Shown here: positions 1 through 35,308 of the stretch, piece after piece
Numbering within the stretch: position 1 is the first letter of the stretch
Layout: each line of letters begins with the position of its first letter
IMG/VR virus record: IMGVR_UViG_3300025897_000032
Coordinates: 1 to 35,308 of that record
Strand: one strand, 5' to 3'
Source of the DNA: a virus
Length of the DNA stretch: 35,308 nt
Position numbers and translations under genes: made by a program
Notes under the pieces: model-generated
Seen by the model: the letters and a program-made list of their open reading frames with translations, nothing else
Told to the model about the DNA's origin: nothing
Database searches by the model: none

Positions 1-1
1 T

Positions 2-724
2 AATGCTATACACCTTTCTAATATGGAGGGAGAAAGTCCTATAATTAATATGGGACAAACACGTTGGTATAAAAAACCAGACCCTCAGTATAGCTATGTT
101 GTTGCACTAGATCCTAGTATGGGTACAGGTGGAGATAATGCTGCTATACAAGTTTTTGAATTACCAAGTTATAAACAAGTTGCAGAATGGCAACATAACA
201 CTACTGCTATACCAGGACAAGTAAGAATACTAGCAGATGTGTGCAAATACATTGAAACAGAAATAAAATCATCTACTAGTATATACTGGAGTGTAGAAAA
301 TAACGGAATAGGCGAAGCGTGTTTACTTGTAATACAAGATTTTGGAGAAGAAAATATACCAGGACTATTTGTTAGTGAACCTATGCGTAAAGGACATGTA
401 CGCAAGTTCCGCAAAGGATTTAACACTACACACAGTACCAAAGTATCTGCTTGTAGTAGGTTAAAAACAATGATAGAAAATAGTAAAATGGTTGTTAATT
501 CTAAACCATTAATTAGTGAGTTAAAGTCATTTGTAGCAACAGGATCTAGTTATAGAGCAAAAAGTGGTGGTACTGACGATCTTATCTCAGCAACACTTTT
601 AGCTATTAGAATGATGGCTGTACTTAAAGATTGGGATCCTAGAGTATATAATACTTTCAATCAAACAGAACAATTAGACGAATATGAAGCACCAATGCCT
701 ATATTCATTACAAGGAATTATTGA
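2..724 (+). CDS. 17: Terminase large subunit, C-terminal nuclease part (gp17-like), 5' partial
   Basis: The frame is open from the first bases, so the gene begins upstream and only the end is seen. In T4-like phages gp17 is the ATP-driven packaging motor and headful nuclease; the visible part matches the RNase H-fold nuclease domain. The acidic triad is recognisable: Asp in ALDPSMGTGGDNA (codon at 110), Glu in SVENNGIGE (codon at 296) and the Asp pair in GGTDDLISA (about 575). The ATPase domain lies outside the window. ATG 23 falls inside the gene and is unlikely to be the start. It is followed directly by a candidate late promoter and a probable virion gene, which fits late expression. Confidence 0.9.
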   Translation, partial: NAIHLSNMEGESPIINMGQTRWYKKPDPQYSYVVALDPSMGTGGDNAAIQVFELPSYKQVAEWQHNTTAIPGQVRILADVCKYIETEIKSSTSIYWSVENNGIGEACLLVIQDFGEENIPGLFVSEPMRKGHVRKFRKGFNTTHSTKVSACSRLKTMIENSKMVVNSKPLISELKSFVATGSSYRAKSGGTDDLISATLLAIRMMAVLKDWDPRVYNTFNQTEQLDEYEAPMPIFITRNY

Positions 725-730
725 TAAATA
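723..730 (+). promoter_or_regulatory. Candidate late promoter GATAAATA
   Basis: GATAAATA resembles the T4-type late promoter box TATAAATA. It starts inside the terminase stop codon and ends 7 nt before ATG 738, so transcription would start at or next to the start codon. No Shine-Dalgarno sequence precedes that ATG. Confidence 0.45.
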
Positions 731-737
731 TATTATA

Positions 738-2564
738 ATGAGAAACTTAAATATCATAGCAGAAGAACTATTCAATAAAATTAGGGGAAGATTCCCTTCA
801 GTTACTATTGGCAATGCCGAAGGTAAGGTTACAAATATTCCTAAAGAAGCAAGGTATTATGACTTTGATTTTAAAGAAGGTGATCGTAACTTAGGTAAAG
901 TAAGCGTTAGTATAGACGAAGAAAATATCGCTGTAATGTATAGTAACGATTTTGTTACACAAGAAGATACACTTACTAAAAATTCTTGGTATGATTTTTT
1001 AAAAGAAATAAGAGTATTTGCAAAAAAACGTATGCTTAGTTTTGACACAAGGGACATAAACAAAAGTAATTTAGATAAAAGGGATTATCAATTCTTATCT
1101 GCAAATCGAAACGATATTACAATGGAGAGTATGATGTACGGAACAAGTAAAACTAGCTACCAAAATATTGGTGGCGCTAGATTAGCAATTAAGCATTCTA
1201 GTCCAGTGAATCCTGAAAGACGAACACAACATGTTAATTCAATTTATATTGAAAGTGCAGAAGGCGAACGTTTTAAATACCCATACAAACATCTTAATGG
1301 TGCAAGGGCAATGGCCAGACATGTAGCTGAAGGCGGTACTCCATACGATGATTTTGGTAAACATGTTGTTGGCTTGTCAGAAGAGCTTGCAAAACTAAAG
1401 AAATTTAAATCTTATATGGGACGTAGTGCAGTAATGGCAGAAAGTCTTAAAGATTATGTAGGCGTTGTAAAAGAACGTGCAAACTATATTAGAAAAGAAA
1501 TTACAAATTTACAAAAAGCTAATCATTACAAACAAGCATTTGAGTCATTTGAGGCTCCAATACTAGAAGACGTACCTGTTGACGTTGCTGAAAATTGGAT
1601 TGATCAATTAACTATTAAACAATTTAATGAAGAACTCAAAGACGTATTCCCGTACATATATAAACTAGTAAGTGAAGCTACAAGAGCAAAAGAACTAAGT
1701 GTTGACGACTTAATAGACGAAGGCCATATGAAAGGCTATAGTAAGTATCATTGCGAAGACTGTGGTTGTCAAATGCATAACTGTAAACCAGATTGCGATT
1801 GTTCACATGATTCACACGATGAAAAAGGTAGTTGGTGGAAAGATGAAAACGGTAACGGTATTAATGATAGAGTAGAAGAAGGCGAAGAACAGCCAGCAGA
1901 TTCATATATGGTTAAGCCAGGTGATACCATATATAGTATTGCAAAAAGATTTGCTGATAGTAATTACGATGGTGATATCGAAGCAGGCGTTAAAGATATT
2001 ATGGAATTAAACAATATTACAGATCCAAAAGGTTTACAGCCAGGAGAAAAATTAGATATTGGTTACTTTATGGGCGGAATGAAAAGCGGTGCAACAAGAG
2101 GTCTTCCATCAGGTGGATTTAAATCATACGACGAAGAACTAGATGCTGCTTTTGAAAAGTCAATGGGTCAGTTTAAAGATATGGAAATAGCACCAGAAAA
2201 ACCACAACTACCTGTAACAGAATTTATTATGTCAATGTATGATAGAGAAACAGGAAATTTTCCAAAAGGCGAAACAGCAGTATTAACAGCAGTAGAAAAA
2301 GACTACGGCGAACAGTTTATTGAGCCAAGTAAAAATTTCATAGAAAGAATGACTACATTATTTGCAGGACAGAACCAACCCCAAAAAGATCCAGAACTAG
2401 CAGCTTTTGAAGCTAAACTAGCAGAACGTAATAAAACGATGAAAATTGATCCATTAGATTGGGAACCAGAGAACCCTGGAGATATGACGAACGATGATCC
2501 ATGGGAAGATGAAGACGACGACATCGAAGAAGTAAATAGAATCAAACATTTATCAGGCATTTAA
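738..2564 (+). CDS. Probable virion-associated protein with Cys-rich segment and LysM-like domain
   Basis: This 608-residue protein starts at ATG 738, because the longer frame would begin inside the terminase gene. I do not recognise the N-terminal 330 residues. A cysteine- and histidine-rich segment at about residues 338-365 (HCEDCGCQ, CKPDCDCSHDSH) could bind metal. It is followed by an acidic linker and a LysM-like domain at about 388-440 (VKPGDTIYSIAKRF to LQPGEKLDIG). LysM domains bind peptidoglycan and are common in phage wall-associated parts. The C-terminus is very acidic. Its place beside the terminase and the late-type promoter suggest a virion or lysis role. The exact function is unknown. 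Confidence 0.75.
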   Translation: MRNLNIIAEELFNKIRGRFPSVTIGNAEGKVTNIPKEARYYDFDFKEGDRNLGKVSVSIDEENIAVMYSNDFVTQEDTLTKNSWYDFLKEIRVFAKKRMLSFDTRDINKSNLDKRDYQFLSANRNDITMESMMYGTSKTSYQNIGGARLAIKHSSPVNPERRTQHVNSIYIESAEGERFKYPYKHLNGARAMARHVAEGGTPYDDFGKHVVGLSEELAKLKKFKSYMGRSAVMAESLKDYVGVVKERANYIRKEITNLQKANHYKQAFESFEAPILEDVPVDVAENWIDQLTIKQFNEELKDVFPYIYKLVSEATRAKELSVDDLIDEGHMKGYSKYHCEDCGCQMHNCKPDCDCSHDSHDEKGSWWKDENGNGINDRVEEGEEQPADSYMVKPGDTIYSIAKRFADSNYDGDIEAGVKDIMELNNITDPKGLQPGEKLDIGYFMGGMKSGATRGLPSGGFKSYDEELDAAFEKSMGQFKDMEIAPEKPQLPVTEFIMSMYDRETGNFPKGETAVLTAVEKDYGEQFIEPSKNFIERMTTLFAGQNQPQKDPELAAFEAKLAERNKTMKIDPLDWEPENPGDMTNDDPWEDEDDDIEEVNRIKHLSGI

Positions 2565-2573
2565 CCAAAAATA

Positions 2574-2597
2574 AGCAGATTCAGGTTGACTTCTGCT
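2574..2597 (+). repeat. Inverted repeat over the gp32 -35 box
   Basis: AGCAGA (2574-2579) and TCTGCT (2592-2597) are perfect inverted arms on both sides of the -35 hexamer TTGACT (2586-2591). This could be an operator or a short hairpin ending the upstream transcript; there is no clear T-run, so an operator is at least as likely. Confidence 0.4.
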
Positions 2598-2614
2598 AAA
2601 TACTAGTGTAGTAT
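2586..2614 (+). promoter_or_regulatory. Sigma70-type promoter for gp32
   Basis: TTGACT (2586-2591), a 17-bp spacer and TAGTAT (2609-2614). It gives a leader of about 75 nt before the gp32 start at 2696, long enough to hold regulatory structure. Confidence 0.65.
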
Positions 2615-2640
2615 ATAACATGTGCTACAAACTTAGGCAC

Positions 2641-2662
2641 TAGAGCAGTATAAGCTGTTCTA
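2641..2662 (+). promoter_or_regulatory. Hairpin in the gp32 mRNA leader
   Basis: TAGAGCAG (2641-2648), loop TATAAG, CTGTTCTA (2655-2662): eight pairs including one G-U. It lies in the untranslated leader upstream of the AGGAGA ribosome site. T4 gp32 represses its own translation by binding a structured leader; whether this hairpin does the same is inference. Confidence 0.4.
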
Positions 2663-2695
2663 CAACATAGGCAATATAACAGGAGAAAAGGCACT

Positions 2696-3697
2696 ATGGC
2701 AACACTAGCAGAAATCAGAGCAAAACTGAAAGAACAAGAATCACGCACAGGTGGTTCACAAAGCGGCGGCGGCGACAACGCAATTTACCCATTTTGGAAT
2801 ATTAAAGAAGGCGAAAGTGCAACACTTCGTTTCCTTCCAGATGGCGACGAATCAAACACTTTCTTTTGGAAAGAACGTTTGATGATTAAACTACCTTTTA
2901 ACGGTATTAAAGGAGAAACTGATTCACGTCCAGTACAAGTACAAGTTCCATGTATGGAAATGTATGGAGATACTTGTGATATACTTAACGAAGTACGTGC
3001 TTGGTTTAAAGACCCTTCATTAGAAGATATGGGTCGTAAGTATTGGAAGAAACGTTCATACATCTTTCAAGGATTTGTAACAGATAATCCTTTATCAGAA
3101 GATACTACTCCAGAGAATCCAATTCGAAGGTTTATTATTGGTCCACAGATTTTTCAAATTATTAAAGCGGCTTTAATGGATCCAGACATGGAAGAATTAC
3201 CAACAGATTATACTGCTGGTGTAGACTTCCGTCTTAACAAAACAAGCAAAGGTGGATATGCTGATTATTCAACTTCTAATTGGGCACGTAGAGATCGTCC
3301 ATTAACAGATGTTGAAATGAAGGCTATTGAAGCTAATGGTTTGTTTAACTTTTCAGACTTCTTACCTAAGAAGCCAGATGAAGTAGCAGTTAAGGTTATG
3401 AAAGAAATGTTTGAAGCATCAGTAGATGGTGAAGCATATGATTCAGAACGTTGGAGCAACTACTTCCGTCCAGCAGGTATGCAGGCAAGAACTGGTGATC
3501 CAACTAAAGCAGCAAGTCCACAAGCAACGGCTGTAAGTCAAAGTGCTCCAGTAGCAGAAGCGGCTCCAGCACCGGTTGCAACACCTGAAGAGATGGGTGC
3601 AACTCCGGTAGCACCTGCAGCTGAACCAGCAAAAGCTGAAGCATCAGGTGATGCTGCTGACATTCTTGCAATGATCAGACAAAGACAAGCACAATAA
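2696..3697 (+). CDS. 32: Single-stranded DNA-binding protein (gp32-like)
   Basis: This 333-residue protein coats single-stranded DNA at replication forks and recombination intermediates and works with UvsX, UvsY, gp41 and the polymerase. The OB-fold core is recognisable from FWNIKEGESATLRFLPDGD (about residues 33-51) through MIKLPFNGIKG and VQVPCMEMYGDTC. Only part of the T4 zinc-ligand set is obvious. The basic N-terminus (MATLAEIRAKLKEQ) fits the cooperativity region. Residues after about 270 form a long Ala/Pro-rich linker ending in a short tail (DAADILAMIRQRQAQ) that is less acidic than in T4. An AGGAGA site precedes the ATG. The neighbours uvsX and uvsY are its recombination partners. 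Confidence 0.92.
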   Translation: MATLAEIRAKLKEQESRTGGSQSGGGDNAIYPFWNIKEGESATLRFLPDGDESNTFFWKERLMIKLPFNGIKGETDSRPVQVQVPCMEMYGDTCDILNEVRAWFKDPSLEDMGRKYWKKRSYIFQGFVTDNPLSEDTTPENPIRRFIIGPQIFQIIKAALMDPDMEELPTDYTAGVDFRLNKTSKGGYADYSTSNWARRDRPLTDVEMKAIEANGLFNFSDFLPKKPDEVAVKVMKEMFEASVDGEAYDSERWSNYFRPAGMQARTGDPTKAASPQATAVSQSAPVAEAAPAPVATPEEMGATPVAPAAEPAKAEASGDAADILAMIRQRQAQ

Positions 3698-3701
3698 AAT
3701 T

Positions 3702-3755
3702 AAGTGGAAGTTCCGGCAAAAACCTCCATCCGGTAATCAGCGAGGTCTTCCACTT
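3702..3755 (+). terminator. Branched hairpin between gp32 and uvsX (terminator or attenuator)
   Basis: An outer stem AAGTGGAAG (3702-3710) / CTTCCACTT (3747-3755) stacks directly on an inner stem ACCTC (3722-3726) / GAGGT (3742-3746). The 11-nt bulge and the 15-nt loop each contain CCGG, which could pair with each other. The downstream TTATTATTTTAATT is T-rich but interrupted. It may end or attenuate gp32 transcription, or protect the 3' end so that gp32 is made in excess over UvsX. Confidence 0.6.
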
Positions 3756-3778
3756 TATTATTTTAATTAGGAGAAACT

Positions 3779-4861
3779 ATGGCTAAATCATTTGACGTTA
3801 GTAAGTTCCGTAAGGACTTGACAAAAAGCATCTCAGGCATGAGTTCCGGCTTTAACGATCCAACAGATTGGATCTCAACAGGATCATATGCACTTAACTA
3901 TCTTATTAGTGGAGACTTCCACAAAGGTGTTCCACTAGGTAAGGTAACTGTTTTTGCAGGAGAATCAGGCGCAGGTAAAAGTTATTTCTGTGCAGGTAAC
4001 ATTGTAAAACACGCACAAGATCAAGGCATCTTTGTAGTTCTAATTGACAGTGAAAATGCACTTGATGAAACTTGGTTACAGGCATTAGATGTAGATACAT
4101 CAGAAGATAAACTACTTAAACTTAATATGAGTATGATTGATGATGTTGCTAAAACAGTATCAACATTTGTAGCAGACTACAGAGCAATGGAAGAAGAAGA
4201 CCGTCCTAAGGTATTATTTGTAATTGATAGTTTAGGTATGTTGCTAACACCTACCGACGTTGATCAGTTTAACAAAGGTGACATGAAAGGTGATATGGGC
4301 CGTAAGCCTAAAGCACTAACTTCATTAGTCCGTAATACTGTTAACATGATTGGTTCACTTAACGTAGGCTTAGTATGTACTAATCATACATATGCATCAC
4401 AGGATATGTTTGATCCAGATGATAAAATTAGTGGCGGACAAGGTTTTATCTATGCATCAAGTATTGTTGTTGCAATGAAGAAGTTAAAACTAAAAGAAGA
4501 TGAAGACGGCAATAAGATCTCAGATGTTATGGGTATTAGAGCTGGTTGTAAAGTAATGAAAACTCGTTATGCAAAACCTTTTGAAGGTGTGCAGGTTAAG
4601 ATTCCTTATGAAACTGGTATGAATCCTTATTCAGGATTAGTTGAATTGTTTGAGAAGAAAGGCTTGTTAGTTAAACAAGGTAATAGACTCAAATACATTG
4701 ACTTAAACGGCGAAGAACATATTGATTATCGCAAACAATGGTTAGGATCTAAACTTGATTTAATTATGTCAGAATACACACAAAAAATATCCTCTAAGGT
4801 AAATACCGCAGAAGCTGAAGAAGTGGAAAATGTAACCGAGGAGATAAATGGAAATGGATGA
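3779..4861 (+). CDS. uvsX: UvsX, RecA-like recombinase
   Basis: This 360-residue RecA-family strand-exchange ATPase drives recombination-dependent replication and repair. Walker A is GESGAGKS at residues 61-68, Walker B is KVLFVIDS at 144-151, and the RecA core continues through NHTYAS and GGQGFIYASSIVVAMKK. The length fits T4 UvsX. An AGGAGA site lies just upstream of ATG 3779. The last 14 bases overlap the next small gene, suggesting translational coupling, and UvsY, its loading mediator, follows within 250 bp. Confidence 0.95.
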   Translation: MAKSFDVSKFRKDLTKSISGMSSGFNDPTDWISTGSYALNYLISGDFHKGVPLGKVTVFAGESGAGKSYFCAGNIVKHAQDQGIFVVLIDSENALDETWLQALDVDTSEDKLLKLNMSMIDDVAKTVSTFVADYRAMEEEDRPKVLFVIDSLGMLLTPTDVDQFNKGDMKGDMGRKPKALTSLVRNTVNMIGSLNVGLVCTNHTYASQDMFDPDDKISGGQGFIYASSIVVAMKKLKLKEDEDGNKISDVMGIRAGCKVMKTRYAKPFEGVQVKIPYETGMNPYSGLVELFEKKGLLVKQGNRLKYIDLNGEEHIDYRKQWLGSKLDLIMSEYTQKISSKVNTAEAEEVENVTEEINGNG

Positions 4862-5093
4862 AACACATATTGTTGAAGTATGGACAACCTTTAAGGAATA
4901 TCTTGATAAAAAATCAGTCTATGCAGCCGCTGAAAGATATGTTGATCTTTTAGCTGATATGGGTGTAGATGATCATACGTTTACTGAAATACTTGGCTCT
5001 GATGCCGAGTTAGATGATGCAATTAACTATTATCTAGATATTGAAGAAACCGACAGCGACGATGACGACATCGACGATATGTATGAAGAATAA
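4848..5093 (+). CDS. Small acidic protein between uvsX and uvsY
   Basis: This 81-residue protein has a helical N-terminus (VEVWTTFKEYLDKKSVYAAAERYVDLLADMG) and a strongly acidic tail (ETDSDDDDIDDMYEE). It starts inside the end of uvsX with GAGGAG just upstream and ends 7 bp before uvsY, so the three genes form one unit. I know no assigned function. Its position and negative charge suggest it could bind UvsX, UvsY or gp32, but that is inference. Confidence 0.75.
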   Translation: MEMDETHIVEVWTTFKEYLDKKSVYAAAERYVDLLADMGVDDHTFTEILGSDAELDDAINYYLDIEETDSDDDDIDDMYEE

Positions 5094-5099
5094 ACAATA

Positions 5100-5555
5100 A
5101 TGGGATTTTATTCAGAAGTAGCAAGAGACGTTTCTAAGATTCCTGACGCTATAAAACACTTTGAACAAGAGTTATTAGATGCTCGTACAGAAGTAAAATT
5201 AAAAGGCAATGTTGAACGTGCCGCAGCAGAAATGCCCGGTATCGTTGAGCATCGTTTTAATCAGCTACAAGAAATAGAAGCAATACTAAACTATTTAAAT
5301 ATTGAACTACGTAGGTTGCGTAGTTCGTTTTTTAAGAAATATCTCGAGAACTATCAACGAGCTTTATCAAGCCGTGACGTTGAAAAATACGTAGATGGTG
5401 AAGCAGATGTAGTTGACTACGAAAAGATTATTAACGAGTTTGCACTATTGCGTAATAAATGGTTAGGATTACTTAAAGGTTTAGATCAAAAACAATGGCA
5501 GATTACTAATGTTGTTAAACTTAGAGTAGCCGGCATGGAAGACGCAAGCCTTTAA
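5100..5555 (+). CDS. uvsY: UvsY, recombination mediator
   Basis: This 151-residue, mostly helical protein matches the UvsY form of marine T4-like phages, with a typical segment at about residues 75-145 (RRLRSSFFKKYLENYQRALS, EKYVDGEADVVDY, NEFALLRNKWLGLLKGLDQK, WQITNVVKLRVAGMEDASL). T4 UvsY loads UvsX on gp32-coated DNA. It is slightly longer than the 137-residue T4 protein. The position two genes after uvsX supports the call. Confidence 0.85.
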   Translation: MGFYSEVARDVSKIPDAIKHFEQELLDARTEVKLKGNVERAAAEMPGIVEHRFNQLQEIEAILNYLNIELRRLRSSFFKKYLENYQRALSSRDVEKYVDGEADVVDYEKIINEFALLRNKWLGLLKGLDQKQWQITNVVKLRVAGMEDASL

Positions 5556-5614
5556 ATAACCACAACCAAAATGTGTGAGATAAGTAATATATAATTATAT
5601 ATGAAAGAGGTCCT

Positions 5615-6166
5615 ATGCATTCAGAAAAATATCTAAAAGAACTACAACGCCTACATAGCAGAAAAGGCTTTGGAGTTGCAAAAAATATCCCACAAGGTGT
5701 ACAAAAGTTAATTTCAGAAAAAGGATTAACATCTATTTTAGATTTTGGGTGTGGTAAAGGTATGCCGTTCACTCAACTGCAAGAACAGATGAATGTATAT
5801 AATTACGATCCTGTAACATCGCCTATAGATTTACCAAAAAAAGCTGACTTAGTTTATAGTAGTGATGTACTAGAACATATTGAAACTGATCAACTAGAAG
5901 GCGTATTAAACAATTTATATAGTATAGCAGACAAATATCAATATCATCTTATAGCTTGTCACCCTGCAAAGAAAAAACTTAGTGATGGACGAAATGCACA
6001 TCTAATAATTGAAAAACCAGAGTGGTGGAAAGCTATTCTTGAGCGTAAAAATACAGAACTTGGTTGGAGAATAATTAGCGAAGACATTACTGAACGTTGG
6101 GTACAAATTAAAAAAGGACCTGAAATATTTGTTGTAAAATATATCGTGTACTTAGAGAAAGTGTAA
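5615..6166 (+). CDS. SAM-dependent methyltransferase, class I
   Basis: This 183-residue protein has motif I ILDFGCGKG at residues 41-49 and a motif IV-like SSDVLEHIE at 83-90, typical of class I methyltransferases. The substrate cannot be read from the sequence. GAAAGAGG precedes the ATG. It opens the surface-modification block and ends 1 bp before the FkbM-type methyltransferase, so a sugar or nucleotide-sugar substrate is plausible but unproven. Confidence 0.75.
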   Translation: MHSEKYLKELQRLHSRKGFGVAKNIPQGVQKLISEKGLTSILDFGCGKGMPFTQLQEQMNVYNYDPVTSPIDLPKKADLVYSSDVLEHIETDQLEGVLNNLYSIADKYQYHLIACHPAKKKLSDGRNAHLIIEKPEWWKAILERKNTELGWRIISEDITERWVQIKKGPEIFVVKYIVYLEKV

Positions 6167-6167
6167 T

Positions 6168-6794
6168 ATGAAACAAGTATATAATTATTGGATGCCGGAT
6201 ACTGATAATCACTTTTATAGAATGATTACAAAAAGAATCAGTCAAGGAGGACCAGCAGAGTATCAAGATGATGTTAGAGATGCAGCATATAACTATGTTA
6301 CTGACTTTGATGTAGCACTTGATATAGGTGCAAACGTAGGATTTTGGGCAAGACCCTTAACTAAAAAATTTAAACAAGTAATTGCATACGAACCTATGCC
6401 GCAAGTACTTGAATGCTTAGAATTAAATATTAAAGATTTACCTGTTACAATAAACAAGTATGCACTAGGTAAAACAGAAAATACTGTTAATATGATATAT
6501 GATAGTGTTAACACTGGCAATAGCCATGTAGACGAAGATACATTTGGTTCAGGAAATATTACTGTAAAAAGATTAGACGATTTAGATGTGCCTAAATTTG
6601 GCTTAGTAAAAATAGATTGCGAACGACACGAACTGCCTATTTTAGAAGGTGCAATACAGACTATATTAAAATACAAACCGATAGTTATTGTTGAACAACA
6701 TGCAGACACAGAATACTGTGCAGGAGAGTTTTTAAAGAAACATGGGGCAAAAGAACTTACAAACGTAAGAAGAGACTATATATTTGGATGGTAA
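6168..6794 (+). CDS. FkbM-family methyltransferase
   Basis: This 208-residue protein has the SAM-binding motif VALDIGANVGFWARPL at about residues 49-64, an acidic loop VIAYEPMP near 71-78 and the FkbM-like KIDCERHELPILEGA near 147-161. FkbM enzymes usually O-methylate sugars or polyketides and are frequent in marine T4-like phages, often beside glycosyltransferases as here. The likely substrate is a glycan. Confidence 0.82.
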   Translation: MKQVYNYWMPDTDNHFYRMITKRISQGGPAEYQDDVRDAAYNYVTDFDVALDIGANVGFWARPLTKKFKQVIAYEPMPQVLECLELNIKDLPVTINKYALGKTENTVNMIYDSVNTGNSHVDEDTFGSGNITVKRLDDLDVPKFGLVKIDCERHELPILEGAIQTILKYKPIVIVEQHADTEYCAGEFLKKHGAKELTNVRRDYIFGW

Positions 6795-6795
6795 T

Positions 6796-6978
6796 ATGCA
6801 ACCGCATGAAATATTAATAATACAGAAGATAGATAAACTTAAAGAACAACTTGATCGTATAGAAAGTAATCAAGTAAAACTTGATGAAAAATTAAGCAAG
6901 CACATTAGTTTTATCGATAGTACATACGAAGGCCTTCGCAATCCAATTGATGCAGCAAAGAGATGGTTAGGTAGATGA
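6796..6978 (+). CDS. Small coiled-coil protein
   Basis: This 60-residue protein starts at ATG 6796, one base after the FkbM stop codon. Residues about 5-40 (ILIIQKIDKLKEQLDRIESN, VKLDEKLSKHISFI) have a clear heptad pattern and should form a coiled coil; the end is basic (DAAKRWLGR). It shares an ATGA stop-start overlap with the next gene. No function is recognised; it could be a scaffold for neighbouring enzymes. Confidence 0.65.
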   Translation: MQPHEILIIQKIDKLKEQLDRIESNQVKLDEKLSKHISFIDSTYEGLRNPIDAAKRWLGR

Positions 6979-7736
6979 CATATGTTTTAGTCACTGGTGG
7001 ATTTGATCCTCTTCATTCAGGACATTTAGAATATTTTAAAGAAGCAAAAAAACTTGGCGATGAGCTAATAGTAGGAATAAATTCAGACGAATGGTTAACT
7101 AGAAAAAAAGGTAGACCGTTTATGCCGTTCAAAGAACGTTTAGCAATTATTAGAGCACTAGAAATGGTAGACGATGTTCTTTCGTTTGATGACTCAGATG
7201 ATACTGCTTGTGGAGCAATTTTTAAATTGATGTGTACAACATCTAGCAGAGATCAAATTATATTTGCTAATGGTGGAGATAGAACACAAGGCGCAGTCCC
7301 TGAAGAAAAAACATATGCTGATAAGGTTAAGTTTGTTTACGGAGTTGGCGGCGATGATAAGAAAAACTCTAGCAGTTGGATTTTAGAAGAATGGAAAAAT
7401 CCAAAAACAATTCGTAAGTGGGGCTGGTATAGAGTACTTGACGATAAAGTAACTTATAAAGTAAAAGAACTAGTTATTACACCTGGATCTGCGTTATCTG
7501 ATCAAAGACATTTTAAGAGATCAGAACATTGGTATACATTAAAAGGAAAATGTATATTAGATACAGAATACGATAATCGTAAAGATAGTAAAACGTTAGA
7601 TGCGTGTACTAATGGATATAATATAGGTTGTGAAGTATGGCATAAGGCCAGTAACCCCTTTGATGAGCATTGTCATATACTAGAAGTACAGTATGGGGAG
7701 AAATGTGTGGAGGAAGATATTGAACGAAGAGATTAA
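6975..7736 (+). CDS. Fusion: cytidylyltransferase-like domain plus cupin (type II PMI-like)
   Basis: This 253-residue protein has two parts. Residues 1-140 form a nucleotidyltransferase of the RfaE-C / glycerol-3-phosphate cytidylyltransferase type, with GGFDPLHSGHLEYF at 8-21 carrying the HxGH motif and NSSSWILEE in place of the usual ISSS motif. Residues about 148-253 resemble the cupin end of mannose-1-phosphate guanylyltransferase/isomerase proteins (GWYRVLDDKVTYKVKELVIT, HFKRSEHW, DEHCHILEVQYGE, VEEDIERRD). It probably makes or modifies an activated sugar for the glycosyltransferases downstream. The actual nucleotide and sugar are unknown. Confidence 0.75.
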   Translation: MTYVLVTGGFDPLHSGHLEYFKEAKKLGDELIVGINSDEWLTRKKGRPFMPFKERLAIIRALEMVDDVLSFDDSDDTACGAIFKLMCTTSSRDQIIFANGGDRTQGAVPEEKTYADKVKFVYGVGGDDKKNSSSWILEEWKNPKTIRKWGWYRVLDDKVTYKVKELVITPGSALSDQRHFKRSEHWYTLKGKCILDTEYDNRKDSKTLDACTNGYNIGCEVWHKASNPFDEHCHILEVQYGEKCVEEDIERRD

Positions 7737-9426
7737 ACCATTAAAGATTTTTGTAGGGTATGATAGTAGAGAAGATATAGCTTATGAAGTTTGTAAACAA
7801 AGTATACTACAAACAGCATCTGTACCTGTAGAAATTATTCCGTTAAAATTAGATAAGTTACGTAGTCAAAATTGGTACTGGCGTGAAGAAGATAAACTTG
7901 GTTCTACTGAGTTTACGTTTAGTAGATTTATGGTACCATTCTTAACAGACTATAGTGGGTGGGCGTTGTTTATTGATTGTGATTTTGTATTTAAAGAAGA
8001 CGTTGCAAAATTATTTTCTCTTGCTAATAACAAGTATGCAGTAATGTGTGCCCATCATGATTATACTCCTCGAGAAGGTGAAAAAATGGACGGACAAGCC
8101 CAGTTACCTTATCCAAGAAAAAATTGGTCAAGTATGGTACTTTGGAATTGTGGACATAAATCAAATAAAGCAGTAACACTAGACTTAATTAATCATAAAG
8201 ATACTACTGGAGCATATCTACATAGATTCAGTTGGTTACCTGATAATCTTGTAGGACAAGTGACACACGAATGGAATTGGTTAGTAGGTTGGTATAAACA
8301 GCCTGCAGACGGAATCCCCAAAGCACTACATTATACTGAAGGCGGTCCCTGGTTTGATCATATGAAAGATTGTGAATATGCATTAGATTGGGTAAGTGTG
8401 CAAGCAGATTATTTAGATACCCTTGTTAAGAAATTAGAAAAAAAAGAAGAGCGAAGAGGATTACAAAAAGTTGGCGTTGAAGATTTAACCCTTAGTTCTC
8501 ATGCTAAAAAATTACTAGAATATACTTTACAGGAATTAGTAGATCCTAGTGAAATAGTATACAAAGAAACTAAGTCTAACATACAAAGACTAAAGGAGGA
8601 TGCAATGGGAATTAAAGTTGCAGCAATTAACATGCCTGATTTTAATAAATTAGGCGTAAAGTCGAAAGGGTTAGCATATGATCCTTTCTGCGAAGACTTT
8701 ATACTAGGCAGTGGAGGTGTATTAAGTGATTTTGATAGAGAATCAAAAACTCAAAATGCTCTAGTTATTAGAGGCTTAGGAGGCGGTGGACAAAAAGCAA
8801 TTAAGTTTTGTCGAGAAAATAGTAGAGACTTTTATGCTATAGATACAGGATATATGCAACCTGTATGGACTACAAGAAAAGACTATCACAGAGTTACAAA
8901 AAATAATTTACAAAATTTAGGACCAATTATAGAACGTCCTGATGATAGATTATCTAGACTTGGCTGGCGTCCTAGCAAATTTAAACGAGGAAGTTATATT
9001 TTAATTTGTCCTCCTAGTGCAAAAGTAATGAAGTTTTATGGAAAAGATGTTGATGAATGGATGAGCTTTACATTAGAAGAACTTAAAAAACATACTGATA
9101 GAGAAATTAAAGTAAGACTAAAACCTTCTAGAAGAGAACGAGTAACACAAAATACTATATGGGACGCACTACAAGAAGCACATTGTCTTGTTACGTTTAA
9201 CAGTATTGCTGCTACAGAAGCATTATTAGTCGGAACACCGGCTATTGCATTAGCACCCAACGCTGCTAGTTTATTATGTAATAATAGTCTTGACGCAGTT
9301 GAAAATTTAAATCGTCCAAGTTTAGATGAAGTACATGCATTTGCTAGGCATTTATCTTACTGTCAATTTACTCCTAATGAATTACGTTCTGGGTATGCTT
9401 GGAGCATAGTCAATGAAGGTAGTTAG
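7693..9426 (+). CDS. Two-domain glycosyltransferase (DxD type plus capsule-synthase-like C-terminus)
   Basis: This 577-residue protein has an N-terminal glycosyltransferase of GT8-like type (residues 17-250; KIFVGYDSRED, then LFIDCDFVF at 92-100 with a DxD motif, later HEWNWLVGWY). A linker follows, then a domain from about 305 on. Its end (CLVTFNSIAATEALLVGTPA to FTPNELRSGYAW) resembles the proteins at 9413 and 11171 and capsule-synthase-like enzymes. The start is uncertain: ATG 7693 has no ribosome site, whereas TTG 7720 has GGAGG 5 nt upstream and would shorten the protein by nine residues. It overlaps the preceding gene. Confidence 0.75.
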   Translation: MGRNVWRKILNEEIKPLKIFVGYDSREDIAYEVCKQSILQTASVPVEIIPLKLDKLRSQNWYWREEDKLGSTEFTFSRFMVPFLTDYSGWALFIDCDFVFKEDVAKLFSLANNKYAVMCAHHDYTPREGEKMDGQAQLPYPRKNWSSMVLWNCGHKSNKAVTLDLINHKDTTGAYLHRFSWLPDNLVGQVTHEWNWLVGWYKQPADGIPKALHYTEGGPWFDHMKDCEYALDWVSVQADYLDTLVKKLEKKEERRGLQKVGVEDLTLSSHAKKLLEYTLQELVDPSEIVYKETKSNIQRLKEDAMGIKVAAINMPDFNKLGVKSKGLAYDPFCEDFILGSGGVLSDFDRESKTQNALVIRGLGGGGQKAIKFCRENSRDFYAIDTGYMQPVWTTRKDYHRVTKNNLQNLGPIIERPDDRLSRLGWRPSKFKRGSYILICPPSAKVMKFYGKDVDEWMSFTLEELKKHTDREIKVRLKPSRRERVTQNTIWDALQEAHCLVTFNSIAATEALLVGTPAIALAPNAASLLCNNSLDAVENLNRPSLDEVHAFARHLSYCQFTPNELRSGYAWSIVNEGS

Positions 9427-10342
9427 TTATTTAAAATCTGTTCCAGGCAAGAACATTAACCCTCAAAAAGAACAACTATTGTTTGACTTTGCTGAAGGAG
9501 TGCGACAAGCAGGCGACAACGGAATCGTACATACAGAAGAAAACTTGATAGAATGTGATGCCGGCATGATACAAGGTTGGGTATATGATAAAATTACAAC
9601 ACCACATTTAAGACTTCGAAACAATGTAATTAGAACCCAAAAAGAATACGGCAAGCATACAATTACTGCTGACGCTAACCTTTTCTTATTTCATGATCCA
9701 AAGAATACTAAAGGTTATTTACGATATAGTTTTGACGGTATATTTCCAACAACAGGAAATTACTGTGATACAACAATAAATGAAAAACGGTGGCGTAATA
9801 TTTCTAAGACATTAGGGTTACCATTATCTGATTATACTAACTACGGTAATCATATTGTATTAATGTGTCAAAGACAAGGCGGTTGGAGTATGAAAGGCTA
9901 TGATGTTGTTCAATGGATGCAAGATACTATTAGACTTATCCAATCTCATACTAATAGAAAAATTATTATAAGAAGTCATCCTGGAGACAAACTAGCTGTA
10001 GATTACCTAGCAAAAAGACCAGGACACCCACTAGAACACTTTGCTAACGTAGAACTAAGTCCTCCAGGACGTACCTTAGATGAGGATTTAAAAGGTGCGT
10101 GGGCAGTAGTTAACCATAATAGTAGTGCAGCAGTTGGTCCAATAATTAAAGGATATCATTGTTTTTTAACAGACCCAACTGACAGTCAATGTAGAGAAGT
10201 TGTAAATACAGACTTTAGTAAAATTGAACAACCAGATAGGTTTGATAGACAGCAATGGCTTAAAAGAATTAGTATGTTTCATTGGTCTTTTGAAGAATTA
10301 AGATCCGGAGCATGCTGGAAACATATGAGGGAATTTATATAA
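9413..10342 (+). CDS. Capsule-synthase-like glycosyltransferase paralogue
   Basis: This 309-residue protein overlaps the previous gene by 14 bp. Its second half matches the C-terminal domain of its neighbours: an arginine strand followed by SHPGDK (RKIIIRSHPGDK), WAVVNHNSSAAVGPIIKGYH, IEQPDRFDRQQWL and WSFEELRSGACW. The His-Pro in the strand and the Asn-Ser-Ser loop look like catalytic or nucleotide-sugar-binding elements of the capsule polysaccharide synthesis fold. It has no DxD motif of the GT-A type. It probably acts on a host or virion glycan. Confidence 0.65.
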   Translation: MKVVSYLKSVPGKNINPQKEQLLFDFAEGVRQAGDNGIVHTEENLIECDAGMIQGWVYDKITTPHLRLRNNVIRTQKEYGKHTITADANLFLFHDPKNTKGYLRYSFDGIFPTTGNYCDTTINEKRWRNISKTLGLPLSDYTNYGNHIVLMCQRQGGWSMKGYDVVQWMQDTIRLIQSHTNRKIIIRSHPGDKLAVDYLAKRPGHPLEHFANVELSPPGRTLDEDLKGAWAVVNHNSSAAVGPIIKGYHCFLTDPTDSQCREVVNTDFSKIEQPDRFDRQQWLKRISMFHWSFEELRSGACWKHMREFI

Positions 10343-11181
10343 TGGAAATTTTAGTATTAACAACATTTCACCAACCAGGCTTAGAAAAATATGGTCAACG
10401 GTTTTTAGATAGCTTTGCACAACAAGTTGATAAACGCATTAAGTTAATTGTGTATGCAGAAAATTGCAACCCAACTAACCCTGATCCAAGTCAAATACAA
10501 ATTTTAGATACATTTGAAGCATTGCCTGATCTTAATAGATTTAAAGCAACCTGGGGAGATATTCCAAAAGCAAATGGAAAGTGTCCGTGGCCAGAGCGTA
10601 GACCACGCGATTATCATAAAGAATTTAAGTGGGACGCTGTACGCTTTGCTAACAAAACATATGCTGTGTATGACGCTGTAAGACGCTCTAAGGACTGGTG
10701 TATATGGATGGATGCCGATACGTTTATTCATAGTCCGTGGAGTTACGAACAGTTTGCAGAATTACTACCAAACGATAAATGGATTACATATGTTGGTAGA
10801 GGCAAAGGCTCAGCAACATGGCCCGAATGTGGGTTTTACGGACTTAATGTAAACAATAAAGTATGTAAAAAATTTATGACAGAATTTGAACGAGTATATG
10901 AAGAAGCAGAAAACGGAATCTTTTTATTAGACGAATGGCATGATAGTTTTGTTTTTGGTGATATTTTAAATAAAATGAAAGTTGAAAATCCAAACGTATT
11001 AGACTATACTGAAGATATGATACTAAAAGGCGCAGTAACAGGCGGCGGAGGACATCCATTAATTAACTGTGAATTGGGTAGATGGATGGATCATCTTAAA
11101 GGAGCTCGCAAAGACACAGGAAAAAGTTTAACAAAAGACTTAGTGCAACAAAGGAATGAAACATACTGGAATGAAGTTTAG
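10342..11181 (+). CDS. Putative glycosyltransferase with DAD motif
   Basis: This 279-residue protein starts at ATG 10342, overlapping the previous stop as TAATG. ILVLTTFHQPG at the N-terminus and WCIWMDADTFIHSPW at about residues 119-133 suggest a GT-A fold with a metal-binding Asp-Ala-Asp. Later GFYGLNVNNK, DEWHDSFVFGDIL and GGGGHPLINCELG look like acceptor-binding parts. It lies between two capsule-synthase-like proteins. The donor and acceptor are unknown. Confidence 0.65.
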   Translation: MEILVLTTFHQPGLEKYGQRFLDSFAQQVDKRIKLIVYAENCNPTNPDPSQIQILDTFEALPDLNRFKATWGDIPKANGKCPWPERRPRDYHKEFKWDAVRFANKTYAVYDAVRRSKDWCIWMDADTFIHSPWSYEQFAELLPNDKWITYVGRGKGSATWPECGFYGLNVNNKVCKKFMTEFERVYEEAENGIFLLDEWHDSFVFGDILNKMKVENPNVLDYTEDMILKGAVTGGGGHPLINCELGRWMDHLKGARKDTGKSLTKDLVQQRNETYWNEV

Positions 11182-12013
11182 TTTATGGACAGATTATGGT
11201 GCAGGTAATAGTCGACCTATTTTTGATGCTTTTGCTGCTGGTTGTATACATTACGGGATTGATGTTGTGTATAATGATCCTAGTGCCGATGTTAATGTTA
11301 TCTGGAGCATATTGTTTAATGGTAGAATGGCGCCTAATCAAAGTGTCTGGGATCAATCCAAACCCACCATCGTACTTGAAGTAGGCGGCATTAATCGTGG
11401 CACTACGTGGAAGGTGGGATTAAATGGTATCAATCGTGATGCTTACTTTGGTGATACTGGTAATGATGATAGTCGTGCTAGGTTACTTGGACTTAATTTA
11501 AAACCTTGGAATAAAGAAGGTAAACATATTCTATTATGCGGACAGCATGATAAAAGTTTGCAATGGCGTAACATGCCACCCATGAGTAACTGGTTTTTAA
11601 ATACGTACGATGAAATACGTAAACATACAGATCGTCCTATAATCTTTAGACCACATCCACGATGTAGACTAGAACACATAGAACGAGGGTTACGTTATGT
11701 AGAAAGACAGGAGCCAAACCACATTGCAAATACTTACGATGATTTTGATATGGGCTTTGATAATGTGTGGGCTACTATCAGTTACAGCTCTAATCCGGGG
11801 ATTCACTCGTGTATCAATGGTATTCCAGCTTTTGTTAGCCCCTCTAGCCTTGCTTATAATGTTGCTAACGACATAGACTTTTTACACAATATTGAACAAC
11901 CTTTAACGCCAGATAGAACACAATGGCTTAACGACTACGCACATACCGAATGGACAGTTGAAGAAATTTCTCAAGGATTACCACTTAAACACTTGACTTC
12001 TAAGCTAATTTAA
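11171..12013 (+). CDS. Capsule-synthase-like glycosyltransferase paralogue
   Basis: This protein is about 280 residues from ATG 11171; an in-frame ATG at 11156 is possible, and neither has a well-placed ribosome site. RPIIFRPHPRCRLEH, WATISYSSNPGIHSCINGIPAF, IEQPLTPDRTQWLNDYAH and WTVEEISQGLPLKHL parallel the proteins at 9413 and 7693, so three copies of this domain lie within 4.5 kb. Codons here look somewhat less AT-rich than in the neighbouring genes. The end contains the promoter of the next gene. Confidence 0.65.
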   Translation: MKFSLWTDYGAGNSRPIFDAFAAGCIHYGIDVVYNDPSADVNVIWSILFNGRMAPNQSVWDQSKPTIVLEVGGINRGTTWKVGLNGINRDAYFGDTGNDDSRARLLGLNLKPWNKEGKHILLCGQHDKSLQWRNMPPMSNWFLNTYDEIRKHTDRPIIFRPHPRCRLEHIERGLRYVERQEPNHIANTYDDFDMGFDNVWATISYSSNPGIHSCINGIPAFVSPSSLAYNVANDIDFLHNIEQPLTPDRTQWLNDYAHTEWTVEEISQGLPLKHLTSKLI

Positions 12014-12021
12014 GTTATAAT
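11993..12021 (+). promoter_or_regulatory. Strong sigma70-type promoter, leaderless start
   Basis: TTGACT (11993-11998), 17 bp, TATAAT (12016-12021). The -10 box ends 6 nt before ATG 12028, so the expected start point is at the ATG itself. The promoter overlaps the end of the preceding gene. Confidence 0.75.
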
Positions 12022-12027
12022 ACTATT

Positions 12028-13242
12028 ATGAATACAGAAACTATTGAAGATTGTCTTGAACTTTTAGTCGGTTTGCAGAATGCACCGACCGGACAGTTTG
12101 TTGTAAGAACTGAAGATTATAATATTCTAACAAGCATAGGTAGGCAAGTTGTTAGAGGAATTGGATTAACTGATAGACAATACGAATTAGTTAAGACAAA
12201 ACTTTTAACTTATAGCGACATGTTTGAACACGATTTATCTAAGTCGTTAGATTCTTTACGTATTCCATTAAGACATCTTAATAGAGAAAAAACAATTAAA
12301 TTAGTTAATTATGGTCAAGATAACGAATTATATATTGCAGTAAAATTTATATTTCATAAAAGGCATTTAACTGCTATTGAAAAAGCAAAGACTGGGATAA
12401 TTGGACATCTTTATGATAGTAAACAAAAAGTACATTATTTTCCGTTTACTGAAAAAAACACATATCAAATAATAAAACATTTTAAGAATAATAATTTTAA
12501 TATTGAACACGAGTTGTTATCTTATTTTGAAAAGGTAGAAACAATGAATAACAATAAAGAAGATTACATACCAGGCATTTATTCTTTTAAACTAAAAAAT
12601 TTATCTGATCGAACAATTAATTTTATGATTTCATCAATTGGCGAACCATCAAAAGATAATTTAGCAATATATAATGATCGTAAAGATCAACTAGGACTAC
12701 ACTATTTTGATCAGCAAGAGTTAGAAGATAGTTTAAATAGTTTAACCATATTAAGTAAAAAAATTGTAACAAGAGAAGAATATAATGTAATAGTTCCCCC
12801 AAACATATATCCAATTGAACGGGTGCTAGAAAGTTTATTAGAATTAAATAGGTTTCCAATACTTGTTATATTGCCAACCGAAAACCCATTAGATAATTTA
12901 ATAAAACTGCACAAAGGCTTAACTAATATCATATTTGAACAAGATATGAGTGTATTGTTTAGGGTAGATAATGATAAAGATACAGGAAAACATTTTAACG
13001 ATTATATAAGATTAAACAAATTAAATAATCCACTTGACAAAAATACAAAAGTAGTGTATATTAATAGCAGTAAGTTTCCTAAACCGTTACTTAAAAGTGA
13101 ATGGAAACCTAATGCAGTTTTGACTATTAGCAGTCAAAGGATGAATACTAAGGTTAGTGATTATGTTAAACCGCTAGATTTAGTTATTCATTATGATACT
13201 GACATTAGTCCGTTTCACCGTGTAAAGGCACAAACTTTATAA
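12028..13242 (+). CDS. Unknown 404-residue protein upstream of uvsW
   Basis: I do not recognise this family. The protein is long and mixed alpha/beta, with no Walker A motif or membrane segment. The N-terminus (DCLELLVGLQNAPTGQFVVR, RQVVRGIGLTDRQYELVKTKL) looks like a helical module; the C-terminal half (NIYPIERVLESLL, PILVILPTENPL, TKVVYINSSKFPKPLL, VLTISSQRMNTKVSDYVKPL, VIHYDTDISPF) resembles a Rossmann-like or helicase-like fold. It has its own strong, apparently leaderless promoter and ends 1 bp before uvsW. A replication or recombination role is inferred from context only. Confidence 0.7.
   Translation: MNTETIEDCLELLVGLQNAPTGQFVVRTEDYNILTSIGRQVVRGIGLTDRQYELVKTKLLTYSDMFEHDLSKSLDSLRIPLRHLNREKTIKLVNYGQDNELYIAVKFIFHKRHLTAIEKAKTGIIGHLYDSKQKVHYFPFTEKNTYQIIKHFKNNNFNIEHELLSYFEKVETMNNNKEDYIPGIYSFKLKNLSDRTINFMISSIGEPSKDNLAIYNDRKDQLGLHYFDQQELEDSLNSLTILSKKIVTREEYNVIVPPNIYPIERVLESLLELNRFPILVILPTENPLDNLIKLHKGLTNIIFEQDMSVLFRVDNDKDTGKHFNDYIRLNKLNNPLDKNTKVVYINSSKFPKPLLKSEWKPNAVLTISSQRMNTKVSDYVKPLDLVIHYDTDISPFHRVKAQTL
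13034..13062 (+). promoter_or_regulatory. Candidate internal promoter ahead of uvsW
   Basis: TTGACA (13034-13039), 17 bp, TATATT (13057-13062), inside the 3' part of the preceding gene and about 180 bp before uvsW. AT-rich coding sequence can give such matches by chance. Confidence 0.35.
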
Positions 13243-13243
13243 T

Positions 13244-14701
13244 ATGACAACATGCAGATTAATAATTGAAGACGAAGTAAACATTAAGATAGAAGGTCTT
13301 GAAGTCGACGTACGAAGAAAACTTGCAAACGCACTAAAGTTTGAAGTACCGTATGCACGATATATGCCACAGTATAAACTAGGACGCTGGGATGGTAAAG
13401 TGGCATTCTTTGGTATTGGCGGTACAGGTTATGTTAATCATCTTAATGTAGTACAAGATGTTCTTGCAAAAAATAATGTAGAAATCGTTGATATTGACGA
13501 TCGCAGACAAAAAATACAACTAGACTTTGAACCTATTACAGAAACCTTTTGGGGCAACAAAACATGGCCTAAAGATCATCCTGCTGAAGGTGAGCCTATT
13601 GTGTTACGTGATTATCAAGTTGAAGTAATTAATAATTTTCTATCAAATCCCCAATCATTACAAGAGGTTGCAACTGGTGCTGGTAAAACTATCATCACAG
13701 CAACTCTGTCTAAACTTACAGAAAAATACGGGCGTAGCCTTGTAGTAGTTCCAAACAAGAGTCTAGTAACGCAGACTGAAGAGGACTATGTTAACTGTGG
13801 ATTAGATGTAGGAGTATACTTTGGAGATAGAAAAGAGCTAGGTAAGACTCATACTATTTGTACTTGGCAAAGTTTAAATATACTTGACAAGAAAACAAAA
13901 GACGGATCCGCAGTATTGAGTCTTGCAGAGTTTTTAGAAGGTGTAAGCACAATTATTATTGACGAAGTACATCAAGCAAAAGCAGAAGTACTTAAAAACT
14001 TGTTAACACGTAATCTACGTAATGCTCCAATTCGTTGGGGTCTTACTGGTACTGTACCTAAAGAAAAATTTGAGTTTGAAAGTATACATGCAAGTTTAGG
14101 ACCAGTTATTGGTAATATTAGTGCTAAAGAATTACAAGACAAAGGTGTACTATCAAACTGTCATGTTAATGTTGTACAATTAATTGATACACAGGCACAT
14201 AGCGATTATCAATCAGAATTAAAATATCTCGTAACAAACAAAGCTCGTATTGAATATATGGCTAGTTTGTTAAACAATGTATCACAATCAGGCAATACTC
14301 TAATCCTAGTAGATAGGATTAGTGCAGGCGAAATGTTAGCAGAACTAATACCTAATAGCACTTTTGTAAGCGGAAGTGTAAAAGTAAAAGACCGCAAGGA
14401 AACATATGACACAATACGTGAAGGAACTAATGAAGTCATTATCGCAACATACGGAGTTGCGGCAGTGGGCCTTAATATACCTAGGATTTTTAATCTTGTA
14501 CTCATTGAACCTGGAAAATCTTTTGTTCGGGTAATTCAATCTATCGGTAGAGGCGTAAGAAAGGCAAAAGATAAAGACTTCGTGCAAATTTGGGATATCA
14601 CTTCAACGTGCAAATATGCAAAGAGACATTTAACTCAACGTAAGAAATTTTATAAAGAAGCAGAATACCCTTTCACTATTGAAAAAGTAGACTGGAATTA
14701 A
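13244..14701 (+). CDS. uvsW: UvsW, SF2 helicase
   Basis: This 485-residue protein is a superfamily 2 helicase; T4 UvsW unwinds R-loops and branched DNA and moves replication from origin-dependent to recombination-dependent mode. An N-terminal phage-type domain (about residues 1-115; PQYKLGRWDGKVAFF) is followed by RDYQ at 122-125, Walker A ATGAGKT at 143-149, DEVH at 240-243, the SAT-like GLTGT, and motifs V-VI (GVAAVGLNIP, QSIGRGVRKA). It is shorter than T4 UvsW (587 residues). It is tightly linked to the unknown gene upstream. Confidence 0.92.
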   Translation: MTTCRLIIEDEVNIKIEGLEVDVRRKLANALKFEVPYARYMPQYKLGRWDGKVAFFGIGGTGYVNHLNVVQDVLAKNNVEIVDIDDRRQKIQLDFEPITETFWGNKTWPKDHPAEGEPIVLRDYQVEVINNFLSNPQSLQEVATGAGKTIITATLSKLTEKYGRSLVVVPNKSLVTQTEEDYVNCGLDVGVYFGDRKELGKTHTICTWQSLNILDKKTKDGSAVLSLAEFLEGVSTIIIDEVHQAKAEVLKNLLTRNLRNAPIRWGLTGTVPKEKFEFESIHASLGPVIGNISAKELQDKGVLSNCHVNVVQLIDTQAHSDYQSELKYLVTNKARIEYMASLLNNVSQSGNTLILVDRISAGEMLAELIPNSTFVSGSVKVKDRKETYDTIREGTNEVIIATYGVAAVGLNIPRIFNLVLIEPGKSFVRVIQSIGRGVRKAKDKDFVQIWDITSTCKYAKRHLTQRKKFYKEAEYPFTIEKVDWN

Positions 14702-14713
14702 AAGGAATAATAT

Positions 14714-15220
14714 ATGAGAATATTAACATTAGAGGATAAGTGTTTTCCATTAACAAACTTACCCGATGAACTTGAAGATGATATAAGGTTTGCAGTACTA
14801 GATAATAGTGATCCAAAAGATCCTGATTTCTTTTTTATACCTTTAATTTTCTTAGAAAGTTTTAATGCACCAGCAATGGTTTTAGAAATTAACGGAAAAG
14901 AAATTATGATGCCATTAGATTGGTCTATAGCAGTAGGCGATAGTACCAGCGGTAATGATTTAGAAGTGCTTCCGTTAACAAGTATAAACAATCGAGGATT
15001 TGAAGCATTTCTTTTTAATCCGTTATCAAGTTATAAAATTGACTATGGAGAAATAAAAATTATTAATTTTTATAACGATGTAAAATGGTATTTTCCTAAA
15101 GTAAAAAACGGACAGTTATTAGCAGTACCAATTACCGACGGACCTAAACCGCTATGTGCATATTTCATTAAAGAAATATCACGACAATCAGAATTAATAG
15201 ATTATGGACTAATATTATAA
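14714..15220 (+). CDS. Conserved-looking phage protein, function unknown
   Basis: This 168-residue protein follows uvsW by 12 bp with AAGGA upstream of its ATG. It is mostly beta-rich with PDFFFIPLIFLESFNAPAM, MPLDWSIAVGDSTSGNDLEV and YFPKVKNGQLLAVPITDGPKP; no catalytic motif is obvious. The fold could be a small regulatory or virion-related domain. I cannot assign a function. Confidence 0.7.
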   Translation: MRILTLEDKCFPLTNLPDELEDDIRFAVLDNSDPKDPDFFFIPLIFLESFNAPAMVLEINGKEIMMPLDWSIAVGDSTSGNDLEVLPLTSINNRGFEAFLFNPLSSYKIDYGEIKIINFYNDVKWYFPKVKNGQLLAVPITDGPKPLCAYFIKEISRQSELIDYGLIL

Positions 15221-15232
15221 AGGAGGTTATCC

Positions 15233-15589
15233 ATGGGAATTAAAGCAGGTAAAGTATGGGGTGGAACAGAACTAATACATGCTAATGGTGTATTAGAATT
15301 TCATCGTATTGAATTTAATGCGGGGTTTAAATGTTCAGAACATGAGCACCAATTTAAATGGAATGGATTCTTTGTTGAATCGGGCAAGATGCTTGTTCGA
15401 GTTTGGCAAGATGACCAAGATGGACTCGTTGATGAGACTATTTTGGAAGCAGGGGATTTTACTCAGGTTAAGCCTGGTAAGATCCATCAGTTTGAAGGAC
15501 TTGAAGATGGAGTTGCCTTTGAACTTTATTGGGCAGAATTCAACCACAATGACATTGTGCGTAGAACTGTCGGAACAAAAGTAAAATAA
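15233..15589 (+). CDS. Cupin-domain protein
   Basis: This 118-residue single-domain cupin has conserved metal-binding elements CSEHEHQFKWNGFFVESGKM (His-x-His at about 37-39, later Glu) and GDFTQVKPGKIHQFEGL (His near 84). AAGGAGG precedes the ATG with good spacing. Small cupins bind metal and sugars or small acids; with sugar genes on both sides, an epimerase or sugar-binding role is plausible but not shown. It lies 11 bp before the transporter gene. Confidence 0.75.
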   Translation: MGIKAGKVWGGTELIHANGVLEFHRIEFNAGFKCSEHEHQFKWNGFFVESGKMLVRVWQDDQDGLVDETILEAGDFTQVKPGKIHQFEGLEDGVAFELYWAEFNHNDIVRRTVGTKVK

Positions 15590-15600
15590 CAGGAGAAGAT

Positions 15601-16281
15601 ATGTTAACAAAACTTTTAGAAGGTGTAGATAGAGCACTAGCCACTAAACTAGTAATCTTACACACACTAGTAATTGCAGTTAGTAATTACTTAGTGACAA
15701 TTAGGTTTGATTTATTTCCAGGTGCAGAGTTGCCTTTATTTGGATCATTCCCACTAGCAGCGGCGGCGTTTACATTTCCGATCGTTGTTGTAGCAACTGA
15801 CTTGACAGTACGTCTTGTTGGTAAAGAAGCAGGTAGAGCCGTTGTAGCAATGGCAATTATTCCTGCTATTGTAGCGTCAGTATTAGTACTATTAGCACTA
15901 GGTGACGAACATGCATACAGAGTAGGTCTAGCCTCTGGTACAGCATACGCAATTGGTACAATGCTTGATGTTTATGTGTTCCAACACATTAGAGAAAAAT
16001 ATACACAAGCATGGTGGGCGGCACCAGCAATTAGTACAGTTGTTGCTAACGTCATTGATACGTATGCGTTTTTCTACACAGCGTTTTACCCAGCGCCGTG
16101 GGTAGCAGATGTAGCGTTCAATAATACCTTAACAAAAATTGTTATTGGTTTAATTGTATTCCTACCAGCATACGGCTTGTTACTTTCATTTTTGAAAAAC
16201 AAGTTTGGTGTAGATGCTTTAGTACTTAAAGACGATGTAAAGCCTAAGAAGAAGGCAACTAAGTCTAAGAAAAAGGCATAA
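15601..16281 (+). CDS. yhhQ: Queuosine precursor transporter, YhhQ/VUT family
   Basis: This 226-residue inner-membrane protein has about six hydrophobic segments. It carries family features AFTFPIVVVATDLTVRLVGKE and RVGLASGTAYAIGTMLDVYV (residues about 105-125). YhhQ proteins import preQ0 or preQ1, 7-deazaguanine precursors used in tRNA queuosine or, in some phages, DNA modification. The end is a lysine-rich tail (KPKKKATKSKKKA). An AGGAGA site precedes the ATG. A QueC-like enzyme is encoded at 23387, so the phage may supply this pathway at two points. Confidence 0.85.
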   Translation: MLTKLLEGVDRALATKLVILHTLVIAVSNYLVTIRFDLFPGAELPLFGSFPLAAAAFTFPIVVVATDLTVRLVGKEAGRAVVAMAIIPAIVASVLVLLALGDEHAYRVGLASGTAYAIGTMLDVYVFQHIREKYTQAWWAAPAISTVVANVIDTYAFFYTAFYPAPWVADVAFNNTLTKIVIGLIVFLPAYGLLLSFLKNKFGVDALVLKDDVKPKKKATKSKKKA

Positions 16282-16285
16282 ATGA

Positions 16286-16307
16286 GTTGGGTAAATTAAT
16301 ACCCAAC
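16286..16307 (+). promoter_or_regulatory. Hairpin over a TTG start codon
   Basis: GTTGGGTA (16286-16293), loop AATTAA, TACCCAAC (16300-16307): an 8-bp perfect stem whose left arm contains the TTG start at 16287. Ribosomes finishing the transporter gene (stop 16279-16281) would open it, which suggests translational coupling. Confidence 0.45.
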
Positions 16308-16562
16308 CAACCACTGATATACGAGCGGGCCAACGGTGTTGTGTTCGCTCGTTATCGTGATCCGCCACATAATACAATACCTCGTTGGATAATAGGTGGC
16401 GATCCAGACGAAGTTTCTAGGGCACAAGGTAACTTGTTTTCACATGCTGAATGGCAAAATATGTTACATATTGCTAAACATAATAAGGCATTTAAAAAAC
16501 AACTTGACAGATTGTTAATAATGTATTATACTATAAAAGATGAACAAGAATTGTTAGAATAA
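16287..16562 (+). CDS. Small phage protein, function unknown
   Basis: This 91-residue protein probably starts at TTG 16287, because no in-frame ATG lies near and the conserved-looking sequence begins there (LIPNQPLIYERANGVVFARYRDPP, PRWIIGG). The N-terminal half is beta-rich; the C-terminal half is helical (SHAEWQNMLHIAKHNKAFKKQL). The start codon sits in a hairpin. It starts 5 bp after the transporter stop. No function is known. Confidence 0.7.
   Translation: MGKLIPNQPLIYERANGVVFARYRDPPHNTIPRWIIGGDPDEVSRAQGNLFSHAEWQNMLHIAKHNKAFKKQLDRLLIMYYTIKDEQELLE
16504..16532 (+). promoter_or_regulatory. Candidate promoter inside the upstream gene
   Basis: TTGACA (16504-16509), 17 bp, TATACT (16527-16532), about 30 bp before the ATG at 16563. 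Good match to both boxes, but it lies in coding DNA. Confidence 0.5.
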
Positions 16563-16886
16563 ATGACTATAGAACCTATTAAAGAAAAACTAGACGATAA
16601 AATTAAAGCACTTAATTCTACTCGTGTTTTTAAAAAAGTAACACCCAAAGGCGACCTATCTTGGTATATAAAATGGGTATCTGTTGTATTAATACTTTTT
16701 GCTACTTCAGCAAGAGCAACAGGAACTATGCCAGAAATTGATCTATGGTTTGGACTATTTGGAACAATAGGATGGGCTTGGGTAGGCTACTTATGGCACG
16801 ATAGAGCAATCCTATTACTTAACGGTGTGCTAGTTACTATTATTGTTATGGGCTTAATGAAATATTATTTTGGAGTTATAGCGTGA
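16563..16886 (+). CDS. Small membrane protein
   Basis: This 107-residue protein has a charged N-terminus of about 33 residues and three predicted membrane segments (about 35-52, 60-77 and 82-104; WYIKWVSVVLILFATSA, LWFGLFGTIGWAWVGYLW, AILLLNGVLVTIIVMGLM). Such proteins are frequent in marine T4-like phages without known function. It overlaps the CMP-KDO synthetase gene as GTGA. Confidence 0.75.
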   Translation: MTIEPIKEKLDDKIKALNSTRVFKKVTPKGDLSWYIKWVSVVLILFATSARATGTMPEIDLWFGLFGTIGWAWVGYLWHDRAILLLNGVLVTIIVMGLMKYYFGVIA

Positions 16887-17575
16887 GATTAAAAAATTTA
16901 AGAGTAGCTATTTGTATTCCTGCTAGAATGGCTAGCACAAGATTTCCAGATAAGCCTCTTGCATTGTTAAACGGACAACCAATGATTAAACGAGTGTATG
17001 AACGATGCCTTGAAAGTAATCTAGATACATATGTACTCACAGATAGCAAACGAGTTGCAAGTTTATTTCCAAATGAAAATTGTGTAATACAAGATGATCC
17101 TTTTGAAAACGGTACTGAAAGGTGTGCAGGCTTTCCGTATATGAACAGGTACGATGCTATTATTAATGTTCAAGGTGATATGCCTGATATTACTGTTGAT
17201 ATTATTAAAGCAGTAGAAAATGGAATTTTTATAAACGACTCGCCAATAGTAACAGTTTACACAAAGATGAATAAGGACTTGCAAAAAGATCCGAATAGTG
17301 TTAAACTAATACATACCCATGATAAAGCTCATTGGTTTTGTAGAGCAGGATTAGAGTACGGTGCTCATCACTTAGGTGTATACGGATACACAAGACAAGC
17401 ACTATCTGCATATTCTAAACTACATGTATGCAACGAGGAAAACATTGAAAAACTAGAGCAACTTAGATGGTTGCAAAACAACTACACTATGTCAGTTTAT
17501 GAAGTTAAATTTAATGGCATGGAAATTAATACACCCGAGGACTTAATAGAATGGCACAAGCAAAACTCCCAATAA
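16883..17575 (+). CDS. kdsB: CMP-KDO synthetase (3-deoxy-manno-octulosonate cytidylyltransferase)
   Basis: This 230-residue enzyme should activate KDO with CTP, the step before its transfer to lipopolysaccharide or related glycans. Diagnostic motifs are IPARMASTRFPDKPLALLNG at residues 12-31, the lid-like FENGTERC at 74-81 and NVQGDMP at 95-101. It is slightly shorter than E. coli KdsB (248). It starts at GTG 16883, overlapping the previous stop. In QGDMP, Met replaces the usual Glu of the family's QGDEP, so substrate use may differ. It could remodel the host envelope or feed a phage glycan. Confidence 0.82.
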   Translation: MRLKNLRVAICIPARMASTRFPDKPLALLNGQPMIKRVYERCLESNLDTYVLTDSKRVASLFPNENCVIQDDPFENGTERCAGFPYMNRYDAIINVQGDMPDITVDIIKAVENGIFINDSPIVTVYTKMNKDLQKDPNSVKLIHTHDKAHWFCRAGLEYGAHHLGVYGYTRQALSAYSKLHVCNEENIEKLEQLRWLQNNYTMSVYEVKFNGMEINTPEDLIEWHKQNSQ

Positions 17576-18021
17576 AAGATATACTTGCAGCAATTGATAT
17601 GAATGCTAAAAGTGTGTGGAAAGAGTTATCTGATGACGAACGTAAACAAGTGTCGTTCTGGCTTCTTAACCGCTATATAAGCGCCGTACAAGGGTCTAGA
17701 GAAGATATGGAGCTCGCAGTATTCAAAACTAATGAATACTATAATAAACACTTTAATACTATCGGAGTTGGTAGAGAAAATGGACATCAACAACTAATGT
17801 GGCAACTCTTATGTATGAGTGGTTCTTGGGGTAAGATTAAGTTCCATCCGTATATTGGCTTTAAGAAAAAAGGTGCAAATAATAATGTTGCAATAAAATT
17901 TTTAGAAACAATTTATCCTAACATGAAAAGTAAAGAGGTAGAATTACTTGCTGGAATATCTACAAAAAAAGAACTTAAAGAACTTGCAGAAGAATATGGT
18001 ATTGAGAATGTCAAGTTCTGA
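17551..18021 (+). CDS. 62: Clamp loader small subunit (gp62-like)
   Basis: This 156-residue helical protein resembles T4 gp62, the small clamp-loader subunit that works with gp44 to load gp45 sliding clamps. Support comes from the length, IKDILAAIDMNAKSVWKELSDDE at the start, HQQLMWQLLCMSGSWGKIKFHPY in the middle and the end TKKELKELAEEYG, which parallels the end of T4 gp62. No enzyme motif is expected. gp44 and gp45 are not in the window. It overlaps both neighbouring genes. Confidence 0.6.
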   Translation: MAQAKLPIKDILAAIDMNAKSVWKELSDDERKQVSFWLLNRYISAVQGSREDMELAVFKTNEYYNKHFNTIGVGRENGHQQLMWQLLCMSGSWGKIKFHPYIGFKKKGANNNVAIKFLETIYPNMKSKEVELLAGISTKKELKELAEEYGIENVKF

Positions 18022-18697
18022 AAAACCATATGTATGTGAATACTGTAATACAGGATACACAAGAGAAACAACTCTTGCTGTACACATGTGTCAACCTAAA
18101 CGTAGAGCATTACAAAAGAATGAGAAACGTGTACAGCTAGGCATGTATGCGTTCAATCAGTTCTATAAACTTAGTGCAGGTGCAAAGAAAGATAAAACCT
18201 ACGAAGAATTTTGTAAATCACCTTACTATAATGCATTTGTTAAGTTTGGAAGTTTTGTTAACAACGTAAGACCATTGTATCCAGAAAAGTATGTTGACTA
18301 TGTTGTTACTAGTGGAGTAAAATTAGATCATTGGTGTAGAGAAGAAATGTACGAAAAGTATGCATTAGGACTAATTAAAAAGGAAGGAGTACAAACTGCG
18401 TTAGAACGTTCAATAATTACTATGATGGAATGGGCTGACGAAAACAATAGTGTATGGAATCATTATTTTAATTATGTAAGTCTGAACAGAGCAATTTATC
18501 ATATTAAAGACGGTAAAATTAGTCCTTGGCTTATTTTAAATTGCAAGTCTGGAAAACAAATGATGAGTAAATTTAACGATGAACAATTAGAAATAATTTA
18601 TAATGTAATGGATCCTCAGCATTGGGCTAGGAGATTCCAAAAACAAATTAATGATGTTGAAACTGTAAAAGAAGTTGTAAAAGAAAGTAACCTATGA
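18008..18697 (+). CDS. C2H2-type zinc-finger phage protein
   Basis: This protein of 229 residues starts at ATG 18008, inside the end of the gp62-like gene, because the sequence only becomes protein-like there. Residues 5-28 form a zinc finger (YVCEYCNTGYTRETTLAVHMC) with two Cys, one His and a final Cys. The remaining 200 residues are helical and rich in Trp and Tyr (YEEFCKSPYYNAFVKFGSFV, VWNHYFNYVSLNRAIYH, WLILNCKSGKQMM). Position next to gp62 suggests a replication or transcription role, which is inference. Confidence 0.75.
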   Translation: MSSSEKPYVCEYCNTGYTRETTLAVHMCQPKRRALQKNEKRVQLGMYAFNQFYKLSAGAKKDKTYEEFCKSPYYNAFVKFGSFVNNVRPLYPEKYVDYVVTSGVKLDHWCREEMYEKYALGLIKKEGVQTALERSIITMMEWADENNSVWNHYFNYVSLNRAIYHIKDGKISPWLILNCKSGKQMMSKFNDEQLEIIYNVMDPQHWARRFQKQINDVETVKEVVKESNL

Positions 18698-19179
18698 AAT
18701 TAATATATTACCCAGACGAGTTTTTAGATAAAAAAGTAAAAAATGTAGACATATCAAATCCAGGATTTGATCCTATAGAACTTAAAAAAGAAATGGTAGA
18801 CTTTATGTTAGCTAATAAAGGAATCGGATTGAGTGCCAATCAAATAGGTATGGATGCACAAGTTTTTGTTATGGGTGAAAATAAAGACAATGCAATTATT
18901 GTTATTAATCCTGAAGTGTTACAGCATACAGAAGAAACTGTACAAGATGTAGAAGGGTGTTTAAGTTTCCCAAAAGTTTATGTAAAAGTTACGAGACCTA
19001 AAGAAATACTTGTAAAATATTATGACGAAAACTTGAAAGAGGTAAGTACTAAAGTAATTGGGTATTCAGCTAAATGTTTTTTACATGAATTTGATCACCT
19101 GCAAGGAATTACTTTTAAAGATAGAGTATCAAAACTTAGATGGGATATGGCTACAAAAAAGGCTAAGAAAAAAATCTAA
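18694..19179 (+). CDS. def: Peptide deformylase
   Basis: This 161-residue metalloenzyme removes the formyl group from nascent proteins. All three family motifs are present: GIGLSANQ at 43-50 (motif 1), EGCLS at 87-91 with the metal-binding Cys89, and HEFDH at 131-135 with the two His ligands and the catalytic Glu. It ends in a lysine-rich tail. Marine phages often carry this gene, thought to help mature proteins during infection. It overlaps the genes on both sides as ATGA and TAATG. Confidence 0.93.
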   Translation: MKLIYYPDEFLDKKVKNVDISNPGFDPIELKKEMVDFMLANKGIGLSANQIGMDAQVFVMGENKDNAIIVINPEVLQHTEETVQDVEGCLSFPKVYVKVTRPKEILVKYYDENLKEVSTKVIGYSAKCFLHEFDHLQGITFKDRVSKLRWDMATKKAKKKI

Positions 19180-19325
19180 TGACATTTATATTTAGACATC
19201 CTAAATATTATAAAGGACTTAAAAAAGTTTATGAGAGTGAAAAAGTTATTTGTGAAAGATGTAAGGCAAAGGTTACTAGAAAAAACTACGATCTCCATCA
19301 CGGCAAAAAGTGTAGGGAATACTGA
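19179..19325 (+). CDS. Zinc-finger microprotein
   Basis: This 48-residue protein starts at ATG 19179, sharing bases with the deformylase stop, and its TGA overlaps the next ATG. Translation gives a basic N-terminus (FRHPKYYKGLKKVYESEK) and a compact metal-binding pattern: VICERCKAKV (Cys25, Cys28), then LHHGKKC (His41 or His42, Cys46). It is probably a nucleic-acid or protein-binding finger. Tight coupling with the polymerase-like gene downstream suggests they act together. Confidence 0.65.
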   Translation: MTFIFRHPKYYKGLKKVYESEKVICERCKAKVTRKNYDLHHGKKCREY

Positions 19326-19897
19326 TGCCTGATATTGATATAGATTTTGCAGACAGGACAGATATCTTATCAAAGATACAACATCGTGTAGCTAAGTTGG
19401 ACACAGGTAAAAAACATAATACCGGAGTCTACGCAACAGAGATACCACACAATCCTATTGATAAATTATCAACAATCAACTATAAAGACGCAGAAGATCG
19501 AGGATACTTTAAACTAGATTTTCTTAATGTCAGTATATACAAAGACGTTAAAGACGAAAGCCACTTAAATACATTAATGGAAAGGAAACCAATATGGGAA
19601 CTTTTGGAGCATCAAGACTTCGTAGATCAAGTCTTTCATCTAAGCGGTCACAGCAATCTCTTAAAACAATTGAAACCTACTTCGGTAGAACAATTGGCAG
19701 CGACACTAGCAATAATAAGACCAGCAAAGAGACACCTAGCAAACGAGAGTTGGGAAACAATACTAAAGGAAGTATGGATAAAGCCGACCAACGGTGAATA
19801 CTACTTTAAAAAAGCACATGCAGTAAGTTATGCAATGGCATGTGTAGTACATATGAATTTATTATGCGAGCAATTAGATGAACATAGAAAAGTTTAG
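19325..19897 (+). CDS. Miniature DnaE/PolC-like DNA polymerase III alpha core
   Basis: This 190-residue protein looks like a skeleton of the C-family polymerase core, which spans over 400 residues in E. coli DnaE. In order: PDIDIDF (2-8), matching DnaE PDFDVDF, so Asp5 and Asp7 equal D401 and D403; KHNTGVYAT (30-38), like KHAGGVVIA; GYFKLDFL (60-67), like GLVKFDFL, so Asp65 equals D555; VFHLSGHSNLLKQLKP (103-118), like VFQLESRGMKDLIKRLQP; LAATLAIIRP (124-133); and FKKAHAVSYAMA (161-172), like FNKSHSAAYAL. PHP, most of the fingers and the tail domains are absent. Activity is unknown. Confidence 0.7.
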   Translation: MPDIDIDFADRTDILSKIQHRVAKLDTGKKHNTGVYATEIPHNPIDKLSTINYKDAEDRGYFKLDFLNVSIYKDVKDESHLNTLMERKPIWELLEHQDFVDQVFHLSGHSNLLKQLKPTSVEQLAATLAIIRPAKRHLANESWETILKEVWIKPTNGEYYFKKAHAVSYAMACVVHMNLLCEQLDEHRKV

Positions 19898-20561
19898 AAA
19901 ATTCTTAGACGAACTTGAAGTTCAACTTTGGAAAGATGAAACAGGTAAGACAGTTGCCGAAGAAGGCTATAAGTACTCTAAAAACTTTTGGAATTACTAT
20001 AACGAAAAACAATTTTGTATACAACATATGGATCTAGATGGTGTTGAAACTGTTTGTGATATAGGTGCAGGTGTAGGACTGTTAGGCGTACTTTTAAATC
20101 AATGGTACAATATAGAAGTAGAAGCTACTGATGTAAAAGCAACCTTTGACGGAGGCATATTTCAGCAAATGTTTGCTAAAATGAAAACTCCTAGACACTT
20201 GTTAGAAATAAAAAATAAAGAACCAATAGTGCTTCCTAAACACTATGATATGATTACAATTACAAGATCAGTATTTGATAGAGAAGAACTTCCAAATGGA
20301 TACAACAACAAATATCCAGATGAATTATTTGATTATGAATATTTCTTAGATGACATATTTAAACATTGCAATAAATTATTTTGGAAAACTAATTGGCAAA
20401 GCTGGGCTACTCAAAAAGTATTTCCAGAAAGTGTTCGACCCTTTTTATGGTGGCCTGAAAAGAATAGATCGAGTAAAGACGGTGCAAGAAGTAATGCAAT
20501 GTCTAAACCATATCGTGCTTGGTACATTATACTTACTAAAGAAGAGTGGGAGAACAGATGA
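19878..20561 (+). CDS. SAM-dependent methyltransferase-like protein
   Basis: This 227-residue protein overlaps the DnaE-like gene by 20 bp. Residues 57-70 (VETVCDIGAGVGLLG) form a typical SAM-binding motif I, with VEATDVKATF as the following acidic strand. The C-terminal half (YFLDDIFKHCNKLFWKTNWQ, FLWWPEKNRSS, YRAWYIILTKEEW) is aromatic and family-specific. No target motif such as NPPY or PC is seen, so a small-molecule, RNA or protein substrate is more likely than DNA bases. Substrate unknown. Confidence 0.65.
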   Translation: MNIEKFRKFLDELEVQLWKDETGKTVAEEGYKYSKNFWNYYNEKQFCIQHMDLDGVETVCDIGAGVGLLGVLLNQWYNIEVEATDVKATFDGGIFQQMFAKMKTPRHLLEIKNKEPIVLPKHYDMITITRSVFDREELPNGYNNKYPDELFDYEYFLDDIFKHCNKLFWKTNWQSWATQKVFPESVRPFLWWPEKNRSSKDGARSNAMSKPYRAWYIILTKEEWENR

Positions 20562-20788
20562 ACTATGAGTTTGAAGATTACAGAAAACCAAAAAAATTTA
20601 ACTTAGGTCCTTGGCTAACATATCGTGTACCTAGTATATTTGCAATGGATTATATTATTAAGATGTTTCTTTGGTTATGGTTACTCCCTTTTTTAATAGG
20701 GTTTATGGTAACTCCTTTAGGACTACTGTTAAATACAATAATATTTGATTATATCTATTACAGATATATTAAACATTTTACTTCTTAG
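20558..20788 (+). CDS. Small membrane protein
   Basis: This 76-residue protein starts at ATG 20558, which overlaps the methyltransferase stop as ATGA. After a polar start of about 28 residues it has two adjacent hydrophobic segments (FAMDYIIKMFLWLWLLPFLI and FMVTPLGLLLNTIIFDYIYY). It converges with, and overlaps by 11 bp, the minus-strand gene that follows. No function known. Confidence 0.65.
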   Translation: MNYEFEDYRKPKKFNLGPWLTYRVPSIFAMDYIIKMFLWLWLLPFLIGFMVTPLGLLLNTIIFDYIYYRYIKHFTS

Positions 20789-21149
20789 ATCGCCTAACTA
20801 ATTGTACTGATTTACGTTTAATTCTTTTTACAGACATGTTACCTAAGTTAACCACTGGTCCTATTGTTACTTTAACATCTTTAGAATTCATTGACATTAA
20901 AGCATATTGAAACAGCTCCATCTCTGATCTAAGAAAGATGTTAATAGGAATCATTCTATTAGATTCCCACCACCATATATCACCTAATTCTAAAAAGATT
21001 TTTTTGTGTGCATCGTCTATAAGATCGTTGTAGATATACATAGTGGTAACATATTGATCTTGGTTTACTATTATACCAACATATTCTACACCACCATATG
21101 TAGCAACACTTATAAACGGGAAGTCATTCTCTATATTTTTTAATAGCAT
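20778..21149 (-). CDS. Conserved-looking phage protein on the opposite strand
   Basis: This 123-residue protein is the only clear minus-strand gene in the plus-strand block. Codon use matches its neighbours, so I accept it. It is beta-rich: FPFISVATYGGVEYVGIIVN, TTMYIYNDLI, FLELGDIWWWESNRMIPINI; the C-terminus is strongly basic (MSVKRIKRKSVQLVRRSKK), consistent with nucleic-acid binding. It is divergent from the structural gene at 21177 with only 27 bp between the starts, so the two may share control. GATAAAAT lies just upstream of its ATG. Function unknown. Confidence 0.75.
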   Translation of the reverse strand: MLLKNIENDFPFISVATYGGVEYVGIIVNQDQYVTTMYIYNDLIDDAHKKIFLELGDIWWWESNRMIPINIFLRSEMELFQYALMSMNSKDVKVTIGPVVNLGNMSVKRIKRKSVQLVRRSKK

Positions 21150-21163
21150 TATTAATTTTATCC

Positions 21164-21171
21164 GATAAATA
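21164..21171 (+). promoter_or_regulatory. Candidate late promoter GATAAATA
   Basis: GATAAATA ends 5 nt before ATG 21177. As a T4-type late box, it would start transcription at about the start codon. The same octamer, similarly placed, lies before the probable virion gene at 738. Confidence 0.5.
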
Positions 21172-21176
21172 CTTGC

Positions 21177-21971
21177 ATGTCGCAGCTAATACCTAGATAT
21201 TTAGTCAATAACAGAATTCAAATCATAGCTAATGACTCTGGATTCGTAACGGAGTATAGACCAGTGTACCAAAGACAAATAAAAATATATAAAAATATAG
21301 ATAATAAATTACAATTTAGAATTTTAAATGCAGATCAAAAACCTTTATCAATAAGTGGTTATACTGTAAAATTTAATGCGTTTGATGAAAACAAAAGTTT
21401 AATTATTTCACACGATGCAACTGCTGTTGTAGGAGACGATAGTGCTGCAACAAGGGGATTATGTACGGTAACAATAACAGAAAACGATTTATTAAACGTT
21501 GATGATCAATATTTAAGTTATAATATACATTTAGTAGATTCTAACAGTGACAATACAATAACATATTCAGATAGCTTCTTTGGTAATAACGGAACTATAC
21601 AAGTAATTTCAGGTGCTTTACCTGGGCCTCGTGATTCGTATAACTTTACGCAATTTCAACAAGAAGGTATAAACAGTACTATATTCTATAGCGAATCTAA
21701 AACTGCTGAACCTGCTATAAACGGTAATGAAGCATTGCATTCAGCTGCTATTTACACAAGCTCAGCATATATTGGTGACGTTGTAGTACAAGCTACATTA
21801 GATAGTACCGTAACTGAATCAACCCTTTGGGGAGACGTTGCAACTGTAACATTTACCGGATCTGAAACTACGCCAATTCCTGTTAACTTTAATGGTGTTT
21901 TTAACCATTTAAGATTTAAAACTACAGCATCACCTACAGATAAAATTTCAAAAATTCTTGTTAGAAATTAG
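21177..21971 (+). CDS. Probable virion structural protein (BppU-like Ig domain)
   Basis: This 264-residue protein is rich in beta structure, Ser, Thr and Asn. The central part (QFRILNADQKPLSISGYTVK, CTVTITENDLLNVDDQYLSY, FGNNGTIQVISGALPGPRDS) resembles the N-terminal Ig-like domain of phage baseplate upper proteins. The C-terminal part (YIGDVVVQATLDSTV, VATVTFTGSETTPIPVNFNG, HLRFKTTASPTDKISKILVR) looks like a second beta-sandwich. It may decorate the capsid, baseplate or a fibre. A late-type promoter and no ribosome site precede it. Confidence 0.65.
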   Translation: MSQLIPRYLVNNRIQIIANDSGFVTEYRPVYQRQIKIYKNIDNKLQFRILNADQKPLSISGYTVKFNAFDENKSLIISHDATAVVGDDSAATRGLCTVTITENDLLNVDDQYLSYNIHLVDSNSDNTITYSDSFFGNNGTIQVISGALPGPRDSYNFTQFQQEGINSTIFYSESKTAEPAINGNEALHSAAIYTSSAYIGDVVVQATLDSTVTESTLWGDVATVTFTGSETTPIPVNFNGVFNHLRFKTTASPTDKISKILVRN

Positions 21972-22000
21972 TTGACTTTATCTAACTAAGACGCTATAAT
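21972..22000 (+). promoter_or_regulatory. Strong sigma70-type promoter for gp61, leaderless start
   Basis: TTGACT (21972-21977), 17 bp, TATAAT (21995-22000), then 6 nt to ATG 22007. No space exists for a ribosome site, so the mRNA should begin at the ATG. Confidence 0.75.
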
Positions 22001-22006
22001 ATAACT

Positions 22007-22987
22007 ATGAGTATTGTAGCTGAGATAGTTCTGACATACATTCCGCCTAAGCGTAAAAAAACGCCTAGCGGTTGGATCTCCTTCAATGCTCCGTGTTGTC
22101 AGCATAATGGCCAGTCCGTAGACACTAGGCAACGAGGCGGCGTCATCCAAGAAGGAGACAACGTTAGCTATCATTGCTTTAACTGCGGGTTTAAGGCTAG
22201 CTGGCAACCTGGCAGAAATATATCTCATAAATTGCGTAAGTTATTACAATGGATGAATGTTCCTGATGATGTAATTAACAAACTTGCACTTACAGTAATG
22301 CAAGAAAATGAAGGAATACAAGTTAAAAAAAATATAGTAGAATTGCCTAAATTTAATACTGTACCGTTGCCAGATGATGCAATAAAGATTGCAAACATAT
22401 CTAAATTTAATAAACACAGTATGGCAGTACTTGAATATATGTCTACACGTAATCTTAATTTAGACGATACAAATTATTATTGGTCTCCTAGTTTAGGATA
22501 TCGAGATCGTTTAATTATTCCGTTCTACTATGAAAAACGTATCGTAGGTTGGACTGCTAGAACAGTACAAGCTGATAAACAACCTAAATATATGAGTGAA
22601 CAGCAACCAGGCTTTGTGTACGGATTAGACGAGCAAGGACCAAGAAAAGTATTTACTATTGTATGTGAAGGTCCGTTAGATGCAATTCATATTGACGGCA
22701 CAGCTTTACTTGGAAGCGAGATCAAAGATCAACAAGCTATGCTCATCAATAGATTAAATAAAGATGTAATAGTTGTACCTGATAGGGATGAAGCGGGTTC
22801 TAAGTTAATAGAAGAAGCAATAGATCTAGGATGGGGAGTATCACTACCTGACTGGAGTAAAGATATTAACGATATAAGCGAAGCAGTTAGTAAGCATGGA
22901 CGTTTATATGCACTACATAAGATTGTAAGTGCAGCTGAAACAAGCCCTTTAAAAATTAGACTTAAGGAGAAAAAATGGTTTGGTTAA
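22007..22987 (+). CDS. 61: DNA primase (gp61-like)
   Basis: This 326-residue DnaG-type primase makes RNA primers for the lagging strand together with gp41. It has an N-terminal zinc-binding region (CC at 30-31, His33, then HCFNC at 56-60) and a Toprim domain with the catalytic Glu in VCEGPLDAIHIDG (219-231) and the metal-binding Asp pair in VPDRDEAGS (257-265). Length is close to T4 gp61 (342). It is transcribed from its own promoter and overlaps a small gene at its end. Confidence 0.9.
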   Translation: MSIVAEIVLTYIPPKRKKTPSGWISFNAPCCQHNGQSVDTRQRGGVIQEGDNVSYHCFNCGFKASWQPGRNISHKLRKLLQWMNVPDDVINKLALTVMQENEGIQVKKNIVELPKFNTVPLPDDAIKIANISKFNKHSMAVLEYMSTRNLNLDDTNYYWSPSLGYRDRLIIPFYYEKRIVGWTARTVQADKQPKYMSEQQPGFVYGLDEQGPRKVFTIVCEGPLDAIHIDGTALLGSEIKDQQAMLINRLNKDVIVVPDRDEAGSKLIEEAIDLGWGVSLPDWSKDINDISEAVSKHGRLYALHKIVSAAETSPLKIRLKEKKWFG

Positions 22988-23118
22988 AAAATTTTTTATT
23001 TTCTATAACTTTTCCAATTCGATTTTGGATTGAAAAATATTCAGATTGGAAGGAGGAAAGAAAGTATAAAAAGAAAATAAAAGAAATGAAAAAGAAAGAC
23101 CCTTACATTTACAAGTAA
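22975..23118 (+). CDS. Small membrane-anchored basic protein
   Basis: This 47-residue protein starts at ATG 22975, inside the end of the primase gene, with AAGGAG 5 nt upstream. Residues 1-19 are hydrophobic (MVWLKNFLFSITFPIRFW) and the rest is strongly charged and basic (KYSDWKEERKYKKKIKEMKK). A membrane-attached helix with a cytoplasmic basic tail is the likely form. Function unknown. Confidence 0.6.
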   Translation: MVWLKNFLFSITFPIRFWIEKYSDWKEERKYKKKIKEMKKKDPYIYK

Positions 23119-23132
23119 GAGAAAGGCAGTGA

Positions 23133-23369
23133 ATGAAGACGGAATTTGAAACAGGCATATTTGAGGTTTTAAAAAATTTATTAAAAGGCAATAGTATTAT
23201 CTTAGCATTAATATATACGCTAGGTCATATTATTATTGCTATGACAGTTGTTAGTACAATGACTGGAGCAAGTCTATGGGAGGCAGGCACAGTAGCATTA
23301 GTAGAACCAGCAATTAACGGCGTATGGTTTTATGTACTACATAATTTATGGAAAAAATTTAACAAATAA
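23133..23369 (+). CDS. DUF2061-like membrane protein
   Basis: This 78-residue protein has two membrane segments (ALIYTLGHIIIAMTVVSTMT and WEAGTVALVEPAINGVWFYV) and ends in HNLWKKFNK. The pattern, with TGASLWEAG in the middle and YVLHNLW at the end, resembles DUF2061 proteins, which are small and of unknown function. AGAAAGGCAG precedes the ATG. Confidence 0.7.
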   Translation: MKTEFETGIFEVLKNLLKGNSIILALIYTLGHIIIAMTVVSTMTGASLWEAGTVALVEPAINGVWFYVLHNLWKKFNK

Positions 23370-23386
23370 CTTAATACGGATATATA

Positions 23387-24046
23387 ATGAGACATTACTT
23401 AGATTTAGATATATGGAAGATTTTTCCAAATGTTAAACGTGTTGGTGTACAAGTTAGTGGCGGCGCAGATAGTGCTTTAGTTCTTTATACTTTAGTCAAA
23501 TGTATTAAAGACGCTGACATATATGTTATAACTGGATCATTAAATACAGAAAATAATTTTAATGAACAATATGCAAAAGATGTAGTTGCAGAAGTAATAA
23601 GGCTTACAGATACAAAAAGTATTAAAGAACACATTTTTAAAAGACAACGTAAGAGAGGTGAGCAAGCTGGTACTGATCCAAATGTAATATATAGAAAAGG
23701 TATGTTGCATAATGTTGCTAAAAAATATAATTTAGATCTAATGCTAAATGGTGTTACAATGAATCCTCCAAAGGGAATATTAGACGAAGGTAGAGATGAA
23801 CGTAGAGATAAACCTATGCCTTTAACAGTAGAAGATGAATGGATAGTTTCTCCTATATTTCGTCCTTTTGCACAAACAGATAAAAGGTCAATAATGAAAC
23901 AATATAAGATATTAGATATCATGTCATTATTTGAAAAGACATGGAGTTGCGAAGGCACTATAGAATCAACACAAAACTTTACTGTGCCTTGTAGAGAATG
24001 TTGGTGGTGTAAAGAAAGACAATGGGCATTAGAGGTAATAGCATGA
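23387..24046 (+). CDS. QueC-like PP-loop ATPase
   Basis: This 219-residue protein has the PP-loop VQVSGGADSALVLY with SGGADS at 24-29, which adenylates a substrate. The C-terminus carries four cysteines (C188, C202, C205, C208; WSC..., PCRECWWCKER) arranged as in the QueC zinc site. QueC makes preQ0, the 7-deazaguanine precursor of queuosine and of some phage DNA modifications. The middle part lacks the typical GRN motif, so a related PP-loop reaction cannot be excluded. It overlaps the carbamoyltransferase as ATGA. A YhhQ-type transporter gene lies at 15601. Confidence 0.7.
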   Translation: MRHYLDLDIWKIFPNVKRVGVQVSGGADSALVLYTLVKCIKDADIYVITGSLNTENNFNEQYAKDVVAEVIRLTDTKSIKEHIFKRQRKRGEQAGTDPNVIYRKGMLHNVAKKYNLDLMLNGVTMNPPKGILDEGRDERRDKPMPLTVEDEWIVSPIFRPFAQTDKRSIMKQYKILDIMSLFEKTWSCEGTIESTQNFTVPCRECWWCKERQWALEVIA

Positions 24047-25014
24047 TACATTGGGGTATGGTTGGTAACAGCCACGATGCTAGTTTAGCAGTATTTAATG
24101 ATAAAGAGTTACTATGGGCAAGTCTTGCAAAAGATTTTTCTAAGGTTCCTAATGACCCTGACTTTAGTCAAATGCAAATTGACATTGCAATACAAAGTTT
24201 TGGTCCACCCTCGGCAGTTCAATGGTACGAAAGACCAGGCCTTAAAACACTACGTCAGTGGAGAGCAGGACAGGGTTGGCTTTGGAGAGAAAATAATATA
24301 CGTAGTTATTTAGAACGTTGGAACATTGATGTACCTATTACATATACCCAACATCATCTATCTCATGCAGCCTATGCTTACTATACACAACCACATGACG
24401 ACTGTGCTGTAATTTGTTTAGATAGCATTGGAGAATTTGAGACCCTAACAGTATGGCACGGTAAAGACAACAAACTTAAGAAGATACATAGCCAAGGGTA
24501 CCCACATAGCCTTGGATTATTTTATAGTGCTATGACACAGCGTATAGGCCTAGTACCTAACAGAGACGAATACTTAGTTACTGAATGGGCAAAGAAAGGT
24601 CGAGCCCATAAACTTATGCATTTGATGTTAGAAGAAATTATTAAGGTTAATCAAGAATCAAGTAACCCCAGTATACGTATGAGAGAAAATTTACACAGGG
24701 GCTGTATGTGGTGGCAACCTAAATTAACATCAAAACAAGATATGTATGATATAGCTGCTGCTACCCAATCTGTATTTGAGTACTGTGTAAAGATATTAAG
24801 TAACTACGCTCATTATAAAACTAATCGCGGTTCGGCTATTGCATTTGCAGGAGGTGGGGCTCTAAATAAAAAGGCTATGGACCAAGTGCGACAGGATTGG
24901 GAAAACGTATGGGTACCACCTAACCCAGGTGATCCAGGTAGTTGCATTGGTGCAGTACTAGCACAAACAAAAACCAAAATAACACTTGACAAACAATGGT
25001 ATAAGGCTATATAA
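24043..25014 (+). CDS. Carbamoyltransferase, NodU/TobZ family, Kae1-like domain only
   Basis: This 323-residue protein starts at ATG 24043, sharing ATGA with the previous gene. It matches the N-terminal Kae1-like domain of the NodU/TobZ family: NSHDASLAVF (9-18), QHHLSHAAYAYY (103-114) with metal-binding His, CLDSIGEFETLTVW (125-138), and AGGGALNKKAMD (269-280) with VPPNPGDPGSCIGA (291-304). Family members usually have a further YrdC-like C-terminal domain, which makes carbamoyl-adenylate; here the protein stops after the Kae1-like part. It may need a host partner or use another donor. Confidence 0.75.
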   Translation: MIHWGMVGNSHDASLAVFNDKELLWASLAKDFSKVPNDPDFSQMQIDIAIQSFGPPSAVQWYERPGLKTLRQWRAGQGWLWRENNIRSYLERWNIDVPITYTQHHLSHAAYAYYTQPHDDCAVICLDSIGEFETLTVWHGKDNKLKKIHSQGYPHSLGLFYSAMTQRIGLVPNRDEYLVTEWAKKGRAHKLMHLMLEEIIKVNQESSNPSIRMRENLHRGCMWWQPKLTSKQDMYDIAAATQSVFEYCVKILSNYAHYKTNRGSAIAFAGGGALNKKAMDQVRQDWENVWVPPNPGDPGSCIGAVLAQTKTKITLDKQWYKAI

Positions 25015-25015
25015 T
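24986..25015 (+). promoter_or_regulatory. Sigma70-type promoter for gp41, leaderless start
   Basis: TTGACA (24986-24991), 18 bp, TATAAT (25010-25015), then 6 nt to ATG 25022. It lies in the 3' end of the carbamoyltransferase gene; the -10 box spans its stop codon. Confidence 0.7.
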
Positions 25016-25021
25016 AAACAC

Positions 25022-26446
25022 ATGGCAACTAGACAGAATACAGACTACGGGTATGATATACAAAAAGTATATTTAGAAATGATGATGACAGATGCAGAGA
25101 CATTTGTAAGATGTCAGAGTGTGTTTGATCCAACAGCGTTTGATAGACGTTTAGAAAAAACAGCAACATTTTTAAACGACTATGTAAGTGAACATAATGC
25201 GTTGCCTACATTTGAAATTATAAATGCGGCTACCCAAGGTAATTTAAAAGACCCTGGGCAATTAGCTGACAATCATTATGACTGGTTGTTATTAGAGTTT
25301 GAAACATTTAGCAGACACAAAGCATTAGAGAAGGCAATACTTAAAGGTGCAGACTTACTTGAAAGTGGAGACTATGGCCCTGTTGAAGATCTAGTTAAGA
25401 AGGCTGTACAAATTGGTTTACAAAAAGACTTGGGTACAAATTATTTTGATAACCCTAGAAAACGTTTAGAAGCAATCAAAGACAATAACGGACAGGTAAG
25501 CACAGGGTGGGCCATACTAGATAAGAAATTATTTGGTGGGTTCAACAGAGGAGAGCTTAATATATTTGCAGGCGGTTCGGGTGCAGGTAAGAGTTTGTTC
25601 TTAGCAAACTTGGGTGTGAACTTTGCACAAAAGGGTATGAATGTATTGTACTTGACTTTAGAGCTTTCAGAGAACTTAGTTAGTATGCGTGTTGACAGTA
25701 TGGTAACAGAAATTAGCACTCGTGATATATTTAAGAACATCGACGATGTTGAAATGAAAGTTAAGATGATAGGTAAAAAGTCAGGCGCATTTCAAGTTAA
25801 GTATATGCCAAGTGGTAAGACACCTAATGACATACGTAGTTATATTAAAGAGTATGAAATTAAAACAGGCAAGAAGATTGATGTACTGTTGATTGATTAC
25901 TTAGACTTGCTTATGCCCAATGGTGCAAAGGTCAGTGCAGAGAACTTGTTTATCAAAGACAAGTACGTATCAGAAGAACTACGTAACCTAGCAATGGAAT
26001 TACAAACAGTATTTGTAACAGCGGCACAGTTGAACAGAGGTGCTGTTGAAGAAATTGAATTTGATCATTCGCACATCAGTGGCGGACTTAGTAAGATACA
26101 AACTGCTGACAACGTGTTTGGTATCTTTACAAGTAGAGCAATGCGTGAGCGTGGACGTTATCAAATACAGTTAATGAAGACACGTTCATCAAGTGGTGTA
26201 GGATCAAAGATTGATCTTGGATTTGATATTGATACCCTGCGTATATTTGATCTTGATGAAGATGAAGAAGATAGCTATCAGTCAAGCTCAGGTAGTTCAA
26301 CTATTATGGACAACTTAAAACGTAGTAGCAATACACCAACAGAACCTAGAGAAGATCCAACAGAAGGAACTAGTGTTGGAAAGGTACGAGCTGAAACAGA
26401 CAGTACAAAGCTAAGACAGTTTTTAAATAATTTAGGAGATGAATAA
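25022..26446 (+). CDS. 41: Replicative DNA helicase (gp41-like, DnaB family)
   Basis: This 474-residue hexameric helicase unwinds the replication fork and carries gp61. Length equals T4 gp41 (475). Residues 1-135 are the helical N-terminal domain; the RecA-like core has Walker A GGSGAGKS at 184-191, Walker B in DVLLIDYLDLL and the DnaB-type AAQLNRGAVEE and HISGGLSKIQTADNVFGIF segments. The acidic and Ser-rich tail resembles the T4 protein. An in-frame ATG further upstream would lie inside the previous gene and its promoter, so I start at 25022. Confidence 0.93.
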   Translation: MATRQNTDYGYDIQKVYLEMMMTDAETFVRCQSVFDPTAFDRRLEKTATFLNDYVSEHNALPTFEIINAATQGNLKDPGQLADNHYDWLLLEFETFSRHKALEKAILKGADLLESGDYGPVEDLVKKAVQIGLQKDLGTNYFDNPRKRLEAIKDNNGQVSTGWAILDKKLFGGFNRGELNIFAGGSGAGKSLFLANLGVNFAQKGMNVLYLTLELSENLVSMRVDSMVTEISTRDIFKNIDDVEMKVKMIGKKSGAFQVKYMPSGKTPNDIRSYIKEYEIKTGKKIDVLLIDYLDLLMPNGAKVSAENLFIKDKYVSEELRNLAMELQTVFVTAAQLNRGAVEEIEFDHSHISGGLSKIQTADNVFGIFTSRAMRERGRYQIQLMKTRSSSGVGSKIDLGFDIDTLRIFDLDEDEEDSYQSSSGSSTIMDNLKRSSNTPTEPREDPTEGTSVGKVRAETDSTKLRQFLNNLGDE

Positions 26447-26977
26447 TTGATTCAACAATTAACTAACCCTTGCACACAAAATTATCAACAGTTTCAAAAT
26501 ATAATATTTGAGCCTGACATGACATGGACTTATCATGATCCTATGAGCTTTCCGGGAGAAGATCGAGATAAAGAATTACCGTACTACAGTCATATGATTA
26601 TGAAGAGACCTGTACCAGGTCAAGCATATAGTACAATTACTAGTCACTTGTTTGAGTTATCTTATAATGTAATAGAAGAAATACTACAAGCAAACAATAT
26701 ACAATTGAATACAATATATAGAATAAATTTAAATTCAACAACCAACGGAGAATTAAAACAATCAAGTTGGCATAAAGACCTAAGTTTCCCCCACAACAAT
26801 TTATTAGTGTACATGAATAAGTTTGACAGTGGTGCAACTATGGTTAGGGACAAAGATAATCAAAAAAGTTTTGAACCTAAACCTAATGATGCAATTATAT
26901 TCGACGGTGATTTAGATCATTGTCATCTAACACCAACATCAGGCAGAAGGATAACCCTAGTGGTTAATTATCTATAA
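26447..26977 (+). CDS. 2OG-Fe(II) oxygenase
   Basis: This 176-residue protein has the non-haem iron dioxygenase signature: His109-x-Asp111 in SWHKDLSFPHN, a distal His at 158 or 160 in GDLDHCHLTP, and Arg167-168 in SGRRITLVVNYL that would bind 2-oxoglutarate. It hydroxylates an unknown protein, nucleic acid or small substrate. The start is TTG 26447, directly after the gp41 stop, with GGAG about 10 nt upstream; the next ATG would remove a quarter of the N-terminal half. These enzymes are abundant in marine T4-like phages. Confidence 0.78.
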   Translation: MIQQLTNPCTQNYQQFQNIIFEPDMTWTYHDPMSFPGEDRDKELPYYSHMIMKRPVPGQAYSTITSHLFELSYNVIEEILQANNIQLNTIYRINLNSTTNGELKQSSWHKDLSFPHNNLLVYMNKFDSGATMVRDKDNQKSFEPKPNDAIIFDGDLDHCHLTPTSGRRITLVVNYL

Positions 26978-27786
26978 TGGCAATAGAATTAAAAAATCAT
27001 ACACCTAGTTTGTACGTGTTTGGTGATAGCTTTAGTGTAGTTGGCCCTACAAAGAATAGAACACCTAATCCTATTATTCCAGACTGGCAGTGGAATGTTA
27101 GTTTAGCTAAACGCCTCGGAATGGATCTACAACCAATTGCAGAGTTTGGCACTTCAAACGATTGGATACTGCTTATGGTAACTCAACGATTGCATGAGTT
27201 TAAGTCAGGTGACGTTGTGATTGTACAAACAACTGAAGCACAACGCTATTGGTTCTTTGAAGATAATCCTTCTATAAGTAACGTCGGTAGTGGTGATGAT
27301 ATGAGTAATGAAGGCATCAGCACAGAACAACAAACAGCAATTAAAATGTATTGGAAACATCTGCACACCAACGACAAAGACCAACTTAGACACGAAGCAA
27401 ACTATGCATATCTCAACACACTAAAATGGCTATGCTCTAACATAGGTGTTAAACTAATTATACTGCCTGGCTTTAGTTTGCCTAATCTTTTTCCTATTGC
27501 AGGACCAGCCATTAACGGCACACTACAAACAGTAAGTTCAGGAGAGTTTGTTGATAAACGTGCAGGCGAAGAATGGTACTCTAGACCTAACACACCAGAT
27601 CAAAGACTCAATCATCTAAGTCAACACAATCATAAAATTATCAGTGAACGCTTGTTTGATCACATCAAGCAAGACAAAGACCTAGACTTTACCACAGGTT
27701 ACCTACAAAAATATTTAAGTGTAGCTACACAGAAAACAGAACAACTTAACCCTGAACCAATTCAGCATACCATGCTAGGAGAATAA
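26977..27786 (+). CDS. SGNH-hydrolase-like protein, copy 1
   Basis: This 269-residue protein has the block I motif VFGDSFS (14-20) with the probable nucleophile Ser18, and a late DQRLNHLS (about 208-215) that could give the Asp and His of the triad. SGNH enzymes remove acyl groups from sugars or lipids. The middle contains FGTSNDWIL, possibly the block with Asn. It is followed at 2 bp by a paralogue of the same length, so this is a tandem duplication. Possible role: trimming host surface glycans or as a virion enzyme. Confidence 0.65.
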   Translation: MAIELKNHTPSLYVFGDSFSVVGPTKNRTPNPIIPDWQWNVSLAKRLGMDLQPIAEFGTSNDWILLMVTQRLHEFKSGDVVIVQTTEAQRYWFFEDNPSISNVGSGDDMSNEGISTEQQTAIKMYWKHLHTNDKDQLRHEANYAYLNTLKWLCSNIGVKLIILPGFSLPNLFPIAGPAINGTLQTVSSGEFVDKRAGEEWYSRPNTPDQRLNHLSQHNHKIISERLFDHIKQDKDLDFTTGYLQKYLSVATQKTEQLNPEPIQHTMLGE

Positions 27787-27788
27787 CA

Positions 27789-28601
27789 ATGGCAATAGAA
27801 CTACAGAATCATACACCTAGTTTGTATTTGTTTGGAGATAGTTTTAGTGTACCTAGTACAGCAGTAGCAGGCAGTGACAGTTGGGTAGACTGGCAATGGT
27901 CAGTACAGCTGAGTGATCTAATGGGACTTGAGCTAAAGGCACTAGCAGAGTTTGGTGTATCAAACGAATGGATCATATCACGGTTCAACTTCTTTTTAGA
28001 TCAATACAAATCAGGCGATCATATAATTATACAAACCACAGAGAGCAGTCGCTACTGGTACTTTCAAGACAAGCCGTGGGTAAGCAATCCTTTTGGACTT
28101 GTTGATGATCTAGTAGGAGAGAAGATACTAACGCCTAAAGAAAACGATGCTATGCGAGCATACATCAACTACATACACACAGATGAAAAAGACTGGCAAC
28201 GTCAACAGATGATGTACGCATATCTCAACACCATGCGTTGGGCATTAGGTAATCACGGTATACAAGTACACATACTACCTGGCTTTGATCAACCACAACA
28301 GTTTCCTATAGCAGTTAACGGTGGAGAAATACAAGGCTGTTTACAACACGTAAGTAAAAATGAATTCATATCACATGAGCACGGCGAAGCATGGTATGCT
28401 CAACCTAACACTCCTGATCAAAGACTAAACCATTTGAGTCGAGACAATCATGATCTATTGGCCAAACGTTTGTACGATCACTTCAATGGCGAGTCAATTA
28501 ACTTTATAAATGAAAAGGAATGGCTGTCAGGTTATCTAAGCATAGAAACACAACGAGCTGATCAACTTAGCATCACACCAATTAAACACAACACAAAGTA
28601 A
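27789..28601 (+). CDS. SGNH-hydrolase-like protein, copy 2
   Basis: This 270-residue paralogue of the preceding protein keeps MAIELQNHTPSLYLFGDSFS at its start, EFGVSNEWII, IIQTTESSRYWYF and NTPDQRLNHLSRDNH near the end, so all candidate catalytic residues are conserved in both copies. DNA around the starts is also clearly alike, consistent with a fairly recent duplication. Its last 40 bp overlap the convergent minus-strand gene. Two active copies suggest different substrates or dose need. Confidence 0.65.
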   Translation: MAIELQNHTPSLYLFGDSFSVPSTAVAGSDSWVDWQWSVQLSDLMGLELKALAEFGVSNEWIISRFNFFLDQYKSGDHIIIQTTESSRYWYFQDKPWVSNPFGLVDDLVGEKILTPKENDAMRAYINYIHTDEKDWQRQQMMYAYLNTMRWALGNHGIQVHILPGFDQPQQFPIAVNGGEIQGCLQHVSKNEFISHEHGEAWYAQPNTPDQRLNHLSRDNHDLLAKRLYDHFNGESINFINEKEWLSGYLSIETQRADQLSITPIKHNTK

Positions 28602-28918
28602 GTAGTAAAGTGTAGACTTTGGTCTACACATTGTATAAACCAATAGGAATGCCTGCGGTTGGTTGTTGTTATATTCCATCGATTTTGTATAACATGTTTA
28701 GCATAATCAATATGCCAATGCAATATAAAATCAATACTAGCTAGTATAAAAGCCACATCAAAAGAAAAGAAAACGCAAGCTATTACAAGAGTAGCACCGC
28801 CATGTTCTAGGTAGTGCAACCACCCTCCAAAGTATTCACGTTTGTTTAGGGAGTGAAAGCTCTGTAGATAAAGATCTACAAATGCATGTTTGATTGTGAG
28901 TAAAAAAAGAATTTCCAT
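28562..28918 (-). CDS. DUF3307-like membrane protein
   Basis: This 118-residue protein has four hydrophobic segments and DUF3307-type residues: LLTIKHAFVDLYLQSFHSLN at the start, then YFGGWLHYLEHGGATLVIAC, ASIDFILHWHIDYAKH and SYWFIQCVDQSLHFTTYF. The family is of unknown function and found in phages and bacteria. It converges with the second SGNH-like gene and overlaps it by 40 bp. A perfect palindrome lies upstream of its start. Confidence 0.75.
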   Translation of the reverse strand: MEILFLLTIKHAFVDLYLQSFHSLNKREYFGGWLHYLEHGGATLVIACVFFSFDVAFILASIDFILHWHIDYAKHVIQNRWNITTTNRRHSYWFIQCVDQSLHFTTYFVLCLIGVMLS

Positions 28919-28931
28919 ACGTATACTTATC

Positions 28932-28939
28932 TATAAATA
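28932..28939 (+). promoter_or_regulatory. Candidate late promoter TATAAATA
   Basis: An exact match to the T4 late box, on the plus strand, upstream of a small unassigned reading frame and several hairpins. It could drive a short mRNA or a non-coding RNA of about 250 nt ending near the hairpin at 29151. Confidence 0.45.
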
Positions 28940-29086
28940 TACACAGCAGAGTTCAAACAGTTTGAATTACCCTCACAAGATGTAGTGTGTACACAACAAG
29001 GACAATGTGGTTGCATGGGCCTAGCCAGAGCCGCAAAGCGGTTAACGCAGAAAAAGCACGAAGTGTTAGCGATAGCTAACAGTTAA
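28937..29086 (+). CDS. Possible small protein without a standard start codon
   Basis: The frame runs from the stop at 28934 to TAA 29084 and reads like a real protein: YTAEFKQFELPSQDVVCTQQ, then GQCGCMGLARAAKRLTQKKH and EVLAIANS. Three Cys lie in the centre. No ATG occurs in the first part; possible starts are ATA 28937, GTG 28985 or ATG 29015 (23 residues). It may use a non-standard start, or be the remnant of a gene that lost its start. The late box TATAAATA overlaps its beginning. Confidence 0.35.
   Translation: MYTAEFKQFELPSQDVVCTQQGQCGCMGLARAAKRLTQKKHEVLAIANS
28952..28966. promoter_or_regulatory. Perfect palindrome, candidate operator
   Basis: TTCAAA-CAG-TTTGAA, a 6-bp perfect inverted repeat with a 3-bp centre, lies 34 bp upstream of the minus-strand membrane-protein gene. 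On the minus strand TTGAAC overlaps it, followed 17 bp later by TAGATA, which could be that gene's promoter. It also lies just after the plus-strand late box. Confidence 0.35.
29064..29081 (+). repeat. Small hairpin TGTTAGC-GATA-GCTAACA
   Basis: A perfect 7-bp stem with a GATA tetraloop, near the end of the small reading frame that stops at 29084. No T-run follows. Confidence 0.4.
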
Positions 29087-29150
29087 GCAAAAATTTTAAC
29101 ACAGTATAGTTGGCGCATGCACACATATACAAACAGTTTCTACTAAACCT

Positions 29151-29194
29151 ATACGACACGCCCCTAGCATAGCCCTACAAATAGTCTGTCGTAT
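29151..29194 (+). terminator. Hairpin with T-rich tail, possible terminator
   Basis: ATACGACA (29151-29158) pairs perfectly with TGTCGTAT (29187-29194) across a 28-nt loop, followed by TGATTGTTGTTTTAAT. The long loop makes it a weak terminator; it could end a transcript from the late box at 28932, or lie at the end of the convergent minus-strand gene. Confidence 0.35.
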
Positions 29195-29205
29195 TGATTG
29201 TTGTT

Positions 29206-29460
29206 TTAATGGCAGTTTAGATTAGTTTGTTCAACTGTATATTCACTATTACTACTGAGATACAAACATGCATATGTGTAGTCCCTTGAGTTCTCAAACG
29301 TAATACGGTTCGCACTACTTTGTGTACAGTATATCCCACGTGCACCTAACTCTAAACAACATGCAAATGTTATGTCATCTTGGTACTGTTCATGTGGATA
29401 GTACTCACGGTGATCGCTTGTAGGTGTAAAGTTAAGTTGTAGTGTGTACAGTTGATACAT
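29206..29460 (-). CDS. Small protein, function unknown
   Basis: This 84-residue protein has GAGAGACA just before its ATG and codon use like its neighbours. It is polar with five Cys, including FACCLELGARGIYC, and Tyr-rich ends (MYQLYTLQLNF, YTYACLYLSSNSEYTV). I do not recognise it. There is no overlapping credible frame on the other strand. Confidence 0.5.
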   Translation of the reverse strand: MYQLYTLQLNFTPTSDHREYYPHEQYQDDITFACCLELGARGIYCTQSSANRITFENSRDYTYACLYLSSNSEYTVEQTNLNCH

Positions 29461-29622
29461 AGTGTCTCTCTTACATATTTAACTGTTATACAGCAAAGTG
29501 AACTATTTTTGTTAGAACTGCTCAAAGTCTGTACACACTACTAGCAAATGATTAATGATTCCTCATTGCTATTGTATATAATTATCCATAACCCTGTATA
29601 TACTGCTTATAATGCACTAAAT

Positions 29623-29826
29623 ATGACAATGTTAGAGATAGTGTGGATATTGACGCTTAGTGTATGTGACACTAAAGGCTGTATAAGTCAAACGATAGAT
29701 GAGTTCCCTACACAAGAAATGTGTTTAATACAGCAATGGGAACATGAAGCTATGCCTGTGGATCCTAATCCACGTTGGAGTCGCATTGAATACAAGTGCG
29801 GGGTTAAGAACGGGTTAGGTGTGTGA
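29623..29826 (+). CDS. Small Cys-containing protein with hydrophobic N-terminus
   Basis: This protein of 67 residues starts at ATG 29623 (or 29629); an upstream ATG 29548 would add 25 residues. The N-terminus MTMLEIVWILTLSVC is hydrophobic like a signal or anchor sequence, and four Cys (about residues 15, 20, 34 and 59) could form disulphides outside the cytoplasm. CTAAATA just upstream resembles a late box. It shares GTGA with the next small frame. Confidence 0.55.
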   Translation: MTMLEIVWILTLSVCDTKGCISQTIDEFPTQEMCLIQQWEHEAMPVDPNPRWSRIEYKCGVKNGLGV

Positions 29827-29948
29827 GAGGCGTGTGTGCATTACTGTGTGTGAGTGTGTTGTATCAATTCTTTATGAGTGAGGAAGAATGGGTACGCAGT
29901 CGTGCGAGAGGACGACCAAAGACTGAAGTAACACACGTAGCGGACTAG
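29823..29948 (+). CDS. 41-residue protein with AT-hook-like motif
   Basis: It begins at GTG 29823, overlapping the preceding stop as GTGA, or at ATG 29874 (24 residues). The GTG version has a hydrophobic start (GVCALLCVSVLYQFF), then SEEEWVRSRARGRPKTEVTH. RGRPK is the core of an AT-hook, a minor-groove DNA-binding motif. The same basic segment may also be just a charged tail. The coding evidence is the stop-start overlap and the open frame only. Confidence 0.4.
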   Translation: MRGVCALLCVSVLYQFFMSEEEWVRSRARGRPKTEVTHVAD

Positions 29949-29969
29949 CCCGAAATGGGTTTTTAGTCC
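29942..29969. repeat. Hairpin at the end of the plus-strand small-gene pair
   Basis: GGACTA (29942-29947) pairs with TAGTCC (29964-29969), and inner CCC/GGG pairs extend it across the loop GAAAT. An A-run, not a T-run, follows on the plus strand, so it is not a classic terminator. It overlaps the stop codon of the 41-residue frame. Beyond it, up to 30207, I see no gene. Confidence 0.4.
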
Positions 29970-30020
29970 AAAAAAAATGCCGCGTATTTTTTTCTAGGGA
30001 AGTACTTACAGAAGTTGGTT

Positions 30021-30047
30021 GGTGATTCTAACTCACCCCATTTTTTT
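30021..30047 (+). terminator. Weak rho-independent terminator for plus-strand genes
   Basis: GGTGA (30021-30025), loop TTCTAAC, TCACC (30033-30037), then CCCA and seven T (30041-30047). A short stem but a good T-run; it would end transcripts from the small genes at 29623-29948. Confidence 0.5.
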
Positions 30048-30151
30048 GACTAAGCACCAAATTATCATTAAGCTTCAAATGCTTATATAGCCCCGAGACC
30101 CATATAACCCCGACCCCTCGAGAAATATTTTTTTTTATTTTAGAAAAGAAA

Positions 30152-30177
30152 AAAGGCAAACATTTCTGCTTGCCTTT
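30152..30177 (-). terminator. Rho-independent terminator of the minus-strand block
   Basis: AAAGGCAA (30152-30159) pairs with TTGCCTTT (30170-30177) over a 10-nt loop. Read on the minus strand, a run of T and C (TTTTTTCTTTTC) follows, so it should end transcription after the gene at 30208. Confidence 0.75.
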
Positions 30178-30207
30178 GTCTCAGTTTATTATTATTTGAT
30201 TAGTCTG

Positions 30208-30435
30208 CTATAGTTTAGCTGACATGTCGTCTACAGCGTTCTCTGTAGCTAGTGTGCTCTTCCATGTACCTACAATACCACGCCATATCATATAGCCGCC
30301 CCACGGTACTGTTAGGAACACTAATGCCGGGATAGTAAACAATGCAATGAGTGAACCTAGTATAGCAATGCCTAAGCCAATGCCCATGTTCTCTTCTGCT
30401 TGCTTCTTAATGTCTGTCTTAGTTGTTACGTTCAT
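30208..30435 (-). CDS. Small membrane protein
   Basis: This 75-residue protein has two membrane segments (about 18-36, GIGLGIAILGSLIALFTIPA, and 38-52, VFLTVPWGGYMIWRG), with polar ends. An AGGAGGG site lies 8 nt upstream of the ATG. It has no cassette promoter and is 32 bp downstream of the next gene, so it is probably the last gene of that transcript. Function unknown. Confidence 0.7.
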   Translation of the reverse strand: MNVTTKTDIKKQAEENMGIGLGIAILGSLIALFTIPALVFLTVPWGGYMIWRGIVGTWKSTLATENAVDDMSAKL

Positions 30436-30467
30436 AATAATAACCCTCCTAGGTTGTTGTGTTGTTA

Positions 30468-30848
30468 TTAGTCTGCTCTACTGCCTACGCCTGCAGTAAT
30501 GCCATAGCTCTGTAGCACACTTGCATAAGCACCACACGCTGCTTCTTTAACGTCCATGCTCTGTCCGTTGTAGCCGCCTGCGTTCCACAGCTGGTAGCTC
30601 TTGCCTGTCCAGTCTTTACGGAAGCCCATAGCTTCTAGCACAGCTCTCTCCTGCTTGCCTAGCCTAGTGTTGCCCTTGTGCTCGGGTGTAACCTGTACCC
30701 AACCAAAGCCACAGTACATAGGCTCGCCATAAGCATTGCCTCCTGTAGTCTCTTTCCACTTAGCTAGGAACACATCCTTAGCAATGTTAGCGGCGTTGGT
30801 AGCCTGTTCAGCTACTGTGTTTGCATCAATGTTTAATAGTGTTGTCAT
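30468..30848 (-). CDS. Phage protein, function unknown
   Basis: This 126-residue protein has a helical start (NTVAEQATNAANIAKDVFLA) and a conserved-looking centre: CGFGWVQVTPEHKGNTRLGK, LEAMGFRKDWTGKSYQLWN. The pattern GFGWVxV...GNTxxGK...R recurs in unassigned phage proteins I know, but no function is established. It has its own cassette promoter and the GCGAGGGCAAT ribosome site. Confidence 0.75.
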   Translation of the reverse strand: MTTLLNIDANTVAEQATNAANIAKDVFLAKWKETTGGNAYGEPMYCGFGWVQVTPEHKGNTRLGKQERAVLEAMGFRKDWTGKSYQLWNAGGYNGQSMDVKEAACGAYASVLQSYGITAGVGSRAD

Positions 30849-30879
30849 ATTGCCCTCGCTTTGTTTAGTTTATAGTAAT

Positions 30880-30924
30880 ACTATACAGCAATTAAGGGTT
30901 GCTGTCAACCTTTATTTTACCAAT
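30880..30924 (-). promoter_or_regulatory. Cassette promoter P1
   Basis: On the minus strand: TTGACA, 17 bp, TATAGT, preceded by TTGGTAAAATAAAGG. The leader ends AAAGCGAGGGCAAT-ATG. One of eight similar cassettes. Confidence 0.85.
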
Positions 30925-31253
30925 TAAGTTGTGTATCGTTCGCCTGTTACGATGTTGACCATGTCTACTCCTGCACCCATAGCCGCTCTAGCTTCCCAAC
31001 GTTCTTCTCTAATCTGCTCTGCTGATCTATTCAGCTGTGCTGTTCTGTACTCTGCTAGGAATGCTGTGGTGTGGATGTCTCTTGCTACAGCCGTTCTTGT
31101 GACAGTAGTTTGATCTACTAGGCCTGCATCCTTGAGCTCTTGCATAGCATCTGCCATAAGCGGACGAAACTCTCCGTCTGCCATTAACCAACCACATGCT
31201 CCGTCCTTTGTGTGGACTTCGCCTGCGTTCCATTTGTCTATCATATAACTCAT
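30924..31253 (-). CDS. Small protein, function unknown
   Basis: This 109-residue, mainly helical protein (MSYMIDKWNAGEVHTKDGAC, PLMADAMQELKDAGLVDQTT, QLNRSAEQIREERWEARAAM) has no known motif. It starts at ATG 31253, 2 nt after GAGGGCAATAC of its cassette leader; upstream in-frame starts would lie in the promoter. Its stop lies at the edge of the P1 promoter element. Probably an early accessory protein. Confidence 0.7.
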   Translation of the reverse strand: MSYMIDKWNAGEVHTKDGACGWLMADGEFRPLMADAMQELKDAGLVDQTTVTRTAVARDIHTTAFLAEYRTAQLNRSAEQIREERWEARAAMGAGVDMVNIVTGERYTT

Positions 31254-31283
31254 GTATTGCCCTCGCTTTGTTATTATACTTAC

Positions 31284-31328
31284 AGTATACAGTCAAACGT
31301 TGTGTAGGTCAACCTTTATTTTACCAAA
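31284..31328 (-). promoter_or_regulatory. Cassette promoter P2
   Basis: TTGACC, 17 bp, TATACT, preceded by TTTTGGTAAAATAAAGG on the minus strand. The -10 box lies in a palindrome TATACT-GTA-AGTATA, also seen at P5, that may be an operator. Leader ends GCGAGGGCAATAC-ATG. Confidence 0.85.
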
Positions 31329-31348
31329 ATGTGAAAATAAAAAAGGGT

Positions 31349-31386
31349 GGTAGGACGGACCTAAAGGGCATTGGATCCGTCCTACC
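31349..31386 (-). terminator. Rho-independent terminator after the AAA+ gene
   Basis: An 11-bp perfect stem GGTAGGACGGA / TCCGTCCTACC followed on the minus strand by ACCC and TTTTTTATTTTC. It should end the transcript from the AAA+ gene before promoter P2. Confidence 0.85.
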
Positions 31387-31399
31387 TTGTGCGAGCCAG

Positions 31400-31420
31400 C
31401 TATGGAGGGCAATCACATAG
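31400..31420 (-). ncRNA. Hairpin A with anti-ribosome-site loop (candidate regulatory RNA)
   Basis: On the minus strand CTATG and CATAG enclose the 11-nt loop TGATTGCCCTC. The loop is complementary to the GAGGGCAAT ribosome site of the cassette leaders. It lies between the AAA+ gene stop and its terminator, so the 3' end of that mRNA could act as a small RNA of about 110 nt. Confidence 0.45.
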
Positions 31421-31447
31421 TAAAAGGCTCTAGCACATACTCAACGG

Positions 31448-32452
31448 TTAGTGTTTCATAACCGTATTCTCAGCCATAGCTTCCCACTTGGTAGGAAATG
31501 CTTTAGCTAAGTCTGCAACTTTTAGTACTGTTCGCAGACTGAGTTCTCTCAAACGTGCCTTGTTGCTTTCGCAGAACTCTACGATCTCATCAACGACACC
31601 TTCGCCTAGTGCATACTCGTCTAGCATGCCATCTTTGGTAATCTGTTTGATACGCAACATCTTCTCTCTGTCCGTATCGATAGTCAAGTCAATGTAGTGA
31701 CAACGACTTTCAAGTGCTTCTAGGTGATCTCTCATCTTCTTGCTCTTAACGTTGTCGAACTTGATGTTGGTAATAAAGATCGCACCACCTTTGAAATCAA
31801 AGCTGTCTGGCACGCCTTCGTTACGTAGCTTGAATGAATCAGTGTTCCAGTGAATGGTCCTGTTCTTCTTTGAGTCTAGTGCCGCCTTCAGGATGTTCAA
31901 TGAAAGCTCGTCGCTGAAGACTGAGTCACAGTCATCAAAGACCAACACATTGTCCTTGTCGGCATAGTTGTAGAGTTTACAGTAGAGTCCAATAGCTGAC
32001 ATAGCACCTTTGACAACCTGATACTTGGGAGGCTTGTCGCCTAGTGTAGCAATCAAGTCATGCTTGCCTAGTACTTTTTCAACACCGTGTGACTTACCAA
32101 CACCTGGAGGTCCACTAACGATCATAGCTCGTACGTCACCCTTCTTGGTGGCACGTGTCATATCTTCGAGCATCTCAAATCGCTCACGCAATCTTTCAAT
32201 GGTCTCTTCGTCAGTCTCTTCTCGCTTAGTAGTCTTTGCTGAGCCTGCGTCCTCGTATGAGTCAGCCGCTGTGCATGCAATCTTGATGTTACGTTGAGGA
32301 AAGCCAGCAACCGCCGCGCCATCAACTGTTACGTATCCGCCCTTGGCACCTACCTTGAACGGTTCAACTAGTGGAAACACCATACCGGTTAAGTCCACAT
32401 CATTGCCTCTGATCTTATATGTGCCTTCTAAAATTCTAATCTTCTGTGTCAT
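31448..32452 (-). CDS. AAA+ ATPase
   Basis: This 334-residue protein starts at ATG 32452; the longer frame from 32509 would begin in the -10 box of its promoter. Residues 1-85 are a beta-rich N-terminal region and a charged linker. The ATPase core has Walker A SGPPGVGKS (113-121), Walker B VLVFDDCDSV (169-178) and a sensor-1-like FITN (226-229); a helical lid-like C-terminal domain follows (LRIKQITKDGML, RLRELSLRTVLKVADLAKA). The partner is unknown. The family resembles chaperone-type ATPases in many marine phages. Confidence 0.85.
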   Translation of the reverse strand: MTQKIRILEGTYKIRGNDVDLTGMVFPLVEPFKVGAKGGYVTVDGAAVAGFPQRNIKIACTAADSYEDAGSAKTTKREETDEETIERLRERFEMLEDMTRATKKGDVRAMIVSGPPGVGKSHGVEKVLGKHDLIATLGDKPPKYQVVKGAMSAIGLYCKLYNYADKDNVLVFDDCDSVFSDELSLNILKAALDSKKNRTIHWNTDSFKLRNEGVPDSFDFKGGAIFITNIKFDNVKSKKMRDHLEALESRCHYIDLTIDTDREKMLRIKQITKDGMLDEYALGEGVVDEIVEFCESNKARLRELSLRTVLKVADLAKAFPTKWEAMAENTVMKH

Positions 32453-32496
32453 ATTATCGCCCTTCGTTATTTTTATTAATGCCTTATTGTTCTTAC

Positions 32497-32541
32497 AGTA
32501 TACGATCATTAAATCGTAAAGTCAACCCCTAATTTTAAAAA
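32497..32541 (-). promoter_or_regulatory. Cassette promoter P3
   Basis: TTGACT, 17 bp, TATACT, preceded by TTAAAATTAGGGG. The leader is longer, about 38 nt, ending ACGAAGGGCGATAAT-ATG. Confidence 0.85.
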
Positions 32542-32831
32542 GTTGTTCTCAAGCACGGACCGCCTTTAACTAGGTTGGATCCTTTGTACTTCTCCCAGTC
32601 TTCCATTACCTTGGTCTGGTGTTCAGTAAAGCTCTCTACCTTAGTTCCGAACAAGGCGCCTACCTGAGTAAGCATATAGCCTACATCACTTAGATCGTTG
32701 TACGGACGGATCTCTTCGTTCTTGAGACCAGCCATGGAAGCAGTTTCGCTGAAGTCCATCATAGCTCTGCCAATCTCTGCCAGTTGCTTCTGTTCCGCCG
32801 TTGCTTCGTATTGGTTGATTAAAGATTTCAT
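32535..32831 (-). CDS. Small helical protein, function unknown
   Basis: This 98-residue protein is mostly helical (INQYEATAEQKQLAEIGRAM, SDVGYMLTQVGALFGTKVES) and ends in KGGPCLRTTF. Its coding end overlaps the upstream element of promoter P3. No motif is recognised. It has its own cassette promoter. Confidence 0.7.
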   Translation of the reverse strand: MKSLINQYEATAEQKQLAEIGRAMMDFSETASMAGLKNEEIRPYNDLSDVGYMLTQVGALFGTKVESFTEHQTKVMEDWEKYKGSNLVKGGPCLRTTF

Positions 32832-32862
32832 ATTTGCCCTCGTTTGTTTAATTTATAATAAG

Positions 32863-32910
32863 AGTATAGCATCTGCTTCTGCAGAAGTCAACCCCTAGTT
32901 TGCCAAAATC
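32863..32910 (-). promoter_or_regulatory. Cassette promoter P4 with palindrome in the spacer
   Basis: TTGACT, 17 bp, TATACT, preceded by TTTTGGCAAACTAGGGG. The spacer and -35 include the 12-bp palindrome CTTCTGCAGAAG (32876-32887), a possible operator specific to this cassette. Confidence 0.85.
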
Positions 32911-33029
32911 TTTTCTATCTGGTCTGCCTTCTTCTTCTGGATCTCTTGCATATCATCTGTCAAGTTAGACAGACTCATGAATAGAATCACAGCAGTAATG
33001 ATGATTCCGCCTATAACGATTATCCTCAC
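32895..33029 (-). CDS. 44-residue single-span membrane protein
   Basis: It starts at GTG 33029, overlapping the previous stop as GTGA. Residues 2-18 (RIIVIGGIIITAVILFM) span the membrane; the rest is polar and helical (LTDDMQEIQKKKADQIEKIL), a short coiled coil. The stop TAG lies in the AAACTAGGGG element of promoter P4. Stop-start overlap and codon use support it. Function unknown. Confidence 0.6.
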   Translation of the reverse strand: MRIIVIGGIIITAVILFMSLSNLTDDMQEIQKKKADQIEKILAN

Positions 33030-33406
33030 AGCTCCCCCTCTGTTATGCCTTCTTTAATCCAAGAACGATCATTCTTGGTCTTGCGTTCCTTTGCCTTGAG
33101 AGGTGACACTCTCTTTACCCTGCTAAGGTAGTAGTCCCTGCTGGACTGTACCTCTCCTGCATCGTCAGGCAGTTCGTTTGCCCACTCCGTTACAGTTTGG
33201 ATATGACATGGGTACTCTTTAAACCCGATGCCGTTCTCCATAACCAGGGCGGCTACGAATGCCATAGCATCCTGCTCCCTGTCCAGGTCCTCGACCAAGT
33301 AAGTGTCGCCGCCCTTGAACTTCCAATAGTTCTGGCCATCGCTAAACTTACCGCTCTCAGCGTGTGCACCGTAATTCTCTAAAACTTGTGTTGAAACTAT
33401 AAACAT
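33026..33406 (-). CDS. Phage protein, function unknown
   Basis: This 126-residue protein begins MFIVSTQVLENYGAHAESGK and continues with a beta-rich region (YWKFKGGDTYLVEDLDREQD) and a basic C-terminus (SPLKAKERKTKNDRSWIKEG). Similar small proteins starting with VSTQVLENYG are common in phages but have no assigned role. It has cassette promoter P5 and a coupled membrane protein downstream. Confidence 0.75.
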   Translation of the reverse strand: MFIVSTQVLENYGAHAESGKFSDGQNYWKFKGGDTYLVEDLDREQDAMAFVAALVMENGIGFKEYPCHIQTVTEWANELPDDAGEVQSSRDYYLSRVKRVSPLKAKERKTKNDRSWIKEGITEGEL

Positions 33407-33439
33407 ATTATCGCCCTCTTTCCTAATTGTTATACTTAC

Positions 33440-33484
33440 AGTATACAGTCAAATAATATAAAGGTCAACCCCTAATTTGCCATT
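33440..33484 (-). promoter_or_regulatory. Cassette promoter P5
   Basis: TTGACC, 17 bp, TATACT, preceded by ATGGCAAATTAGGGG. It shares the TATACT-GTA-AGTATA palindrome with P2. Leader ends AAAGAGGGCGATAAT-ATG. Confidence 0.85.
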
Positions 33485-33502
33485 ATCTAATCTTTTTTCC
33501 AC

Positions 33503-33552
33503 AGCCCGAGGAAGTCTTACAGGAGAGGGCAATCAACTTGCTTCCCCGGGCT
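33503..33552 (-). ncRNA. Hairpin B with anti-ribosome-site loop (candidate regulatory RNA)
   Basis: A 12-bp stem AGCCCGGGGAAG / CTTCCTCGGGCT holds a 26-nt loop that contains TTGATTGCCCTC. The one imperfect pair is G-U on the minus strand but A-C on the plus strand, so the minus strand is the likely RNA. It begins 8 nt after the CCA end of tRNA-Arg, so tRNA processing could release it. No T-run follows. Confidence 0.45.
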
Positions 33553-33559
33553 ACCAAAT

Positions 33560-33636
33560 TGGCCCGCTCTGCAGGATTCGAACCTGCGACCCACAGCTTA
33601 GAAGGCTGTTGCTCTATCCAGCTGAGCTAAGAGCGG
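33560..33636 (-). tRNA. tRNA-Arg (UCU)
   Basis: Full cloverleaf of 77 nt: acceptor CCGCTCT/AGAGCGG, D-arm AGCTCAGCTGGATAGAGC, anticodon loop CTTCTAA, T-arm with GTTCGAATC, and encoded CCA. It reads AGA, a frequent Arg codon in the AT-rich plus-strand genes. Confidence 0.95.
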
Positions 33637-33638
33637 AT

Positions 33639-33714
33639 TGGTGGGCCCGGAGGGATTCGAACCCCCGACAAAACCGTTATGAGCGGTTGGTTCTAACCAC
33701 TGAACTACAGGCCC
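33639..33714 (-). tRNA. tRNA with CAU anticodon, probably Ile2 (AUA)
   Basis: A 76-nt cloverleaf: acceptor GGGCCTG/CGGGCCC, anticodon loop CTCATAA, T-arm GTTCGAATC, discriminator A and encoded CCA. CAU could mean Met, but pairs C4-G69 and C5-G68, as in E. coli tRNA-Ile2, favour the lysidine-modified type that reads AUA, which is frequent in this phage. Confidence 0.88.
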
Positions 33715-33720
33715 TGTAGA

Positions 33721-33807
33721 TGGTGCCTCCACCCAGACTCGAACTGGGAAGCCAATACTGGCGACGGATTTTAAGTCCGTTATGTTTACCAATTTCATCA
33801 TGGAGGC
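33721..33807 (-). tRNA. tRNA-Leu (UAA)
   Basis: An 87-nt class II tRNA with a long variable arm: acceptor GCCTCCA/TGGAGGC, anticodon loop ACTTAAA, T-arm GTTCGAGTC and encoded CCA. It reads UUA, the dominant Leu codon on the plus strand. Confidence 0.95.
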
Positions 33808-33831
33808 TATCTCTCTACTTAAGGTAAGGAT

Positions 33832-33852
33832 GGGTGCTAACCGTAGGCACCC
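33832..33852 (-). other. Hairpin upstream of the tRNA cluster
   Basis: GGGTGC/GCACCC with a 9-nt loop, between the gene at 33888 and the tRNAs. No T-run follows on the minus strand, so it may be a processing signal in the common transcript and not a terminator. Confidence 0.4.
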
Positions 33853-33887
33853 GCGGATGTATTAAGGCATCACCCTGGGAAGTTGTT

Positions 33888-34205
33888 CTAGACTGTTTCT
33901 AGTTCAACTTCAATTTTTGCATCAGTCTGAGCCTGGACCTCTTGACTGATAGCTTTACAGTTTCGAACAACGAACTCGCTGATCGCTCCCTGTGCCGCTT
34001 CACCTTGGAAGTCTGCATCGCTGAGCAAAGTCTCACATACCTGAGCCTTGGTCATCGCATTGTCGAACTCCTTAAGGATCACATCAGTGTGACCGTTCTT
34101 GTCAAGAATCTTAATCCTTGAAACAAAGTCATTTGCAAAACGTACCTTGGTCACTCCGTTTAGAGTGGATACACCTGCGACTGTAAAAGTTTTCATTGTA
34201 GCCAT
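33888..34205 (-). CDS. Small protein upstream of the tRNAs, function unknown
   Basis: This 105-residue protein begins with a beta-rich half (MKTFTVAGVSTLNGVTKVRF, NDFVSRIKILDKNGHTDVIL) and ends in a helical half (ISEFVVRNCKAISQEVQAQT). No motif is recognised. It has cassette promoter P6, and with no promoter seen before the tRNAs it probably heads their transcript. Confidence 0.7.
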   Translation of the reverse strand: MATMKTFTVAGVSTLNGVTKVRFANDFVSRIKILDKNGHTDVILKEFDNAMTKAQVCETLLSDADFQGEAAQGAISEFVVRNCKAISQEVQAQTDAKIEVELETV

Positions 34206-34253
34206 ATCGTTTAGCCCTCCTTGGACTGTTTGGTTGTTTGTTTAACTATACAC

Positions 34254-34298
34254 ATAATAGCACCAGTCGACCCCATTGTCAACCTTTATTTTACCATT
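34254..34298 (-). promoter_or_regulatory. Cassette promoter P6
   Basis: TTGACA, 17 bp, TATTAT, preceded by ATGGTAAAATAAAGG. Its leader is about 40 nt and ends AAGGAGGGCTAAACGAT-ATG, the most divergent ribosome site of the eight. Confidence 0.8.
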
Positions 34299-34771
34299 TC
34301 TGCGATTTCAGTTTGGTGTTGCATTATTGCCACATCGGCGAAGTCGAACACCGGAAACCCGCCGTCATCGTTATTGCTCATCTTGTGGACAAGCCAATTC
34401 TCTCCATCCCAAAGGTAAGCCCATTCACACCAGCTACCTTCCATAGCCTCTGTCCATGCTTTGACATCATCGAAGTGCCTAGGCTCTGTGCCTGTCTCAC
34501 CTCTGTCTCTGCCGTAGGCCATACACCAATCATCGCATAGGCCTAGCTCTGGTTCTGGACCATTTTTGGCATCGAAGTCATGTGCTTCGCCTATCTCTGG
34601 TCCTAGGCTGCTCAAATCACCTAACCCAATCAGTTGAGCGATCGTATCCGAATCCGTATAATGATCCTTCAAAATTTGACCGTTGTGTTCAGGATAACCA
34701 TCCCAGTGACAGTAAATTCCAATAATGCCACCTTCTGGCTTCTTCATTGCTATTGTTGATCTTGTACCCAT
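34286..34771 (-). CDS. Widespread phage protein, function unknown
   Basis: This 161-residue protein begins MGTRSTIAMKKPEGGIIGIY followed by CHWDGYPEHNGQILKDHY, a pattern I know from many unassigned phage proteins. Trp, Cys and acidic residues are frequent (GLCDDWCMAYGRD, WCEWAYLWDGENWLVH). It may be a metal- or nucleotide-binding accessory protein; no function is established. Its last codons overlap the upstream element of promoter P6. Confidence 0.8.
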   Translation of the reverse strand: MGTRSTIAMKKPEGGIIGIYCHWDGYPEHNGQILKDHYTDSDTIAQLIGLGDLSSLGPEIGEAHDFDAKNGPEPELGLCDDWCMAYGRDRGETGTEPRHFDDVKAWTEAMEGSWCEWAYLWDGENWLVHKMSNNDDGGFPVFDFADVAIMQHQTEIAEMVK

Positions 34772-34799
34772 TTCGCCCTCGCTTTGTTAGTGTGTTTAT

Positions 34800-34844
34800 A
34801 ATATACTATCGTTTGGATTGAATGTCAACCCCTAATTTTCTTCT
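34800..34844 (-). promoter_or_regulatory. Cassette promoter P7
   Basis: TTGACA, 17 bp, TATATT, preceded by AAAATTAGGGG, which includes the TAG stop of the upstream membrane-protein gene. Leader ends GCGAGGGCGAA-ATG. Confidence 0.85.
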
Positions 34845-35011
34845 TCTTCTCGATTTCCTAGGACGGCTGTCGCTAGGCCGAAGAATAACATTCCTGCCGT
34901 AGCCGGAACAAATACGACAGCCCAGGCCCAATCTAATGCCGGGGCGCCTTCAGTTATCCCTGTAGCAACTATCGCACAGAAGATGAACATAAGTGCAGTG
35001 AAGGTGCTCAT
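34832..35011 (-). CDS. Small two-span membrane protein
   Basis: This 59-residue protein starts at ATG 35011, overlapping the preceding stop as ATGA; a longer frame would begin inside that gene. Hydrophobic segments are about 3-20 (TFTALMFIFCAIVATGI) and 29-50 (AWAVVFVPATAGMLFFGLAT). It ends NREEEEN. Function unknown; cotranscribed with the acidic protein upstream. Confidence 0.65.
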   Translation of the reverse strand: MSTFTALMFIFCAIVATGITEGAPALDWAWAVVFVPATAGMLFFGLATAVLGNREEEEN

Positions 35012-35229
35012 TCGTAGCACTCCCCAAAGTCTTCCCATTCTTGCTCCCAGCTCGGCTGCCCGTCGTCTTCGTCCTCAACAAACCTCTCACTCAGCTCGTT
35101 GCAGTCCAGCATATCAGCCACGTCGTCTGTGCTCATATACTTCAGCGCCATTGTTAGCATAGCCTCAGCACTCACAATGCCGTTCTCTACTAAATCCAAC
35201 GCTTCGTCTCTACTATTAAAATTTGCCAT
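35008..35229 (-). CDS. Small acidic protein
   Basis: This 73-residue protein starts at ATG 35229, directly after the cassette ribosome site GAGGGCAAA; the upstream in-frame ATG would sit in the promoter. The first part is helical (SRDEALDLVENGIVSAEAML, MSTDDVADMLDCNELSERFV) and the C-terminus is strongly acidic and aromatic (EDEDDGQPSWEQEWEDFGEC). Acidic early proteins sometimes mimic nucleic acid; that is only a possibility. Confidence 0.7.
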   Translation of the reverse strand: MANFNSRDEALDLVENGIVSAEAMLTMALKYMSTDDVADMLDCNELSERFVEDEDDGQPSWEQEWEDFGECYE

Positions 35230-35262
35230 TTTGCCCTCTTTCTGTTTCCTTATTATGCTTAT

Positions 35263-35308
35263 ACTATAACACACCTTTTCCGGAATGTCAACCTTTTTCT
35301 TGCCAAAT
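35263..35308 (-). promoter_or_regulatory. Cassette promoter P8
   Basis: TTGACA, 17 bp, TATAGT, preceded by ATTTGGCAAGAAAAAGG at the edge of the window. Leader ends AAAGAGGGCAAA-ATG. Confidence 0.85.

Follow-up and report, generated by a model that had tools for sequence, protein, structure and literature searches.

Do two hairpins whose loops mirror the ribosome sites of nearby genes belong to an RNA circuit that acts on those genes in trans, as the first-pass annotation of this DNA had proposed? The window, by which we mean the whole 35.3-kb IMG/VR stretch that was analysed, is a fragment of a large tailed phage; it encodes a gp32-like protein and a UvsW/RadD-type helicase whose closest counterparts are those of the jumbo phages Phosso, Atu_ph07 and PA5oct. 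Its minus strand at 30-35 kb holds an early-type module, in which every small gene is preceded by a TTGAC..TATAAT promoter of its own and by a short leader that ends in GAGGGC and a spacer of 3-8 nt. The same region contains an AAA+ ATPase-like gene, for which a search for sequence matches to solved structures found none (Table 1).

The two hairpins fold as first described. The inner stem of hairpin 1, CTATG[TGATTGCCCTC]CATAG, is enclosed by an outer GAGCC/GGCTC helix, and in one relative (L003) it reads CTACG/CGTAG, a compensatory change around an identical loop. This hairpin sits between the ATPase stop codon and a strong terminator, whose own loop, TGCCCTT, is the complement of a leader variant, AAGGGC. 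Hairpin 2, straight after tRNA-Arg, has an 11-bp stem (GCCCGGGGAAG/CTTCCTCGGGC; 33504-33551) with a G-U pair that becomes an A-C mismatch on the plus strand, and the earlier argument for a minus-strand RNA is correct, as is the placement given for both hairpins. The window holds exactly two copies of the 11-mer GAGGGCAATCA, on the plus strand at 31405-31415 and 33525-33535, so the minus strand reads TGATTGCCCTC at both sites. The leaders of the minus-strand genes pair with this loop over the lengths originally reported, and the best matches to the 11-mer at window genes are nearly all module leaders. Near-matches in the window numbered 7, compared with 6.2 expected from shuffles. Two exact 11-mers within the window alone make a thin case and prove little.

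Table 1 Features of the window that bear on the proposed circuit
Feature	Positions	Strand	Context	Predicted duplex with loop (kcal/mol)
Leader GAGGGCAAT	30849-30857	-	gene 30468-30848	-15.4
Leader GAGGGCAAT	31256-31264	-	gene 30924-31253	-15.6
Intrinsic terminator	31340-31386	-	closes ATPase 3′ UTR; TGCCCTT in loop	
Anti-leader hairpin 1	31393-31430	-	inner hairpin 31400-31420, loop TGATTGCCCTC; ATPase 3′ UTR	
AAA+ ATPase-like gene	31448-32509	-	phrog_1250, T4 NrdC.10-like; hairpins in its 3′ UTR; own leader AAGGGCGAT	
Leader GAGGGCAAA	32833-32841	-	gene 32535-32831	-14.0
Leader GAGGGCGAT	33410-33418	-	gene 33026-33406	-15.0
Anti-leader hairpin 2	33503-33552	-	loop region with TGATTGCCCTC; directly downstream of tRNA-Arg	
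Leader GAGGGCTAA	34211-34219	-	gene 33888-34205	-11.6
Leader GAGGGCGAA	34772-34780	-	gene 34286-34771	-13.7
Leader GAGGGCAAA	35230-35238	-	gene at window end, listed ORF 35008-35274, ATG just below 35230	-13.9

We then compared the 3′ UTRs of phrog_1250 relatives with an ATPase identity of about 64% or more, reduced at 85% similarity to 49 non-redundant sequences, among which phylogenetic dependence persists. An unbiased hexamer count ranked GCCCTC first: it was present in 48 of the 49 UTRs, with 126 copies in total (mononucleotide shuffles: 2.5 expected, at most 8) and with one to five copies, mostly two to four, per UTR. The one exception, L182, lacks it in the trimmed stretch, and a hairpin of this kind lies about 700 nt farther downstream. 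On the basis of these comparative counts, the window hairpins are beyond chance. In predicted folds, 64 of the 126 sites were fully unpaired, all of them in hairpin loops, compared with 20 of 169 control hexamers of the same composition. A stem score of at least 15 was found around 31% of the GCCCTC sites and in 2.5% of cases with shuffled flanks (53% versus 10% at a score of 12, and 28% versus 0.4% at a score of 20). A crude hairpin-loop census of whole loci gave only mild enrichment, as stems in coding regions swamped the signal, and fixed short windows missed hairpins with long loops; restriction to the 3′ UTR and the gene strand solved both problems.

Among relatives the stems have unrelated sequences and the GCCCTC loop stays constant. 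The loop flanks vary too, GCCCTC being mostly preceded by GT, TA, AT or AA, which rules out an extended match of 9-11 nt as the conserved unit. The exact complement between loop and leader noticed at the outset is real in the window, where its 9-11-nt extent is local; what is conserved is a 6-nt pair, GCCCUC/GAGGGC.

In relatives, one loop often straddles the ATPase stop codon and another lies within the terminator. Three parts make up a typical RNA: (i) a hairpin that uses the last stretch of the ATPase coding sequence as its 5′ arm and opens into a loop at or just past the stop codon, GCCCTC lying within 8 nt of that codon in 30 of the 49 UTRs; (ii) a further hairpin or two that stand free, often containing GCCCTCACGC; and (iii) a terminator with the loop GTGCCCTC, seen in many relatives. 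The window RNA is a reduced form of this arrangement, with one hairpin and the TGCCCTT terminator. The circuit first proposed is supported, and its extent was underestimated. The second site, linked to tRNA genes, recurs as well: GCCCTC was found within 150 nt past the last tRNA at 11 of 22 tRNA-cluster ends examined. A separate promoter for a small RNA was rejected: within the final 250 nt of the ATPase gene, only one locus of 49 had a candidate. A general role for GCCCTC as a decoration of terminator loops was also rejected, because GTGCCCTCG occurs only 0-2 times per contig (52-357 kb; control 0-1), at positions that coincide with the ATPase 3′ UTR wherever the surroundings were surveyed. 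In the ten records surveyed, non-coding GCCCTC hairpins concentrate at the ATPase locus.

The terminator hairpins provided a measure of covariation. In 15 of them, chosen for a long uninterrupted stem, all 150 of 150 stem cells form standard pairs, a value that is partly an effect of that choice, which leaves the diversity of the pairs unaffected. Changes on both sides of the stem, that is, compensatory ones, were seen in 9 of the 10 pairs, and the covariation score was 1.124, compared with 0.235 for shuffled and at most 0.26 for slid alignments. Neither the loop GUGCCCUC nor the U-G pair that closes it varied. Rfam 15 covariance models returned only tRNAs at or above the gathering score, and no family for the hairpins.

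Independently of the loops, we counted hexamers in the leaders that follow sigma70-like promoters in the same loci, found by a regular expression (n = 354). GAGGGC ranked first (206 of 354), and its own sub-words came next. These leaders precede genes of 61 protein clusters and so do not stem from one duplicated gene, and the distance from GAGGGC to the ATG is tight, at 3-8 nt. The sixth letter is nearly fixed (GAGGGC 206, versus GAGGGT 13, GAGGGA 10 and GAGGGG 0). GAGG can pair with the 16S tail; the final GC does not, though it pairs with the loop. On large contigs, GAGGGC is confined to a module of about 5-15 kb around the hairpins (in G008, 13 of 13 GAGGGC leaders lie at 37-46 kb), and distant genes have AGGAG-like sites. 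The leader of the ATPase itself reads GAGGGC in 27 of 40 cases and AAGGGC in 9 of 40. Exact GAGGGC is absent from about 42% of the promoter-linked leaders, a group that includes the AAGGGC variants and in part, likely, miscalled starts; the simple rules used to assign start codons make the leader percentages lower bounds.

The two motifs, found separately, are exact reverse complements of each other, a coincidence expected by chance about once in 4,096. Their orientation is absolute: the ratio of GCCCTC to GAGGGC is 126:0 in the UTRs, and that of GAGGGC to GCCCTC is 206:0 in the leaders. They are also absent together. In a sister clade with 58-61% identity (L053-L082), the next gene follows the ATPase directly or after a short spacer, GCCCTC was found in 0 of 5 non-redundant UTRs and GAGGGC in 0 of 53 promoter-linked leaders; at the homologous locus of the PA5oct and Cronobacter S13 relatives, neither motif was found. 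The first-pass annotation had proposed covariation of loop and ribosome site in related phages as a check, and at the level of whole clades what is seen is joint absence. Co-change of single letters is inconsistent within the clade. Pairs of GCCCTT loops with AAGGGC leaders are suggestive in the window and in L003 and fail to hold across loci: three loci (L011, L004 and L029) have many AAGGGC leaders and loops that still read GCCCTC, and another (L180) retains three loops with GAGGGC in only 1 of 7 leaders.

Taken together, the comparisons are best explained by what was first proposed, an RNA circuit acting in trans on the early leader set, because the leader motif spans 61 clusters, each genome has one dedicated locus of complementary loops, the orientation is absolute, the stems covary around a constant loop and the sister clade lacks both motifs. 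These features, along with the loops, their complementarity to the leaders and the confinement to one module, can be read directly in the genomes. They suggest that the ATPase 3′ UTR is likely to be a multi-hairpin anti-Shine-Dalgarno RNA that would repress the module in trans through a ribosome site private to the phage.

Could the loops be read by a protein instead? On this account, the hairpins are sites for an RNA-binding protein, of phage or host, that recognizes GCCCUC, and complementarity to the leaders is secondary or reflects a handover mediated by the protein. The strict invariance of the GUGCCCUC loop and its U-G closure would fit such a site, as would the presence of multiple loops per RNA, reminiscent of CsrB/RsmZ decoys, and an additional motif shared by several tRNA-linked hairpins and that of the window, an asymmetric internal loop (CA opposite GUAAGA-like). 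CsrA reads GGA in hairpin loops; the motif common to the loops here is GCCCUC. Outside the terminators, however, loop lengths and flanks differ and six letters alone are shared, and it is these six that match, in reverse complement, the independently derived top leader hexamer, so that we consider a protein site unlikely.

Pairing might also occur only in cis, between the 5′ leader of the ATPase mRNA and its own 3′ hairpins, for autoregulation or self-protection. The ATPase leader carries one of the two complementary hexamers in 36 of 40 cases, and with GCCCTC so close to the stop codon, translation of the ATPase could open or close the hairpin. Dozens of unrelated genes with promoters of their own bear the same leader motif, however, which pairing in cis leaves unexplained; it is distinctly unlikely as the whole account, and it may coexist with action in trans.

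In the trans-acting circuit, each 3′ UTR loop would display GCCCUC, with the window adding a second copy after its tRNA cluster, and these loops would pair with GAGGGC on the mRNAs of the module, that of the ATPase included. GAGGGC would be a ribosome site used only in this early-gene module, in which every gene has its own sigma70-like promoter. Pairing would cover the ribosome site and outcompete the 16S anti-Shine-Dalgarno sequence: predicted duplexes of loop and leader reach about -11 to -16 kcal/mol over 6-9 bp, and pairing of these leaders with the 16S tail about -6 to -8 kcal/mol for most, with two GGAGGG leaders at -10.7 and -11.9 kcal/mol. Against this, the pairing core is short, at six bases, and loops inside terminators would have to be accessible. 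The terminal GC of GAGGGC would mark the regulon, since the loop does not match the normal AGGAG Shine-Dalgarno sequences elsewhere in the genome. As ATPase transcript builds up, all genes of the set, the ATPase among them, would be translated less or not at all, and the RNA thus probably acts as a feedback repressor. We infer from the sequences that the 3′ UTR is transcribed and then released by processing, that it pairs with the leaders in the cell, that it represses rather than activates, and when in infection the feedback would set in. With a hairpin at the stop codon, ribosomes that complete the ATPase may hold the first loop closed or occupied, which would tie the signal to translation of that gene. 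We lean towards a private pair of Shine-Dalgarno and anti-Shine-Dalgarno sequences, in which one dedicated phage RNA with repeated loops would read the GAGGGC tag and, by RNA alone, shut off the whole early regulon; this would be coupled to translation of the ATPase, because the first hairpin often straddles its stop codon.

The sign of regulation is unreadable from sequence, and the pairing could be positive or protective, with loops shielding leaders from a nuclease or from a standby structure, or with leaders titrating the hairpin RNA. T4-type phages have nucleases, such as RegB, that cut early ribosome sites. Pairing with the loops, however, would mask GAGG, the part that would contact 16S rRNA, and such pairing inhibits translation in known small RNAs with anti-Shine-Dalgarno loops (PMC3927594), so that protection is very unlikely. 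An alternative role for GAGGGC, as an operator in double-stranded DNA for a phage regulator, with the hairpin copies as decoys, would agree with its constant position immediately downstream of early promoters, but it is highly improbable given the absolute strand bias, the tight spacing to the ATG and the fact that the motif sits in the loops of RNA hairpins whose stems covary.

The timing of early genes in lytic phages is generally attributed, for the most part, to transcription factors and other proteins, such as repressors and nucleases. If a repressing RNA does operate here, a single base-pairing RNA would read a tag common to many phage mRNAs simultaneously, and the pairing would have been kept across a diverse group of marine phages despite near-complete turnover of the stems. 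It would also predict a portable translation switch made of a six-letter ribosome site and a six-letter loop, and would add a structured RNA with strong covariation that is absent from Rfam. To our knowledge, repeated identical loops are atypical of small RNAs derived from 3′ UTRs, a class that the phage RNA otherwise resembles in its location in an mRNA 3′ UTR, its use of the common intrinsic terminator and its lack of a promoter of its own. An example of that class is the small RNA from the GlnA 3′ UTR (PMC9731577); it differs in that release of the phage RNA by processing is putative.

The closest known design is that of the rhizobial cuckoo/SmelA075 small RNAs. SmelA075/SmelA099 ('cuckoo') and CcsR of Rhodobacter are alphaproteobacterial RNAs with two to four tandem hairpins, identical anti-Shine-Dalgarno loops and variable stems; CcsR follows ccaF1, and RNAs of this type are thought to block the ribosome sites of several mRNAs (PMC3927594; PMC10253847). 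The phage RNA shares with them the tandem hairpins, the repeated anti-Shine-Dalgarno loop, the variable stems and the position downstream of a protein gene. However, the cuckoo loop, CCUCCUCCC, matches ordinary Shine-Dalgarno sequences, whereas GCCCUC matches a phage-private site, and the cuckoo RNAs are linked to DUF1127 genes on alphaproteobacterial chromosomes, whereas the phage hairpins accompany the phrog_1250 ATPase on viral contigs. With a different loop and a different linked gene, and being encoded by a phage, the hairpin RNA is not a member of the cuckoo family. Firmicutes small RNAs with C-rich loops, such as RNAIII of S. aureus and LhrC of Listeria, likewise pair in trans with Shine-Dalgarno sequences through an exposed C-rich loop (PMC4132741); they are bacterial, target ordinary Shine-Dalgarno sequences and have no matched private leader motif, and we found no relatedness between them and the phage RNA. 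The phage regulatory RNAs OOP, PreS, VpdS, sas and 24B_1 pair with mRNAs and regulate infection; those reviewed are mostly single-target antisense or Hfq-dependent RNAs of temperate phages, and none is described as having multiple hairpins that match a leader motif common to an entire early regulon (PMC12197685). As in trans-acting anti-Shine-Dalgarno RNAs in general, the loop described here complements the ribosome sites that several genes carry on separate transcripts. In the open-licence literature, we found no report of GCCCTC loops, or of a phage whose own RNA reads a ribosome site private to it.

The system belongs to a large group of ocean phages. At least 190 relatives of the ATPase gene are present in IMG/VR, and the metagenome-assembled genomes that contain two of them are assigned to Neomarinimicrobiota and Porticoccaceae, which conflict as hosts. 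A scan of IMG/VR with one 16-nt hairpin pattern repeatedly returned ATPase loci of this group; the other matches were unrelated chance ones on contigs without the ATPase, mostly GC-rich.

A hairpin recurs after the tRNA cluster, both in the window and in four loci of relatives carrying the phrog_1250 AAA+ ATPase gene (L011, L039, L166 and L157), with the preceding tRNA being tRNA-Arg or tRNA-Leu. In this arrangement, a short inner helix with GCCCTC, the complement of the GAGGGC ribosome site, sits above an internal loop, and a long outer stem rich in GC flanks it. The internal loop is asymmetric, with 5' CA opposite a GUAAGA-like strand, and is common to the post-tRNA hairpins of several relatives. 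These hairpins may represent a second structured RNA family.

The first hairpin often spans the ATPase stop codon (L158, L167, L039 and others), such that its 5' arm is coding and the stop either immediately precedes the GCCCTC loop or falls within it; the hairpin's folding should therefore be controlled by terminating ribosomes. Terminator loops in the window, L003 and L049/L161 carry GCCCTT, the complement of AAGGGC, the leader variant that the window's ATPase gene uses. This is possibly a loop specialisation, with a pattern that is inconsistent across loci.

There are many small minus-strand early genes of unknown function with private promoters, such as those at 30208-30848 in the window; most of these genes had no PHROG or Pfam match.

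Window coordinates of the features
Feature	Position	Strand
Post-tRNA hairpin	33503-33552	-
Terminator with GCCCTT loop	31349-31386	
Small early genes (example)	30208-30848	-

This phage ATPase was also found on contigs in Ca. Neomarinimicrobiota and Porticoccaceae MAGs (L185, PBPT01000016.1, 335 kb; L186, NYWV01000048.1). Both GAGGGC leaders and the hairpins are present on L185, so the binning of these bacterial MAGs appears to have taken in large phage contigs.
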